From positions 22,241-86,240 of the forward strand of contig WFTQ01000069.1 in NCBI GenBank assembly GCA_015485355.1: a DNA stretch of 64,000 nucleotides, read 5' to 3'. The translations under genes and the position numbers were made by a program. Shown here piece by piece: positions 1-64,000 of this stretch; position 1 is the first letter of the stretch; each line of letters starts with the position of its first letter. Origin of the DNA: a bacterium (GTDB lineage Bacteria > Calditrichota > Calditrichia > RBG-13-44-9 > J042). The notes under the pieces were generated by a model, which saw nothing but the letters and a program-made list of their open reading frames with translations, was not told where the DNA came from and made no database searches.

Positions 1-2
1 CC

Positions 3-1268
3 CGTCTGAAGGCGCTGAATATGGCGCCCCAGGCCCCCATTCTGGAACAGGAAAAGGTCAACTGGGATTATTTTCTAAGCCTTCCAGAGTACGACCGCAG
101 CAAGCTTAAAAAAGATTCCGTCAAAGGCTCCCAATTCTTGCGTCCCCTGTTCGAATTCTCGGGTGCTTGTGCAGGATGCGGGGAAACCCCTTACATCAAA
201 TTGGCTACCCAGCTCTTTGGCGATCGGATGATTGTGGCCAACGCCACCGGCTGTTCCTCCATTTACGGCGGCAATCTACCCACCACCCCGTGGACCTTTA
301 ACGAAGAGGGCTTGGGCCCGGCCTGGTCCAATTCCTTGTTCGAAGACAACGCCGAATTCGGCCTGGGTTTTCGCTTAACGATCGACCAGCAGCAGCGATT
401 CGCCCGGGAATTGCTTCAGCAATTGGCCCCTCGGCTGGGGGATCGACTGGTGAACGAAATCTTACAGGCCGATCAATCCGACGAGGCGGGGATTTACCAG
501 CAACGGCTGCGCGTACAGGCATTGAAAAAACAGCTGAAAACCATCGATGCCCCCGAGGCTCAAATGTTGTTGAGTGTGGCCGATTTTCTGGTGAAAAAAA
601 GCGTCTGGATCATCGGAGGCGATGGCTGGGCTTACGACATTGGTTTCGGCGGGCTGGATCATGTGCTGGCCTCGGGTCGGGACGTCAACATTCTGATCAT
701 GGACACCGAAGTGTACTCGAATACCGGAGGACAGAATTCCAAAGCCACCCCCCTGGGCGCGGTGGCAAAATTCGCCGCCGGAGGTAAGCGCACGCCCAAA
801 AAGGACATCGCCCTACAGGCCATCGGATACGGCAATGTTTACGTGGCCCGGGTGGCCATGGGGGCTAACGATACCCATACGGTGAAGGCCTTCCTGGAGG
901 CGGAAAGCTTCCCGGGACCGTCTCTGATTGTAGCCTATAGCCATTGCATCGCCCACGGGTATAACCTGAAATACGGCCTGCGCCAGCAAAAATTGGCTGT
1001 GGACTCGGCCTACTGGCCATTGTTCCGTTATGATCCTCGAAGACTGGAAAAGGGTGAAAGCCCCTTTATTCTGGACAGCCGGGATCCGAAAATATCGTTT
1101 GAAGAATATGCATATAACGAAACCCGGTACAAGATGTTAACCAAAATCGATCCCATGACGGCCAGAGAATTGTTACAACAGGCCCAGGAAGTGGTCAACA
1201 GCCGCTGGCACTTATACAAACAACTGGCCAAGGCGTTCGAGCCCGGCAACGGGAAGGCAGCGTCCTGA
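3..1268 (+). CDS. nifJ: Pyruvate:ferredoxin (flavodoxin) oxidoreductase, C-terminal part (5' truncated by window)
   Basis: [42 protein letters not shown] and [16 protein letters not shown]-binding motifs; frame open to window start. Confidence 0.93.
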
Positions 1269-1347
1269 ACCACTTTCCGGGGATGGAAGCCCCCTTCCAT
1301 CTCCAAACGGTCTTTATCAAACCAAATCATCACAAAGGGGTTTGCCA

Positions 1348-2340
1348 ATGGACTTATCCACCCGGTACATGGGACTGACCTTGAAGAACCCGCTGGTACC
1401 GTCGGCATCACCACTGTCCAGTGAGGTCGACAATGTCCGCCACATGGAAGATGTGGGCGCCGCAGCCGTCGTACTTTATTCTTTATTCGAAGAACAGATC
1501 CATCACGAAGCCAGGGAAATCGATCATTTCCTGACCACCTTTAACGAAAGCTATGCCGAAGCCCTCAGCTATTTTCCGGAACCCGAAGAATTCAAGAACC
1601 TGCATGCAGAAGAGTACCTGGAGCACATCCGGAAACTGAAAGAGGCGGTGAGCATTCCCATCATTGCCAGCTTAAACGGGGTGTCCGCCGGGGGATGGAT
1701 GAAATACGCCAGGTACATCGAAGAAGCCGGTGCCGATGCCATTGAGCTGAACATTTATTACATTCCAACCGACCCCCGGATTACCTCCCAGGAAATCGAA
1801 GCCATGTATGTGGAAGATCTGAAGACGGTCAAATCCAGCGTGAAGATTCCGGTGGCGATCAAACTCAGTCCATTCTTCACGGCTTTTGCCAACCTGGCCA
1901 AGCGGCTGGACGAGGCCGGTGCCGATGCACTGGTGCTGTTCAACCGTTTTTATCAACCGGACATCGATCTGGAGAATCTGGATGTGGTACCGGATCTCAT
2001 CCTGAGCACCTCTTTCGAGATGCGACTGCCCTTGCGCTGGATCGCCATCCTTTACGGACGGCTTAAGGCCAGTCTGGCAGCTACCACGGGCATTCATACG
2101 GCCACCGATGTCATCAAAATGTTAATGGTCGGTGCAGACGTCACCATGCTGGCTTCGGTGCTCTTCCAGGAGGGCATTGACGTGATTTCGGAAATCCTGG
2201 CGGATATGCGCCGATGGATGGAAGAACATGAATACGCATCCGTCTCCCAGATGAAGGGCAGCATGAGCTATCAAAATGTGGCGGAACCTTCGGCCTTTGA
2301 ACGAGCCAATTACATCAAGGTCCTGCAAAGCTTGCAATAA
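1348..2340 (+). CDS. Dihydroorotate dehydrogenase-like protein
   Basis: [27 protein letters not shown]-barrel DHOD-like; adjacent to nifJ; ATG at 1348 preceded by AAAGGGG. Confidence 0.85.
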
Positions 2341-2728
2341 CATCAAGGCTCGTTACATGCGCCGGATTTCGAGGTTGGGTCCGGAAACGGGTGGCCTCTC
2401 CCCGAAGCCGGAACCCCCCAATAACGCTCTGCATGGGATTGGGTTCATCGTTCAACAAGGTTTCGCCCTGTACAAACGCAGGAAGGTTGGGTTCCGGTTA
2501 TCCGGGAGGTTTCTTGCACTTTCAATATCCGGTGTGAAGAACCGCACCGTTTCTGTTTCCAACAAAGCTCGTTTTGGTCCGGAACCAAAAGCAATGCTTC
2601 TTCCTGGTTGTTTAGCGCCAGGGGTATGCCGGAAAGGCAGGGTCGGGGGTCTTTTCCTACAAGTCGTTGACTGCCTGCCGGTAATCCCATAAATTGAGAC
2701 CTGGTGGAACAAAACAGGAGGTTGACCA

Positions 2729-4069
2729 ATGACGCTCGACGATCGATGGCAATCGGTGGCGGTGCTGGGTGCGGGGGGGAAAATGGGAAGCGGAATTTCG
2801 TTCCTCCTGGCCCGGGAAATGACGCTGCAAAAACTGAATCCCGAAAATGCGGGCAGAACCTATCGATTGTATCTCATCGACGTGAATCCTGAAGCCCTGG
2901 AGGGACTACAACAATATCTGAAGAAGCAAGCCGGTAAATTCGCCCAAAAACAGTCCGATCGGTTGCGAGAAATTTACCGGAAACGCGGGAGCGAGCTTTC
3001 CGAGGATGCTTTGATAACCCAGTTTACCCGGGACTTAATGGGTTTGTTGAGGCCCACCACCCGTCTGGAAGATGCCGCCGATGCACACATGGTGTTTGAA
3101 GCCATTATCGAAAATATCGAGATCAAGGCCCGGGTGTTTCAACAACTCCGGGAGCAGTGCCCGGAAACCACCGTTTTCTTCAGCAACACTTCTTCCATTC
3201 CCATCAAACTGCTGAATCAGAAGGCGGGACTGGAGGGCCGGTTGATCGGCTTCCATTTTTACAACCCGCCGGCGGTTCAGAAGCTGGTGGAAATCATCAT
3301 TCCCGAACCCGTTCGTCCGGAATTGCCCGAGCTGGCCTACGCCCTGGGACGCCGCCTGGGCAAGAAATTGATCCCTTCCAACGACGTGGCGGGTTTTATC
3401 GGTAACGGCCATTTTATGCGGGATGGACTTCATGCCATGCAAGAAGTGCAGCGGCTTCAAGGCGAATTTCATTTTGTGCAGGCCGTCTACATTATGAATC
3501 GGGTCAGTCAGGATTTTTTGATCCGACCCATGGGTATCTTCCAGTTGATCGATTACGTGGGACTGGACGTTTTTCAGAGCATCTTAAACATCATGAATCC
3601 TTATTTCCCCGAAGAGCAGCTCCACAGCGGCCTGATCGACGAACTGGTCGCCCGCGGAATACGGGGAGGGCAATACCCTGACGGGCGTCAGAAGGATGGA
3701 TTCTTAAAATACGAGGACGGTAAACCTGGGGCCATCTACAATCCAGAAACGGGAAAATATCTGGCCTTTGCCGAGGGGAACTGGAAATCGGAGGCTGACG
3801 CCAGACTGGGGGCGCTTCCCCGGACCTGGGCACCCTGGAAGGCTTTGTTGAAAGACCCGGATCGAGATTCCCGACTGAGTCAATACTTTCAACAACTGAA
3901 ACAGATGAATACTCTGGGGGCGCAACTGGCCCTGCGGTACCTGAGGCGTTCCAAAGAAATCGGAGAAAAGCTGGTTGCCGACGGCGTGGCGCAATCCGCA
4001 GAAGATGTCAATGGGGTTCTCATGCACGGATTCTATCACCTATACGGGCCGATCAACCATTTCGTCTGA
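2729..4069 (+). CDS. 3-hydroxyacyl-CoA dehydrogenase family protein
   Basis: VAVLGAGGKMGSGI Rossmann motif, FSNTSSIPI, IGFHFYNPP. Confidence 0.85.
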   Translation: MTLDDRWQSVAVLGAGGKMGSGISFLLAREMTLQKLNPENAGRTYRLYLIDVNPEALEGLQQYLKKQAGKFAQKQSDRLREIYRKRGSELSEDALITQFTRDLMGLLRPTTRLEDAADAHMVFEAIIENIEIKARVFQQLREQCPETTVFFSNTSSIPIKLLNQKAGLEGRLIGFHFYNPPAVQKLVEIIIPEPVRPELPELAYALGRRLGKKLIPSNDVAGFIGNGHFMRDGLHAMQEVQRLQGEFHFVQAVYIMNRVSQDFLIRPMGIFQLIDYVGLDVFQSILNIMNPYFPEEQLHSGLIDELVARGIRGGQYPDGRQKDGFLKYEDGKPGAIYNPETGKYLAFAEGNWKSEADARLGALPRTWAPWKALLKDPDRDSRLSQYFQQLKQMNTLGAQLALRYLRRSKEIGEKLVADGVAQSAEDVNGVLMHGFYHLYGPINHFV

Positions 4070-4109
4070 AACAGAACGGCCGTAAGCTACCGATCCCGCG
4101 GCGGCCTCG

Positions 4110-4721
4110 TTATTCGGAAGCGGCTTCCCGGGGCCGATAGTCAGGATCCATTTTGGGAATGCAAGTGGGACAAATGCCATGGGAAATGGTGATGTTGGTG
4201 CGTCGGCGCAGGTATTCGGATACATCCATCCATTTCTCTTCCGGGGTGTACACGCTGTTGCAATAGGAACACATATGGATGAACCCTCCCAGCGTCTCCA
4301 CATCGGTCAGGGCTTCCTGCAGCTGTCGATTATACTCCCGCAATTGTTTCTGATAGGCAATGATCCGTTTGCCGACCATCAAACGGAATTGCAATTCCTG
4401 TTCACAAACGGGCTTGGTTAAAAAATCATCCGCGCCGGCCTTCATACCCTCCCGAAAATCTTCCGGAGAGTTGCGCCGGGTCAGCAGAATACTGTAAATA
4501 TAATGCAATTCCGAATGCTCCCGTACGAAACGCAGCAAATCCAGCCCGTTGACCCGCGGCATCAACCAGTCCGCAATGAGCAGATCAAAATCGCCGTTCA
4601 CCAACATTTCCTGGGCCATCAGACCATCGCCGGCGGTCTGACACCGATACTGCCAGCTGCTTAGCAATTGGGTCAAATACAGGCGGGTGGCGCGATCATC
4701 ATCCACGATCAACACGTTCAT
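4110..4721 (-). CDS. Response regulator with receiver domain and C-terminal Cys-rich (CSYC...CPTC) module
   Basis: MNVLIVDDDRATRLYL receiver start; LIADWLMP phospho-acceptor Asp; start moved to internal ATG at 4721. Confidence 0.88.
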   Translation of the reverse strand: MNVLIVDDDRATRLYLTQLLSSWQYRCQTAGDGLMAQEMLVNGDFDLLIADWLMPRVNGLDLLRFVREHSELHYIYSILLTRRNSPEDFREGMKAGADDFLTKPVCEQELQFRLMVGKRIIAYQKQLREYNRQLQEALTDVETLGGFIHMCSYCNSVYTPEEKWMDVSEYLRRRTNITISHGICPTCIPKMDPDYRPREAASE

Positions 4722-4997
4722 CGGAAACAAACTCCATGGTTTCTTATCCCCGGGCTTCATCCCTGATTCCCCCATTGTTTTTGATAAGATACGCCAGTGG
4801 TGTGTTTTACCCTGTGCGCTGGCGCAAATGCACCGCCATTCGGTTACCCTTCGGAAACGTCCAACCGAGGTTTCACCCTTGTAACCCGTACCGGAGATTT
4901 CGGACAGGCCACCGTGATCCATAAAACGCCGTCCGAAGGGAAGCAATGCCGCATTTGCGGAAAACGGCCGGGACGGCGGTCAGACACCCGTTGCTTA

Positions 4998-5021
4998 TGG
5001 GGGGCTTTCATCATCCCCCCA
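4998..5021 (-). terminator. G/C hairpin downstream of the 69-aa ORF (weak U tract)
   Basis: TGGGGGG-10 nt-CCCCCCA perfect 7-bp inverted repeat. Confidence 0.35.
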
Positions 5022-5030
5022 CTCGAAGGC

Positions 5031-5240
5031 TTACAGATAGAGGTCCATCAGGGCGCCCAGGAGGTTGTCCGCACCTTGCATCACCTTTTGTTCGAGGGAT
5101 AAACGAATGATTTTTTCGGCCATTTCCTGATGGGTTTGCTGGGCCTGTTGCAGGACCCGCATCATTTCCTGATTCTGTTGCACCACACGAGTCGTGGCTT
5201 CCCTGACATCCATGGTTCCATCCCTGGATTTTATTTTCAT
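5031..5240 (-). CDS. Small hypothetical coiled-coil protein
   Basis: 69-aa ORF rich in Q/E/M, intergenic, same strand as neighbours; possible internal start at 5213. Confidence 0.5.
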   Translation of the reverse strand: MKIKSRDGTMDVREATTRVVQQNQEMMRVLQQAQQTHQEMAEKIIRLSLEQKVMQGADNLLGALMDLYL

Positions 5241-5453
5241 TTATCGGAACCCCCGTAAGCCGACTTTAGCCGGGGACACCCGGAATTCCGGGGATGGGTT
5301 TGCCCGTCTTGCTTTATTGGGTTCCGGGGAGGTCGGCCGCAATGGTTTTCGGAAAGAAAGTAGATCGGGGGGCCTCCTTCCAGCCCCTCTAAGAACCGAG
5401 GAAGCGCACCATCCGGCCGCCAACGGAACGGGACCTTTCGTTGAACGACGGGG

Positions 5454-6650
5454 TCACCTGCGTCCGGGGTACTGCTCCAAGGCCCGCTCCAGAATTTCCA
5501 TGGAACGTCTCATGGCCGGAACATTCAGGACAAAAGCGATACGCACTTCATCCTTTCCCAGCCCCGGGGTGGCGTAAAACCCATTTGCCGGTGCCAGCAT
5601 GAGGGTTTCCTCCCGGTCGTGAAAATCCCTCAACAACCAGGCGGCAAAAGCATCGGCGTCATCCACGGGCAATTTGACGATGGTGTAAAACGCTCCCCTG
5701 GGTTTGAGGCCAAAGACCCCGGGGATTTTCGCCAACGCATCGAAGACGACATCCCGACGGCGCCGATACTCTTCGACCACCTGATTCAGATAGCTTTGGG
5801 AAGCTTTCAATGCGGCGTTGGCCGCCATCTGGTCCAGCGTGGGAGGAGACAAGCGCGCCTGTCCAAATTTTAACGCCGCTTCCAGAACCTCTGTATTGCG
5901 CGTCACCAAACATCCCACCCGAGCACCACAGGCACTGTAGCGTTTGGACACACTATCCAGAACGATGGTACGCTCTTCCAGGCCTTCCAGCGTAAGAATG
6001 GAATGGTGAGTGGCTCCATCGTACACAAATTCTCTGTAGACTTCGTCGGCCAGGAGAAAGAGATCGTATTCCAGTACCAGGCGCCGCAACCGCTGCAGTT
6101 CCTCCCGGGTGTAGACGTATCCGGTCGGATTGTTGGGATTGCAAATCAAAATCGCCCGGGTGCGCGGCGTAATACGGGCGCGAATTTCGTCATCCGGAGG
6201 CAGTTGAAATCCCTCTTCAGCACTACAGGTCAATGGGACCACCCGAACCCCCGCCTGCACCGCAAAACCATTGTAGTTGGTATAAAACGGCTCGGGGACC
6301 ATGACTTCATCGCCGGGATCCATCACCGTCATCAAGGCAAAGATAATGGCCTCGCTCCCCCCCGTGGTCACCAGAATGTGCTCTTTTTCAACCGGAATAC
6401 CAAACTGTTGATAATAGTGCGCCAGGTTTTCCCGATATTCCCAGATACCGCCCGAGTGACTGTATTCCAGCACCCGAAGGCCGTGGTGGGCATAGGCATC
6501 CAGCATTTCCTGGGGGGTGGGGATATCCGGCTGTCCTATATTCAGATGATACACCCGAATACCCCGCCGTTTGGCATCCTCGGCATAGGGCACCAACTTA
6601 CGGATCGGAGAAGGGGGCATTATTTGGGCCCGCCGGGAAATCGTGGCCAT
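5454..6650 (-). CDS. Pyridoxal-phosphate-dependent aminotransferase, class I/II
   Basis: NIGQPDIPTP, CNPNNPTGYVYT, LDSVSKRYSACGARVG (PLP Lys). Confidence 0.93.
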   Translation of the reverse strand: MATISRRAQIMPPSPIRKLVPYAEDAKRRGIRVYHLNIGQPDIPTPQEMLDAYAHHGLRVLEYSHSGGIWEYRENLAHYYQQFGIPVEKEHILVTTGGSEAIIFALMTVMDPGDEVMVPEPFYTNYNGFAVQAGVRVVPLTCSAEEGFQLPPDDEIRARITPRTRAILICNPNNPTGYVYTREELQRLRRLVLEYDLFLLADEVYREFVYDGATHHSILTLEGLEERTIVLDSVSKRYSACGARVGCLVTRNTEVLEAALKFGQARLSPPTLDQMAANAALKASQSYLNQVVEEYRRRRDVVFDALAKIPGVFGLKPRGAFYTIVKLPVDDADAFAAWLLRDFHDREETLMLAPANGFYATPGLGKDEVRIAFVLNVPAMRRSMEILERALEQYPGRR

Positions 6651-6672
6651 ATACGCTCCTTCCTGCTACGGG

Positions 6673-7710
6673 TTAAAACTTGGTTACCTGTTCTTCCTGG
6701 ATGCTTCCCAGATAGCGCAAAGCCTCATCGGCGCTGTCATATACATAGGTCAACCAGTGTTCATAGCGGGGCAGCCGCCCGTGCACAACCTCGGTATAGC
6801 GTCGGGCCAGCCGACGGGTGATGGGGCCGGGACGCCCATCCCCGATCGCATATTCCGGCCATTTTTTCGGTTCAACAGACGTGTCCCGCCCATCGGTAAC
6901 GCGGGCGATCGGGGTGACCTCGGCCGCGGTGCCGGTAAAAAAGGCCTCATCGGCGGTAAAGAAATCGGTTACCGTGATGGGGGCTACCCGTACTTCTATC
7001 CCCATGTCCCGGGCCAGCTCCAGAATGGTACTCCGGGTGATGCCTTCCAGAATGGACTCCTGATAATCATTGGTGTGCAACGTGCCATCCTTTACCAGGA
7101 TGATATTTTCACCCGGGCCCTCGGCAATGCGGCCTTCCATATTCAAGAACACCCCTTCATCAAAACCCAATCGACGGGCATAAGTGGCCCCGATATTGGA
7201 CTGCACGTAAAGACCACCCAGCTTTGCCCGCAAATCGATTTGAGAGATGTGCCAGCGTTTCCAGGGCAACAACAGCACGTGGACACCCAATTGCTTTCCT
7301 TCTTCACCCAGATAAGCGCCCCAATTCCAGCACCCGATGCTCAATTCGACGGGAGAAGCCTTGGGCACCAGACCCAGATTCCCGTAGGCAAAAAACAGGT
7401 TGGGACGAATATAGGCGCTCCGCAATCGGTTTTCGCGTAACACCGTCTTAATGGCTTCAACAATTTCGGCTTTGGTAAAAGGCACTTCCATATTCAACGT
7501 TTTGGCGGAGTGAAAGAACCGATCCAGATGCTCCGACAGGCGGAAAATGGCCGGACCGCGCTCGGTATTATAGGCCCGAATCCCTTCAAAAACCGAACTA
7601 CCATAATGCAGCGCATGAGACATGACATGCACCGGAGAGGTATTCCAATCATACAATTTTCCATTGTGCCAATATTTCTGGGCACCCGGAAAGAAGCGCG
7701 TATCAAACAT
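6673..7710 (-). CDS. ilvE: Branched-chain amino acid aminotransferase
   Basis: HALHYGSSVFEGIRAYNT, EGPGENIILVKDGTLHT, class IV aminotransferase motifs. Confidence 0.93.
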   Translation of the reverse strand: MFDTRFFPGAQKYWHNGKLYDWNTSPVHVMSHALHYGSSVFEGIRAYNTERGPAIFRLSEHLDRFFHSAKTLNMEVPFTKAEIVEAIKTVLRENRLRSAYIRPNLFFAYGNLGLVPKASPVELSIGCWNWGAYLGEEGKQLGVHVLLLPWKRWHISQIDLRAKLGGLYVQSNIGATYARRLGFDEGVFLNMEGRIAEGPGENIILVKDGTLHTNDYQESILEGITRSTILELARDMGIEVRVAPITVTDFFTADEAFFTGTAAEVTPIARVTDGRDTSVEPKKWPEYAIGDGRPGPITRRLARRYTEVVHGRLPRYEHWLTYVYDSADEALRYLGSIQEEQVTKF

Positions 7711-7843
7711 GACGTGTCTCCTTTATTTTTCGATTCACTTCACACAAGATACTTCCTCACACACACCCGAAAGCACTCCACTGCTTTCTACATTATCGGT
7801 GTTCCCCGTTCAACCTGTGCCCTTTCTTTTCAAAACATTCATT

Positions 7844-7960
7844 TTACTCCCATGGGTTTAAAATAAAAAAAGCCTGGTTCTGATCCCCAGGCTCTGTGGG
7901 TGCGGTAAAAGGTGTTCTGATAAAAAAACACAATAAAATCAACATCCTATAATTCACCAT
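7844..7960 (-). CDS. Candidate leader peptide MVNYRMLILLCFFIRTPFTAPTEPGDQNQAFFILNPWE
   Basis: 38-codon ORF with GGAGAGGGC upstream, between a sigma70-like promoter and ilvE; Leu/Ile cluster MLILLCFFI. Confidence 0.5.
   Translation of the reverse strand: MVNYRMLILLCFFIRTPFTAPTEPGDQNQAFFILNPWE
7861..7893 (-). terminator. Intrinsic terminator in ilvE leader (candidate attenuator)
   Basis: Minus strand AGCCTGG-GGATCAGAA-CCAGGCT followed by TTTTTTATTT. Confidence 0.8.
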
Positions 7961-7976
7961 TGCCCTCTCCCATGGC

Positions 7977-8005
7977 ATTTTAGATGTTCCCCCAGAAAAA
8001 GTCAA
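7977..8005 (-). promoter_or_regulatory. Sigma70-like promoter for ilvE operon
   Basis: TTGACT (8005-8000), 17-nt spacer, TAAAAT (7982-7977) on minus strand. Confidence 0.75.
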
Positions 8006-8095
8006 GCCAAATCGAAATTTATCCTTCCATTTGCGATATTCCCCTGTTGCATTTATTATTTGACCGTTTTATTTTTGTGAAACCTGGAGGTCGTA

Positions 8096-10639
8096 ATGAG
8101 TTATACCGGAAAGGGACGGATTCCGGTGCTGCTGATTTTGGTGATGTGCGGTCTAACCTTCGCAGGGGATGTTATCCTGTATACCCTCCCATCTCAGCAA
8201 CGCCCTCCGGGCCACCCGGAACACTATCGTCACCGATTTCCAAAGCATGGCATTGTCGACCTTTCCGACAACTGGCAAATTCTTTCGGACAGGGCCGATA
8301 CTGCCCGGGGAACGATCGATCTACCCATCGCTTACGAAGGAAGAAAACCCCTTGTTCTCCGTCGGATTGTAGCGCTGAACGCCCGCGCAACCAGCATTCA
8401 TCGCCTTCGGCTGCAACCTCTTGGTGGTCAGTATCGCATTTTTCTGAACGGCACTCCCCTGCCGGTGCACCTCCTTCCGTATGCCGAAAACGTGTTGGTG
8501 TTGCCCAACCCTTTGCTCCGGCAAGGGAACAACCGGCTGGAAATCCAGTTCCTCCCGTATTCCGCGATCCGGAGCACGATGCCGGCCTGGCTGCCCATCA
8601 ATCTACCCCGGCTAAACAGCGGCCTGATGGGTGTGGTGCTGGAAACCATTGGGCCTCATCAGATTCTGGAAGCCGATTACCGGGGATTTTTTCCGGACAG
8701 TCAACAATTCGTTTACACCGGTACCCTCCGGTTCGCTGCATTGTCCAGGTTCCCGAGGGAAGTCCGGTTAACCCTCCGCCTTTGGGAGGGCGACCGTCTG
8801 CTGAAAGAACGGCGTTTTCGTCTGGCCCCTCCAGTTCCGGAATTGTTTCGGCTTCCTGAAGACACCATCCCCGCGCCTCCGCCCTGGCAGCCCCAGCATC
8901 CGCGGAGCTACTGGATAGAGACCCTCCTGGACACGGGGAACACTCCGCTGGAGCGGGTGCGGACCCCCATCGCCGTTCGTCACTTCCGGGTGTCCCCTTC
9001 CGGATTCGAACTGAACTTTCGAGAAACCGTCATTCGCGGCTTGAACTATGTATACCAGAGCCGCGAAGGAAGCCAGTTGTTCGATGCCCAACAGGTGCGT
9101 ACCGATCTGCTCTGGATCAAGAACCAGGGATTCAATGCCGTACGACTGCCTCTGCATCCCCTTCCAGAAACATTTTTTCAAATCTGTGACGAATTGGGGT
9201 TGCTCTGCTTTGTCGATTTACCCCTGGTTTATCCCAGCAACGCTTTCTCTTCCCTCGCGGTCGGCGATACCGCCTGGTCGGCCTACTATCGCTATGCTCA
9301 ATCGCTGGCCCAGCGATATAACGCTGTGGTGGGCATCGGGCTATCTTTTTTTCTGGACGCCTCCTCCCGGGCGGCCGGGCAATGGGTGCAACGCTTTGTG
9401 AAATCGCTTCCGCCCTCCCGGCTCCCGCTCTACCTGAACACATCGATGCCGATGGCCCAACCCCCCGAAGGGATCGACTTTCTGATTGTGGAACTGCTGG
9501 AACGGAATCAAATTCCCCTGCAACTGGCGGACCTGGAATCCCGGCAGGTATCCGGACCGCAGCTGCCCTCCGGATACTCCAAATCGTTCTCCTATCGAGT
9601 GGACTCCACCACCGTCATCCACGACCTCTTACAAATGGCCAATTTACTATACCGGGTTCGCAAAAGCCTGGGGGAGGGAAAACTCCCGGGACACTTCGCC
9701 CCGGTGTACTCCGATTTTTACCTCCAATTTCCTTCGTTGCAGAACGGCTTTCAGCAGGATTTTTATCTGAACCGCATCGGTATGGTGACCCTTTCTCGCT
9801 CTCCCCGGCAGATGCTTGCCGGAAATCTGCGGAGCGGACTCACCGACGCCGGCGGATTGAGCCTGGTCATTTCGGAGGCCCGGGGGGCCCACTCCTATCT
9901 GTACATCCTGGTCGGTCTGGTCAACTTCTTCCTGTTCCTGATCGCCTATCGGCGGTTCATCAACTTCCGGCACAACATCAATTACGCTTTCCGCAAACCC
10001 CACGGCTTTTTTGTCAATCTACAGGAACGCATCCTGATTCCCAGAGCCCAAACCCTGTTCCTGATGCTGATCCTGTCTGTAAATGGAGCCATCATCCTTG
10101 GTTCGATTATGTTTTTTTTCCGAAACAATCTGCTGGCAGATTATTTGCTCTCGGTTGTCTTTTTTCATCCGGAATTGAAATCCTGGATCGCCGATTTAAT
10201 CTGGAACCAGGGGCTGTTTTTACTGGTAGGAACGGCCTGGCTTGCGGCTGTTTTCTTTTTGCTGGCCATTCCGATCAAGCTATTGGGTCTGCGCCGGCGC
10301 CACCGGGTAAAATGGCGTCAGGCCTGGTCGGCCAGCGTGTGGGCGGCGGTGCCCTTCCTGTTCCTGGTACCCTTAGGGGCTTTCGTATACAACCTGCTGA
10401 TTACGATGAAATCCTATTGGATTCTCATCGGCATCCTTGTATATTTTCATATCTGGTACTATTTCAGGTGGATCAATGGCATCCGGGTTTTAACGGACCG
10501 GTTGTACGGCAGGCTGTTTTTTGCCTTTACGGTGCTCCTGCTGGGGGGGATGGTTCTGGTCGTCTGGTTATATCAACACCAGGTGCGTTTGCTGGATCAT
10601 CTAACATTTATTTACCACCTGTACACGTATTATCATTAA
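8096..10639 (+). CDS. Large membrane protein with glycoside-hydrolase-2-like periplasmic region and C-terminal multi-TM region
   Basis: Signal-like N-terminus; sugar-binding-like sandwich; FELNFRETVIRGLNYVYQ...GFNAVRLPLHPLPETFFQICDELGLLCFVDLPL GH2 TIM-barrel-like; multiple TM helices at C-terminus. Confidence 0.7.
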   Translation: MSYTGKGRIPVLLILVMCGLTFAGDVILYTLPSQQRPPGHPEHYRHRFPKHGIVDLSDNWQILSDRADTARGTIDLPIAYEGRKPLVLRRIVALNARATSIHRLRLQPLGGQYRIFLNGTPLPVHLLPYAENVLVLPNPLLRQGNNRLEIQFLPYSAIRSTMPAWLPINLPRLNSGLMGVVLETIGPHQILEADYRGFFPDSQQFVYTGTLRFAALSRFPREVRLTLRLWEGDRLLKERRFRLAPPVPELFRLPEDTIPAPPPWQPQHPRSYWIETLLDTGNTPLERVRTPIAVRHFRVSPSGFELNFRETVIRGLNYVYQSREGSQLFDAQQVRTDLLWIKNQGFNAVRLPLHPLPETFFQICDELGLLCFVDLPLVYPSNAFSSLAVGDTAWSAYYRYAQSLAQRYNAVVGIGLSFFLDASSRAAGQWVQRFVKSLPPSRLPLYLNTSMPMAQPPEGIDFLIVELLERNQIPLQLADLESRQVSGPQLPSGYSKSFSYRVDSTTVIHDLLQMANLLYRVRKSLGEGKLPGHFAPVYSDFYLQFPSLQNGFQQDFYLNRIGMVTLSRSPRQMLAGNLRSGLTDAGGLSLVISEARGAHSYLYILVGLVNFFLFLIAYRRFINFRHNINYAFRKPHGFFVNLQERILIPRAQTLFLMLILSVNGAIILGSIMFFFRNNLLADYLLSVVFFHPELKSWIADLIWNQGLFLLVGTAWLAAVFFLLAIPIKLLGLRRRHRVKWRQAWSASVWAAVPFLFLVPLGAFVYNLLITMKSYWILIGILVYFHIWYYFRWINGIRVLTDRLYGRLFFAFTVLLLGGMVLVVWLYQHQVRLLDHLTFIYHLYTYYH

Positions 10640-10678
10640 CATGGAAAGCCGGAACGGGTAAGCGGCGGACGCGAATCG

Positions 10679-13600
10679 ATGTATTTGTCTAAACTGGAAA
10701 TATTGGGTTTTAAATCGTTTGCCCAGAAGACGGTGTTCAAGTTTGAGGACGGGCTGACCGCCATCATCGGACCGAACGGCTGCGGCAAAAGCAACATTGT
10801 GGATGCCATTCGCTGGGTATTGGGTGAACAGCGTCCTTCCGTTCTCCGCTGCGAGCGCATGGAGAACTTGATCTTCAATGGCACCACCCGCCGCAAGCCA
10901 CTGAACTTCGCCGAGGTTTCCCTTTACATCGAGAATAATAAGAAAATTCTACCCTCGGAATACAGCGAGATCAAAATCACCCGTCGGCTGTATCGATCGG
11001 GCGAGAGTGAATACTTGATCAACAATCAGAAGGTGCGCTTGCTGGATATCATCAATTTGTTTGCCGATACCGGTATGGGGGCAGACGCCTATTCGGTCAT
11101 CGAACTGAAGATGGTGGAAGAGATTTTAAGCGAAAACACCGAGGAGCGACGCCGACTCTTCGAAGAGGCCGCAGGCATTAAAAAATACAAGATGCGGCGC
11201 AAATCCGCTTTACGAAAACTGGAAACGACCCGGCAGGAACGAACTCGTCTGAACGACATCATTGCCGAGGTGCAAAAAACGGTCAATTCACTGGCCCGCC
11301 AGGTGGGCAAAGCCCGACGGTACCATGCCTACAAAGAACAAATCAAAGAAAAAGAATTACTGTCGGCACACCTGAAAATTCGTGCTTACGAAATGGAACT
11401 GGTACCGCTTCGGGAAGAGTACACACAAATCGAACGCACCCGGGAAAAATTGAACCAGGAATTGCGCACCGGGGAAGCCCAACTGGAACAACTGGAAGCT
11501 CAAGCCGCAGACATGGAACATCACTATCGGGAAGCGGCCGCCCAACTGCAAAAAGCAGAGGAACGAATCCAGGAGCTGCGCAGTCAGGTTCAACTTCGCC
11601 AACAAAAGATCGACTCCCTCAGGGAACGCATTCAGCAACAGGAACAAGAGGCTCAACAACTTCGCCAACGCCAACAATCTCTGGAAAATGAAAAACAACA
11701 GCTGGTCCAGCAGCAGACCCGGATAACCCGGCAACTGACGGAATTGCAGAAGGCGTACCGGGAAACGGCCAATAAACAGCTGGAAGCCGAAACGGCCTAC
11801 CAGAAAGATCGTGAAATGTACCAGAAGTTTATGCAGGAAAATTTGCGCCACCTTCAGGAAAACAAGACTCTAAAAGAAAACTTCCAGCACATTGGGCTGG
11901 AAAAAAAATCGCTTCGGGAACAGATCCGACGGCTGGACGAACAGTTCACTCACAATCAGGAAATCGTGACCGGATTAAAACAACACCATCGGTCATTGGA
12001 AGAGGAGCAACAATCCCTCGAAGAAGAACACTCCCTCTATCAACAGAAACTGAGCCGATTGAAAAACCAACTGGAACAGCAGCAATCCAAGCGGGAGCAA
12101 TTGCATCGCCAGCTCCATACCCTCGAGGGGGAGCGGGAGAAATTAAAAAACGAGCGGGAATTTCTCGAAAAACTGATACGGAATTATGAAGGGTTTTCGG
12201 AAACGGTCCAGTACGTCATGTCCCACCGATCCAACTTTCGGGGATTGATCGATACGCTGGCCAACCTGGTGGAAAGTCCGCCGGAGTACCAGGTAGCCGT
12301 AGAAAGTTATTTAGCCGAGGTAGCCAATTATATTCTGGTGGAACAACTGGATACCGCCCGCCAAATTCTTCGGCACATTCGTCGGGCCAATAAGGGCCGC
12401 CTAACCCTCTTGCCGCTGCCTTTGCTCAACACCCATAATCATCGGTGTAACGGGAGGTTCCCCCCCGCCAACGGGAAATCCAGGCCTTTGAAGGAGATCG
12501 TTTCCTGCCAACCCGATTATCGACGCTTAATGGATCTCCTGTTCGAGGCGGCTTATTTAGTTCCCGACATCGACACCGCCATCCGATACCACCAGGAATA
12601 TCCCGATTGCACGTACGTAACCCCGGAAGGCGAAATAATCGGTCAATGGGGCAATATCACCGCTGGGGGACGGATTAACGGCGCAAGTTTAATCGGTCGA
12701 AAGCGTCAATACCAGGAGGTGCAACAAGCACTGAGTGCCCGCGAGTCCGACCTTCAGGCCACCCGGAACCAACTGGCCACGGTTCAGGCAGGCATCAAAT
12801 CCGCGCGTAACCGGATACGGGAATTCGAGGAGCTTTTGGATTCCGTTTCCCGCAAAAAAATAGCCGTGGATAAACAACTGGCCCAGGTGCAATACGAGTT
12901 GCAGCGCCGACAGGAAATTCAGGCCGACATTCAGGCGGAAACGCAGCATCTCCAGGCCAGGATAGAAGCACTGGAAACAGAGGAACAGCAACTTCTTCCG
13001 CGGATTGAACAATACGACTCCCGAGTTCAGAGTTATCAGACCCAGGAACAACAGCTGCGGCACCAGCAGGAACAAAGCGAATCCCGTTTCAAAACGTTAC
13101 AGGAGCGCACTCAACAACTTCAAATGGAAATTTTGCAACTGACGGCCCGGGAAAAAGAAATCCGCCAGCGTATCGATTTTGTACAGCAGCAACGGGGAGA
13201 TACCGATCAACGCCTGGAGCAAAACCGAAATGCCTGCGAAGATAATCAGCGCCGCATTCAGCGCCTGACCCGGGAAATTCAAGAAGTGGAGCGCCGCCTG
13301 ACTACGCTGTATGCCGAGCACGATAAAGTTGAGAACCACAAAAACCAGATAGAACAACGGTTTCAAGAGCTGCGCTCGGAGATTCACATCAAAGAAGAAG
13401 GGTTTAAAAAGAAAAACCGTTTGCTGAACCAGGCACAGGATCGATTACAAAAACTCCAGATGCGGATGCAAGAGCTGGAGCTTCGCAAGGAAAGCCAGTT
13501 GGACCAGCTCCGGGAAAAATACGGAACGCCCTTACCGGAGGTACCGCTCCAGGAAGCCGAAGGGGCCACCCTTTCGGAAATTCAAGAAGCGATTCAGCAA

Positions 13601-14215
13601 TTGCGCCGGAGGCTGGAGAGCCTGGGTGAGGTCAATCCCCTGGCCATCAAGGAACACGAAAAAGAAAAAGAACGCCTGGAATTTCTCAAATCTCAGCTGG
13701 CGGACCTTCTGGATGCCGAACACCAGCTGCTGGAAACCATCGGTAAACTGAATCGAACGGCTCAAAGGCAATTCATGGAAACTTTTGAAAAAATACGCCA
13801 TCACTTCAAAAAGGTGTTTCGCGAATTCTTTGAAAATGGGGAAGCCGATCTGTACCTGGTGGAAAAGAAAGACCCCCTGGAATCGAACATCGAATTTTCC
13901 ATCAAAATAAAAGGGCGCCGACTGAACACCCTCTCCTCTTTATCTGCGGGAGAAAAAACTCTTACAGCCATCTCCTTGCTGTTCGCCATCTATCTGGTCA
14001 AGCCCAGTCCTTTCTGCATCCTGGATGAAGTCGATGCTCCCCTGGACGATGTCAACATCTCCCGCTTTTCCCATGCCCTGAAACAGTTTGCCCATAATAC
14101 CCAATTCATTCTGGTAACCCACAACAAACGCACCATGGAAGCCGCCCAAACCATGTACGGCGTTACCATGGAAGAACCCGGTGTCTCCAAAGTGGTATCG
14201 GTTCGACTGGACTAA
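10679..14215 (+). CDS. smc: Chromosome segregation protein SMC
   Basis: ITAIIGPNGCGKSNIVDAIRWVLGEQ-type Walker A, long coiled coils, hinge, LSAGEKTLTAISLLFAIYLVKPSPFCILDEVDAPLDD signature/Walker B. Confidence 0.97.
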   Translation: MYLSKLEILGFKSFAQKTVFKFEDGLTAIIGPNGCGKSNIVDAIRWVLGEQRPSVLRCERMENLIFNGTTRRKPLNFAEVSLYIENNKKILPSEYSEIKITRRLYRSGESEYLINNQKVRLLDIINLFADTGMGADAYSVIELKMVEEILSENTEERRRLFEEAAGIKKYKMRRKSALRKLETTRQERTRLNDIIAEVQKTVNSLARQVGKARRYHAYKEQIKEKELLSAHLKIRAYEMELVPLREEYTQIERTREKLNQELRTGEAQLEQLEAQAADMEHHYREAAAQLQKAEERIQELRSQVQLRQQKIDSLRERIQQQEQEAQQLRQRQQSLENEKQQLVQQQTRITRQLTELQKAYRETANKQLEAETAYQKDREMYQKFMQENLRHLQENKTLKENFQHIGLEKKSLREQIRRLDEQFTHNQEIVTGLKQHHRSLEEEQQSLEEEHSLYQQKLSRLKNQLEQQQSKREQLHRQLHTLEGEREKLKNEREFLEKLIRNYEGFSETVQYVMSHRSNFRGLIDTLANLVESPPEYQVAVESYLAEVANYILVEQLDTARQILRHIRRANKGRLTLLPLPLLNTHNHRCNGRFPPANGKSRPLKEIVSCQPDYRRLMDLLFEAAYLVPDIDTAIRYHQEYPDCTYVTPEGEIIGQWGNITAGGRINGASLIGRKRQYQEVQQALSARESDLQATRNQLATVQAGIKSARNRIREFEELLDSVSRKKIAVDKQLAQVQYELQRRQEIQADIQAETQHLQARIEALETEEQQLLPRIEQYDSRVQSYQTQEQQLRHQQEQSESRFKTLQERTQQLQMEILQLTAREKEIRQRIDFVQQQRGDTDQRLEQNRNACEDNQRRIQRLTREIQEVERRLTTLYAEHDKVENHKNQIEQRFQELRSEIHIKEEGFKKKNRLLNQAQDRLQKLQMRMQELELRKESQLDQLREKYGTPLPEVPLQEAEGATLSEIQEAIQQLRRRLESLGEVNPLAIKEHEKEKERLEFLKSQLADLLDAEHQLLETIGKLNRTAQRQFMETFEKIRHHFKKVFREFFENGEADLYLVEKKDPLESNIEFSIKIKGRRLNTLSSLSAGEKTLTAISLLFAIYLVKPSPFCILDEVDAPLDDVNISRFSHALKQFAHNTQFILVTHNKRTMEAAQTMYGVTMEEPGVSKVVSVRLD

Positions 14216-14312
14216 ATCCCAAGCCCGCCTCTTTCAACGATGACAGGATCGACTCCAAATGTTTTATTGTTTATACAAAAATCGACTGATCCTATCTAAC
14301 GGAAGGAACCTG

Positions 14313-15806
14313 ATGACGGCCTCAAGGTTAACTCTAATAAATAAACTCTTAAGGGTCATGATGAACCGGAAGGTTATTGGCCCAGCAATCGTTGTCAGCG
14401 TATGGGTTCTTTTTTTCCTCTCCCCTTCGGTTCGGGCACAAATGGAAATCCTTCCCTTGCAGGTCGATCATGCCATCTTCAGGGCGGAGGGCAACGAAGC
14501 ATTTTTGGAAATTTACCTGGCTTTTCCGCAGGATCGTTTCCTCTACCAGGTGAAAGATACGCTTCAGTATTCCACCTTCGAAATCTTTTATTACGTGTAT
14601 CAGGGCGAAGAGGTGATCCAAGAGCACACCAAGGAATTTGAGAACGTTCTGAAAGCCGGGCAGCTCATTCCCGAGGGGCGTCAGTTTTTAGATGCTCAGA
14701 TATTCAAGTTACCCGCCGGGAGCTACAAAGTGCTCGTTCGGGTGGAGGATAAAAGGTCCGGTCGGTTCGGGGAGTATATTTTCGAAACCACCATTCCCCA
14801 ATTTTCGGGAACGGAACTTCAGTTAAGCGACATCGAACTGTGCTCGCGCATCTTTAAAAACCAGACCCGTACGGTGTTCAGTAAAAACCAACTCACCCTC
14901 ATCCCCAACCCGGGCTGTGTGTACGGAATACAGCTGCCCGTGGTATTTTATTACGCCGAGGTCTACAATTTAACGTATTCACCCAGCCAGGAGACCTTTT
15001 ACGAAACCCAGCTTCTGATAACCAACAAAGATGGTGAGGTCATCCGGGAGTATCCGCCCCGTCAGCATCGTACACCGGGCACCAGCGCCGTGATTGCGGG
15101 CGGACGCAACGTGCTGGCTTTAAAACCGGGAACCTACTTTTTGAAAATCCGGGTCTCCGATCTGGCTTCGGGGAAGAGCACCGTCAAGATGAAGCGCTTT
15201 GTTCTGTACAAACCGGTTAAGCAGCAGGAACCGGTGGTAGCCGTGAATTCCCAGAAGCGCGATGATCTTCTGCGGTCGTACTACGCCCGATTGACCGAGG
15301 AAGAACTCGATCGGGAGTTTGAGATGTCCAAATACATTGCCACCAAGGATGAAATCGACATTTACAAGACGCTCAACGAAGAAGGGAAACGGACATTTCT
15401 GGTGGCATTCTGGGCCCGGCGGGACCCAAACCCCCGCACACCGCAGAATGAATTCCGAAACGATTATTTCGATCGGCTGAACTTTGCCAATGCCCAGTGG
15501 TCCAGCAACCGTAAGGAAGGCTGGCAAACCGACCGGGGCCGGGTATTGCTCCTATACGGTCGACCTTCCGAAATTGAACGGCACATCATGCGGGTAAACC
15601 AGAAGCCCTATGAAATCTGGTATTATAACGACCTGGAAGGGGGGGTATCTTTTGTGTTTGCAGATATCGAAGGGTTTGGAGAGTTTCAGCTTCTTCATTC
15701 GACATACAGCAAAGAAATTCATCAACCGGGCTGGAAAAGCCTGGTATCCCCCCTAAAACGGGAAGGAGAAAACGACGAAGAAATTTACATGGATTATCCC
15801 CGTTAA
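14313..15806 (+). CDS. GWxTD domain-containing secreted protein
   Basis: EGWQTDRGRVLLLYGRPSEIERH motif; signal peptide; RBS GGAAGG before ATG at 14313. Confidence 0.85.
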   Translation: MTASRLTLINKLLRVMMNRKVIGPAIVVSVWVLFFLSPSVRAQMEILPLQVDHAIFRAEGNEAFLEIYLAFPQDRFLYQVKDTLQYSTFEIFYYVYQGEEVIQEHTKEFENVLKAGQLIPEGRQFLDAQIFKLPAGSYKVLVRVEDKRSGRFGEYIFETTIPQFSGTELQLSDIELCSRIFKNQTRTVFSKNQLTLIPNPGCVYGIQLPVVFYYAEVYNLTYSPSQETFYETQLLITNKDGEVIREYPPRQHRTPGTSAVIAGGRNVLALKPGTYFLKIRVSDLASGKSTVKMKRFVLYKPVKQQEPVVAVNSQKRDDLLRSYYARLTEEELDREFEMSKYIATKDEIDIYKTLNEEGKRTFLVAFWARRDPNPRTPQNEFRNDYFDRLNFANAQWSSNRKEGWQTDRGRVLLLYGRPSEIERHIMRVNQKPYEIWYYNDLEGGVSFVFADIEGFGEFQLLHSTYSKEIHQPGWKSLVSPLKREGENDEEIYMDYPR

Positions 15807-15862
15807 CATCGCCTTGATCCAGGGCGGGTAAACCCTGCGGATTGGTTCCGCCGAGGGAAGGT

Positions 15863-16771
15863 TCATTCCTCATATCCCAGTTCATTACGCAGATAGTGAT
15901 CGAAATTCTTCCGGGAAAAATGGTCGATGGCCTTTCTGGCCGCCTCTTGCACCCGGGGATCGGGGTGGAGGCTGTATTTCTGAAGAATTTCTCCCAGGTT
16001 TTCCGTCTGGTTGATATTGGCCAGCGCCAGCAGGGCATAGGAAAGCACTTCCGGATCCGGATGCCCCAGAATGCCTTCGATTCTGCGGGCCAATTGCGCC
16101 GACCGGGAGGAGTAACTGGCGCTGATGGCCTCCATCAACAGGGCCTTATCGGTTTCCGGAGTGATGAAACGGGCCAATTCGGCTTCCCAATATTGGGGGT
16201 ACTTTCCCATGGCATGAAGCGCGACTAAGCGGGCCGACTTACGTTGATGTTCAATGAAACCACCAATCCATTCCCGCACCACGGGCAAAAAACCCAGATC
16301 ACTCAAAGAGGCCAGCGCCGCCTCGCGTACCTCCATGGATTCCAGCTCATCTTCCACCAACCCCAAAAGCAAATTCTTTACCCTCAAATAATCATCCCGA
16401 AGCCGTTCCTGCTCCATTTCCATCCAATCCTCGGCATACTCAAAGTCGGCCTCCGCTCCCGCAACGTCTTCCAATTGTTGTTCCACCCCTTCACGAATGA
16501 CTCCCTGCAGGGACTGAATGGCCGCTTTACGAATGGCGACGTTGGGATCCGCTTCCACCATTTCGATCAGCAGATCCAACACATAGGGTTCAAACAAACA
16601 GCCTTCGGCCGCTAATGCCGCACCGCCTCGTACACGGTCATCCGGCGATTGCAAATGTTGCCGTATAAACTCCACGCTGTCCGCACCATAATCCTCCTGT
16701 TCCCGTATGCGAGACAATTCGTCCAAAATCTCCCGCCAGCGGGGGTCTTCCTGATAGGTCGGGGCCGTCAT
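15863..16771 (-). CDS. HEAT-repeat domain protein
   Basis: Repeated VRGGAALAAE / VAIRKAAIQSLQGV / VREAALASLSDLG helical repeats. Confidence 0.75.
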   Translation of the reverse strand: MTAPTYQEDPRWREILDELSRIREQEDYGADSVEFIRQHLQSPDDRVRGGAALAAEGCLFEPYVLDLLIEMVEADPNVAIRKAAIQSLQGVIREGVEQQLEDVAGAEADFEYAEDWMEMEQERLRDDYLRVKNLLLGLVEDELESMEVREAALASLSDLGFLPVVREWIGGFIEHQRKSARLVALHAMGKYPQYWEAELARFITPETDKALLMEAISASYSSRSAQLARRIEGILGHPDPEVLSYALLALANINQTENLGEILQKYSLHPDPRVQEAARKAIDHFSRKNFDHYLRNELGYEE

Positions 16772-17034
16772 GGATCTTTTCTCCTCTTTGCTGAATTCAT
16801 CACCACCCTACCCCTAAACTTACATTAAAGTTCCCTTCAATGCAGCTTTTTTCAACAGGTTGCTTCAAGGCCGGCGACCGATTCTGTATGAATCGACAAT
16901 CCAGGGGGGAGGATCGATTTTGCACCGGAGGAATCTATTATCCTCACAGGCCGTTAGAAAAACGGGGTCTGGATGGGCGGTTGCCTGGGGTCGGGTTTTC
17001 TCCTAAATTAACACGTTTTTAAAATGGAAAGTGC

Positions 17035-19812
17035 ATGGCCGAATCGATAATCATCCAAGGGGCTCGGGTCCATAATCTCAAAAACATTGATCTGGAAATT
17101 CCACGGAATAAACTGGTGGTCATTACGGGGCCCAGTGGATCGGGAAAATCCAGCCTGGCCTTCGATACGCTGTATGCCGAAGGGCAACGGCGGTACGTGG
17201 AGTCTCTGTCCACCTACGCCCGGCAGTTTCTGGAACGCCTACCCAAACCCGATGTGGACTTCATTTCGGGCATCTCCCCGGCAATAGCCATTGAACAGAA
17301 AAACCGCACCACCAGCCCTCGTTCCACGGTGGGAACAGTGACCGAAATCTACGATTTTCTTCGACTTCTCTTTTCCCGGATCGGGCACACTTTCTGTCCC
17401 CGATGCCATCAAGAAGTAACCAAAGACCATCCCGAAGATGCCTGGAACTGGATTTCCCATTTGCCGGAAAACAGCCGTTTGTACATCAGCTTTCCCTTAC
17501 GAAGTGACCGTATCCAGGACTGGAAAGCCGAAAAACAGCATCTGCTCAACCAAGGTTTTCTAAGGGTCTGGATTCACGGAGAGATCCGATTACTGGACAC
17601 CGTGGAGCCCGAAGCGCTTGCCCAGGCGGACGTCCGGGTGGTGGTGGACCGCATCCAAATCCACGTTCCGCTGGATCGGGCACGCATTATAGATTCTCTG
17701 GAAACCGCCTTCGAGGCCGGTGAAGGTTACCTGACGCTATTTACCGAAGAGGGAGCCCTCCGGCGTTTCAACCGAAATTTTGAATGCAGCCAATGCGGGC
17801 TCCGTATGCTGGAACCGGAACCCCGTTTATTTTCCTTTAACAATCCCTACGGAGCCTGTCCGGGATGCCAGGGTTTTGGCGATATGATGGATATTGATCT
17901 TAACAAAATAGTGCCCGATCGATCCCGCACTTTACGTGACGGCGCCATCGTTCCCTGGAACACCCCGCGTTACCGCGGATATTATCAGGCCTTGTTGACC
18001 GTAGCGCGGCGGTATAAGATTCCCATCAACGTCCCCTTCGAGCGGCTGGATGCCGAGGCCCTTCACGTGATCCTTAACGGCATAGACGAATTTCCCGGTA
18101 TTCGGGGGTTTTTTAAACGCCTGGAAAAGAAAAAATACAAAGTGCACATTCGGGTGATGATCGCCCGATACCGCAGTTACTTTACCTGTACCATGTGTCG
18201 AGGGGCTCGTTTACGCCCCGAAGCCCTTCAGGTTAAAATCGATGGTCTGCACATTGCCCAGCTGACCCGGATGAAGATCGATGAACTGTTCCAATTTTTC
18301 CAGCGCCTGCAGTTGTCTTCCACGGAAGCACGCATTGCGGAGCAGCTGCTCAAAGCAATCCGTTCCCGTCTCAAATACTTGCTGGATGTGGGTCTAAACT
18401 ATTTAACCCTGGACCGCCGGGCCAATACGCTGAGCGGAGGCGAGTTTCAGCGGATCAATCTGGCCACCGCCCTGGGATCTTCCCTCACCAGCACCCTTTA
18501 CGTGTTGGATGAGCCCACTGTGGGGCTCCACCCCCGGGACACCCACCGCCTGATCCGCATTTTACAGGCGTTGCGGGACTCCGGTAACACCGTTGTGGTG
18601 GTGGAACACGACCCGGCAGTTATCCAGGCGGCCGATCACCTGATCGATCTGGGTCCCGGTGCAGGCGAACAGGGCGGACGAGTCGTCTTTACCGGCAACC
18701 ACGCGCAAATGCTCAAAAGCGGCTCCGGTTTGACAGCGGCCTACCTACGGGAAGAGAAACAGATTCCCGCCCGAACCGAGTTTCGTTCGGGAACCGGCCG
18801 GTACCTCACGGTCGTGGGCGCCCGGGAACACAACCTGAAAAACATAACCGTGAACTTCCCTCTGGGCATGCTGGTGTGCGTCACCGGAGTCTCCGGGTCC
18901 GGCAAAAGCACGCTGATCGACGACGTTTTGTACCAAGGCATCCGGCGCTCCAAAGGTCAATATCAGGGAAAAGTCGGGGATCACGACGCCATTCGAGGAC
19001 TCCATTACCTTTCCGGGGTGGAAATGGTGGATCAATCGCCCATTGGTCGCACCTCCCGTTCCAATCCGGTCACCTACATCAAGGCTTTTGATGAAATCCG
19101 CAAAATTTTTGCGGGCACGCCGGCGGCCCGGGCCCGGGGATACACTCCCGGCCACTTTTCCTTTAACGTGCCCGGAGGGCGTTGTGATGTTTGCCGGGGC
19201 GACGGCGAATTAGTGATCGACATGCAATTTTTGGCCGATGTTCACCTGATTTGCGATGCCTGTAAAGGCAGACGCTTTAAACCGGAAGTGCTGACCGTCC
19301 ACTACCAGGGGAAAACCATTCATGACGTCTTGAACATGACCGTCGACCAGGCGATGGATTTTTTCGCCCGGCATCCCCGGGTGACCCGAAAACTCAAGGT
19401 ATTGCAGGAGGTGGGACTGGGATACCTGCGACTGGGACAACCGGCTCCCACACTATCCGGCGGCGAGGGTCAACGGCTCAAGCTGGCAGCGCATCTGACC
19501 CGCAACACTCACCGCAATTTTTTATACCTTTTCGACGAACCGACCACCGGATTGCATTTCGACGACATCGCCAAGCTGCTGCGGGCCTTCGATCAATTGA
19601 TCCAAGGCGGAGCCTCGGTCATTATCGTCGAGCACAACCTGGACGTGATCAAACAGGCAGACTATATCATCGATCTGGGACCGGAAGGAGGGGACCGGGG
19701 CGGAGAAGTAGTGGCTGCAGGAACACCTTTGGAGGTGGCTCAGCATCCCACTTCGACCACCGGACGGTTCTTGCGCTCGATTTACGAAAAGGCCGGTGTT
19801 CGGGTGGCGTAA
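17035..19812 (+). CDS. uvrA: Excinuclease ABC subunit A
   Basis: [37 protein letters not shown], Zn-binding CxxC motifs, two ABC signatures. Confidence 0.98.
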
Positions 19813-19965
19813 TGCTTTTTCCCTTCTGCCCGGATGGCGGAAGGGCGAAACTCATTCATACTTTCGTTGAAACGCCGCCACTTTGAATTTATATTTCGAT
19901 GGTTGTGTTTGATTGAAATTCACGAATAGTCGAACCGAACCACTATCAAACATGGAGAATCCATA

Positions 19966-21348
19966 ATGAAATTCCATCCGGGTCATTTTGTGGTGGTTTT
20001 TGGGGGTGCCTGTGCAGGCGCCGAGGCAGCCTATCAATTATCGCGACGGGGCATTTATACCGTGGTAATCGATCAAAAAACATTGCCTTACGGAAAAATT
20101 GAAGACGGGTTGCCCAAATGGCACATCAAACTGCGGGACAAGGAGGAGCGCAAAATCGATCAGAAACTCTCCCATCCTTATATCCAGTTTATCCCTCGAA
20201 CCCGTTTAGGCAGGGACATCGACTTTAACGATGTGGTTCACCAATGGGGATTCAGCGCCGTGCTGCTGGCCATCGGCGCCTGGCGGGATCGTCCCCTGCC
20301 TGTGGAAGGCGTGGACGCCTATGTGGGTAAGGGACTGTACTATCAAAATCCTTTCGTGGAATGGTTTAATCACAAACACGAACCGGATTATTCCGGCCCT
20401 CAATGCGACATTCATGATGGGGCCATTATTGTTGGAGGCGGTTTGGCCTCGATCGATGTGGCCAAGATTCTGATGCTGGAAACGACCATCCGGGCGCTGG
20501 AACAACGGGGTTACACGATTGATCTGTTTACCCTGGAAAAAGAGGGCATTCCCCGGGTACTGAACCGCCTGGGCCTGACATGGGAAGCACTGGGGCTGAA
20601 CGGAGCGACCCTGTTCTACCGCCGCCGCAACATCGATATGCCCATCGCCCCCATGCCTCCCAATCCCACACCCGAACAACGGGAGAAAGTGCATCAGGTG
20701 CGCCGGCGGATTCTGAAGAATGCCATGGACAAATATCTGTTCAAGTTTCAGGAGTGTTGCCGCCCGGTGGATAAAATCGTGGAAAACGATCGTCTGGTGG
20801 GATTGATCTTTCAGAAAACCAAGATCGAAGAAGGCCAGGTCCGCCCCCTTCCCGGTACCGAATTTGAAGTCCGGGCGCCACTGGTCATCTCCTCCATCGG
20901 AAGCATCCCTGAACCCATTCCGGGCATCCCATCCAAAGGGGAATTGTTTGAGGTGAAAGACCCCGATACCGGGAAAGTCGAGCATTACGAGAATGTTTTT
21001 GCCCTGGGCAACACCGTTACGGGTAAGGGAAATATTCGCGAATCGGAGCTCCACGCCCGACGAGTGGTTCTATATGTGATGGATGAATTTCTGAAATGGC
21101 ACGAATCGGATTATCAACGTCTGGTAGAGAGCGGCATTACCGAGGGCCAACCGTTAACCCCCGAGATCGAAGGGTTTATAAAAGAAAAACGGTTGCTACC
21201 CGTGGAACAGATCAAACAAATCATGAATCGCATCAAGGAATATCAGCGCCGCGTAGGCTACGACGGCGATTATCAAAAATGGGTGGAAACCCATCGTCCG
21301 ATACGTTTGGAAGAAATGTCAGCCCGGAAGAAGGCCGACGCCCCATAG
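19966..21348 (+). CDS. FAD-dependent pyridine-nucleotide oxidoreductase (ferredoxin-NADP reductase/GltB-small-subunit-like)
   Basis: VVVFGGACAGAEAAYQLSRRG and AIIVGGGLASIDVAKIL dinucleotide folds; FALGNTVTGKGNIRES. Confidence 0.8.
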   Translation: MKFHPGHFVVVFGGACAGAEAAYQLSRRGIYTVVIDQKTLPYGKIEDGLPKWHIKLRDKEERKIDQKLSHPYIQFIPRTRLGRDIDFNDVVHQWGFSAVLLAIGAWRDRPLPVEGVDAYVGKGLYYQNPFVEWFNHKHEPDYSGPQCDIHDGAIIVGGGLASIDVAKILMLETTIRALEQRGYTIDLFTLEKEGIPRVLNRLGLTWEALGLNGATLFYRRRNIDMPIAPMPPNPTPEQREKVHQVRRRILKNAMDKYLFKFQECCRPVDKIVENDRLVGLIFQKTKIEEGQVRPLPGTEFEVRAPLVISSIGSIPEPIPGIPSKGELFEVKDPDTGKVEHYENVFALGNTVTGKGNIRESELHARRVVLYVMDEFLKWHESDYQRLVESGITEGQPLTPEIEGFIKEKRLLPVEQIKQIMNRIKEYQRRVGYDGDYQKWVETHRPIRLEEMSARKKADAP

Positions 21349-21521
21349 GCCCTCGGGCAGGGGGGACCTTATTCGGGGATTGTGGGAATCCGGTCATCGG
21401 GAAAAACTGTTTTCTCAAACACCGGAAGCGGGGTCCAGGGCAGGAACCGGGGAAGTGATCGAGTAAAGCGCTCCACCGCAGCAGGCCGGTTCCATTCAAC
21501 GAATTCAACGGGTGAGGCCAA

Positions 21522-22751
21522 ATGACCCAAACCGCTCGCATTCTTGTTCTGTTGCCTCCCAACTACCTGTTAACCCATGCGCTGGAGCAAGCCGCCCGCA
21601 AAATTCCGGTCGAAATTTTGTACGGCACCGAGTCGCCCCACCACTTTTCCGGACAAACCCGGAACATCATTCTCAAGCTCCGTTTCCGGGAAACCGACAA
21701 ACTGATCGAAACGGTCCGGCGCCACCACCGGAATCACCCCTTCGCCGCCGTGCTGGGGGTGGACATCGAAACCACCTGGTTGGCAGCCCTGATCGCCGAT
21801 ACCCTGGAGCTCCTGCACCATCCCATTCCCATGCTGGAAGCGCTGCGATTCAAACACCTGGGCCGGCAAAAATTGCTGGATGCCGGCTTACCCATTCCGC
21901 GGTTTTTTCAGTTTTCCCTGCAGGACGATCCCGATCGCCTGGCTCAGATTGCTCCCTATCCCTGTGTTCTGAAACCCACCTTTCTTTCTGCCGGAAGGGG
22001 GATATTTGTGGCCGAAAACGCGAAGGCATTTCACAGCGCTTTCCGTCGGATTCGGGAAATTGTGGCCCAGGCGCCCGAACGGCTGCGGGCCGGACGCCAT
22101 GGCGACATTTTGCTGGTGGAAGACTACATCGAAGGAAAAGAAATTGTGGTGGCCGCCTATTTGCAAAATCGGGAGGCAAAAATTCTGAACCTGGTGGATC
22201 AACAAATCATTACCGACCATCCGGCTTTACGGCTTACCCTTTATACGGCTCCCTCGCGATTGCCGTTTTCCTACCAGCAACTGGTGGAACGCCTGCTGAG
22301 CCGTACCATTCGTTCGCTGGGTTTCACCCGGGGCCCGTTGGTCGCCCGGTTTCGGATTAACGACCGCGGCCTCTGGCTGCTGGACGTCCTTCCGGTCTTT
22401 TTTTTCAGTCCAACCGCCCGGCTGGTCCAATTCCCCGGGGACCAATCCCTGGAGGAACTCTGGCTTCGGGAGATGTTGGGGGAATTTCCACCCCTACCCG
22501 ATCCTCTGCCCGGCGCCGCCGGCATCCTGACCTGGTCCCTCACCCAACCCGAGCGGGTGGATTCCATTTCCGGCATCAAAGCGGCTCAACAGGTGGAAGG
22601 CATCGAAGAGGTGTCCCTGATAATCCCCGGGGGAAAGCCGATGGAAAACCGGTGCCTGGGTTTCATCCTGGCCCGGGGCAAAAAGCCCGAACAGGTTGAA
22701 CAGGCCTTACAGAAAGCGCGAAACCGTATTCATATCCGTCTGGCCTCCTGA
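21522..22751 (+). CDS. ATP-grasp domain protein
   Basis: FKHLGRQKLLDAGLPIPRF, YPCVLKPTFLSAGRGIFVAEN, LLVEDYIEGKEIVVAAYL. Confidence 0.8.
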   Translation: MTQTARILVLLPPNYLLTHALEQAARKIPVEILYGTESPHHFSGQTRNIILKLRFRETDKLIETVRRHHRNHPFAAVLGVDIETTWLAALIADTLELLHHPIPMLEALRFKHLGRQKLLDAGLPIPRFFQFSLQDDPDRLAQIAPYPCVLKPTFLSAGRGIFVAENAKAFHSAFRRIREIVAQAPERLRAGRHGDILLVEDYIEGKEIVVAAYLQNREAKILNLVDQQIITDHPALRLTLYTAPSRLPFSYQQLVERLLSRTIRSLGFTRGPLVARFRINDRGLWLLDVLPVFFFSPTARLVQFPGDQSLEELWLREMLGEFPPLPDPLPGAAGILTWSLTQPERVDSISGIKAAQQVEGIEEVSLIIPGGKPMENRCLGFILARGKKPEQVEQALQKARNRIHIRLAS

Positions 22752-22880
22752 GAAAAAACACCGGCGGCCTCCCCGTCTTTCTAAGCCGATGGGTCCAAAG
22801 GGCCCGAACCTGCGATCTTCAGAACCCGCTTGCCGGTCGAAAAGCCCGGTTTTATTCGGCCGGAGAGATTGTCGAAACCC

Positions 22881-24020
22881 TCAGCGAATCAACACCATTT
22901 TGCGAATCTGGGTGGCCTGTCGTGACTGAGCCACATAAAAATACACCCCACTGCTTACCGCCGTGCCGCGATCGTCCAAGCCATTCCACCGGAACAGGTA
23001 TCGTCCCACGGCATAGGAGGTTTCCGGAAAGTGCTTAACACGCCGGCCCTTCACATCAAAAATCGCAATGGCTATCCGAGTAGGTACGTTGACCTGCAAA
23101 CGGAACGAGGTTGCGGAATTAAACGGATTGGGAGAATTCTGATCCAGTTCAAATTGAACCGGGATGGAGGCGGCGGCTTGGGAGTTAAGAGAACTGGTCA
23201 CCCCAAAATAGGCACGCCCGATCAAGGTGGTATCCAGAACAAAAGGATTCACATTGCCCTGGAATCTGGCAATCAACCGGGTTCGCCGTATTTCCAGAGA
23301 ATCCACCGGATCCATCAGGTTCCAGCGTCGAAGCACAAATTTCTGATCCGCAAAAAAATACGGATCGTCCTGATCCGCCAAGGATCGGTACATGGTGTAA
23401 AAATAAAACATGGCCCGGGCAACATTGCCCTTATGGTCTTCCCGGGGTTCAAAACGCCCCATACCGCTGAACACATCCAGCTCGCTGTATTCCTGAATCC
23501 GAGTGGTGGGAATAGAGTGCAATTGGATGTCCTTCCAGTACCAGACGTCTGTCAACCGATCGGGGATTTCATCGAAGGGGTAATTGGAGCGATCTTCGTT
23601 AACATCGATGCGGGTGGGGAATAAATGATGCAAATCGCTGAGCGGCCCTTCGTGGCGGGCTCCTTTGCTTCGAGGCCAGGTGTGCTCGGTGTTTATTCCC
23701 CGGTAATAAGCATCCGAACGCGGGGTATTAGAATTGTGATACAGAAAAATGCGAAACCCGGTGTACACGCAGGTCACACTATCGTCAAAATTATCCAGCA
23801 CGGTAAACATATAATCCCGGGCCTCCCCGTAATCTTGTACCCGGGTGGGAGAATAATTGGCTGCCAGGCTATCCAGTAACCGTTTTCCCCACAGACCCGG
23901 AAAAATAGTTTCCTGGACTTCCTGGGCCGATGCCCGAGGAACACCCAGGCCCACCCAAAACGATCCTATAAGCAACGCGTTTACCGCCACCCTTCTGGAA
24001 ACGATTGTAGTCCACCTCAC
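22881..24020 (-). CDS. Secreted endonuclease I (EndA/NucM family) with C-terminal sorting domain
   Basis: GINTEHTWPRSKGARHEGPLSDLHHLFPT active-site region; signal peptide; SPNPFNSATSFRLQV...GVYFYVAQSRQATQIRKMVLIR. Confidence 0.9.
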   Translation of the reverse strand: MRWTTIVSRRVAVNALLIGSFWVGLGVPRASAQEVQETIFPGLWGKRLLDSLAANYSPTRVQDYGEARDYMFTVLDNFDDSVTCVYTGFRIFLYHNSNTPRSDAYYRGINTEHTWPRSKGARHEGPLSDLHHLFPTRIDVNEDRSNYPFDEIPDRLTDVWYWKDIQLHSIPTTRIQEYSELDVFSGMGRFEPREDHKGNVARAMFYFYTMYRSLADQDDPYFFADQKFVLRRWNLMDPVDSLEIRRTRLIARFQGNVNPFVLDTTLIGRAYFGVTSSLNSQAAASIPVQFELDQNSPNPFNSATSFRLQVNVPTRIAIAIFDVKGRRVKHFPETSYAVGRYLFRWNGLDDRGTAVSSGVYFYVAQSRQATQIRKMVLIR

Positions 24021-24067
24021 GGTTTAACCTTCGGTTTTTGTGAAAAGGGTTGAACGTATTCCGGTCT

Positions 24068-25054
24068 TCATTCCATCGCAGACGGCCCCAACCAGAGTTT
24101 TCCCTGCCAGGCATCCCGACGGGTCAATTCCCTTTCAATCTCCCGCTGAACGGCATCGGCCCGCATGCCCCAGATGGGCCCGATTAGATGACGGGGATGA
24201 GTTTCTCCCACCAAACGTTGGATTTTGATATCCGGACGAAGCCGTTGTAGAAATTCCACCACCAGATCAACGTACTCCCGAAAGCCCAGCAAAGGGAACG
24301 GCTCCCGGCGATACTGAGCCGCCAGAATGGTTTGCTGGACCACATGCAGATGGTGGATTTTTAAATAGTCGATGGGATAGCGAGAAATGACCCGCGCCAT
24401 GCGCAACATCTGTTCCCGAGTCTCACCCGGCAACCCCAGAATCACATGGGTACACACATGAATGCCCGTTCCCGCGGTCATCTCCACCGCCTGGACCCAT
24501 TCCCGAAAGGTCTGGCAGCGATTTAACCGTTGCAATGTCTCGTCGGAAACAGATTCCAAACCGTACTCGATGGTGATATAATAACGGCGTGCCAGACGCG
24601 CAATATAGGCGATCTTTTCGGCATCGATGCAATCCGGACGGGTACCAATGGCCAGACCGATCACCCGGGGGTGATCCAGGGCCTGTTCATATAATTCTTT
24701 TAGATGGTTCAGGGGCGCATAGGTATTCGAATAAGCCTGAAAATACACGATGAATTGATCGGCCTTATAGCGCCGGGAAAGAAACTCCACCCCGGCCGCC
24801 ACCTGTTCCCGAATACTCATGCCCGGGGTACAATACGGGGGAACAAAGCTGCGATTGTTGCAATAAGTGCATCCTCCACGCGCTTTGGTACCATCCCGAT
24901 TGGGGCAGGTAAATCCTGCATCGACGGACACCTTTTGCACTCGATTCCCATACCGCCGGCGTAAGTAATCCACATAGGCGTTATATCGTCGGGCTGTGCC
25001 CCAGAGGAATACTCGTTTGTCAACCACCGCCCTCAACGCATCCATCAATGCCAT
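24068..25054 (-). CDS. Radical SAM protein, TIGR01212/YhcC family
   Basis: VDAGFTCPNRDGTKARGGCTYCNN; IGTRPDCI; EYGLESVSDETLQRLNR. Confidence 0.88.
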   Translation of the reverse strand: MALMDALRAVVDKRVFLWGTARRYNAYVDYLRRRYGNRVQKVSVDAGFTCPNRDGTKARGGCTYCNNRSFVPPYCTPGMSIREQVAAGVEFLSRRYKADQFIVYFQAYSNTYAPLNHLKELYEQALDHPRVIGLAIGTRPDCIDAEKIAYIARLARRYYITIEYGLESVSDETLQRLNRCQTFREWVQAVEMTAGTGIHVCTHVILGLPGETREQMLRMARVISRYPIDYLKIHHLHVVQQTILAAQYRREPFPLLGFREYVDLVVEFLQRLRPDIKIQRLVGETHPRHLIGPIWGMRADAVQREIERELTRRDAWQGKLWLGPSAME

Positions 25055-25144
25055 CCCATTTGTTCCAGTATGTCAATATAATGGATTCCCGCCCGGTAAT
25101 CAAATGTTGCCCGGGAATTATCGAAAGAAGTGTCGCCGGTGGGC

Positions 25145-26122
25145 CTATTGTCCCTTTTGGAAAATACGGGCGGTCATCTCCTCGATGATGCGCCGATCAT
25201 CCAAGGAAATTTCCCAACCGGAACCCCCGACGTGTTCTTCCACCTGTTCGGGTCGCCGGGCGCCCACAATGGCCGCGGTCACCGCCGGGTTTTGCAATAC
25301 CCAGGCAATCGCCAACTGGGTAAGGCTTTTTTCATACGTTGCGGCGATGGGCTTTAACCGCTCCACCAATTCCAGTACCTGCGAAAACAGGGGTTCCTGA
25401 AAAAATTCGCTTTTGCGGCGCCAATCGTCCCGGGGCAATTGCTCCAATCGTTCCCGGGTAAATTTGCCCGTCAATAAGCCGTTCTGCAAAGGGCTGTAGG
25501 CCACCACGCCCACCCCATGCGCCCGGCACCAGGGCAAAATCTCGTTTTCCACCTCGGGATATCGGACCCGATGCACCATACTGTAGGGCGGCTGAAGCGA
25601 ATTCACATGGCCAAGCCTCTCACACGTTTCCAGCAGATCCACCCCGAAATTGCTTACTCCAATGTAGCGGACCTTACCTTCTTGCTTCAGGCGGAGCATT
25701 TCTTCCCAGCTTGCTTCGACAGGGGTCCGGGGATCCGGCCAATGAATCTGATACAGATCGATGTAATCGGTATTCAGGCGTTTCAAACTGGCCTCGCATT
25801 CCCGCCGGATGCTGTCGGGACGATTGTTATTCCGCACTCTACCGCGATCGTCCCATACCAGACCACATTTGGTGGCGATAAAAACGTCCTGACGCTTCCC
25901 GGCGATGGCTTTCCCAACCACTTCCTCCGAATGCCCCAGGCCATACACGGGCGCCGTATCGATCCAGTTAATCCCTAAATCCAAGGCCTTCTGAATCGTG
26001 GCCAAGGAATCCCGATCATCCTGCGGACCCCATCCCCATTGCCAGGCCCCTCCTATGGCCCAGGCCCCCAATCCAATTTCACTCAACCAGGGACCCTCTT
26101 TTCCCAATTGTCGCCGTTTCAC
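25145..26122 (-). CDS. Aldo/keto reductase
   Basis: LGLGAWAIGG-type start, NWIDTAPVYGLGHSEEVVGKAI, YIDLYQIHWPDPRTPVE. Confidence 0.93.
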   Translation of the reverse strand: MKRRQLGKEGPWLSEIGLGAWAIGGAWQWGWGPQDDRDSLATIQKALDLGINWIDTAPVYGLGHSEEVVGKAIAGKRQDVFIATKCGLVWDDRGRVRNNNRPDSIRRECEASLKRLNTDYIDLYQIHWPDPRTPVEASWEEMLRLKQEGKVRYIGVSNFGVDLLETCERLGHVNSLQPPYSMVHRVRYPEVENEILPWCRAHGVGVVAYSPLQNGLLTGKFTRERLEQLPRDDWRRKSEFFQEPLFSQVLELVERLKPIAATYEKSLTQLAIAWVLQNPAVTAAIVGARRPEQVEEHVGGSGWEISLDDRRIIEEMTARIFQKGQ

Positions 26123-26269
26123 TCAACCCCCTTTTTAGGAAATAATTTAACGGCCTACCCCTGCGACAACAACGGAAACGTTACTTTTTATCTTTTGCAT
26201 GGAATTTTCTCCCGCTTTCTACTTAGATTCCCGACGGACAATCCATACCTCGGTTAAAGGAAGGATTTT

Positions 26270-27550
26270 ATGAGCGCTCCACCGGTTTTGATCTATAATT
26301 TGTTTCCCCGGCTGGTCGGAAACTTTTCCCGATGGCGCCCCCATCTGGAGCGGGCGGCCCAAATGGGGTTTACCCATATCTACCTCAATCCCATCCAGGA
26401 ACCCGGTTTCTCCGGAAGCGCTTACAGCATTAAGGACTATTTCACCATCGATGCACGCTATTTAAATCCCCGGAGCAAGAAGAATCCTTTCAACCAACTG
26501 AAGGAGACGCTCAAACAGGCTCAACGGGCCGGGTTACGCGTGATTATGGATCTGGTCATCAACCATACCGCTTTTGATTCCCTTCTCGTATCGCGTTACC
26601 CGGAATGGTTTAAGCGCGATGCCGCGGGCAATCTCAAACGGGCCTGTGCCCCCGACGGCACTGTGTGGGGCGATCTGGTCGAGGTGGATAACGAGCAATC
26701 CTCAGATCGAGAAAATTTGTGGTGCTATTGGGAACAACTGGTGGCATACTATCTTCGGCTGGGTTTTGATGGTTTCCGTTGCGATGCGGCCTACCAGGTT
26801 CCCCTCGAATTGTGGCGACGCATCATCCGCCGGGCAAAGAACGTGAATCCCGATTGCGTGTTTCTGGCGGAATCACTGGGCTGCGAATTTTCCCGGGTCA
26901 TCGAACTGGGCAAGGCCGGCTTCGACCTGGTGTTCAACAGTGTAAAATGGTGGGACTTTGAACAACCTTGGGCGCTGGAGCAGCACAACTGGAACCGACG
27001 AGAAGGCAGCCCCAGCATCAGCTTTCCCGAAAGTCACGACACCCCTCGACTGATGGAAGAATATCGGGGCAATGTCCAACGGGTCAAGCAGCGATACCTG
27101 TTTTCTGTGGTATTCTCCGCCGGAGTGATGATGCCCATCGGATTTGAATTCGGTTTCCGAAAACCCCTGGATGTTGTGCGGTCCTCGGTCCGTGATTGGG
27201 AATCGCCCCAGGTAGACCTGACTTCCTTTATCACCCGGGCCAACGCTTTAAAATATAACTATTCGCTTTTCCGGGAAGACCATCCCATCGAGCGAATCCC
27301 CTCGCCCAATCCAATGATAACGATTCTCAAAAAAACGGCCTTCAACTCAAACGACATGGCCTTCTTGTTGATCAACCGGGATGTTCAACATCCCCAACCG
27401 CTCACGTTGACCCGGGAGCTAATCGGTCAAGCCCACCTGCATTACCGAATGGATCTCCACCTGGAAAAAGAAAGACTACACCCAATCCCGCTCACGCTTC
27501 ATCTGTCGCCCTCGGATCTAATGATTGTACTGGGCACCCGAACGCGGTAG
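26270..27550 (+). CDS. GH13 alpha-amylase family protein
   Basis: GH13 regions DLVINH, GFRCDAAYQVP, FLAESLG, ESHDTPR all present. Confidence 0.85.
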   Translation: MSAPPVLIYNLFPRLVGNFSRWRPHLERAAQMGFTHIYLNPIQEPGFSGSAYSIKDYFTIDARYLNPRSKKNPFNQLKETLKQAQRAGLRVIMDLVINHTAFDSLLVSRYPEWFKRDAAGNLKRACAPDGTVWGDLVEVDNEQSSDRENLWCYWEQLVAYYLRLGFDGFRCDAAYQVPLELWRRIIRRAKNVNPDCVFLAESLGCEFSRVIELGKAGFDLVFNSVKWWDFEQPWALEQHNWNRREGSPSISFPESHDTPRLMEEYRGNVQRVKQRYLFSVVFSAGVMMPIGFEFGFRKPLDVVRSSVRDWESPQVDLTSFITRANALKYNYSLFREDHPIERIPSPNPMITILKKTAFNSNDMAFLLINRDVQHPQPLTLTRELIGQAHLHYRMDLHLEKERLHPIPLTLHLSPSDLMIVLGTRTR

Positions 27551-27937
27551 AGGCTTCGGTCAAGAGAACACCGGCGTGGATATCAATCCCGAGAACGGCC
27601 CCCGGGTTCAGGCGCACCCGGATTATCCCCACGGCCACCGGCACCGTCCCCCTGCCGACAATGTTCCACCCGGGCCTTTCCTCCCATTAGGCTCGATCGA
27701 TCAGTCTTAACCCTTTGCCGAAAATCCCTTGCATCGGAAGCATCTTCCGACGACGGCATCCGGCCCCATGTGCCCGAAGCACGGCCTTCGTTGGTTGAGG
27801 GGCGACCGCATGTCCATGGGGCATTCCATATCGACGGGAACGACCACGCCCTTCCTGCGTGCCCTTTTCTCCAGGACCATTTCAACACACAAGGCTTTTG
27901 GAGAACAAAATCGAAAAAAAACGTAGGAGTTTTCGTA

Positions 27938-28007
27938 TAAATAAACAAGGGACGCGAGCGCGTCCCTTGCGGAGTTGGGAGGGAGGTTTATGACCTTTGC
28001 AGGTCAC
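27938..28007 (-). ncRNA. Candidate trans-acting small RNA with C-rich linker
   Basis: Minus strand: GUGACCU-GCAA-AGGUCA hairpin, UAAACCUCCCUCCCAACUCCG linker, CAAGGGACGC-GCUC-GCGUCCCUUG hairpin then UUUAUUU; promoter at 28012-28040. Confidence 0.55.
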
Positions 28008-28011
28008 TGAT

Positions 28012-28040
28012 AATATAATTGCAAATGTAAATTTTGTCAA
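28012..28040 (-). promoter_or_regulatory. Sigma70-like promoter of the candidate sRNA
   Basis: TTGACA (28040-28035), 17-nt spacer, TATATT (28017-28012) on minus strand. Confidence 0.75.
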
Positions 28041-28177
28041 TACCCTTTCTCGAAAATCCGACATTCTTTTCGCAAGAGCTCATTTTTACCGGATTTTTTA
28101 AATTTTCTTGAATTGGCTGCTATTGTTGTTATTTTTAAATTGTGTGTATGAAGTGGATAACAATCGAGTGAAAAGCA

Positions 28178-28648
28178 ATGGCCCGCATTCGCAACCCACA
28201 GGACTTGCAAGCCCACCTGCCCAAACTGATTTCCGCAAAGAAGCAGATCAGTCATTTGGCGATAGATCTCACCGTGCAAAAAATTTTCCGGGTCCGCAAG
28301 TGCGGCCAGGTGGACTTTGGAGGTTCCGAATTTCAACCGGCCGAGTGGAAGCCATTGCCGCCCGTAAAAGACAACCCCGACGCCGCTTACGGCTGGTGGG
28401 AACTGGGAAACGACGTCTATTTAATTCAATTTAACGAAACTCTGCAACTGGGCGACAGAGAGGTCGGCCTCATCCAGGCCCACCCCCGGCTCATCGAAAC
28501 CGGATGTATGCTTGCCCCACAACTGGTCAAGGCTTTGCGAACGGAGCTCTTATTACCCATGGTCGCTCCTAAAAGCGGCGTTCGTATTAAAGAAAACGCC
28601 CGCATCGCCCAATTCATTGTTTTAGAACTGGACGATATTCCCGGTTAA
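28178..28648 (+). CDS. dCTP deaminase/dUTPase superfamily protein
   Basis: 156 aa; HLAIDLTV, beta-rich core, SGVRIKENARIAQFIVLEL dUTPase-fold C-terminal motif. Confidence 0.65.
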   Translation: MARIRNPQDLQAHLPKLISAKKQISHLAIDLTVQKIFRVRKCGQVDFGGSEFQPAEWKPLPPVKDNPDAAYGWWELGNDVYLIQFNETLQLGDREVGLIQAHPRLIETGCMLAPQLVKALRTELLLPMVAPKSGVRIKENARIAQFIVLELDDIPG

Positions 28649-28783
28649 AAACTCTATTGGTAAAATTGTTGAATAGATCATATACGATAACCGTCAATTC
28701 TCTCAAATATGAAGGACGGCGGTTCGATCTAATGAATGAATGGGTTCATTGATGGCACAGAATCATTTCTGGAGGAGGCACAA

Positions 28784-29188
28784 ATGGAGCAACCCCCCGA
28801 ATTAGCGGTACCCCCACCCCCCTCGCAGGAGGCATTAATTCAGCAACTGAAAGCTATTGCTGGAAACATGGCTACCTGGATGAAGTTTCTGGGAATCATG
28901 TATATTCTTCAGGGTGCTTTTGTAGCTGTCTCCATCATCGGGATAATCGTGGCCTGGCTTCCCCTCTGGCTGGGCATCCTGCTCTTTCAGGCGGGCAACC
29001 GGGCCAGCAATGCCGTACTGGGAAACAATCCTCGGGAATTGGTCACCATGCTGGACAAACTCCGTCTGTATTTCGTTATCAATGGTATTATTCTTATCAT
29101 CATGCTGGCCATTCTGATCATATCCATGGCCTTTCTGGGGAGTGGTTTCTTCTCATTTTATCGAGGTTTACAGGATATCCATTTCTGA
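28784..29188 (+). CDS. Small membrane protein (DUF5362-like)
   Basis: Two hydrophobic segments flanking LLFQAGNRASNAV; RBS GGAGGAGG before ATG at 28784. Confidence 0.6.
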   Translation: MEQPPELAVPPPPSQEALIQQLKAIAGNMATWMKFLGIMYILQGAFVAVSIIGIIVAWLPLWLGILLFQAGNRASNAVLGNNPRELVTMLDKLRLYFVINGIILIIMLAILIISMAFLGSGFFSFYRGLQDIHF

Positions 29189-29234
29189 TCTCATTTTTCG
29201 AAGTTGTTGATCGGCAAACTGGAGGAAAGTGCAC

Positions 29235-29864
29235 ATGATTGTTCATCCGGAGGTGGAACAATACCTGCAAAATTTTGCCCCTCTCCCCACTCCTGTACTG
29301 CAAGAAATGGCCGATGAGGCCGCGCGAACCAATTTTCCGATTGTGGGTCCACTGGTAGGCCGACTGCTTTACTTACTAATTGAGTTCGGCCATGTGCATA
29401 CAATCCTGGAGTGTGGTTCTGGATTCGGCTATTCCGCCCTATGGATGGCCTTGGCCTTGCCGGAAAACGGCAGTATCACCTGTATTGAATACAGCCAGGA
29501 AAATATTGAGCGGGCCAAAACCTATTTCCACAAGGCCGGCCTATTGCACAAGGTTACTTTCCGAAAGGGAAATGCGCTGGAAATCGTTCCGACCCTTCCG
29601 GGAACTTACGATTTGATCATGAACGACGTGGAAAAGTCCCAATATCCCCAACTGCTCCCCCTGCTGATACCCCGGCTCCGTGTGGGGGGGCTTCTCGTTA
29701 CCGACAACGTCCTTTGGAAGGGAGAAGCGGCCCGGGATTCCCGCAAAGGCGATGCCGCTATGGTTCATCAGTATAACCAAATGTTGTATCGGGAAAAATC
29801 GCTGTTTACCACTTTAATCCCTCTAAGGGACGGATTGGGATTATCCATTAAAATCCAGAAATGA
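29235..29864 (+). CDS. O-methyltransferase, class I SAM-dependent
   Basis: ILECGSGFGYSALWMALALP, ITCIEYSQENIERAK, LLVTDNVLWKGEA. Confidence 0.88.
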   Translation: MIVHPEVEQYLQNFAPLPTPVLQEMADEAARTNFPIVGPLVGRLLYLLIEFGHVHTILECGSGFGYSALWMALALPENGSITCIEYSQENIERAKTYFHKAGLLHKVTFRKGNALEIVPTLPGTYDLIMNDVEKSQYPQLLPLLIPRLRVGGLLVTDNVLWKGEAARDSRKGDAAMVHQYNQMLYREKSLFTTLIPLRDGLGLSIKIQK

Positions 29865-29938
29865 GCTCTCTTTCAGGCAGCATCATTTTACTGGAGACTG
29901 TATAAAGATCAAAATTTTTCCAAAGTAAAATTTTTTTA

Positions 29939-29967
29939 TTGACAGACGGAGAAATCGCTCATAAAAT
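29939..29967 (+). promoter_or_regulatory. Sigma70-like promoter of the S8 peptidase gene
   Basis: TTGACA-N17-TAAAAT. Confidence 0.7.
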
Positions 29968-30159
29968 AAGTATTCTCCAATTTGGTCTCACGCATAAATC
30001 ATTCAGCTATGGCTTTCCAGGAGGCCTGGAAGGTCAATCCCTGGTTGAACATGTAAACCAAACCGGAAAAACCGTTAAGGGGGTGAGAATTCCATCATTT
30101 TGTGTTTTTCGAAACGACAACGTGGTCTTTGCCTAAACCAAAACAAAAGGAGAAGTCTT

Positions 30160-32847
30160 ATGAGGAAAGCCGTTTGGGTAATAGTGGCCGTATTGAGTCT
30201 GTCCGTGCTGGCCTGGGGGGCCGATGTCAAGATTGCTCAGGTTCAACAGCCCAAGGACATACCCAGTTTCGTGGGGTATGCACCTAATAAAATTGTGGTC
30301 AAATTCGACGAATCGACGCTGAAGAAATTCGACAGAGGATTGCTTCAGAAGGGGATATTTGGGATTCCGGAGTTAGACGACATTGCCAATTTGTACGATG
30401 TGACCCGTATCCGCCAACAATTTCCAGGTGCCCAGAAGAAATTTTATCGGGGGAAAATCGTCGATTTATCCGGATGGCACAAGGTGTTTTTCCGCACCGA
30501 GGTGGACGTGGAAAAGGTGGTGGAGGCTTTCAAACGGATTCCCGGTGTAATTGATGCTCAGCCGATTGGGATTCACACCGTCTATAGGGTGCCCAACGAC
30601 CCCAACTTTACGGACCAATGGCATCTGGATCAGGCCAACGACGCCGATGTCGATGCACCGGAAGCCTGGGACATTGAAACGGGAAATTCCGACATTATCG
30701 CCGCTATCCTGGACACGGGTGTTCGATATTTTCATAAAGACCTGGGAGGGGCGAATGCTTCCTACAATAATCCCGAAAACGCCCGGGGGAATATGTGGAT
30801 CAACTGGGCGGAAAAGAACGGCACTCCCGGTGTGGATGACGATGGAAACGGCTACATAGATGACTGGATTGGATGGGACTTTGTGGCCAACGAAAGCAGT
30901 TGCTGGTCGGGGGAAGATTGTACCGATCCGGACAACGATCCGCGGGATTTTAACGGTCACGGCACGCATGTGGCGGGAATCGTTGCCGCCATTAACAACA
31001 ATGGCTACGCCGTAGCCTCTCCGGCCGGTGGATGGGCCAACGGCAGCCAGGAAGTGGACGGCAACGGGGTCAAGATTATGGCGTTGCGCATCGGCTGGTC
31101 CGGGCGGTTTTTTATTTTTGAAGTGGGTTATGTATCCATGGATTATGCGGCAGAGGCTTTTTATTATGCCGCCGATAACGGCGCCAAGCTGGCCAATTGC
31201 AGTTGGGGCTCTTCGAACACCGGGGGGCTGGGCGATGCCCTGGACTATTTTATCGCCAGTGGGGGCTTGGTATTCAAAGCGGCCGGCAATGATGACTTAG
31301 ACGACCCCGACTACATGGGCAATCGCACCGATGTCATCAACGTGGCTGCAACCGATGCCAACGACTGTAAAGCCGATTTTTCGAATTACGGAGCCTGGGT
31401 GGATATCTCCGCACCCGGGGATAACATCACCAGTACCTACCACGAAAAAGACGATCCGGAAAACGACTACATCGCTACCATCAGCGGCACTTCCATGGCC
31501 TCTCCGCTGGCGTTAAGTGTGGCCGCGCTAATCTGGTCGCAGAATCCCACCTGGTCGGCCGATCAGGTAAAACAGCATCTGTTCGATACGGCCGATGACA
31601 TCGATGGCTTGTCCTGTAACAGCGCCTATCAGGGCAAACTGGGTGCAGGCCGGGTCAACGCTTTCAATGCGGTGAATGCAGGTGGTGGCCCCGGCGCTCC
31701 TACAGCCGCCTTTACCGCCTCCCCCACTTCGGGTTGCGCACCTTTAACGGTGAATTTCACGGATCAATCCACCGGCGAAATCACCAGCTGGAGTTGGGAC
31801 TTCGGTGACGGTAACACGTCCACGGAACAAAATCCCACGCACACCTATACCGCCGCGGGCACGTATACCGTATCGTTAACGGTAACCGGTCCGGGCGGAT
31901 CGGACACCGAAACCAAGGTGGATTACATATCGGTATATGACAACCCGGTGGCCGACTTCGTGGGCTCCCCCACCTCGGGCGACGCCCCTTTAACGGTGGA
32001 CTTCACCGATCAATCGAGCGGGAATCCCACCTCATGGAGCTGGGACTTTGGCGATGGCAATACATCCACCGCTCAGAATCCCACCCATACCTATAACAAT
32101 CCCGGAACGTATACGGTGACTCTGAGCGTCTCCAACGACTGTGGAAGCGACCAGATGACCAAAGTGGATTATATCACGGTGACCGAGCCGCCCCAGCAGG
32201 CCATGCACGTCAACGATATGGAAGTCATCAAAGAATCCTTCTGGTTTCTGACCCGCGGACGGGCTCGGGTTCAAATTGTGGACGCCGGCGGCAATCCGGT
32301 GGCGGATGCCACCGTCCAGGGCGAATGGACAGAAGGGGCTTCCGGAACGGCCGAATTTACCACCGGTTCCGATGGATGGGGAGAAACCGTGTCCAGCTGG
32401 TACTGGAGCGACCCCACTTACACGTTCTGCGTTACAGACGTCATAAAAACCGGCTGGACGTATGATGCCGCCGCCAACAACATGACGTGTGCCAGTTCCG
32501 ACGGCACCACCTCCGCCAAAGTCGCTACTTTAACCAGCGAAGAGCTGAAAGAAATCGAAACCTCCCTGGGCCATAAACTGCATTACAATTATCCCAATCC
32601 CTTTAATCCGTCGACCACCATTAATTTCTTCCTGCCGGAAGCGGCCCGGGTGCGGGTAGAGATTTACAATGCCCTGGGAGAACGGGTGGCCACCCTGTTG
32701 AACGGTTCATTACCTGCAGGTGCTAAATCGGTGGTCTGGAACGGTCGGGATGACGCCGGCAATACGGTCGGATCCGGTTTCTATTTCTACCGAATCACCA
32801 TCAATAACGAACAAACCTTCAGTCGGAAAATTTTATTAATGAAATAA
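30160..32847 (+). CDS. S8 (subtilisin-like) serine peptidase with two PKD domains and C-terminal sorting domain
   Basis: Triad AAILDTG / NGHGTHVAGI / SGTSMASPLA; two GDGNTST..NPTHTY PKD repeats; NYPNPFNPSTTINFFLPE...GFYFYRITINNEQTFSRKILLMK. Confidence 0.95.
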   Translation: MRKAVWVIVAVLSLSVLAWGADVKIAQVQQPKDIPSFVGYAPNKIVVKFDESTLKKFDRGLLQKGIFGIPELDDIANLYDVTRIRQQFPGAQKKFYRGKIVDLSGWHKVFFRTEVDVEKVVEAFKRIPGVIDAQPIGIHTVYRVPNDPNFTDQWHLDQANDADVDAPEAWDIETGNSDIIAAILDTGVRYFHKDLGGANASYNNPENARGNMWINWAEKNGTPGVDDDGNGYIDDWIGWDFVANESSCWSGEDCTDPDNDPRDFNGHGTHVAGIVAAINNNGYAVASPAGGWANGSQEVDGNGVKIMALRIGWSGRFFIFEVGYVSMDYAAEAFYYAADNGAKLANCSWGSSNTGGLGDALDYFIASGGLVFKAAGNDDLDDPDYMGNRTDVINVAATDANDCKADFSNYGAWVDISAPGDNITSTYHEKDDPENDYIATISGTSMASPLALSVAALIWSQNPTWSADQVKQHLFDTADDIDGLSCNSAYQGKLGAGRVNAFNAVNAGGGPGAPTAAFTASPTSGCAPLTVNFTDQSTGEITSWSWDFGDGNTSTEQNPTHTYTAAGTYTVSLTVTGPGGSDTETKVDYISVYDNPVADFVGSPTSGDAPLTVDFTDQSSGNPTSWSWDFGDGNTSTAQNPTHTYNNPGTYTVTLSVSNDCGSDQMTKVDYITVTEPPQQAMHVNDMEVIKESFWFLTRGRARVQIVDAGGNPVADATVQGEWTEGASGTAEFTTGSDGWGETVSSWYWSDPTYTFCVTDVIKTGWTYDAAANNMTCASSDGTTSAKVATLTSEELKEIETSLGHKLHYNYPNPFNPSTTINFFLPEAARVRVEIYNALGERVATLLNGSLPAGAKSVVWNGRDDAGNTVGSGFYFYRITINNEQTFSRKILLMK

Positions 32848-32861
32848 GGTGCAGCCCGATA

Positions 32862-32893
32862 AATGGGTGTCGGTGCATACCGGCACCCATTTT
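32862..32893 (+). terminator. Terminator after S8 peptidase
   Basis: AATGGGTGTCGGT-GCAT-ACCGGCACCCATT followed by TTGTT. Confidence 0.65.
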
Positions 32894-32909
32894 GTTAGAT
32901 GGAGGTTTT

Positions 32910-33164
32910 ATGAAGCGTTTACAGATCGCCGTGTATGACAAGGATGAAAGCGAGCCTCGCTTCAGGGTGAAAATCCCCGCCCTGGTGGAATGGCTGGATG
33001 AGGGCTTTATTCCGGAAGCCGTCCAAAAACGGCTGGAACGGCAGGGCGTTTCCATTTCCAAACTCATCGAGAAACTTCAATCGGCCCGCATTCCCGGCCC
33101 CCTTCTGGAAGTGGAGGATCAGGAAAATCGCATTGTTATCACCTTGATCGAGGAGGGCGACTGA
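32910..33164 (+). CDS. Small hypothetical protein
   Basis: ATG at 32910 preceded by TGGAGG; 84 aa, non-overlapping. Confidence 0.6.
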   Translation: MKRLQIAVYDKDESEPRFRVKIPALVEWLDEGFIPEAVQKRLERQGVSISKLIEKLQSARIPGPLLEVEDQENRIVITLIEEGD

Positions 33165-33178
33165 ACCGACCTTGAATT

Positions 33179-35290
33179 CTATCGCTTGATAAGCACCCCT
33201 TTTTTACTCAGACCGTTCATAAACAGGTAAGCCTTTTGAGAAGGGAATGCCGCCGTGAGGTGAACGACCCGGATCACCCCCTCCACCCCGGAATCGGGAA
33301 GCAACTCCCGGGTAACACTGGGCGCATTTTTCAAAAAAGCTTCGTTGAAGAATACCTGGGGATCGTTTTTTTGCACCGGCATAAACTGGATGTTGACGTC
33401 ACGAATTTCTGAATAAAAATGCGTTCCGTAAGAGATGTCGGTCGTCAGGATTTCATCTCCATATTCCACCAGCCCTCGCAGTTCGGAAATTTCACTAAAA
33501 TGAACCGGTACCCCCAATTCCGGATTATTGCTGCCGGTTCTTCCGGGCAAAATGGCAATGCATCCGGCCGACCGAACCCGGGGATGATGGACGATCTTTC
33601 CGATGGCGCGGGCGATCGTCTGTTTGTCGGAAAAATTTTTATACGCCGCAGAATCCACAAAAATCAAATATTCGCTGCCCTCGCGGGTCTTTCCGGTGGT
33701 CAAACAAATGTTATTCTCGATAATGACATCTTTTTGTTTATATCGGGGGATTTTGACCTCCTGCAGGGCCTCGGAGAAAATCTGTGCTCGGGATTGTAAG
33801 ATATAAAACCGGAAACGCCCCTGATCATCCATCGTGCCGGCAAATTCGATATCCACCGGATATCCAAATGCCTCTTCCAGAGCACGAAACATCTTCTTCA
33901 TCTCCGCCGGGAAGCTGATCCCCTTCCATTTGGGATAGGACAAAATATTATGAAAATCGATCACGATATTGTCCCATTTGCGTTTTTCCGGGGTGCCTTC
34001 GAAGATGATCTCGTGTTGACTGGACAGGGGTCGTAAAAATCCATCTTTAAGCACCGCGAAGAAGGGATAGACCAGTTCATAGAATTTTCCGGAATATTTG
34101 GCCGCCCAGCTGGCCGGGATATGAACGATTTCGTTTCTCTGCAGGTCTAAACAATCCATGGTACTCTGGGTCATTTTCTGTTTCCGGTAAGGATCCCGTT
34201 CCGGGAAAAACCCGGGAATCGACAGAGACACTTCGTAGGCCCGATTGCGTTCCACGGCCCGAGTTCCCAATCCGACCACCAGACGGACCACCCCGTCTTC
34301 CTGCCGAATGCGAGGCGATAAGATATAGATCAGATTCCGGCTGAATCCTACTCCCGCAAATACCGGGGCGAACAATCGGCGACGTTGCATTTTACCGGTT
34401 ATCGGGTCCGGGAATACCACATCAAACTTCCGCCCAATCACTTTTTGCAGCAGAATTCCCATCTGCTCATCCCGGCGTAAAAATCCCATTTTCAGGCGAT
34501 AAATAATCGCGTCGGGATTAAAGACACTGCGCCAGATCATCTTAATGGCCCGTTCCAGGGCGGCCAGCCGCTCCTCACGAGGACCTTCATTGGCCAAAAA
34601 ATAACTGGCATATTTGCCGGCAAACGAAGCATCGGGATTATCTTCCAGCTTGCTCGAAGAACGCACAATAATGGGCCGGTGCACTTCATCGATAATATAT
34701 TCCAGATATCGGATCACCCGGGGCGGCATTTGCGCCTCCAGAAAATCTTTTTCCAACTCTTCCTGCACGGCCATGATCTTTTCAAAGGCTTCATACTTCA
34801 AACGCCGATATTTCCCCAGGGTGCGCTCGTTCAGCCGCAAAAATTCCAACAGCAAGTTCGACCCCAGATAGTACGACCGGGGCTTGAAGATGGGCATCTG
34901 GATGTCATATTGTTCACGGACTTTCGGATGGGTCAGTACCGCATAGGCCGCCTCCATGCCCAGAGCCTTTAACCCGATGGTCCCCTGACCAAACTGGCGC
35001 AAAACCATCACGATCAACTGATCCACATTGCGATATTCAATTAAGATTTTGCGAATACTGGGGATTTTCAAACGCTTGTCCCCTACCAGAAACTCCACCA
35101 GCATCTTTTTCAGAAATAAACGATCTTTCGGTGAACGGGGCGAATAGCCCGCCCGTTGCAATAAACCCCAGATCTTTTTCTTGATCTCCGCAACCGGTTC
35201 ACCGCGATGTTCCTGAATCAAACGGCGAATCTTGTTCTGCAGTTTATGGATATCGATTTGAACCGGGGATTCTTTTACATCCATCCACAT
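33179..35290 (-). CDS. PEP/pyruvate-binding (PPDK_N-like) domain protein
   Basis: PIIVRSSSKLEDNPDASFAGKYASYFL; VDIEFAGTMDDQGRFRFYILQSRAQ. Confidence 0.8.
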   Translation of the reverse strand: MWMDVKESPVQIDIHKLQNKIRRLIQEHRGEPVAEIKKKIWGLLQRAGYSPRSPKDRLFLKKMLVEFLVGDKRLKIPSIRKILIEYRNVDQLIVMVLRQFGQGTIGLKALGMEAAYAVLTHPKVREQYDIQMPIFKPRSYYLGSNLLLEFLRLNERTLGKYRRLKYEAFEKIMAVQEELEKDFLEAQMPPRVIRYLEYIIDEVHRPIIVRSSSKLEDNPDASFAGKYASYFLANEGPREERLAALERAIKMIWRSVFNPDAIIYRLKMGFLRRDEQMGILLQKVIGRKFDVVFPDPITGKMQRRRLFAPVFAGVGFSRNLIYILSPRIRQEDGVVRLVVGLGTRAVERNRAYEVSLSIPGFFPERDPYRKQKMTQSTMDCLDLQRNEIVHIPASWAAKYSGKFYELVYPFFAVLKDGFLRPLSSQHEIIFEGTPEKRKWDNIVIDFHNILSYPKWKGISFPAEMKKMFRALEEAFGYPVDIEFAGTMDDQGRFRFYILQSRAQIFSEALQEVKIPRYKQKDVIIENNICLTTGKTREGSEYLIFVDSAAYKNFSDKQTIARAIGKIVHHPRVRSAGCIAILPGRTGSNNPELGVPVHFSEISELRGLVEYGDEILTTDISYGTHFYSEIRDVNIQFMPVQKNDPQVFFNEAFLKNAPSVTRELLPDSGVEGVIRVVHLTAAFPSQKAYLFMNGLSKKGVLIKR

Positions 35291-35682
35291 GCTTCCTTCC
35301 GACCTCGTTATTGATAGGGTCCAAAGCCGTCGGCGACCATTGTATCATTTATATTCATCCATGTACCATTTTGCTCCGGCCGGATTTCCCCTTACGATCT
35401 CGCATGGTTTGCAGGACGACGGTGGGGTTTAGAATCAGCCGGCGAAGGGGATTCCGGGCCGCCGTTCCACGAGGAGGTTTTCCCCTCCAAATCCCGGATG
35501 CATTCATGCGTACCAATCGGACTTTCCATTTCCGAATCCCGATGTTTACTCCCGGATCAATGTTCCCGCGAATGGCATCCCCATGGTATACCGAAACGCC
35601 CCGGGGGCGATAATGACAACAAAAAGACCGCCTCTTCACGCGATCCCCCGGCAGAATCCACATCGTCGCCCTGCCCGTTTGT

Positions 35683-36384
35683 CTATAAATCCAGATCCTC
35701 ACGAAGAGCCTGGGTCCGCCGTGAGGGCCACACCTGCATAAAATATTCGATGGCCGCATTTTGCCAATAGCCCCCGTGGGCGGATTGCAACCTTTGCCAC
35801 AATTCCAGCTGAGACTGATGGCAATGGATGGCCTGTATTTTAATTTTCAGATAGTCTTCCACGGCAATAGCATGGGTAATATCGGTGTGAGGGATGGGAA
35901 ACAGAGGCCGATTGGGGATGCGCTCGGCCTGCCGGGCGTCCAACCCAAAATAAAACAGTCGTACGTTCACATCCAAACGCTGCACGGCATTCCGACACCA
36001 GCGGGCCACCGCAATGTGATCGGGATGCCCGGAAATGCCGCTATCGTGAAAGGTGATGATAATATCCGGAACCCGGCGCCGGATTTCTCGGGCCACGACG
36101 GTTTCGCCTTCCTGATACGAGATGGTATTCAGTTGCCCGTCGGGGTAGTTTAACAAGGTTATCGATTGTATTCCCAGTGTTTCGGCGGCACACTCTAATT
36201 CCCGCCGGCGCATTTCAGCTTTTTCTTCCGGAGCAAGGGTCTTACAAATTCCTAAACTCCCCGCTTCTCCCCGGGTCAAAGTTAATAAGTCCACCCGATG
36301 GCCCGCCCGGGCATATCTTGCCAGGGTACCCCCGGGACCGTAAGACTCATCATCCGGATGAGCAAATATGGCCAGAATTCGCAT
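35683..36384 (-). CDS. PIG-L family deacetylase
   Basis: MRILAIFAHPDDESYGPGGTLARYARAGHRVDLLTLTRGEAGSLG; SGHPDHIAVARW. Confidence 0.92.
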   Translation of the reverse strand: MRILAIFAHPDDESYGPGGTLARYARAGHRVDLLTLTRGEAGSLGICKTLAPEEKAEMRRRELECAAETLGIQSITLLNYPDGQLNTISYQEGETVVAREIRRRVPDIIITFHDSGISGHPDHIAVARWCRNAVQRLDVNVRLFYFGLDARQAERIPNRPLFPIPHTDITHAIAVEDYLKIKIQAIHCHQSQLELWQRLQSAHGGYWQNAAIEYFMQVWPSRRTQALREDLDL

Positions 36385-36479
36385 TGGAGTTATTTCCCGA
36401 ATCACCCCGAAGAAAAATGGAACTATCAGAAAAACATTTACTTATTTGCGTACCTTTTCGGCACCCACCGTTTAATTAC

Positions 36480-36508
36480 TTGACAAATCAATATACAAAA
36501 TATAAATT
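36480..36508 (+). promoter_or_regulatory. Promoter of the CsgG-like gene
   Basis: TTGACA followed by AT-rich -10 candidates (N15-TATAAA or N17-TAAATT). Confidence 0.5.
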
Positions 36509-36640
36509 GTTAAACCTTAAATTTGTAAAAAATTTGTCATGGAAATCTCGAGGAATGGATCACGTCAAAATACTCATTTTTTAATAGGATGCTCCGAGAA
36601 CCAAAGAGGTAAACGATACAAATTCCTGGAGGTCATTTTT

Positions 36641-37378
36641 ATGAAAAAACTAATAGGTACCATTGTTCTTTTTTCTTTTTCTCTCCAAATCCTCCTCCCG
36701 GGCTACTTGTGGAGCATGGGGATGGAAAAGGACAAGATCACCATTGCCATTATGGATTTTATGAATACTTCCGGTAAAAAGGATTATGATTATCTTCAGA
36801 AAGCCATTCCGGAGGCTTTGATCACCCGATTGGCCAAAAGCGGTAAACTGACCATTGTGGAACGAAGCCGCCTGGAGGATGCCCTGAAAGAGATGAATTT
36901 GAGTTTTGCCGGGATCGTGGATCAGAGCAAGGCGGTTGAGCTTGGTCGTGCCGTAGGGGCCAACGCCATTCTGGTAGGCAGTTTTCTGGAAATCGGGGGT
37001 CTTATTCGCCTTAACGCCCGCCTAATTGATGTAGAAACCAGCAAGGTCTTAAAGGCCGAAGTGGTGCAGGGGAATGTGGGGCGCCAGATATTTCAGCTGA
37101 TGGACGATCTGGCCGCCGGCATTGAGCGCGAGTTACTGGGAGAACCGAAACCGCCCAAAAAGGCGGTAAAGAAACCCGCTCCGATCAAACCGACCAAAAA
37201 GCCGATCGCCCGGCGACCCGTTCGACCGATGAAAAAGACCGGCGGCGGCAATACCATGCTGTACATCCTTGGAGGAGCGGCATTAATCGGTGGCGGTATT
37301 GTGGCCTTGGCCATATTAGGGAATAAGAAAAACCAGCAGGAAACAGCCCAGGTTGAAATCGTTGTACCCTTGGATTGA
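36641..37378 (+). CDS. CsgG/HfaB-like secreted protein with C-terminal TM segment
   Basis: ITIAIMDFMNTSGKKDYDYLQKAIPEALITRLAKSGKLTIVERSRLEDALKEM...AVGANAILVGSFLEIGG. Confidence 0.78.
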   Translation: MKKLIGTIVLFSFSLQILLPGYLWSMGMEKDKITIAIMDFMNTSGKKDYDYLQKAIPEALITRLAKSGKLTIVERSRLEDALKEMNLSFAGIVDQSKAVELGRAVGANAILVGSFLEIGGLIRLNARLIDVETSKVLKAEVVQGNVGRQIFQLMDDLAAGIERELLGEPKPPKKAVKKPAPIKPTKKPIARRPVRPMKKTGGGNTMLYILGGAALIGGGIVALAILGNKKNQQETAQVEIVVPLD

Positions 37379-37402
37379 CCATGATCAAGTAAGGAGGAAA
37401 GC

Positions 37403-38419
37403 ATGCGTTTCTATCGATACATCACCTTAGTGGGCATGGGGCTGGCTGCCCTTGCTTTTCTTTTTATCGGCTGCACGGGGGAGGCAAACCCTTCTCAGGC
37501 GGAAACCCACATTCCGGTTCAGCTGGGAATTCAACTGGAAAACAAGTTAGGAACGGTCGTGGGTCCCACCGGATCCGGCAGAAACGTAAACGCCGTGGAA
37601 ATTGAAATCAGCGGCGAGGGATTGGAGTCTTCCATTCAAAAGAAACTGGATATCATTGATGCGGGAGATCGCACCGAAGCTCGAGGAACCTTTGAGTTAC
37701 CGCTGGGAAACAAAGACATCTACATCCTGGCTTCCCTGATTGCCGGGAACCTGCGCTTTGAATTGTTTGAAGGTTTTAAATCCATCTCGGTGGAAAGTGG
37801 CATGAAGCCGGTTCTGGTACCTTTACAGGAAAATACCGACGATGAGGAGCTGGATTACTACCACAGCACCTCCTTTGATGCTCAGGTTACCGGTTATGCG
37901 GGGACGATATATGCCGCATTGTTTGATTATTCGGGTTTGCCGGGGGTTTTGCTGAAGACCATCGGAATATATGCCAGCTGGCAAGGAAACCCGGGCGCTA
38001 TTCAAATCTTCGTCGACGACGACTTCGACCCTGCCACTCCCCGATTTATCAGTGAGCCCTTATCCCCTCCGGCCAACGCCGATGAATTCCAATGGCGTTT
38101 CTGGGATTTGAACTGGGATCCCCCGGTCAGCGGAGTCTTCAATGGCGCCCTAATCGTGGGTATTCTGTATTACAGCGGTGAATATCCGGCCATCGGATAC
38201 GACACCAGCAATCCGTCCGGATTGTCCGTATTTTACGACCCTATTGATGCAAGCTGGTATACAGCTCAGGACGGTGATTTTGCTATTTCCATCATCCTTC
38301 ATTTCCCCGTGCAGCAACCCAGCACCAAACGGCGCTCCCTTTCCAACAACCCAACCATCAAAATGAAACCTTTTACCGGAAAACCCCTGCGCCTTTCGCC
38401 CGTATCGCCGATGCCGTGA
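37403..38419 (+). CDS. Hypothetical lipoprotein
   Basis: N-terminal hydrophobic segment followed by lipobox-like LFIGC. Confidence 0.7.
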   Translation: MRFYRYITLVGMGLAALAFLFIGCTGEANPSQAETHIPVQLGIQLENKLGTVVGPTGSGRNVNAVEIEISGEGLESSIQKKLDIIDAGDRTEARGTFELPLGNKDIYILASLIAGNLRFELFEGFKSISVESGMKPVLVPLQENTDDEELDYYHSTSFDAQVTGYAGTIYAALFDYSGLPGVLLKTIGIYASWQGNPGAIQIFVDDDFDPATPRFISEPLSPPANADEFQWRFWDLNWDPPVSGVFNGALIVGILYYSGEYPAIGYDTSNPSGLSVFYDPIDASWYTAQDGDFAISIILHFPVQQPSTKRRSLSNNPTIKMKPFTGKPLRLSPVSPMP

Positions 38420-38443
38420 TCCGTTTACTCAGCGTGCTTTTTC

Positions 38444-38470
38444 GGGGGATAACCTAATGGGTTATCCCCT
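38444..38470 (+). terminator. Strong hairpin downstream of lipoprotein gene
   Basis: GGGGATAACC-TAATG-GGTTATCCCC perfect 10-bp stem; weak U tract. Confidence 0.5.
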
Positions 38471-38662
38471 TCCTGTTATCCGCTTGCCGGCTTCTGTTTA
38501 CCAACCGTTTACCCTTCCCTGCACGCCTTCTGCGGCCGGTAAGAAAGGTCTGTTTTGACTTTCAAAACAGCCCTCCACAAGCCGTTCCGGTACAAAAGCA
38601 AACGGCCCCAACAGAGCGCCTCGGATTGGCCGTTTCCGCATAAGCAGGCACATACCAAGCGC

Positions 38663-40603
38663 TCATTCAACATAAACGATAATCAGGGTAATATCATCCT
38701 GGAAGGCGGAACGACGGGCAAAACGGCGCAGTGCCTGAAGCACCTGATTCTTTAATTCCCGGGGCGATTTACCTTTGTTTTTACGTATTAAATCGATCAA
38801 CCGCTTTTCTCCAAACTCTTCTCCTGCGGCATTCTTTAATTCGGTGATCCCGTCTGTATAAAAGACCAGATAGTCTCCGGATTCCAGCGGAATGGTCTTC
38901 TGCACATAGCTCTGGTCGCGTAAAAATCCCAGTACCGTTCCTCCCTCCATCAGCTGTTCGATTTTGCCGTTTTTGCGGAAATGAAACGGGGGATTATGGC
39001 CGGCATTGCAATAGGTCAGCTGTTTCGATTCCGGATCGATCACCCCGAAAAAGAAAGTGGTAAAATAGCCTTCGGTTGTGGTTTCCACCAGAAAGTTGTT
39101 TAAATGAGCGACTATTTCTGATACTTCCCAGATTTCTTTCAACAGACTTTTAAAACCGGCATACACCATTGCCATCAAAATGGCCCCCGGAGCCCCCTTA
39201 CCAGACACATCTCCAATGGCCAATCCCAGTTGGTTTCCCTTAATCCGGAACAAATCGTACAAGTCGCCGCCCACAATCAGGCTGGGAAGGTTCAGTACAT
39301 CGATCTGTAGACCGGGGAAACGGGGAGGTCGCTGAGGCAATAAGGCTTGTTGCAAGCTGGAGGCCACCAACAATTCACTTTCCAGCTTTTTCTTTTTCAG
39401 GGAATCTTCATACAGTTGGGCATTGGCAATGGCAATGGAGGCCAAGCTGGCCAGGGAGGTGAGCAGCTCTAAATCCGCATGCGTATAATGATTCGGTTGA
39501 TCGCTTTCCAGCACCAGAACCCCGATAACCTTTTCTCCGCTAAACAGCGGGATGGTCAACTGAGAGCGAGTCTCTTTGCGCAGCGAATAATAATGGGGAT
39601 CTTTGCGGACATCCGGGATGATACTGCTTTTACGGGTACGAATGACCCAACCGGCGATTCCCTGATCCAATTTTAAAGGAACCTTGTCCAGCAGTTTTCG
39701 ATCGTAGCCCCGGGTGACCATGTGGCGTAATATGCCCTTATCCTGGTCGGTGATGAAAATGGCGGCGGCATTGTAGGAGACCAGGCGGGCGGCGGAGTCG
39801 ATGATCTGTTCCAGTACCCCCCGGAAATTCAGTGTGGAACTAATTTTCTTGGAAATTTCCAACAACAATTCATTCTGCAGGGATTTCCGTTTGGTTTCCG
39901 AATGAATGGCCGCATTTTCCAGAACGTTGGTCATTTTCTGAAACAACCCGCAAAGGGAATCGTGTAACTCGCGGGTCTGAATGTAATAGGCAGCGGCATT
40001 GTGAAACGCCAGCAACCCCCATATCTTACCGTTAAGCGACAGTGCCACCAAATAGCGAAAATCGGAGACCGGCAGCATGCGGGTAAGTCGCTTACATTGC
40101 CCAAAATGGGACTCCAGCCGGGAGGTCTCGATAAACTGAAAGGGATGCTGAAACACTCGACAACGAGAACGCTTCGGCGAATAACTAAACCGTTTGTGTA
40201 GGCCTTTTATTCCTCGAGGGTTGTTCTGAAGTTCAAAGGTGCGTTCTTTATAAATCCAGAAAGCATATCGGTCTTTGCCGAAGGCTTTATCCAGGTAAAA
40301 CACGATTTTTTTCACCAGGCGGTCGTATTCGATAAGGGTATTCAACTCCCGGTTAAAAGTTTCGACAATGCGTCGGAAACGATACACCCGGCGATAAAAC
40401 TGATGATCGACAAACCGATGCAACCATCCCTGCAAACGCGAATGCACCAGCAACACCATTAAAATCGTAACCAGGAAGGACACGTAGGGCCAGTTTTTCT
40501 GGCCGGCAATGGAACCCAACCGGTAAATACCGCCATAGAGGATGGAATACGACACCAGCTGAAACGTGAAGACGAGCAGCTTCCTGGTAAACGATGACTT
40601 CAT
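38663..40603 (-). CDS. GAF-domain SpoIIE/PP2C-like serine phosphatase
   Basis: GAF (GIAGWVIRTRKSSIIPDVRKDPHYYSLR...IPLFSGEKVIGVLVLES) and SpoIIE (VGGDLYDLFRI, GDVSGKGAPGAILMAM, YCNAGHNPP, FYTDGITE). Confidence 0.92.
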   Translation of the reverse strand: MKSSFTRKLLVFTFQLVSYSILYGGIYRLGSIAGQKNWPYVSFLVTILMVLLVHSRLQGWLHRFVDHQFYRRVYRFRRIVETFNRELNTLIEYDRLVKKIVFYLDKAFGKDRYAFWIYKERTFELQNNPRGIKGLHKRFSYSPKRSRCRVFQHPFQFIETSRLESHFGQCKRLTRMLPVSDFRYLVALSLNGKIWGLLAFHNAAAYYIQTRELHDSLCGLFQKMTNVLENAAIHSETKRKSLQNELLLEISKKISSTLNFRGVLEQIIDSAARLVSYNAAAIFITDQDKGILRHMVTRGYDRKLLDKVPLKLDQGIAGWVIRTRKSSIIPDVRKDPHYYSLRKETRSQLTIPLFSGEKVIGVLVLESDQPNHYTHADLELLTSLASLASIAIANAQLYEDSLKKKKLESELLVASSLQQALLPQRPPRFPGLQIDVLNLPSLIVGGDLYDLFRIKGNQLGLAIGDVSGKGAPGAILMAMVYAGFKSLLKEIWEVSEIVAHLNNFLVETTTEGYFTTFFFGVIDPESKQLTYCNAGHNPPFHFRKNGKIEQLMEGGTVLGFLRDQSYVQKTIPLESGDYLVFYTDGITELKNAAGEEFGEKRLIDLIRKNKGKSPRELKNQVLQALRRFARRSAFQDDITLIIVYVE

Positions 40604-40801
40604 CCATTCATTTCCTGCATAGGTAATTGAAAATATAGATATTGCCCAAATGGAAAAGCAAGGCTTTCCCATTTTCATCGCGAAGGGACAGCGGGTAAAA
40701 AATTGGTCCGGAGAATTCTTTTCTAACCGTTTTTTGATTAATTTTAAACATCTTTCAATGACGGGCGAAAATAAGGTTGTTCCAAACGGATCTTCATTTG
40801 C

Positions 40802-41830
40802 ATGGACTATTTATACGAAAAAACCGTCCAGCAGATTCGATTTGCGCTTCTTTTGTTAACGGTCATCATGGGGATCGGCACCATCGGCTACATGCTTTTG
40901 GAACACTGGAGCCTGCTGGATTCGTTTTATATGACCGTTATTACCATATCCACCACCGGTTTCATGGAAGTCCGGCCCTTAACCCCAGCGGGGCGTCTAT
41001 TCACCACTCTGTTAATCATCGCCGGGGTGGCTACAATCGCCTACACCGGGGGACGGATCGTTCAATTTTTAATCGAAACGCAAATTTTCAGGAGACGTCG
41101 GATGAGCAAGAAGCTGGATGAGCTGAAGGATCACTTTATCGTTTGCGGATACGGGCGCATGGGGAAACACGTTTGCGAGGAACTTCGGAATGCCCGTCAG
41201 GAGTTTGTCATCATCGAAAAAAATCCCCAGCAGATCGAAGCTATTATTGAAGAGGGCTTGTTGTTTGTCGCCGGGGATGCTACTCAGGACGAGATTCTCC
41301 AGAAGGCCCGCATCGAGCGAGCCCGGGGACTGGTGGCCGTGCTATCCACCGATGCGGAAAATGTCTTCATCACCCTTTCGGCGCGGGTATTGAATCCCAA
41401 TCTCTTTATTGTGGCCCGGGCTGTGGAAGAAGAAACCGCCACCAAACTCCTGAGGGCCGGCGCCGATCGCGTGGTTAAACCGTACGAAATCGGAGGAAGC
41501 CGTATTGCGCAGGTTCTCTTGCGACCCGGTGTGGTAGACTTTATCGATCTGGTGACCCGGGAACGCGGGGTAGACTTGAACTTTGAAGAAATTCAGGTGC
41601 AACCCCATTCTCCTTTGATCGGCAAAACCCTGAGGGATACCCCATTGCGCAAAGAACTTAACATCATTGTCATCGCCATTTTCCGCAAAGACGGAACCTT
41701 TATTTACAATCCCACCTCATCCACCCAGGTTCAGGAGGGCGATCGACTGATTGCTATTGGTTCGGCGAAATCGCTACAGCATTTAAACAATTTATGCCTG
41801 GTTGAAGACCTTTCGGCAGGTTCCCGGTAA
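40802..41830 (+). CDS. Potassium channel family protein with TrkA-N/TrkA-C domains
   Basis: ITISTTGFMEVRPL pore-like; FIVCGYGRMGKHVCEEL Rossmann; C-terminal TrkA-C. Confidence 0.88.
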   Translation: MDYLYEKTVQQIRFALLLLTVIMGIGTIGYMLLEHWSLLDSFYMTVITISTTGFMEVRPLTPAGRLFTTLLIIAGVATIAYTGGRIVQFLIETQIFRRRRMSKKLDELKDHFIVCGYGRMGKHVCEELRNARQEFVIIEKNPQQIEAIIEEGLLFVAGDATQDEILQKARIERARGLVAVLSTDAENVFITLSARVLNPNLFIVARAVEEETATKLLRAGADRVVKPYEIGGSRIAQVLLRPGVVDFIDLVTRERGVDLNFEEIQVQPHSPLIGKTLRDTPLRKELNIIVIAIFRKDGTFIYNPTSSTQVQEGDRLIAIGSAKSLQHLNNLCLVEDLSAGSR

Positions 41831-41883
41831 AAAGTAAAATTTCACTGGTAGCGCACACGATCAACGATTAATATTAATACGTC

Positions 41884-43149
41884 ATGAAGAGTAACTTTCA
41901 AATCCCATATCGGTTTAAAAAAATTTTCTATCATCGCGATGCCCGAAACGATGAACTCACCCGGCGGGTACAGGAATACTTCCCTCACCTGCCCGCCGAA
42001 GCGGTATATCGGGAGGAAGATTTTCTACAGATGATCCAGAAAATCCCCCTCACCGAGGGGAAACGTTATCTCTGGCTGACCCGCTACAAAGGGGATTTTA
42101 TTAAATACTGCCCCGGAGCCACCCAAACGGCCCAGACTTATCGTTGTTGTAATTACCTGGTCATAAACGAGGCAACCAACTGCCCCATCGAATGCAGTTA
42201 TTGCTTTTTGCAGGGCTATGTTACCAATCCGGCCATGACCATTTACACCAATTACGAACGCATTCAGGAGGAATTGCGACGGTTATCGGCCTCCAATCCC
42301 GGGCGAATATTGCGCGTGGGCACCGGGGAATTGACGGACAGCCTGGCGCTGGACCCGATCCTGCGAATTTCGGAAAAGCTGGCGGCCACAGCGGCGGATT
42401 TGCCCAACATTCTTCTGGAGATGAAGACCAAAACGAATCACGTCGATCATCTGCTGGAAATGCCTTACCGGCGTCTGGTGATCTCCTGGTCGGTAAATCC
42501 CGAATGGATTGTCCGGCACGTGGAACACAAGGCCGCCGGCCTGAAACAGCGCCTGGAAGCCATGAAAAAAACCTGTGATGCAGGATTCCTCATCGGGCTT
42601 CATTTCGACCCTATCATCTATTATCGCCACTGGAAAGAAGGATACGCGGAACTCATTGGGCACCTCCGGGAGGCTGTTTCTCCGGATCGCATCGTGTGGA
42701 TCAGTCTGGGAAGTTTTCGCACACCGCCTGCGCTGAAAGAAAACATCCGCCTGCGTTTCCCTCGCACCCCTATCCTTGCGGGGGAGCAGATCAAAGGACG
42801 CGACGGTAAAATGCGCTATATCAAACCGATGAGAGCACAGATGTATCGGTTCATCTATCAACGTCTCATAGAAGCATTCGGGAAGGTGTATATTTATTTC
42901 TGTATGGAAAGCCGGGACCTCTGGGAAGCCGTCCTGGGTCAATCGCCCTCACATAGCGGTACGGTGGACTATTCCTTTGCCCGCAGCCTGTACCACAAAT
43001 TTCCAGAGCTGGGCTTTCCCCAACCGGACGTCGAACTTTATCAGCGGGATATTGTCATTCAGCAGGCCCATCGTGTCCACGTTTTGTGGCGCTCCCCGGA
43101 AACCGCCCCAATCGAAGGTCGATTACTCAAACAACGGATGTCCTTCTGA
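41884..43149 (+). CDS. Spore photoproduct lyase (SPL)-family radical SAM protein
   Basis: NYLVINEATNCPIECSYCFLQGYVTNPAMTIYTNYERI (Cx3Cx2C). Confidence 0.85.
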   Translation: MKSNFQIPYRFKKIFYHRDARNDELTRRVQEYFPHLPAEAVYREEDFLQMIQKIPLTEGKRYLWLTRYKGDFIKYCPGATQTAQTYRCCNYLVINEATNCPIECSYCFLQGYVTNPAMTIYTNYERIQEELRRLSASNPGRILRVGTGELTDSLALDPILRISEKLAATAADLPNILLEMKTKTNHVDHLLEMPYRRLVISWSVNPEWIVRHVEHKAAGLKQRLEAMKKTCDAGFLIGLHFDPIIYYRHWKEGYAELIGHLREAVSPDRIVWISLGSFRTPPALKENIRLRFPRTPILAGEQIKGRDGKMRYIKPMRAQMYRFIYQRLIEAFGKVYIYFCMESRDLWEAVLGQSPSHSGTVDYSFARSLYHKFPELGFPQPDVELYQRDIVIQQAHRVHVLWRSPETAPIEGRLLKQRMSF

Positions 43150-43700
43150 TGAGAACCACGCGGCCGAAATCCCAAACCCATTCCTCGGGAAACGGAATGT
43201 ACGTGTACTTAGCCGGAGCCATTGAATACGCTCCCGATCAAGGGAGTCGCTGGCGGGAAGACATGACCCGATTCCTGGTGAATGAACTGGGCCATCGGGT
43301 GTTTAATCCCTGTATCGAAGAGAACCACATTCTTACTCCCGACGAGTTCCGCCACTTCCGGAAATGGAAACAAACCGATTTACGCAAGTTCCGCCATGTG
43401 GTGCGCAAACTAATCCACACCGACTTAACAACCCTTATCAACGACATCGATTATGTGGTTTGTTTATGGGACGAGCACGTGCTAAAAGGGGCGGGAACTC
43501 AGGGGGAGCTCACGTTTTGTTTTTACCACAACATTCCGGTGTATATGGTAAGCACCTTTCCCATACCGGCGATGAGCAGCTGGATTATCGGCTGCACCAC
43601 GGAAATTTTTCCCCATTTCGAGGCGTTGAAAGAGTTTTTGAGGGAAAAGTACGGCCGGGGCGGAATTTCGACTTCGGATCAGACCTCCCCCTCGCCTTAA
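43149..43700 (+). CDS. Nucleoside 2-deoxyribosyltransferase-like protein
   Basis: MYVYLAGAIEYAPDQGSRWRED...GHRVFNPC...DIDYVVCLWDEHVLKGAGTQGELTFC; ATG overlaps upstream TGA. Confidence 0.6.
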   Translation: MRTTRPKSQTHSSGNGMYVYLAGAIEYAPDQGSRWREDMTRFLVNELGHRVFNPCIEENHILTPDEFRHFRKWKQTDLRKFRHVVRKLIHTDLTTLINDIDYVVCLWDEHVLKGAGTQGELTFCFYHNIPVYMVSTFPIPAMSSWIIGCTTEIFPHFEALKEFLREKYGRGGISTSDQTSPSP

Positions 43701-43905
43701 GTCAACATCGGCTTCGAATCCCTAAAAAAACAGTCAGGGCGTTCATCGGGTGACGATTCTCCTGTTCCGGATTCACCCTCGTTGAAGAATCCCCGGGGCC
43801 CGATGTCGCCCTCATCCCGGATTTCTGAGGGGGTCGATAAAGCGGCGCACCCGAGCTGCTCGATCTATCTTCACATTTTTCGTTATTGTTAATCGTTGCC
43901 ACGAC

Positions 43906-45195
43906 TCATTTCCTCAAGAACCCCGGAAACAGCCGCAGAGTAAGCAATCCGAAAAAGAAATTTTCCTCAACCGTGTCCAAACCGCCCTCTACCCGGAACC
44001 CCCCAAACAGGCTGTCATCAAACACATCGGGAAACCGATAACTGAGGGGGCTAAAGCCTCCGGCCATGTCAACGTGCCAGTATTTTCCGGAAAAACCCGT
44101 TCCCGCCGTCAGCAACGTTCGACTTCGGCGGCGGTTTTTGGGGGACGTACGGAACTGTATCCCCACCCGAAAAGGAACTTTATTGAAAAAGATGTGTTCG
44201 ATGCCGGCCTTTATATGAACGGCATCCTCCAATCCCCTAACGTCCCGCACATGGGTATCGGACAGTACCTTACTGCGAGTCCGCGACCACCAGAAGTAAG
44301 TGACATCCACATTCAAGCGGGCTTGCAGTTCCTGGCGGGCCCGGAATTCCATCCCCCCGGTGGCCTGAAGGGGGTATTCAAAACGCTCCTCTCCAGAAAT
44401 CCAGGTTTCTGAATAACGGTGCACCCGGTTGTACTTCCAGCGAACCGTGTAGGGCAATTGCACAGTGGCTCCCAGGCGGAAGTGAGGATTGAACAGAAAT
44501 ATTCCGCCCACCGAAAACACCAAGGGATGACCCAACAACTCGCGGGTAATGCGGACGCCCGGTTCGGCAAAGGGTCGACGGTCGAAAAAAGTTATGGAAG
44601 AATCTTTGTCCAGCTTTCCGCTTAATATCCCCACCTGAAAACCGACGTAAACAGCAGGAAGGATGCGGAAAGCCCCTCCCACCGAAACCCGTTGAAGCTG
44701 TCCATCGATCGTAATGCGATTTTCGGCCAGCAGGGAATCTCCGAAAATGTTTTTACGCACTTCCTCCAGGTATCGATAATTCTGATCCACCTCCCGGTAC
44801 CGACCTATCGCCATCGTCGGGAGAAATTTCCATTCCGGACGCCAGACCAGACCCCCCTGTATTCCGCCATACCAGTGTAAATTCAGGGCGTAAATAGACT
44901 GCTGGGTGATGTCATCAATGCGATTATAGAGAGGATAGGAACGGCGTTCTTCCAGTTTCCTTACCATAGGACTGAGTTCCAATTGCAGTCCCACGGCAGA
45001 CATCCCCAACGCCGCCGGATTCATCACCAAAGCTCCGGGATAGGTGTTCGACACCGTACCGCTGCCGGCCAGCCCCAGCGTCCGAGCATCCGGGAAAATC
45101 CAATATTGCCCCAGCGGATAGCTGGGATACGCCTGCCCCCAAAGCGGGCCGGCAACCAGAACCAATATCAGCCACAGATATCGGACTTCAGCCAT
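43906..45195 (-). CDS. Outer-membrane beta-barrel protein (PorV/PorQ or UPF0164-like)
   Basis: Signal peptide; DARTLGLAGSGTVSNTYPGALVMNPAALGMS; amphipathic strands; terminal aromatic-rich strand. Confidence 0.65.
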   Translation of the reverse strand: MAEVRYLWLILVLVAGPLWGQAYPSYPLGQYWIFPDARTLGLAGSGTVSNTYPGALVMNPAALGMSAVGLQLELSPMVRKLEERRSYPLYNRIDDITQQSIYALNLHWYGGIQGGLVWRPEWKFLPTMAIGRYREVDQNYRYLEEVRKNIFGDSLLAENRITIDGQLQRVSVGGAFRILPAVYVGFQVGILSGKLDKDSSITFFDRRPFAEPGVRITRELLGHPLVFSVGGIFLFNPHFRLGATVQLPYTVRWKYNRVHRYSETWISGEERFEYPLQATGGMEFRARQELQARLNVDVTYFWWSRTRSKVLSDTHVRDVRGLEDAVHIKAGIEHIFFNKVPFRVGIQFRTSPKNRRRSRTLLTAGTGFSGKYWHVDMAGGFSPLSYRFPDVFDDSLFGGFRVEGGLDTVEENFFFGLLTLRLFPGFLRK

Positions 45196-45240
45196 ACGCT
45201 TTCCCCTTCACACTCCCATGTTTTCATTGATGTACCCTAT

Positions 45241-47808
45241 CTAAAAATGGTAACTGACTTCCATATAGAAAAAATTTTGTATCGGCTGAATCCAACTTCC
45301 CTGATAATACTTTCCGCCTGAGGGCGGAATCTCCTGGTTGTCCGAGCTGCGCGCATGAAAATAGGTGATTGGGTATGGATAATCCCGGGTGATTTTTAAC
45401 CGGACACTCAACTGAGGGGAGAGGCGGCTGTATATGGAGACCCACATCCGCAGGGCTCCCCGATAGCTGTCCATCACCAGGAACTGGGTATCTTCAAAAT
45501 TCCAGAAAAAGCCTTTATAATACCCCAGAAAGCCTTTCACTTTTAATCGACGATTGAAATTGTGGGTAAAAAAACCGCCCAGGGCTTCCCCGGGGGAGGC
45601 CATGTTCCCCGCCGCATTGGCAGCCTGGTACTCCCTTCCCGGGAAAAGGGGATAGTACAACCGGGGACGCGGGCGAAATCGGGTAACCGAACTGGAATAA
45701 ATAAAACCCAGCTCATCAAAACGGGAAAGGCGGGCGCGCAGGGTTCCTCGAAATTCATAATTTTCAAAATAATCTATGCTGCGGCTGTTCTGCTTTTCCC
45801 GTCCCTGATACTTTTGCCGCAAAGAAATGGTGATGGGGAAAATGGGACGAAAATTCAACGTCCCGACCAAACGGAATTGAGCGGCATCATCCGCTTTACG
45901 CCACCAGTTGTCGTACTCCACGGTTAAAACGATCTTACGATTCACCTGATACCGCGAATAAATATACCAGCCTTTTTCCGCCTGGGGCTGGGGATTATTG
46001 GTATACAGCTGTCCATACAGAGGACTTTGTAAATAAAAATACCGCTCGAATAGGGTCCGTTTATAGCGCCGATAATTGGAAAACGATCGCTGATACGGAT
46101 TGTCGAACCCCACGCTGTAATCCCGAAAGAGTCCCAAAAGATAAAAACTATTGTACTGCAGATACGCCGCGGCCACCAAGGCTCGGGGATTCTTTCCCAA
46201 TAAGGAAAACGATGTACTTTTGTCCAGCTCGGCATATTCCATCTGGAAAGCAACGTTTTGTAACACGCTTTGCACATTCACACCGTACACCCGCCGAAAG
46301 GAGCGAGCCCCTTTCCAGAACGGATTGCGGGAATCTGAAAACGCACCGCCGTAGGCCGCCATTATTTCCCCATCGGCCGGGCGCAACCGGTTGGCATTTC
46401 GGGGATCTACGATGTCGTCGATATCGGGACGCAACAGACGATCATAAGCACTTTCGTAATAAGTGATTCCCACCTGAGTCGTGGGGAACAGATCAAAGGC
46501 AAAATGGAAACCATATAATAGTTCTTTGACGGCATCCCGCCAGGATAGCCCCAACCGTTCCCGAAACGCATCTCCGGGTGCGTAACGGAATCGTTGATCC
46601 AGCACAATGAATTGATTGACCGGATAATGAATCCGGCCATCCAACAGCACCGGATTCCGATTCAGAACGGCATCCCGGGAATCGAAGGAGCCAAACAGAA
46701 ATAGATGGGCCCTGTGCAAACGCAATTCCGTGGCCACACCACTCAACTTGTATTGACGGGTCCGCGAATTGTCTCCCGACAACCCAAGAAAACGCTTGCG
46801 AAACCCAAAACCCGTCTTCCGGGGCTGAAAAAAGTCCGTATTTTCCATCACCACTCCCTGCCCAAACGCCAGCACATAGTTGCCCAGGTAGAGTTTTCGT
46901 ACCTCAATGGGCCCCAGTTGTTGATTCTCGATGCCTAAATAAAATTTGGGGCGGGGGATTCGGCCAAACCCCAGGTCCTGATAAAGAAAGGGCTCGTACA
47001 GGGCATGCCAGAAGGAAAAACCGACTTTGAAATTTCTGCCCCAGCTACCCATAAAACGGGTGTACACATCGGGATAGTTATTTTCGATGGATTCCGCGGG
47101 AATGATGGCCGTGGCCTCGGCCTCTTCGGTGAAAAAAGGAGTATTGTGAATGCGCACCAGCAGATGGCCATGAAATCGGCGCGTGGCCCTGGGCATTTCG
47201 AAGGTGACAAAGTCCCGGACATTGCGATAGCCGAAATAAGATAAGTGGGGCACCGCCCGCAAATCCCGAAGACTGGAAATGCGGCCCACCCGATTTCGAT
47301 AATGGATAATGGCAGCGGCGTCCACCGGGGACACCCCCTGCAGATTTAACAATTGATCGTAGGTTATCGTGTTAATATCGGCGGGTTCCAGGGCCTGTTC
47401 AATCCAGGCGTCGATCAGTGCCTGGCTGATGCCTTCATTCCCTTCCCAGCGATCCAGCTTGTAATACAGCTGTTCAATACGAGCCTCCCGTTCCGTTTTC
47501 GGCGCATACGGCTCCACCCGAATCAACGGTTTCAGACGTCGGAACAGCTCCGGTGTCATCCCTTCTATTTGTGTCAACTGATAGATGTGCCGTAAGGGGC
47601 CTTGATATTCAATTCGCTGATAGATGCGCTCCGCCAACTCCCGGGGAATCGGCAATCGGGCGATCTCTTCGTAGGAGGCATGATTAATATCCAGGGGATT
47701 GTCCGGGGTGTAGGGTGTTTCCACCGGCTGCGCCCCCATCCATTGCCTCGGGCCGATCAATAAAAGTAAGTGGATCAAACCGATCACTATCCAACCTCGC
47801 ATGGTCAA
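45241..47808 (-). CDS. Helix-hairpin-helix domain protein with large C-terminal beta-barrel-like region
   Basis: NPLDINHASYEEIARLPIPRELAERIYQRI, ADINTITYDQLLNLQGVSPVDAAAIIHYRNRVGRISSLRDLRAVP (ComEA-like HhH); remainder alternating aromatic strands ending in YMEVSYHF. Confidence 0.8.
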   Translation of the reverse strand: MTMRGWIVIGLIHLLLLIGPRQWMGAQPVETPYTPDNPLDINHASYEEIARLPIPRELAERIYQRIEYQGPLRHIYQLTQIEGMTPELFRRLKPLIRVEPYAPKTEREARIEQLYYKLDRWEGNEGISQALIDAWIEQALEPADINTITYDQLLNLQGVSPVDAAAIIHYRNRVGRISSLRDLRAVPHLSYFGYRNVRDFVTFEMPRATRRFHGHLLVRIHNTPFFTEEAEATAIIPAESIENNYPDVYTRFMGSWGRNFKVGFSFWHALYEPFLYQDLGFGRIPRPKFYLGIENQQLGPIEVRKLYLGNYVLAFGQGVVMENTDFFQPRKTGFGFRKRFLGLSGDNSRTRQYKLSGVATELRLHRAHLFLFGSFDSRDAVLNRNPVLLDGRIHYPVNQFIVLDQRFRYAPGDAFRERLGLSWRDAVKELLYGFHFAFDLFPTTQVGITYYESAYDRLLRPDIDDIVDPRNANRLRPADGEIMAAYGGAFSDSRNPFWKGARSFRRVYGVNVQSVLQNVAFQMEYAELDKSTSFSLLGKNPRALVAAAYLQYNSFYLLGLFRDYSVGFDNPYQRSFSNYRRYKRTLFERYFYLQSPLYGQLYTNNPQPQAEKGWYIYSRYQVNRKIVLTVEYDNWWRKADDAAQFRLVGTLNFRPIFPITISLRQKYQGREKQNSRSIDYFENYEFRGTLRARLSRFDELGFIYSSSVTRFRPRPRLYYPLFPGREYQAANAAGNMASPGEALGGFFTHNFNRRLKVKGFLGYYKGFFWNFEDTQFLVMDSYRGALRMWVSIYSRLSPQLSVRLKITRDYPYPITYFHARSSDNQEIPPSGGKYYQGSWIQPIQNFFYMEVSYHF

Positions 47809-47823
47809 TGCCCCGGCTTTACT

Positions 47824-48702
47824 TTACCATCCCAGTTGAAAACCAATCTGATGGGTTTCCCCCAATTCACTGTGGGTCAACAAGGCATAATCCAGGCGAA
47901 ACTGAGCCACATAAACACCCAGGCCAAAGGTGAAGCGATTGGGATTGGTGGTTCCGCCAAAGCGTACATACAAATTTCGAAAAACATTGAACTCGGCACC
48001 ACCCCACACCTGGACATGCTCCGTGCCCACCACCCGGTTGACATCCAGGCTGGTTACCACCCCATCATAAGGTTCATAAGCCACACCCACGACCACGCGC
48101 TGGGGCAGATCGAACGGCGTATAGGCTCCTATTTTGGGAGTGTTAAGATTCATCAAATAGACCCCCACATACGTCCTCCCGTACACCGACGCCTGTAACC
48201 CCACATCCACTCCCAGGGTAGCCGCACTGCCCAGCGCCCCGAATTGCAGGGAGCGTCCCAGGGTCCAGTAATACCCTTTCAGGGAATATCCCAAGGCGAG
48301 GCTGGAGTGAATATCCTTCAACAGATAAAATCCATGAGAAATTTGCAGGGTATATTCGCCCGACAATTGCCGCCCTTCGTAATCCACCCCAAAATATTCA
48401 AATCCTACAGAAACGGCACCGTATTTTTCTGGAAGGGGATAGACTCCGGCGCCAAAGAAGCTCTTCAGAAAGGGGACGTTGAACAGGCGCAGGTAAGAAC
48501 TGCCGATCTGCACCCGCTGCACCCGGCTCAACCCCGCGGGATTGTAAAACGCCGACCAAACATCATTGGCGGCGGCAATGCCACTGCCACCCATGGCAGA
48601 AAAACGGGCGCTGGGAAAGCGATCGCTGAACAGTCCCGCCTGTAGAGAATGCCACCCCGCCAATAGGACAAGGCTTACTAAAAACAATTTCATACCTTTC
48701 AT
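47824..48702 (-). CDS. PorV/PorQ-like outer-membrane protein
   Basis: SARFSAMGGSGIAAANDVWSAFYNPAGLSR; beta-strand-rich. Confidence 0.75.
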   Translation of the reverse strand: MKGMKLFLVSLVLLAGWHSLQAGLFSDRFPSARFSAMGGSGIAAANDVWSAFYNPAGLSRVQRVQIGSSYLRLFNVPFLKSFFGAGVYPLPEKYGAVSVGFEYFGVDYEGRQLSGEYTLQISHGFYLLKDIHSSLALGYSLKGYYWTLGRSLQFGALGSAATLGVDVGLQASVYGRTYVGVYLMNLNTPKIGAYTPFDLPQRVVVGVAYEPYDGVVTSLDVNRVVGTEHVQVWGGAEFNVFRNLYVRFGGTTNPNRFTFGLGVYVAQFRLDYALLTHSELGETHQIGFQLGW

Positions 48703-48925
48703 GGCATCTCACCCCATTACCGTCACATTGGTTTTCCGATCCATCGGGATAAAACGTTCCCCTCAAATTGCAGAGACACTCCCTTCCACCACTTACCGAC
48801 AGAGGCAGGCCATAGGCCGCAATATTTCCCCCGGGAGCTTTCCCGACATCCTCATCCGACTGAACGCGGTTCCCCATCGACCGGAGCAAGCCGGGACATT
48901 TTTCCCGATTCTTCATCGAAACACA

Positions 48926-51913
48926 CTATTTTTGCAACCGCGTGCCGACCACAACGGGCACCACGCGGGTACGCTTTCTGTTGGCGAGCGGTTCGATCAC
49001 TTCCAGATGACAGATATATGTTCCCAAGGGCACCCGATCACGCAATTCGTTACGGCCGTCCCAGTACACCGTCCGTTCGATCAGCCGGGCATCCTCATCC
49101 ACCAGGGTCACGACCAATCGTCCCCCGAGATCGAATATCCGCAGGGTCACCCGATTCCCCACCGCCCCGGCGTTGTAATGGATGGCGATTTTCTCGCCCC
49201 GATCCGGCACAAAGGGGTGGGGCGGCACTTTTAGATCCACCTGCGCCAGAGAAGGCCGATACGTTTCATCCAGCACCAATTGATCTTGATAACCGGGCAA
49301 GATCTGATAATTGGCCACATTATTGCGATCGATAAACACCCCTCCCACGCCGGTGACATACAAGGCCTGGTTCACCCGAAAAAATCCGACATCGATTCCC
49401 GTGGTGCCCCAGATGCGCACCGTAATGCCCCCGCTGCCATCGTTGACGACCACATTGTAATCCAACGGCGGGGACGAGGAAGTGGTATACTTATCGGTAA
49501 CGACCCCGTGGACCCGGATCAGGGTACCATCCCAGCGGGGATCGCCGGCCCGGCGAGTCGTCAGCAAAAGGGGAGACGGCGGTTGGGCCAGAGAATCCAG
49601 CAGTTCCACCTGTACGGGTAAAATCTGGGTGGTTTGACGGTATTCGGAAACAATGCCGGTTACCCGAAGTGTTCGGTGACGGCGAAACAGCATGGTATCC
49701 GGTGCCTGAGGACTGCTGATATGGATTCCTCGTCCCGAAGCATCCTGAAGGTAAGCAGAAGTCCGATCGACCCGCAACACCCCGGCGCCAATGGTTATGA
49801 CCCCACGTACCGTCACCGGGTCTTCAAAATAATCCGGGTACATTTGCAAATCGAAAATCTGATACACCGGATTGTTACCGACCCGAATCCGGGGACTCTC
49901 AGCAATGAATTCCGGCACCCCACCCTCAACGGCCGTTTTTATCCAGATAAAGCTGAAGACCGAATCGGGCGGGCTGCGCAGATTCCGCAGGGTTACATAG
50001 AGGCTGTCCCTGGAGGTGATTCGAGTTCCGGTGATTTCCACGTACCGTTCGTCAAATTCCTGTACGACCCGAAACCGGGCCTCTCCCAGGCCGGGACCAG
50101 AAAGGTGCACATCCCGGTTCACCCCGGACCACAACCAGCGTACCGGAAGATACACCCACACCGTGCGCAGAGTATCGGTTTCATTGCCCCATAACGCCAG
50201 ATGCAAATCAATCCCCGCAGAATCGGCCGGCACAGCTTGCAACAATGCCCGGGCAAACCCACTGCCGTCGCCGGTGATGCCTCGACCCGGTTTAATAATG
50301 TCTTCCTCATAACCCAGAAGTATCTGAGCATTGCCCTGATACACATCCATGGGGCCTCGAACAACAACGGTATCGCCGACCGCGAAAGGCGATAAATCGA
50401 TTCCGGTGGTATGCCACACCCGTACCAGACAGGCACCGCTGCCGTCATCGATCGTCAAATTGACTCCACTACCCGCAGTATACTTCTCTTTTATTTCTCC
50501 CTTCACCTCCACAAAAGTGCCTTCCCAGGTCACGTCGGTGGCTTCCAGGGTTTGCAATTGTAATGGTTTCGGCAGGGGAACATTTTCTTTAATCACGGTC
50601 AGCGTGTAATCGGTAATCTCGGTCACGCCTTGATATTCATCCACCGTACCGCTGATAATCACCAGGCGCCCCCGTTTCAGCTGTTGATCCACCACCCCAC
50701 TGCGAAAAACATTGATTCCGTAACCCGAATGATCTTGCACATAGGCGTCCGTCCAGCCGGTAGTGGTGATGCCGGCACCCAACACCACAACGGCCTTAAT
50801 ATTCACCCGTTTTCCCCGATATTTGTCCGTTAACAGCTGAATTTCCGAGATCGGAGTCAGTTCGATTCCTTCTCCAACCACCACCCGGGGGCTTTCTTTG
50901 ATTGGGGCCGGTACACCTCCCCATACGGCCGTTTTTATCTGAAAAACCGTCGTCACGTTGCTATCCGGCGCCGTTAGATGTGCCAGTTGCACCACCCCTT
51001 CTTGACCGGCGCCGATTTCCGCCCCCGTTATAACCACCGCGTTGCCTTCCAGACGAACATCGGCACCGGCCAATCCCGCCCCCTCCAGAGTAATATCTTC
51101 CACCGCAAAGCGCCACTGCCACAATAACGGAATCTGAATCGCAAGCGATTCCAGAATATAATTCCCCTCGCCACGGATGGTAAACCGCAATGTGACATCC
51201 GTAGCCCCGCGCTCTACAGAATCGGGTTCCACGGTAACGATACCGCTCCCATCCCCGGGACGCGCCTGGCGGACGATCAAATCCTCCTGATACCCCAACA
51301 AAACCTGAGTATTCCCCTGGTAAATATCCAGCGGCCCCCGAAGGGTAACCATCCGGCCTACCTGAGCCTCCGATAAATCCACTCCCGTGGAATTCCACAC
51401 CCGCACCGTGCACCCCCCACTGCCATCGTCCACCACCAGATTGACTCCCGGCCCGGCCGCATAGCGACTGGTGATCTCCCCGGTCACCTCAACAAACGTA
51501 CCTTCCAAATCCACATTGTTGGCCGCTTGAGTGGTCAATTTGACCGGAGAGGGCAGGGGATTGTCACTGCTCAGCACCGAGACCGTATAATCGACGATTT
51601 CTGTAACCCCCTGATAGTTATCCACTGTTCCGGTGATTTCCACCCGATGGCCCCGCACCAGATTGGGATCCACCGAGCCTCCCCGATAAATGTTGATGCC
51701 GGCATTGGAATCATCCTGTACATAGGCATCCGTCCAGCTGGTAGTGGTAACACCGGCGCCCAACACAACAATGCCCCGGATGGTGACCCGTTTTCCCAGA
51801 TATTGCGATTCATTCTGCTGAATTTCGGCAATGGGCGTTATCTGGGCGTTCAAAGCGACGCTCAGGAAAACGAGGACGCCCCACACAGGGGATCTCAAGC
51901 GTATCCGCTTCAT
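48926..51913 (-). CDS. Secreted multi-OB-fold protein with FlgD-like C-terminal sorting domain
   Basis: Three modules each with ...IRGIVVLGAGVTTT.WTDAYVQD... and ...VDDGSGGCTVRVW.STGVD... OB-fold pairs; C-terminal FDLGGRLVVTLVD...WDGRNELRDRVPLGTYICHLEV. Confidence 0.85.
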   Translation of the reverse strand: MKRIRLRSPVWGVLVFLSVALNAQITPIAEIQQNESQYLGKRVTIRGIVVLGAGVTTTSWTDAYVQDDSNAGINIYRGGSVDPNLVRGHRVEITGTVDNYQGVTEIVDYTVSVLSSDNPLPSPVKLTTQAANNVDLEGTFVEVTGEITSRYAAGPGVNLVVDDGSGGCTVRVWNSTGVDLSEAQVGRMVTLRGPLDIYQGNTQVLLGYQEDLIVRQARPGDGSGIVTVEPDSVERGATDVTLRFTIRGEGNYILESLAIQIPLLWQWRFAVEDITLEGAGLAGADVRLEGNAVVITGAEIGAGQEGVVQLAHLTAPDSNVTTVFQIKTAVWGGVPAPIKESPRVVVGEGIELTPISEIQLLTDKYRGKRVNIKAVVVLGAGITTTGWTDAYVQDHSGYGINVFRSGVVDQQLKRGRLVIISGTVDEYQGVTEITDYTLTVIKENVPLPKPLQLQTLEATDVTWEGTFVEVKGEIKEKYTAGSGVNLTIDDGSGACLVRVWHTTGIDLSPFAVGDTVVVRGPMDVYQGNAQILLGYEEDIIKPGRGITGDGSGFARALLQAVPADSAGIDLHLALWGNETDTLRTVWVYLPVRWLWSGVNRDVHLSGPGLGEARFRVVQEFDERYVEITGTRITSRDSLYVTLRNLRSPPDSVFSFIWIKTAVEGGVPEFIAESPRIRVGNNPVYQIFDLQMYPDYFEDPVTVRGVITIGAGVLRVDRTSAYLQDASGRGIHISSPQAPDTMLFRRHRTLRVTGIVSEYRQTTQILPVQVELLDSLAQPPSPLLLTTRRAGDPRWDGTLIRVHGVVTDKYTTSSSPPLDYNVVVNDGSGGITVRIWGTTGIDVGFFRVNQALYVTGVGGVFIDRNNVANYQILPGYQDQLVLDETYRPSLAQVDLKVPPHPFVPDRGEKIAIHYNAGAVGNRVTLRIFDLGGRLVVTLVDEDARLIERTVYWDGRNELRDRVPLGTYICHLEVIEPLANRKRTRVVPVVVGTRLQK

Positions 51914-51977
51914 GGAAATTTCCCCTTCAATGCCAGTGATGAATGTTTGATATTGTAGAGACCCGCTGTTCCTTATA

Positions 51978-52006
51978 AGTATATAAATAAAATTTGAAAT
52001 TGTCAG
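51978..52006 (-). promoter_or_regulatory. Sigma70-like promoter of OB-fold/outer-membrane cluster
   Basis: CTGACA-N17-TATACT on minus strand, ~60 nt upstream of ATG. Confidence 0.65.
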
Positions 52007-52278
52007 GAAAAAAATTATATTCCTCCGATCCAACGGGAGGAAACCCTCATGAATATCGTCCAAGGGCGGGGTGGTGGTCGGCATCATGACGATTGGGTAA
52101 GCGAACCGTTTCCCCTAACCCTATCCCGGCTTACAGCCGTGCGGCATCAGCGGCCGTGGCAATCGGCCCATCATCGAGACCGGATCACCCGGTTTTCCGT
52201 CCGAATCAATTTTGTTTGCCGGCGACCGATTATATGGGTTACCCGAAGCCGTTGAATCAAAAAGGAGAACCACTCAAG

Positions 52279-52932
52279 ATGAAAAGAATGGGGATCGGGC
52301 TTCATTTATCGGGCCTTGTGATTCTGGTATTGTTTCTTATGAATTGCGCCTCCTTTACCACCTTCCAGACGCCCGAGGTGCTGAAGGAAGGCGAATTTAG
52401 TGTGGGCGTTGGGGGTGCGGGATTGCTGTTGCTGGAATCCTCGGGACCCCGGATGACCATTGGTTCGGCGGATCTGTTCGCCCGCTACGGACTGGGCGCC
52501 GACACCGATATCGGATTCAAACTTTCAGGCATTTTTCCCTTTTTAGTGGCTTTTGGGGATATTAAACATCAATTCCTCAAAAAACCGCTGGCGCTGTCGG
52601 CCGATATGGGTGTCTCGCTGTTTGCATTCGAGGAATACCGTACGGTGGGATTGTACCCGATGATGCTGGCCGGGGTAAAGCCTTTTTTTGCCGGGGTGCG
52701 GTTAACGTATTTGATCATGGGAAAGGAGTCCTCAACCGGTGGTTCGCCCTTTTTTGCTTCGGGAAGCGAAGTGACCGCCCTATTGCCCAGTGTTGTTCTG
52801 GGTATGTACCTGGGGGACCGTTTTCAAATTATCCCGGAAATCAATTTTTACCAGAATTTTGAAGGGGAATCGTTCTACTTTTTGGGACTTGGTTTTCAAT
52901 ATAAATGGGGGGATTCCGGGAAAAGACGATAA
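52279..52932 (+). CDS. Hypothetical lipoprotein/outer-membrane protein
   Basis: LFLMNCASF lipobox; Gly/aromatic beta-rich; AAAGGAG RBS at 52261. Confidence 0.7.
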   Translation: MKRMGIGLHLSGLVILVLFLMNCASFTTFQTPEVLKEGEFSVGVGGAGLLLLESSGPRMTIGSADLFARYGLGADTDIGFKLSGIFPFLVAFGDIKHQFLKKPLALSADMGVSLFAFEEYRTVGLYPMMLAGVKPFFAGVRLTYLIMGKESSTGGSPFFASGSEVTALLPSVVLGMYLGDRFQIIPEINFYQNFEGESFYFLGLGFQYKWGDSGKRR

Positions 52933-53202
52933 AGCTGCCGGGGAGTGGCAACCCTGCTTCAAGGCGATGGAACAACGGGTCGGTGGGAAAGGAGAACGTT
53001 TTCGGACGGCAAGGAATCGTCCCGGTGCTTATCGGAAATGGATCCTCTATTATCCTCATACCTTCCTAAAAGGCGGATTTTTTATTGCCATTTTCAACCT
53101 GTCAGGGCCGCAAGTTCGGATTCATCGCCGGCAATCCGGGCACGAATTATCGGGATAGCCTTTCCCCCCGAACGCCGGGGGTGGCATGGGGTCCGGGATC
53201 AA

Positions 53203-54393
53203 TCAAAGCACCCGCAATAAACAGGCTTTTAAATATTCTCCTTCGGGATGATAAATGCTGATGGGATGGTCGGCGGGATGACCGTATTTCCCCAGAATCT
53301 GCACATGGCGTTCTGCTTCCCGGGCCGCAGCAAAGACGACCTTCTGGAAGAGTTCCCAGTTCATGTAATGGGAGCAGGAGCAGGTAAGGATGCAACCATC
53401 CGGGTAAATTTTTTTCATTGCCAGGCGATTGATATCCTTATACCCTCGGGCACCCTTCTGAATATGGTGTTTCTTTTTAATGAACGCCGGTGGATCCAGG
53501 ATAATGAAGGTAAACTCGTTTTCCATCTCCCGTAAAAAGTCAAACACATCGGCCACCACAAACCGATGGGCATCGGGATGCAATCCATTAAGCCGAAAAT
53601 TCTCCCGGGCCAATTCCAACGCCCCCTCACTGACGTCCACCGAAACCGTTTGTGCCCCCTTCAACGCCGCATAGACGCTGAAAGCCCCGGTGTAGGCAAA
53701 ACAATTCAGCAACAACGTATCCGAATGCACTATTTGGCCGATACGCCAACGATTTTCCCGCTGGTCCAGGAAAAATCCCGTCTTTTGCCCATGAACCACA
53801 TCAACCCAGAATTTTATTCCGTATTCCTGAATCAGTATGCGGTCTGGAATGTTACCCCAAAGAACCTCCTTGTGGGGAGACAATCCCTCATCCGCCAGAG
53901 AGGCCGATTCGCTGCGTTCCAGAATGCCCAGCGGTTGAACCAGCTCCCGCAATACGTCTATGATCACCGGTTTCAGCCGGTACATTCCCAGGGAACTCAA
54001 TTGTATCACCAGATAGTTCTGGTAGCGATCCACAATCAATCCCGGCAAACCATCGGCATCGGAATTCACCATGCGATAGGCGTTGCTGAAGCGAGCAAGG
54101 TGCCGGTGGCGGAAAGCCAGAGATTTTTGCAGACGGTCCCGCCAAAATCGCCGGTCGATCGGCAAATCTTCAAAGCTTATAATACGGGCGAAGATCTTGG
54201 ATTTGGGATTGATGAATCCCTTGGCCTGAAACTGATCGTCGAAGGAGTGAATGGCCACAATATCGCCGGGTTCGAAGGCTCCCTCTACCCGCTCCACCGC
54301 CCCGGAAAAGACCCAGGGATGAAAATTGTTTACCGACCGAGCCCGACCCTTTTTCAACACAATGCGGGCATGTTTGTTTTCCCATTCCACCAT
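53203..54393 (-). CDS. Class I SAM-dependent 23S rRNA methyltransferase (RlmI/RlmK-like, PUA domain)
   Basis: PUA N-terminus GRARSVNNFHPWVFSGAV; LLNCFAYTGAFSVYAALKGA; FIILDPPAF. Confidence 0.9.
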   Translation of the reverse strand: MVEWENKHARIVLKKGRARSVNNFHPWVFSGAVERVEGAFEPGDIVAIHSFDDQFQAKGFINPKSKIFARIISFEDLPIDRRFWRDRLQKSLAFRHRHLARFSNAYRMVNSDADGLPGLIVDRYQNYLVIQLSSLGMYRLKPVIIDVLRELVQPLGILERSESASLADEGLSPHKEVLWGNIPDRILIQEYGIKFWVDVVHGQKTGFFLDQRENRWRIGQIVHSDTLLLNCFAYTGAFSVYAALKGAQTVSVDVSEGALELARENFRLNGLHPDAHRFVVADVFDFLREMENEFTFIILDPPAFIKKKHHIQKGARGYKDINRLAMKKIYPDGCILTCSCSHYMNWELFQKVVFAAAREAERHVQILGKYGHPADHPISIYHPEGEYLKACLLRVL

Positions 54394-54539
54394 GGATATC
54401 CAATCCCTTCCCTCCGGTTCCGAGATATAAAATATAATTCATTTCCGGGAATTTCAAATCTCTTGCCTTCAATCTTTCATATAGTAAATTCCCCAAAACG
54501 GCATTAAATTAGGGTAATACTTAACGTTGGAGACATTGA

Positions 54540-55886
54540 ATGAAAACGAAGTTTGCATGGGTATTGGGGTTTGTACTTTTGTCCCTTCCACCGGAGCTCC
54601 CGGCGCAGGGGGATTTCCAGAGCCGATTGTACCAGGCCCGGGACAAGGTGCTGCCCGCTCTGGTCCACGTGGAACCCATCATATCCATTTACACCTCCGG
54701 GGAAAAACAGCATACCGTGGTCACCGGAAGCGGGGTCATTTTTTCCAACGCAGGATACGTACTCACCAACCACCACGTGGTGGAAAATGCGGAAAAGGTA
54801 TGGTGCACCCTGTCCAACAAAGAGCGGATTACCGCGGTGGTAGTGGGTTCCGATCCTTCGACCGATATAGCGGTGCTCCAGTTGAACCTGGATGAATTAA
54901 ACGATGATTCTTTCGAGATTCCCCGCGCCACCCTGGGCAATTCGGACAGCTTACAGGTGGGCCAAATTGTGTTGGCGCTGGGCAGCCCGTTGGGGTTGTC
55001 GCGATCGGTATCCATGGGGGTGATCAGTTCCATCGATCGATATTTTCCGGATCAGGGTTCCATGATTTCTCCTTATAATTTATGGATTCAGACCGATGCG
55101 GCCATTAACCCGGGGAACAGCGGGGGCCCCCTGATCAACCTGGAGGGAGAAGTGATCGGTATTAATGCCCGGGGGGTGTTTTTAGCGGAGAACCTGGGTT
55201 TTGCCATTCCCATCAATTTAGCCCGGGAAGTGGCGCGCAAGATTATTGAAGGCCGCACCGTCAAACGCGCCTGGGTTGGCATCGAAATACAGGACATTAA
55301 GGGCTTGCGCGAATACCTGGGGAAACCCGACTTCAAGGGGGTTTTACTGGCCCAGGTGGATCCGCGCTCTCCGGCGGAACGGGCCGGCTTGCAACCCGGC
55401 GATATCATCCTGCAGATCGGGAGCCAGACCGTGCACGCCGAATTTGAGGAAGATTTGCCCCCGGTACGCAAGATCATCGCCGACCTACCCATCGGGGAAA
55501 AAATCCCTTTCCGGATCTGGCGTAAAGGAAACATCCGCACCATTCCGGTTGAAACCCGGGAAGAACCCTTCAAACGGGGATCGGAGTTTGAAGCCCGCGC
55601 CTGGGGTCTGGTGGTAAAGAATATCGACCCGGACGTTTATCGGGTGCAAATGCTCAGCGACTTTTTCGGCGTATACGTCACCGGGGTTAAATCCGGCGCC
55701 GCGGCCGATCAGGCCCACATTCGCAACGGCGATGTGATCCGCAAAATGAACGGCCAATTAGTCAAGGACGTGGAAACCTTTAAAAACCTCTTTGCTCAAT
55801 GGGTGCAGGAACCCACCGTTTTTGTGGAACTGATTCGAAACGGTTATCCATACTTCACCATCATTAAAACGGAGAATTTACCATGA
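54540..55886 (+). CDS. HtrA/DegP-like trypsin-fold protease with PDZ domains
   Basis: GYVLTNHHVVENA (His), DPSTDIAVLQL (Asp), INPGNSGGPLINLEGEVIGIN (Ser), PDZ SPAERAGLQPGDIIL. Confidence 0.93.
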   Translation: MKTKFAWVLGFVLLSLPPELPAQGDFQSRLYQARDKVLPALVHVEPIISIYTSGEKQHTVVTGSGVIFSNAGYVLTNHHVVENAEKVWCTLSNKERITAVVVGSDPSTDIAVLQLNLDELNDDSFEIPRATLGNSDSLQVGQIVLALGSPLGLSRSVSMGVISSIDRYFPDQGSMISPYNLWIQTDAAINPGNSGGPLINLEGEVIGINARGVFLAENLGFAIPINLAREVARKIIEGRTVKRAWVGIEIQDIKGLREYLGKPDFKGVLLAQVDPRSPAERAGLQPGDIILQIGSQTVHAEFEEDLPPVRKIIADLPIGEKIPFRIWRKGNIRTIPVETREEPFKRGSEFEARAWGLVVKNIDPDVYRVQMLSDFFGVYVTGVKSGAAADQAHIRNGDVIRKMNGQLVKDVETFKNLFAQWVQEPTVFVELIRNGYPYFTIIKTENLP

Positions 55887-57319
55887 GGAGGGGGAACCAC
55901 CGTATGCCGGACGCGGCCCGACTACGGATCGGGATGCTCGCACTTCTAATAACCTGGAGCTACGTTGCGCCGGCCCAGGATGCCCGGGCAATTTTCGAAA
56001 CATTCCGTCCGCGCATTTGTCTGGTCAGCTACTATCAGAATATCGCCTCCCAATCGCGCATCGGATCGTTTTTCAAGGTTAAACAATACCGCATCGGGAT
56101 CATTGTCAACGAGCGCGGGTTGATCATGGTCAGCAGCGACGTGTATCCCCTGTCGCTGGATATCATTTCCAGTGGGGGGGCGTCTTTTTTTTCCGGAGAA
56201 CCCACCGATTTCAAGGTAAAATTGCATGACGGTCGGGAATATGCGGCGGAATTCATCGGCAAAGATGACCTGGCCCGGGTGGCTTTCATCCAGATCGCGG
56301 AAAAACCGGTGGAACCGCTTCCCTATGTGACTTTTGAATCGGCCGACACCTTGAGCATCGGGGACGGCATCTACCTGCTGGAGCTGCTGGGCAAGCGCTA
56401 CGATTTTCAACCGATTTTCACCCCTCTTACCATCAATGCGGTGATTACCCATCCAAAGAAGAAATTCCTGGTAAACAACTCCATTTCCGCGCTGTCGTCC
56501 GGCGGGCTGGTGATCGACCGCCGGGGCCGCGCCGTCGGCATTACCCTGAAGAGCCAGACGGAGGGAGGCTTTCATACGCCCTCGGAATTCGAAGAATTGC
56601 GCAAAGACTATTTAGAAATCGCCCCGACGGAATGGTTTCAGAGGCTCATCGAATCGCCGCCCGTGCTGGTGAAATCGATTCATCGAGGGAAAGCCTGGAT
56701 GGGCATTCGAATGCAGGCCTTGACCCCGGAATTAAAAGCCTACTGGAAGGTCCCCTCAGAAGGGGGTGTGGTGGTGAATCGCATCTATCCGGACTCTCCG
56801 GCCGAGCGGGCCGGTCTGCAAATCGGCGATATTATTCTGGAAGTGGACGGCCAAAAACTGCCGATCACTCGGGACGAAGACCTGGACCGCTTTCAGGCTC
56901 TGATCCGTCAGTTACCCCACGATGCCCGGATTTCCCTGAAGATCTATCGCAACGGGAAGCTAATGCGCCGGGCTCTTCAACTGGAAGCCGCACCACCAGC
57001 CATCGATCTGGCTGCCAACTATCAGATCCCCCGGCTGGGCATTGAAGTACGGGAATTGACCCGGGACGTGTTATACGAAAATGACCTCCCCCTGGATTTG
57101 AACGGTGTGTATGTATACCGGGTGGACCGAGCCTCCCCCGCCGGTCTGGCCGGCCTGGAAATCGGCGATATCATCCTGCAGGTGAATTACCAGAATGTAA
57201 AAAATCTTACATCTTTTCGACGGACGATCGATCAAATACTGGCACAGAATCCGAAAAAAATCATGTTTTTTGTGAGGGATCAAAAGAAAACCCGTTTCGT
57301 GTTTCTGGACGTGCATTAA
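55883..57319 (+). CDS. HtrA-like paralog with degenerate trypsin fold and two PDZ-like domains
   Basis: ATGA overlap with preceding gene; aligned His motif replaced (MVSSDVYPLS); PDZ SPAERAGLQIGDIILEVDGQ and SPAGLAGLEIGDIILQV. Confidence 0.85.
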   Translation: MRRGNHRMPDAARLRIGMLALLITWSYVAPAQDARAIFETFRPRICLVSYYQNIASQSRIGSFFKVKQYRIGIIVNERGLIMVSSDVYPLSLDIISSGGASFFSGEPTDFKVKLHDGREYAAEFIGKDDLARVAFIQIAEKPVEPLPYVTFESADTLSIGDGIYLLELLGKRYDFQPIFTPLTINAVITHPKKKFLVNNSISALSSGGLVIDRRGRAVGITLKSQTEGGFHTPSEFEELRKDYLEIAPTEWFQRLIESPPVLVKSIHRGKAWMGIRMQALTPELKAYWKVPSEGGVVVNRIYPDSPAERAGLQIGDIILEVDGQKLPITRDEDLDRFQALIRQLPHDARISLKIYRNGKLMRRALQLEAAPPAIDLAANYQIPRLGIEVRELTRDVLYENDLPLDLNGVYVYRVDRASPAGLAGLEIGDIILQVNYQNVKNLTSFRRTIDQILAQNPKKIMFFVRDQKKTRFVFLDVH

Positions 57320-57339
57320 CGATACGGGAGCGGCCGTAA

Positions 57340-58041
57340 ATGCCCTTCACCTACGATTATCCCCGTCCCATGGTTACGGTCGACGCCTTTCTGGTGCGGA
57401 TGCGCCGAAATCGCCTGGAACTCCTGCTTATTCAACGGAAAAAACCGCCTTTCCAGAACAGGTGGGCGCTTCCCGGGGGATATGTGGGAATAGACGAACC
57501 CGTTGAAGACGCCGCCTGCCGAGAACTGGCCGAGGAAACCGGTGTGACCGACATTCCGCTAATCCAGACGGGCCTCGCCGCAGACCCGCATCGAGACCCC
57601 CGGGGAAGAACCCTTTCCGTGGTGTTCACCGGAATTATGCCCTGCCGGCATCGCCTGAGGCTCCAGGGAGGGGATGATGCCCGTACCGCCCGATGGTTCC
57701 CGCTTGAGCGGTTGCCTCCACTCGCCTTCGATCACCCCCAACTGGTTCAACGGCAACTGGCGACATTGCGGTTTTTCGCCCTCTCCAGGATGTGGATTCT
57801 GGAATTTTTCCGTCCCCAACCCCTGACCATCGAAAACCTGCAAAGGCTCCAACAAATTCTATCGCTCCACGCCTGGCCGCCCCCCGTTTGGGACCATCTC
57901 CTTTCTCAGCTTCCCTTTCTGGAAGCTAAGTCCCGCACATACTGCTGGAAGGTCACCCATTCGATGTTTACTTATCCGGATGAGTTCTGGGTAACCTTCT
58001 GGGGAAAATATCTGGTGCCTCCGTCCCAATCATTCGGGTAA
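57340..58041 (+). CDS. NUDIX hydrolase with C-terminal extension
   Basis: GGYVGIDEPVEDAACRELAEETGV Nudix box. Confidence 0.92.
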   Translation: MPFTYDYPRPMVTVDAFLVRMRRNRLELLLIQRKKPPFQNRWALPGGYVGIDEPVEDAACRELAEETGVTDIPLIQTGLAADPHRDPRGRTLSVVFTGIMPCRHRLRLQGGDDARTARWFPLERLPPLAFDHPQLVQRQLATLRFFALSRMWILEFFRPQPLTIENLQRLQQILSLHAWPPPVWDHLLSQLPFLEAKSRTYCWKVTHSMFTYPDEFWVTFWGKYLVPPSQSFG

Positions 58042-58107
58042 AGGGGAGCAAGGGCCGACGGCGATGGAACCGGAGATTAGGTGGAAAAGGTTGTGCCCTC
58101 TCAGAGC

Positions 58108-58725
58108 CTATCTTCGGTGCTTTCTCGAGCAAAACCGATCCCTTAAAAAGATGGCCGCCTCCCGCAAATTGGCCACGACTAAGTCCGGCTGCGTTCGGGC
58201 CGAATCATTCCGGAAACGGATGAATTCATCGACACCGTAACCGGTAAGCACCAGAATAGCAAACAATCCCAACAACTTACCGGCTTCCACATCGGAGTAA
58301 CGATCGCCAACGATTATCGATTGGGAGGGTTTTACCGGAAAGTCCCGCATGGCCTGTTTCAACAGACCGGGGCGGGGCTTACGGCAGTCACAGTCCTTTC
58401 GATAAACGTCAACCTTCGCCCGGGGGTGGTGAGGACAGTAATAAAACCCATCCACGGCAACGCCCTTTTGCTGCAGCAATTGCTGCAAACGCCGATTGAC
58501 CGCCGTGACCCGCTCTTCGGGGAACAACCCCCGGGCCACTCCGCTTTGATTCGAGACCACCAGCACCCACCAATCCATTTCTCGGAAAATCCGCAACGCT
58601 TCAATCGTGCCGGGAAGAATGCGAACCTTGTCCGGGTGATCAATATATCCAACTTCTTCGATCATGGTTCCATCCCGATCCAGAAAAACCGCGGGTTTTT
58701 CTAAACGCTCTCTGGATTGTTTCAT
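58108..58725 (-). CDS. gmhB: HAD-IIIA phosphatase, GmhB-like (D,D-heptose 1,7-bisphosphate phosphatase family)
   Basis: VFLDRDGTMIEEVGYI, VVSNQSGVARGLF, CDCRKPRPGLL, IVGDRYSDVEAGKLLG. Confidence 0.85.
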   Translation of the reverse strand: MKQSRERLEKPAVFLDRDGTMIEEVGYIDHPDKVRILPGTIEALRIFREMDWWVLVVSNQSGVARGLFPEERVTAVNRRLQQLLQQKGVAVDGFYYCPHHPRAKVDVYRKDCDCRKPRPGLLKQAMRDFPVKPSQSIIVGDRYSDVEAGKLLGLFAILVLTGYGVDEFIRFRNDSARTQPDLVVANLREAAIFLRDRFCSRKHRR

Positions 58726-59019
58726 GCAGCCTCTCCCGGGATTATAGACTCATCCCCTAACCGCCCACGATCCCCCCAACAAGGGGATCCAGCCGGTTGT
58801 TCAGGCGCTCTCCGGAAAAGAACGGCTCAGCCTCTTCCCGTCCCAATCGGTATCCCGGGTTCGTGGCGGGCCGGTTTGGTGCGAGGACCGACGGAGGCCG
58901 AGGCTTTCGGCAGCCTGTTTCGGATAGCGATTGTGCCAGATCAAAACGACCAGTGGGCAAAGCAAAGCCCCTGGACAGTTGTTACGGCCCGGGGCTGTTG
59001 GGGACGAGTAAGTCCGCTT

Positions 59020-60501
59020 TCACTTTTTTTTCAGCGCTTTTTCGTAGAGTTTTAAGTATTTCTTAGCCGAGGTGCTCCAGGAAAAATCCGCCCGCATTCC
59101 CGCCTTCTGAATCTTCTGCCATATCTTTTTATCCGGGAAAACCGCCAGGGCTCGATCCAGCGCTTCCAGCATGGCGGACACGGAATAGTCAATAAAGGTG
59201 AATCCATTGCCTTTTCCGGTTTCCGGATCAAAATCCTTGATCGTATCGGCCAGTCCCCCGGTTTCTCGGACCACGGGCACCGTACCATAACGCAAACTAT
59301 ACATCTGATTCAATCCGCAGGGTTCGAAACGGGAAGGCATCAGGAAGATATCGGCCCCCGCCTCGATGAGATGCGCCAGCCGCTCATCGAATTTAAAATG
59401 AACCGCCAGCTTCTTCTTGTATTTCCGGGCCCATTTTTCCAGGGACTTCCGGTATTCCGCCCCTCCGGTACCCAGTATAATCATCTGAAGATTCCGCCGC
59501 ATCAATTTATCCATACCGTCCAACACCAGATCGATGCCCTTTTGTTCGATTAACCGGGTCACCATCCCCACCAGAGGCACCGCCTCGTCATAAGCAAACC
59601 CATTCTGCTCGCATAACACCTTCTTATTGCCTGCCTTCTTTTCCAGAGTCTTCGCGTCGTACTTCACGGGAATATACTTGTCGGTCTCCGGATTCCACAC
59701 CGAATAGTCCACCCCGTTCAAGATGCCGTACAGATCTCTTTTACGGCCTTTTAGGATGGTCTCGAATCCAAAGCCGTATTCCGGACTGCTGACAATTTCC
59801 TCTGCATAGCGCTCGCTGACGGTGTTGATGACATCGGCATAAAGGATGCCCCCCTTCAGCAGGTTCAGCTCCCCCTGGAATTCAAAGGCGGCTCCGGGCG
59901 CCACCAGTTCCTGAGGAATATCCAGTTTGGGAGCAACATCCAGAGGAAAACGTCCCTGATAGGAGAGATTGTGCAGGGTCAGCACGGTGCGGGTGTTTTG
60001 AAAAAATTCGTCGGTCTGGTAATAGGTTTTCAGGTAAAAGGGAATTAAAGCGGTTTGCCATTCGTGGCAGTGAATAATGTCGGGCTGCCAGTACAACAGT
60101 TTCAAGGTTTCCAGAACCGCCTTGCTAAAATAAGCAAACCGTTCGGCATTGTCGGGATAATCCTGACCGCTTTCGGGATCGGCGTAGATGCCCTTCCGGT
60201 CGAAAAGCTCCGGAATAAAAAGGAAGTATACGTGCACCTTCGAGTTGGGTAAAAAGGCCGTTTTGCCGCTGGCGGTACGGGTAAGATCGTCCAGGGAAAC
60301 CTTGACCTCCCGCAAACGGATGACATCTCTCAGCACGAATTTTCGCTCATTGATGGTTCGATATTTGGGCATCATCAGACGGATATCCTGTTCCAGCTCT
60401 TTCAAGGCCACGGGCAAGGCGTAAGCCACATCGGCCAGGCCACCGGTTTTGACGAACGGAGCAACTTCCGAAGCCACATAGCATATTTTAAAATGGTTCA
60501 T
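59020..60501 (-). CDS. glgA: Glycogen synthase (GT5)
   Basis: CYVASEVAPFVKTGGLADVAYALPVAL; HCHEWQTALIP; LMPSRFEPCGLNQMYSLRYGTVPVVRETGGLADTI. Confidence 0.95.
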   Translation of the reverse strand: MNHFKICYVASEVAPFVKTGGLADVAYALPVALKELEQDIRLMMPKYRTINERKFVLRDVIRLREVKVSLDDLTRTASGKTAFLPNSKVHVYFLFIPELFDRKGIYADPESGQDYPDNAERFAYFSKAVLETLKLLYWQPDIIHCHEWQTALIPFYLKTYYQTDEFFQNTRTVLTLHNLSYQGRFPLDVAPKLDIPQELVAPGAAFEFQGELNLLKGGILYADVINTVSERYAEEIVSSPEYGFGFETILKGRKRDLYGILNGVDYSVWNPETDKYIPVKYDAKTLEKKAGNKKVLCEQNGFAYDEAVPLVGMVTRLIEQKGIDLVLDGMDKLMRRNLQMIILGTGGAEYRKSLEKWARKYKKKLAVHFKFDERLAHLIEAGADIFLMPSRFEPCGLNQMYSLRYGTVPVVRETGGLADTIKDFDPETGKGNGFTFIDYSVSAMLEALDRALAVFPDKKIWQKIQKAGMRADFSWSTSAKKYLKLYEKALKKK

Positions 60502-60522
60502 CCCAATTCCCCTAACATTAGT

Positions 60523-61521
60523 TTATACAACAATTTCCCCAAGATACTTGGCCGCATCTTCTGGACGGGTTGGATTTATATAAAAGCCTGTCCCCCACTC
60601 AAAACCGGCGACGCGGGTCAGCTTGGGCATGAACTCGATATGCCAGTGATAATAATCCAAATGATCCTCCTGCATGGGGGACGTATGCAGCACAAAATTG
60701 TAAGGCGGATCCTGCAAAGCCCGATTGATTTTCTGCAGTACCACCTTTAAGGTCAGCGCTAAATGGCGCAGGATTTCATCGGTAGATGCTTCGAAGTGAG
60801 AGGCATGCCGCTTGGGCAAAATCCAGGTCTCGAAAGGGAACCGAGGAGCAAACGGTTCGATGGCAAGGAACTGTTCTTCTTCGTACACCAACCGCAGCCC
60901 GTCTTTTAATTCCTGGCGAATGATATCACAATAAATACAGCGCTCTTTGAAACCAAAATATTTTCGGGCTCCTTCCATCTCCTCGATAACGGTTTTGGGA
61001 ATAATCGGGGTGGCAATCAATTGCGAGTGGCTGTGCTCCAGGGAGGCGCCGGCTTCCGCCCCATGGTTTTTAAAGACCATAACGTACTTTAAACGGGTGT
61101 CCTTTCGCAAATCCAAGATCCTTTCTCGAAAAACCTTGAATGTCTCCTGAATGACGGTAGTGTCCAGATCCCCCAGGGTCTTCTGATGATCCGGAGTTTC
61201 GATAATGACTTCGTGCGCCCCGATCCCGTTCATCATGTCGTAAATACCTTCCCCCCGGCGATTCAGCTCCCCTTCCACCCGAAGGGCGGGATATTTATTG
61301 GGCACCACCCGAAGAGACCACCCTGGCGTATTGGGAGAGGAACCGGAAGGTCGTACGGCAAAAATTTCAGGGGGCGTTTTGTCCTCATTCCCTGGACAAA
61401 AAGGACAAAATCCACCTCGCTTTTGTTCCCGGATATGAACAAAATCGGATGGTCTTCGTCCCCGCTCGGTCGAAATGATCACCCACCGACCAATGACCGG
61501 ATCTTTGCGCAGCTCTGGCAT
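60523..61521 (-). CDS. galT: Galactose-1-phosphate uridylyltransferase
   Basis: PELRKDPVIGRWVIISTERGRRPSDF; CPFCPGNEDKTPPE; HSHSQLIATP. Confidence 0.95.
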   Translation of the reverse strand: MPELRKDPVIGRWVIISTERGRRPSDFVHIREQKRGGFCPFCPGNEDKTPPEIFAVRPSGSSPNTPGWSLRVVPNKYPALRVEGELNRRGEGIYDMMNGIGAHEVIIETPDHQKTLGDLDTTVIQETFKVFRERILDLRKDTRLKYVMVFKNHGAEAGASLEHSHSQLIATPIIPKTVIEEMEGARKYFGFKERCIYCDIIRQELKDGLRLVYEEEQFLAIEPFAPRFPFETWILPKRHASHFEASTDEILRHLALTLKVVLQKINRALQDPPYNFVLHTSPMQEDHLDYYHWHIEFMPKLTRVAGFEWGTGFYINPTRPEDAAKYLGEIVV

Positions 61522-62130
61522 GCAGGAAAACCAAAATCACGTTTAGTTAATAATTTTTAATAATTTAAAATTTATTGATTTTTGGGAATTTAAGCAAGCA
61601 GAAAAAATAATGCCCTTACCCCGGATCCCGTTGACCGCCAGGGCCGAGCCTCGAGGAAAGCTGACCCCGTAACGTATTGATATTCTACAAACAAGAAGCG
61701 TTTCCCTCCGGCCCTTTCGGTCCAGGGGACCGGATGCCCTCCTCCAGTCCCCATAACCATGACCCCCGCCATCTGCTTTCGGAGATCGTTTTCCAGAAGT
61801 TCCCCTTTCACCCTCAACGGACGCCATTCTACAATGACCATCGCCCCCAGGGTTTGCCGGACGAAACGCCCGGAAGATAGCCGGGGGACCATCCCAACAC
61901 CATCGTTACAGTCGCCATGACCATGGGACGGAGCCGCCCGCAAGCGTTGCTCAGGGAGCGGACGGAACGAAGGCTTTTCATTAAAAAACAACGGCCATTG
62001 GGTGTCCGGCGCAGCGATCGTCTTCCCAAACGATGAAAAGTCCCAACCCCACTTTACCCGACTTTCGACAGGAATCTGAACCCTTTCGCGAATATTCCGG
62101 ACGGTATATCCGCATCCCTGCAGGGAAGTC

Positions 62131-63006
62131 TTATCCGGAAAGCAGGATCAGGGCCGCCCCTCCAACCATAAGCGAAGTGAACAACAGGTTACGCAGGATA
62201 TGATTTTCTCGAAAGACGATGTAGCCCAACAGAACACTCACCAACACCCCTGCCCGTTTAAAGGCAATAACATAGCTCACATACAGATGGGTGAGCGCGC
62301 TGAACTGAAACAGGACCACCGCAGCGGAGATTAAGCCCATCAAGGTGAACTTGCCCTTCTCCCGTTTTAAAGCGAGGAACCGCTCGGGATGTTTCCACAA
62401 GATGACCGGCAAATAGGCTGTTGCCAATAAAACATGAATCACCATGCCGTAAAACACGGGAGAGCTGTTGAGCACGGCGACTTTTTCGACCGTCGCGGAT
62501 ACAGACCAGACCAGGGCCACCATCATCATCAACCGGGTCCCTTTTTCCCGAAAGAGCGCACGAAAAGGCTCCAGCCAATGCCGGGAACGCAACTGCAATC
62601 CATAGGCCCCCAGAATAATGAAAAAAATTCCTAAAACGCCCTGGAACGTGGGCGACTCCCCCAGCAGTACCAAAGAAACGGGAATCAAAAAGAGAGGGGT
62701 AAAGGCCGTGAAAGGCATGGTCAAATATAGGGGAGACAGTTGCAAGGCACGAAAGAATAAGTACCAGGCCATCAGGTTCACGGTGAAACTGGTGAATGTG
62801 GACCAGAGAAAAGGTTCCCAGTTGACCGCGGGAATACCATCGTACAGAACCAGGACGACCAGGAACGGTACGGTGAAGGCGAATGTAATCCAGGAGAGAA
62901 AAACGGCCGGGAGATTCCGGGAGATATACTTGGCATACACTCCCTGTACGCCGAAACTGATGCCTGTGAGGATGGCCAGGAGGTAGCCGATGGTCATGAG
63001 GCGCAA
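62131..63006 (-). CDS. EamA-family (DMT) transporter
   Basis: About ten hydrophobic helices in two repeats. Confidence 0.82.
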   Translation of the reverse strand: MRLMTIGYLLAILTGISFGVQGVYAKYISRNLPAVFLSWITFAFTVPFLVVLVLYDGIPAVNWEPFLWSTFTSFTVNLMAWYLFFRALQLSPLYLTMPFTAFTPLFLIPVSLVLLGESPTFQGVLGIFFIILGAYGLQLRSRHWLEPFRALFREKGTRLMMMVALVWSVSATVEKVAVLNSSPVFYGMVIHVLLATAYLPVILWKHPERFLALKREKGKFTLMGLISAAVVLFQFSALTHLYVSYVIAFKRAGVLVSVLLGYIVFRENHILRNLLFTSLMVGGAALILLSG

Positions 63007-63136
63007 CCGGGATTGTGGCTTTTCGGGTTAAACGAGCCCCTTTTTTTACCGGCTAAACAGGGTTTACCAACAGGCGCTCCGGCGGTCCCCATCGGCGTCG
63101 GGGAACGGGGCTCGGAGGTTCCGATCCGCAGCAGAT

Positions 63137-63952
63137 TCACAGGAAATATTCCGTTAACCGATCCCTAAGGTATTCGAAAGCCTCTTCCGGAGTATCGGAA
63201 AAGTGTATCAGGTTCAGGTCATCTTCGCTGATCACCATATGTTCTACCATGGCATCGAAATTTATCACCTTATTCCAATATTCCCGACCGTAGATAACCA
63301 CCGGCATCTTCTTCTGCATCTTTTTCGTTTGCAGCAGGGTCAGGACCTCCCAGAGTTCGTCCATGGTACCAAAGCCACCGGGGAACACCACCAGGGCCTT
63401 CGCCAAATAGATGAACCAGAATTTACGCATGAAAAAGTAGTGAAATTCGAAATTCAATTCATCGCTGATGTAGGGATTGGGGTCTTGTTCCATGGGGATC
63501 GATATATTGAGTCCGATAGACCGTCCCCCGGGGACCTCGGAAGCCCCGCGATTTGCGGCTTCCATGATGCCCGGTCCCCCACCGGAAACGACCAGGAATC
63601 GACGATTCTGGTGATTCAGCTGCATGGACCATTCGGTGATCATGCGGGCCAGGGTGCGGGCATCCTCGTAATACTGGGACATTTCCAGACGTTTGCGGGC
63701 CGTTTCCAGTTCCCGGCGATGTTCCTCCGTGGGGGATTCGTGAACCCGTTTTTGCCAGTATTCATATTCCTTACGGGCATGTTCGCGATCGATGACCCGC
63801 GCGGACCCAAAAAAGACGATGGTGTCTTCCACCTGATAGCGTTTGAATCGGGCTTGGGGTTCCAGATATTCGGCCAGGATGCGAAGTGCCCGCGCTTCGG
63901 CACTGTTCATGAACTCCTGATTCTTATAAGCCTTAACCGGTCGTCGACTCAT
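63137..63952 (-). CDS. LOG-family (TIGR00730) Rossmann-fold nucleotide phosphoribohydrolase-like protein
   Basis: VVSGGGPGIMEAANRGA and VVFPGGFGTMDELWEVLTLLQ. Confidence 0.93.
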   Translation of the reverse strand: MSRRPVKAYKNQEFMNSAEARALRILAEYLEPQARFKRYQVEDTIVFFGSARVIDREHARKEYEYWQKRVHESPTEEHRRELETARKRLEMSQYYEDARTLARMITEWSMQLNHQNRRFLVVSGGGPGIMEAANRGASEVPGGRSIGLNISIPMEQDPNPYISDELNFEFHYFFMRKFWFIYLAKALVVFPGGFGTMDELWEVLTLLQTKKMQKKMPVVIYGREYWNKVINFDAMVEHMVISEDDLNLIHFSDTPEEAFEYLRDRLTEYFL

Positions 63953-64000
63953 TCCTGCTGTTCCAGTTTTGACATCAATGCCTCGGTAAATTCCCCTATC
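63949..64000 (-). CDS. C-terminal end of an upstream minus-strand gene (...IGEFTEALMSKLEQQE*)
   Basis: Open frame to window end; stop overlaps the LOG-gene ATG. Confidence 0.5.
   Translation of the reverse strand, partial: IGEFTEALMSKLEQQE

Follow-up and report, generated by a model that had tools for sequence, protein, structure and literature searches.

A small RNA gene with an invariant C-rich linker, and a second C-rich RNA family, in an order of Calditrichota

The minus strand of the window, by which we mean the whole 64,000-nt stretch of Calditrichota DNA analysed here, almost certainly carries a real gene for a free-standing small RNA of about 68 nt, which we call family A. A preliminary description had proposed a novel small RNA gene at this place, and the proposal is now strongly supported because the promoter, the stems and the linker are kept with compensatory changes, the RNA is absent from Rfam and its gene neighbourhood changes from one group of genomes to another. 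Genome comparison also established the invariance of the linker, a second RNA family with the same C-rich core, family B, and an absence of Hfq matches. Family A is new as a family; the functional class to which it belongs is already known.

Layout and conservation of family A

The promoter, 5′ hairpin, linker and terminator that had been described on the minus strand were each found in place (Table 1), and 14 of the order's 16 genomes share this layout. The promoter scored 11/12 in a promoter scan, tied for the best among nine promoter-like sites in 6 kb, and 5 nt of minus-strand sequence separate its −10 box from the 5′ hairpin. The RNA was predicted to fold into two hairpins with a free energy of −30.2 kcal/mol, compared to −12.0 ± 2.4 kcal/mol for shuffled sequences (z −7.5; 0/200). 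The 21-nt linker between them, also part of the earlier description, is conserved at 27988-27968 and overlaps the base of the terminator stem. Of the 6-bp 5′ stem originally drawn, the 5-bp core GACCU/AGGUC is conserved, whereas a transcript start 6-7 nt past the −10 box may leave the outermost U-A pair untranscribed. In the GC-rich stretch that separates the small RNA from an amylase-like gene, we noted a short reading frame (MVLEKRARRKGVVVPVDMECPMDMRSPLNQRRPCFGHMGPDAVVGRCFRCKGFSAKG) at 27705-27880 on the minus strand.

Table 1. Positions of the family A elements in the window and of the family B RNA in the same genome
Feature	Position	Strand	Basis
−35 box TTGACA	28035..28040	minus	Same in 14/14 homologous loci; promoter scan
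−10 box TATATT, 17-nt spacer to −35 box	28012..28017	minus	TATATT in 9/14, close variants in the others
Predicted family A transcript, about 66-69 nt	27938..28006	minus	Covariance model CM R1 matches in 14/16 genomes; predicted ends
5′ hairpin UGACCU-GCAA-AGGUCA, 5-bp core GACCU/AGGUC	27991..28006	minus	3/5 pairs with two-sided changes
Invariant single-stranded linker AACCUCCCUCCCAACUCCGCA, 21 nt	27968..27988	minus	Same in 14/14 genomes
Terminator hairpin CAAGGGACGC-GCUC-GCGUCCCUUG	27946..27969	minus	5/10 pairs with two-sided changes; terminator scan
Terminator U-rich tail UUUAUUUAUA	27936..27945	minus	Sequence; T-rich run 3′ of the stem in 14/14
Family B RNA, window's own genome	G000:C72:35306-35376 (L179:1501-1571)		Match to the family B model

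When the 60 nearest genomes were searched at the DNA level, the family A unit turned up in 14 of the 16 members of the same order (class Calditrichia), always as a single copy, and matches beyond the order stayed at chance level. The covariance model CM R1 recovered the same 14 genomes with E values of 1e-10 to 8e-18; the two that lack the unit have a completeness of 88% and 62%. Elsewhere in the class and in 386 genomes outside the order, CM R1 gave weak matches only, none of them convincing; the out-of-order sequences that we looked at proved to be ordinary terminators, the 3′ end of a tRNA or chance C-rich matches without the linker. The exact 18-mer of the linker occurs 18 times among 85,462 species genomes, and 13 of these matches are records of the same order. 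Four others (Neorhizobium, Pontibacter, a Chloroflexi MAG and an Ignavibacteria MAG) have no family A architecture and were rejected as chance matches. The remaining one is a 531-bp contig assigned to 'Dehalococcoidia' (HKST-UBA80), which has a promoter-like stretch, a hairpin and, at the contig end, the exact 18-mer; it is probably a misbinned Calditrichota contig. The same isolate prefix occurs in the name of a Calditrichota bin, HKST-UBA06.

Conservation within the 14 loci follows the elements of the gene. The linker AACCUCCCUCCCAACUCCGCA is identical in every genome; the 17-nt spacer between the promoter boxes is near random, with 34% pairwise identity, and the 20 nt 3′ of the terminator show 29% identity. 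The preliminary description had suggested looking in related genomes for compensatory changes in both stems around a conserved linker, and the homologs do show them: together the stems show two-sided changes in 8 of 15 pairs (16 cells), compared to 0-2 pairs and 0-3 cells in slid-partner controls. In the 5′ hairpin core, 97.1% of the cells in the homolog alignment are paired; one genome has its entire first stem swapped (UGUUAGC-GAAA-GCUAACA) and another has GGCC/GGCC in its place. The loop of this hairpin, initially singled out as a GNRA tetraloop, varies among the homologs (GCAA, GAAA, UCCA, UCCG, AUCA, or other loops of 3-5 nt), which rules out the GNRA loop as a functional element. In the predicted folds of all 14 homologs, the unpaired section measures about 19-22 nt and the RNA about 66-70 nt, and the linker portion ACCUCCCUCCCAACUCC has a mean probability of being unpaired of 0.80-1.00. 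No Rfam family reached its gathering score in the window or the homologs; at E values up to 10, only HTH-XRE and cyano_tmRNA appeared, both as chance matches.

A second C-rich RNA family

The complement TTGGGAGGGAGG occurs at 15 sites in the order's 16 genomes, not counting those of family A itself. Four of these are a single locus read on the opposite strand, family B, which consists of a promoter resembling TTGATT-N17-TATATT, a closing stem CAAUGGGGC....GCCCCAUUG, the segments CUCUCCCCUC and AACCUCCCUCCCAA, and a terminator. A model of this family recognised it in 13 of the order's genomes, among them the one from which the window comes (Table 1), and an Rfam search gave no family matches. 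The CCUCCCUCC motif that family B has in common with family A sits in an internal loop, and the stem that holds this loop covaries: 10 of the 11 pairs of the 11-bp closing stem have two-sided changes, and 100% of the cells are paired. The RNAs have two C-rich loops (loci L176-L187) and lie behind the same gene of about 460 aa in 12/12 loci in which that side is present; this upstream gene has no Pfam match. In the genome family f2 the motif reads CCUCCCUCCUU, which contains CCUCCUU, the textbook 16S anti-Shine-Dalgarno (anti-SD) sequence.

More distant RNAs with the family B layout were noted in G008 (L195), G011 (L196, L199 and L202), G012 (L194) and G015 (L193). In these diverged forms the closing stem is a new one, the loops carry CUCCC and CCCUCC, the inner part is rich in A/U, and a terminator follows the same plan. 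Some genomes seem to carry paralogs of family B.

As CCUCCCUCC is open and C-rich on two scaffolds without recognisable common ancestry, this strand would be the working part of both RNAs.

Possible function of the linker

The best explanation of these data, and one we hold to be fairly probable, is that family A works as a C-rich antisense RNA and attaches to G-rich regions of translation initiation without the help of Hfq. Pairing with such regions is the commonest use of C-rich single strands. A strong promoter of the housekeeping type would give rise to an RNA of about 68 nt ended by the intrinsic terminator, and the two short hairpins would guard its ends and keep the 21-nt linker single-stranded. 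The linker, chiefly its CCUCCCUCC core, would then pair with G-rich stretches at or near the ribosome-binding sites of several mRNAs and block their translation without Hfq, in the manner of Yfr1. The targets of family B, whose long stem presents this core in an internal loop, probably overlap with those of family A. The Pfam Hfq model found nothing in the 16 genomes of the order but did match in 5 of 14 control genomes, and the tight end hairpins and C-rich seed of family A are what Hfq-free RNAs tend to have.

In silico, the C-rich linker is accessible and can pair with G-rich sites of the SD type, as in the C-rich small RNA class, and its duplexes reach −13.7 kcal/mol with GGGAGG and −22.4 kcal/mol with GGAGGGAGG contexts. 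Three pattern searches of the order genomes yielded no conserved mRNA target. With the RNA's own sites set aside, the 18-mer complement was no commoner than in a reversed control when up to 3 mismatches were permitted. Sites of the form GGAGGGAGG-N2-11-ATG showed a slight excess (about 43, compared to 31 in the control), and no two of the ORFs downstream of them are homologous. Several of the other matches to the 12-mer complement proved to be coding sequence, in which VGREV/LGREV codons give GGGAGGGAGGTT on their own; this accounts for part of the small excess over the control. These codons (GGG AGG GAG GTT) lie in C-terminal sorting domains (L159, L154 and similar loci) and form a perfect complement of the small RNA core by chance; targeting of these coding repeats by the RNA is unlikely. 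Upstream of ORFs, as delimited by crude start calls, GGAGG was not enriched (11 occurrences and 11 in the reversed control); the counts were 19 versus 11 for AGGAG and 22 versus 13 for AAGGA. Strong GGAGG-type SD sequences look rare in this clade. The trans-acting anti-SD repressor originally proposed is plausible: the accessibility of the linker, its in silico pairing and the recurrence of the motif in a second family speak for it, whereas the lack of a conserved target and the apparent rarity of GGAGG-type SDs do not.

A protein partner remains a serious rival, because no conserved target emerged, GGAGG is not enriched and SD pairing does not account for the AACUCCGC half of the linker, which is invariant too and whose conservation calls for another cause. 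The linker could be bound by a protein with a preference for C-rich single strands, such as a KH-domain or cold-shock protein, which the RNA would titrate or carry. We regard this as rather unlikely on balance, yet the invariance over 21 nt exceeds the needs of short seed pairing, the same CCUCCCUCC recurs on two unrelated scaffolds, and the authors of the Yfr1 study raised the same alternative for the Yfr1 motif (PMC2190773). On the other hand, no protein candidate was identified, and known RNAs of such architecture pair with mRNA (PMC6778093, PMC6974561).

Pairing with an abundant, slowly changing RNA (rRNA, tRNA or a Yfr2-like sponge) rather than with mRNAs is less probable still. An unchanging partner would account for the invariant 21-mer, and Yfr2 does sequester Yfr1 (PMC6778093), but no extended complement of the linker common to the 16 genomes of the order was found, and the second locus brought up by the complement search, family B, carries the motif in sense and not its complement. 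A 16S search gave one partial match in six genomes.

The succession of promoter, hairpin and terminator also resembles an attenuator, and the RNA could in principle be a cis-acting leader of the next minus-strand gene. However, the neighbours of family A are common within the genome families f1, f2 and f3 and differ between them: the gene lies near trmB and recJ in f2 (names read off the protein sequences), after an unrelated operon in f3 and in two different places in f1. The adjacent gene is often on the opposite strand and sometimes convergent, and no association with a same-strand downstream gene, as expected of a cis-regulatory leader, is conserved. In addition, the terminator is complete in 14/14 loci and the predicted folds show no alternative antiterminator structure, which makes a cis-acting role very improbable. 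As its neighbours differ between families, family A appears to be free-standing and its product probably acts in trans, judging from gene context. Lone promoter-like and terminator-like matches are common, but a functionless chance pairing of a promoter with an ordinary terminator is refuted by order-wide conservation with covariation, the invariant linker and the random spacer, and its probability is negligible.

We tentatively envisage an Hfq-less clade with a two-RNA layer, in which families A and B, on unrelated scaffolds and with their own promoters and terminators, present a common C-rich core; the 21-nt strand of family A may have been frozen across the order by a large regulon or by a dedicated RNA-binding protein.

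Relation to known RNAs and meaning for the Calditrichota

C-rich CUCC-type motifs whose binding to SD regions is assumed or demonstrated occur in Cuckoo/CcsR of alphaproteobacteria, RsaE/RoxS, LhrC and FsrA, and in CcsR the motif sits in hairpin loops. Family A also has a single-stranded motif of this type; unlike Cuckoo/CcsR, it is present in one copy per genome, has its own promoter and carries the motif between hairpins. The CcsR RNAs are produced in several copies from a single operon that also contains a DUF1127 gene (for context, see PMC10253847).

The closest architecture is that of Yfr1, an RNA of 54-69 nt conserved phylum-wide in cyanobacteria, in which two stem-loops are separated by 16-20 unpaired nucleotides with an ultraconserved undecamer and the 3′ stem is an intrinsic terminator (PMC2190773). 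In Nostoc, Yfr1 pairs with the ribosome-binding region of two mRNAs and thereby represses them (PMC6974561). Family A likewise has two stem-loops flanking an unpaired section, the 3′ one being a terminator, but the Yfr1 motif 5′-ACUCCUCACAC-3′ is absent from it, all 14 members having AACCUCCCUCCCAACUCCGCA instead, and it belongs to an unrelated phylum and lacks any Rfam match. Similarly, Yfr10 bears the Yfr1 motif in a loop atop a stem (PMC6778093), as family B bears the family A core in the loop of a long stem; Yfr10, however, is poorly conserved in structure and synteny, in contrast to the covarying 11-bp stem and constant neighbour of about 460 aa of family B. Families A and B are thus built like Yfr1 and Yfr10 without being members of those families, as they have a different motif and no model connects them with those RNAs, and the likeness of family A to Yfr1 is likely to be convergence.

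Our literature searches and Rfam yielded no small regulatory RNA of the phylum Calditrichota; the C. abyssi genome paper, in part of its text, reports riboswitches only (PMC5317091). Two strongly covarying small RNA families, one of them with an invariant 21-nt single strand, offer an entry point into riboregulation in a clade for which no Hfq match was found. The pair looks like a convergent copy of cyanobacterial Yfr1 and Yfr10, which makes it testable why short C-rich strands stay frozen for so long.
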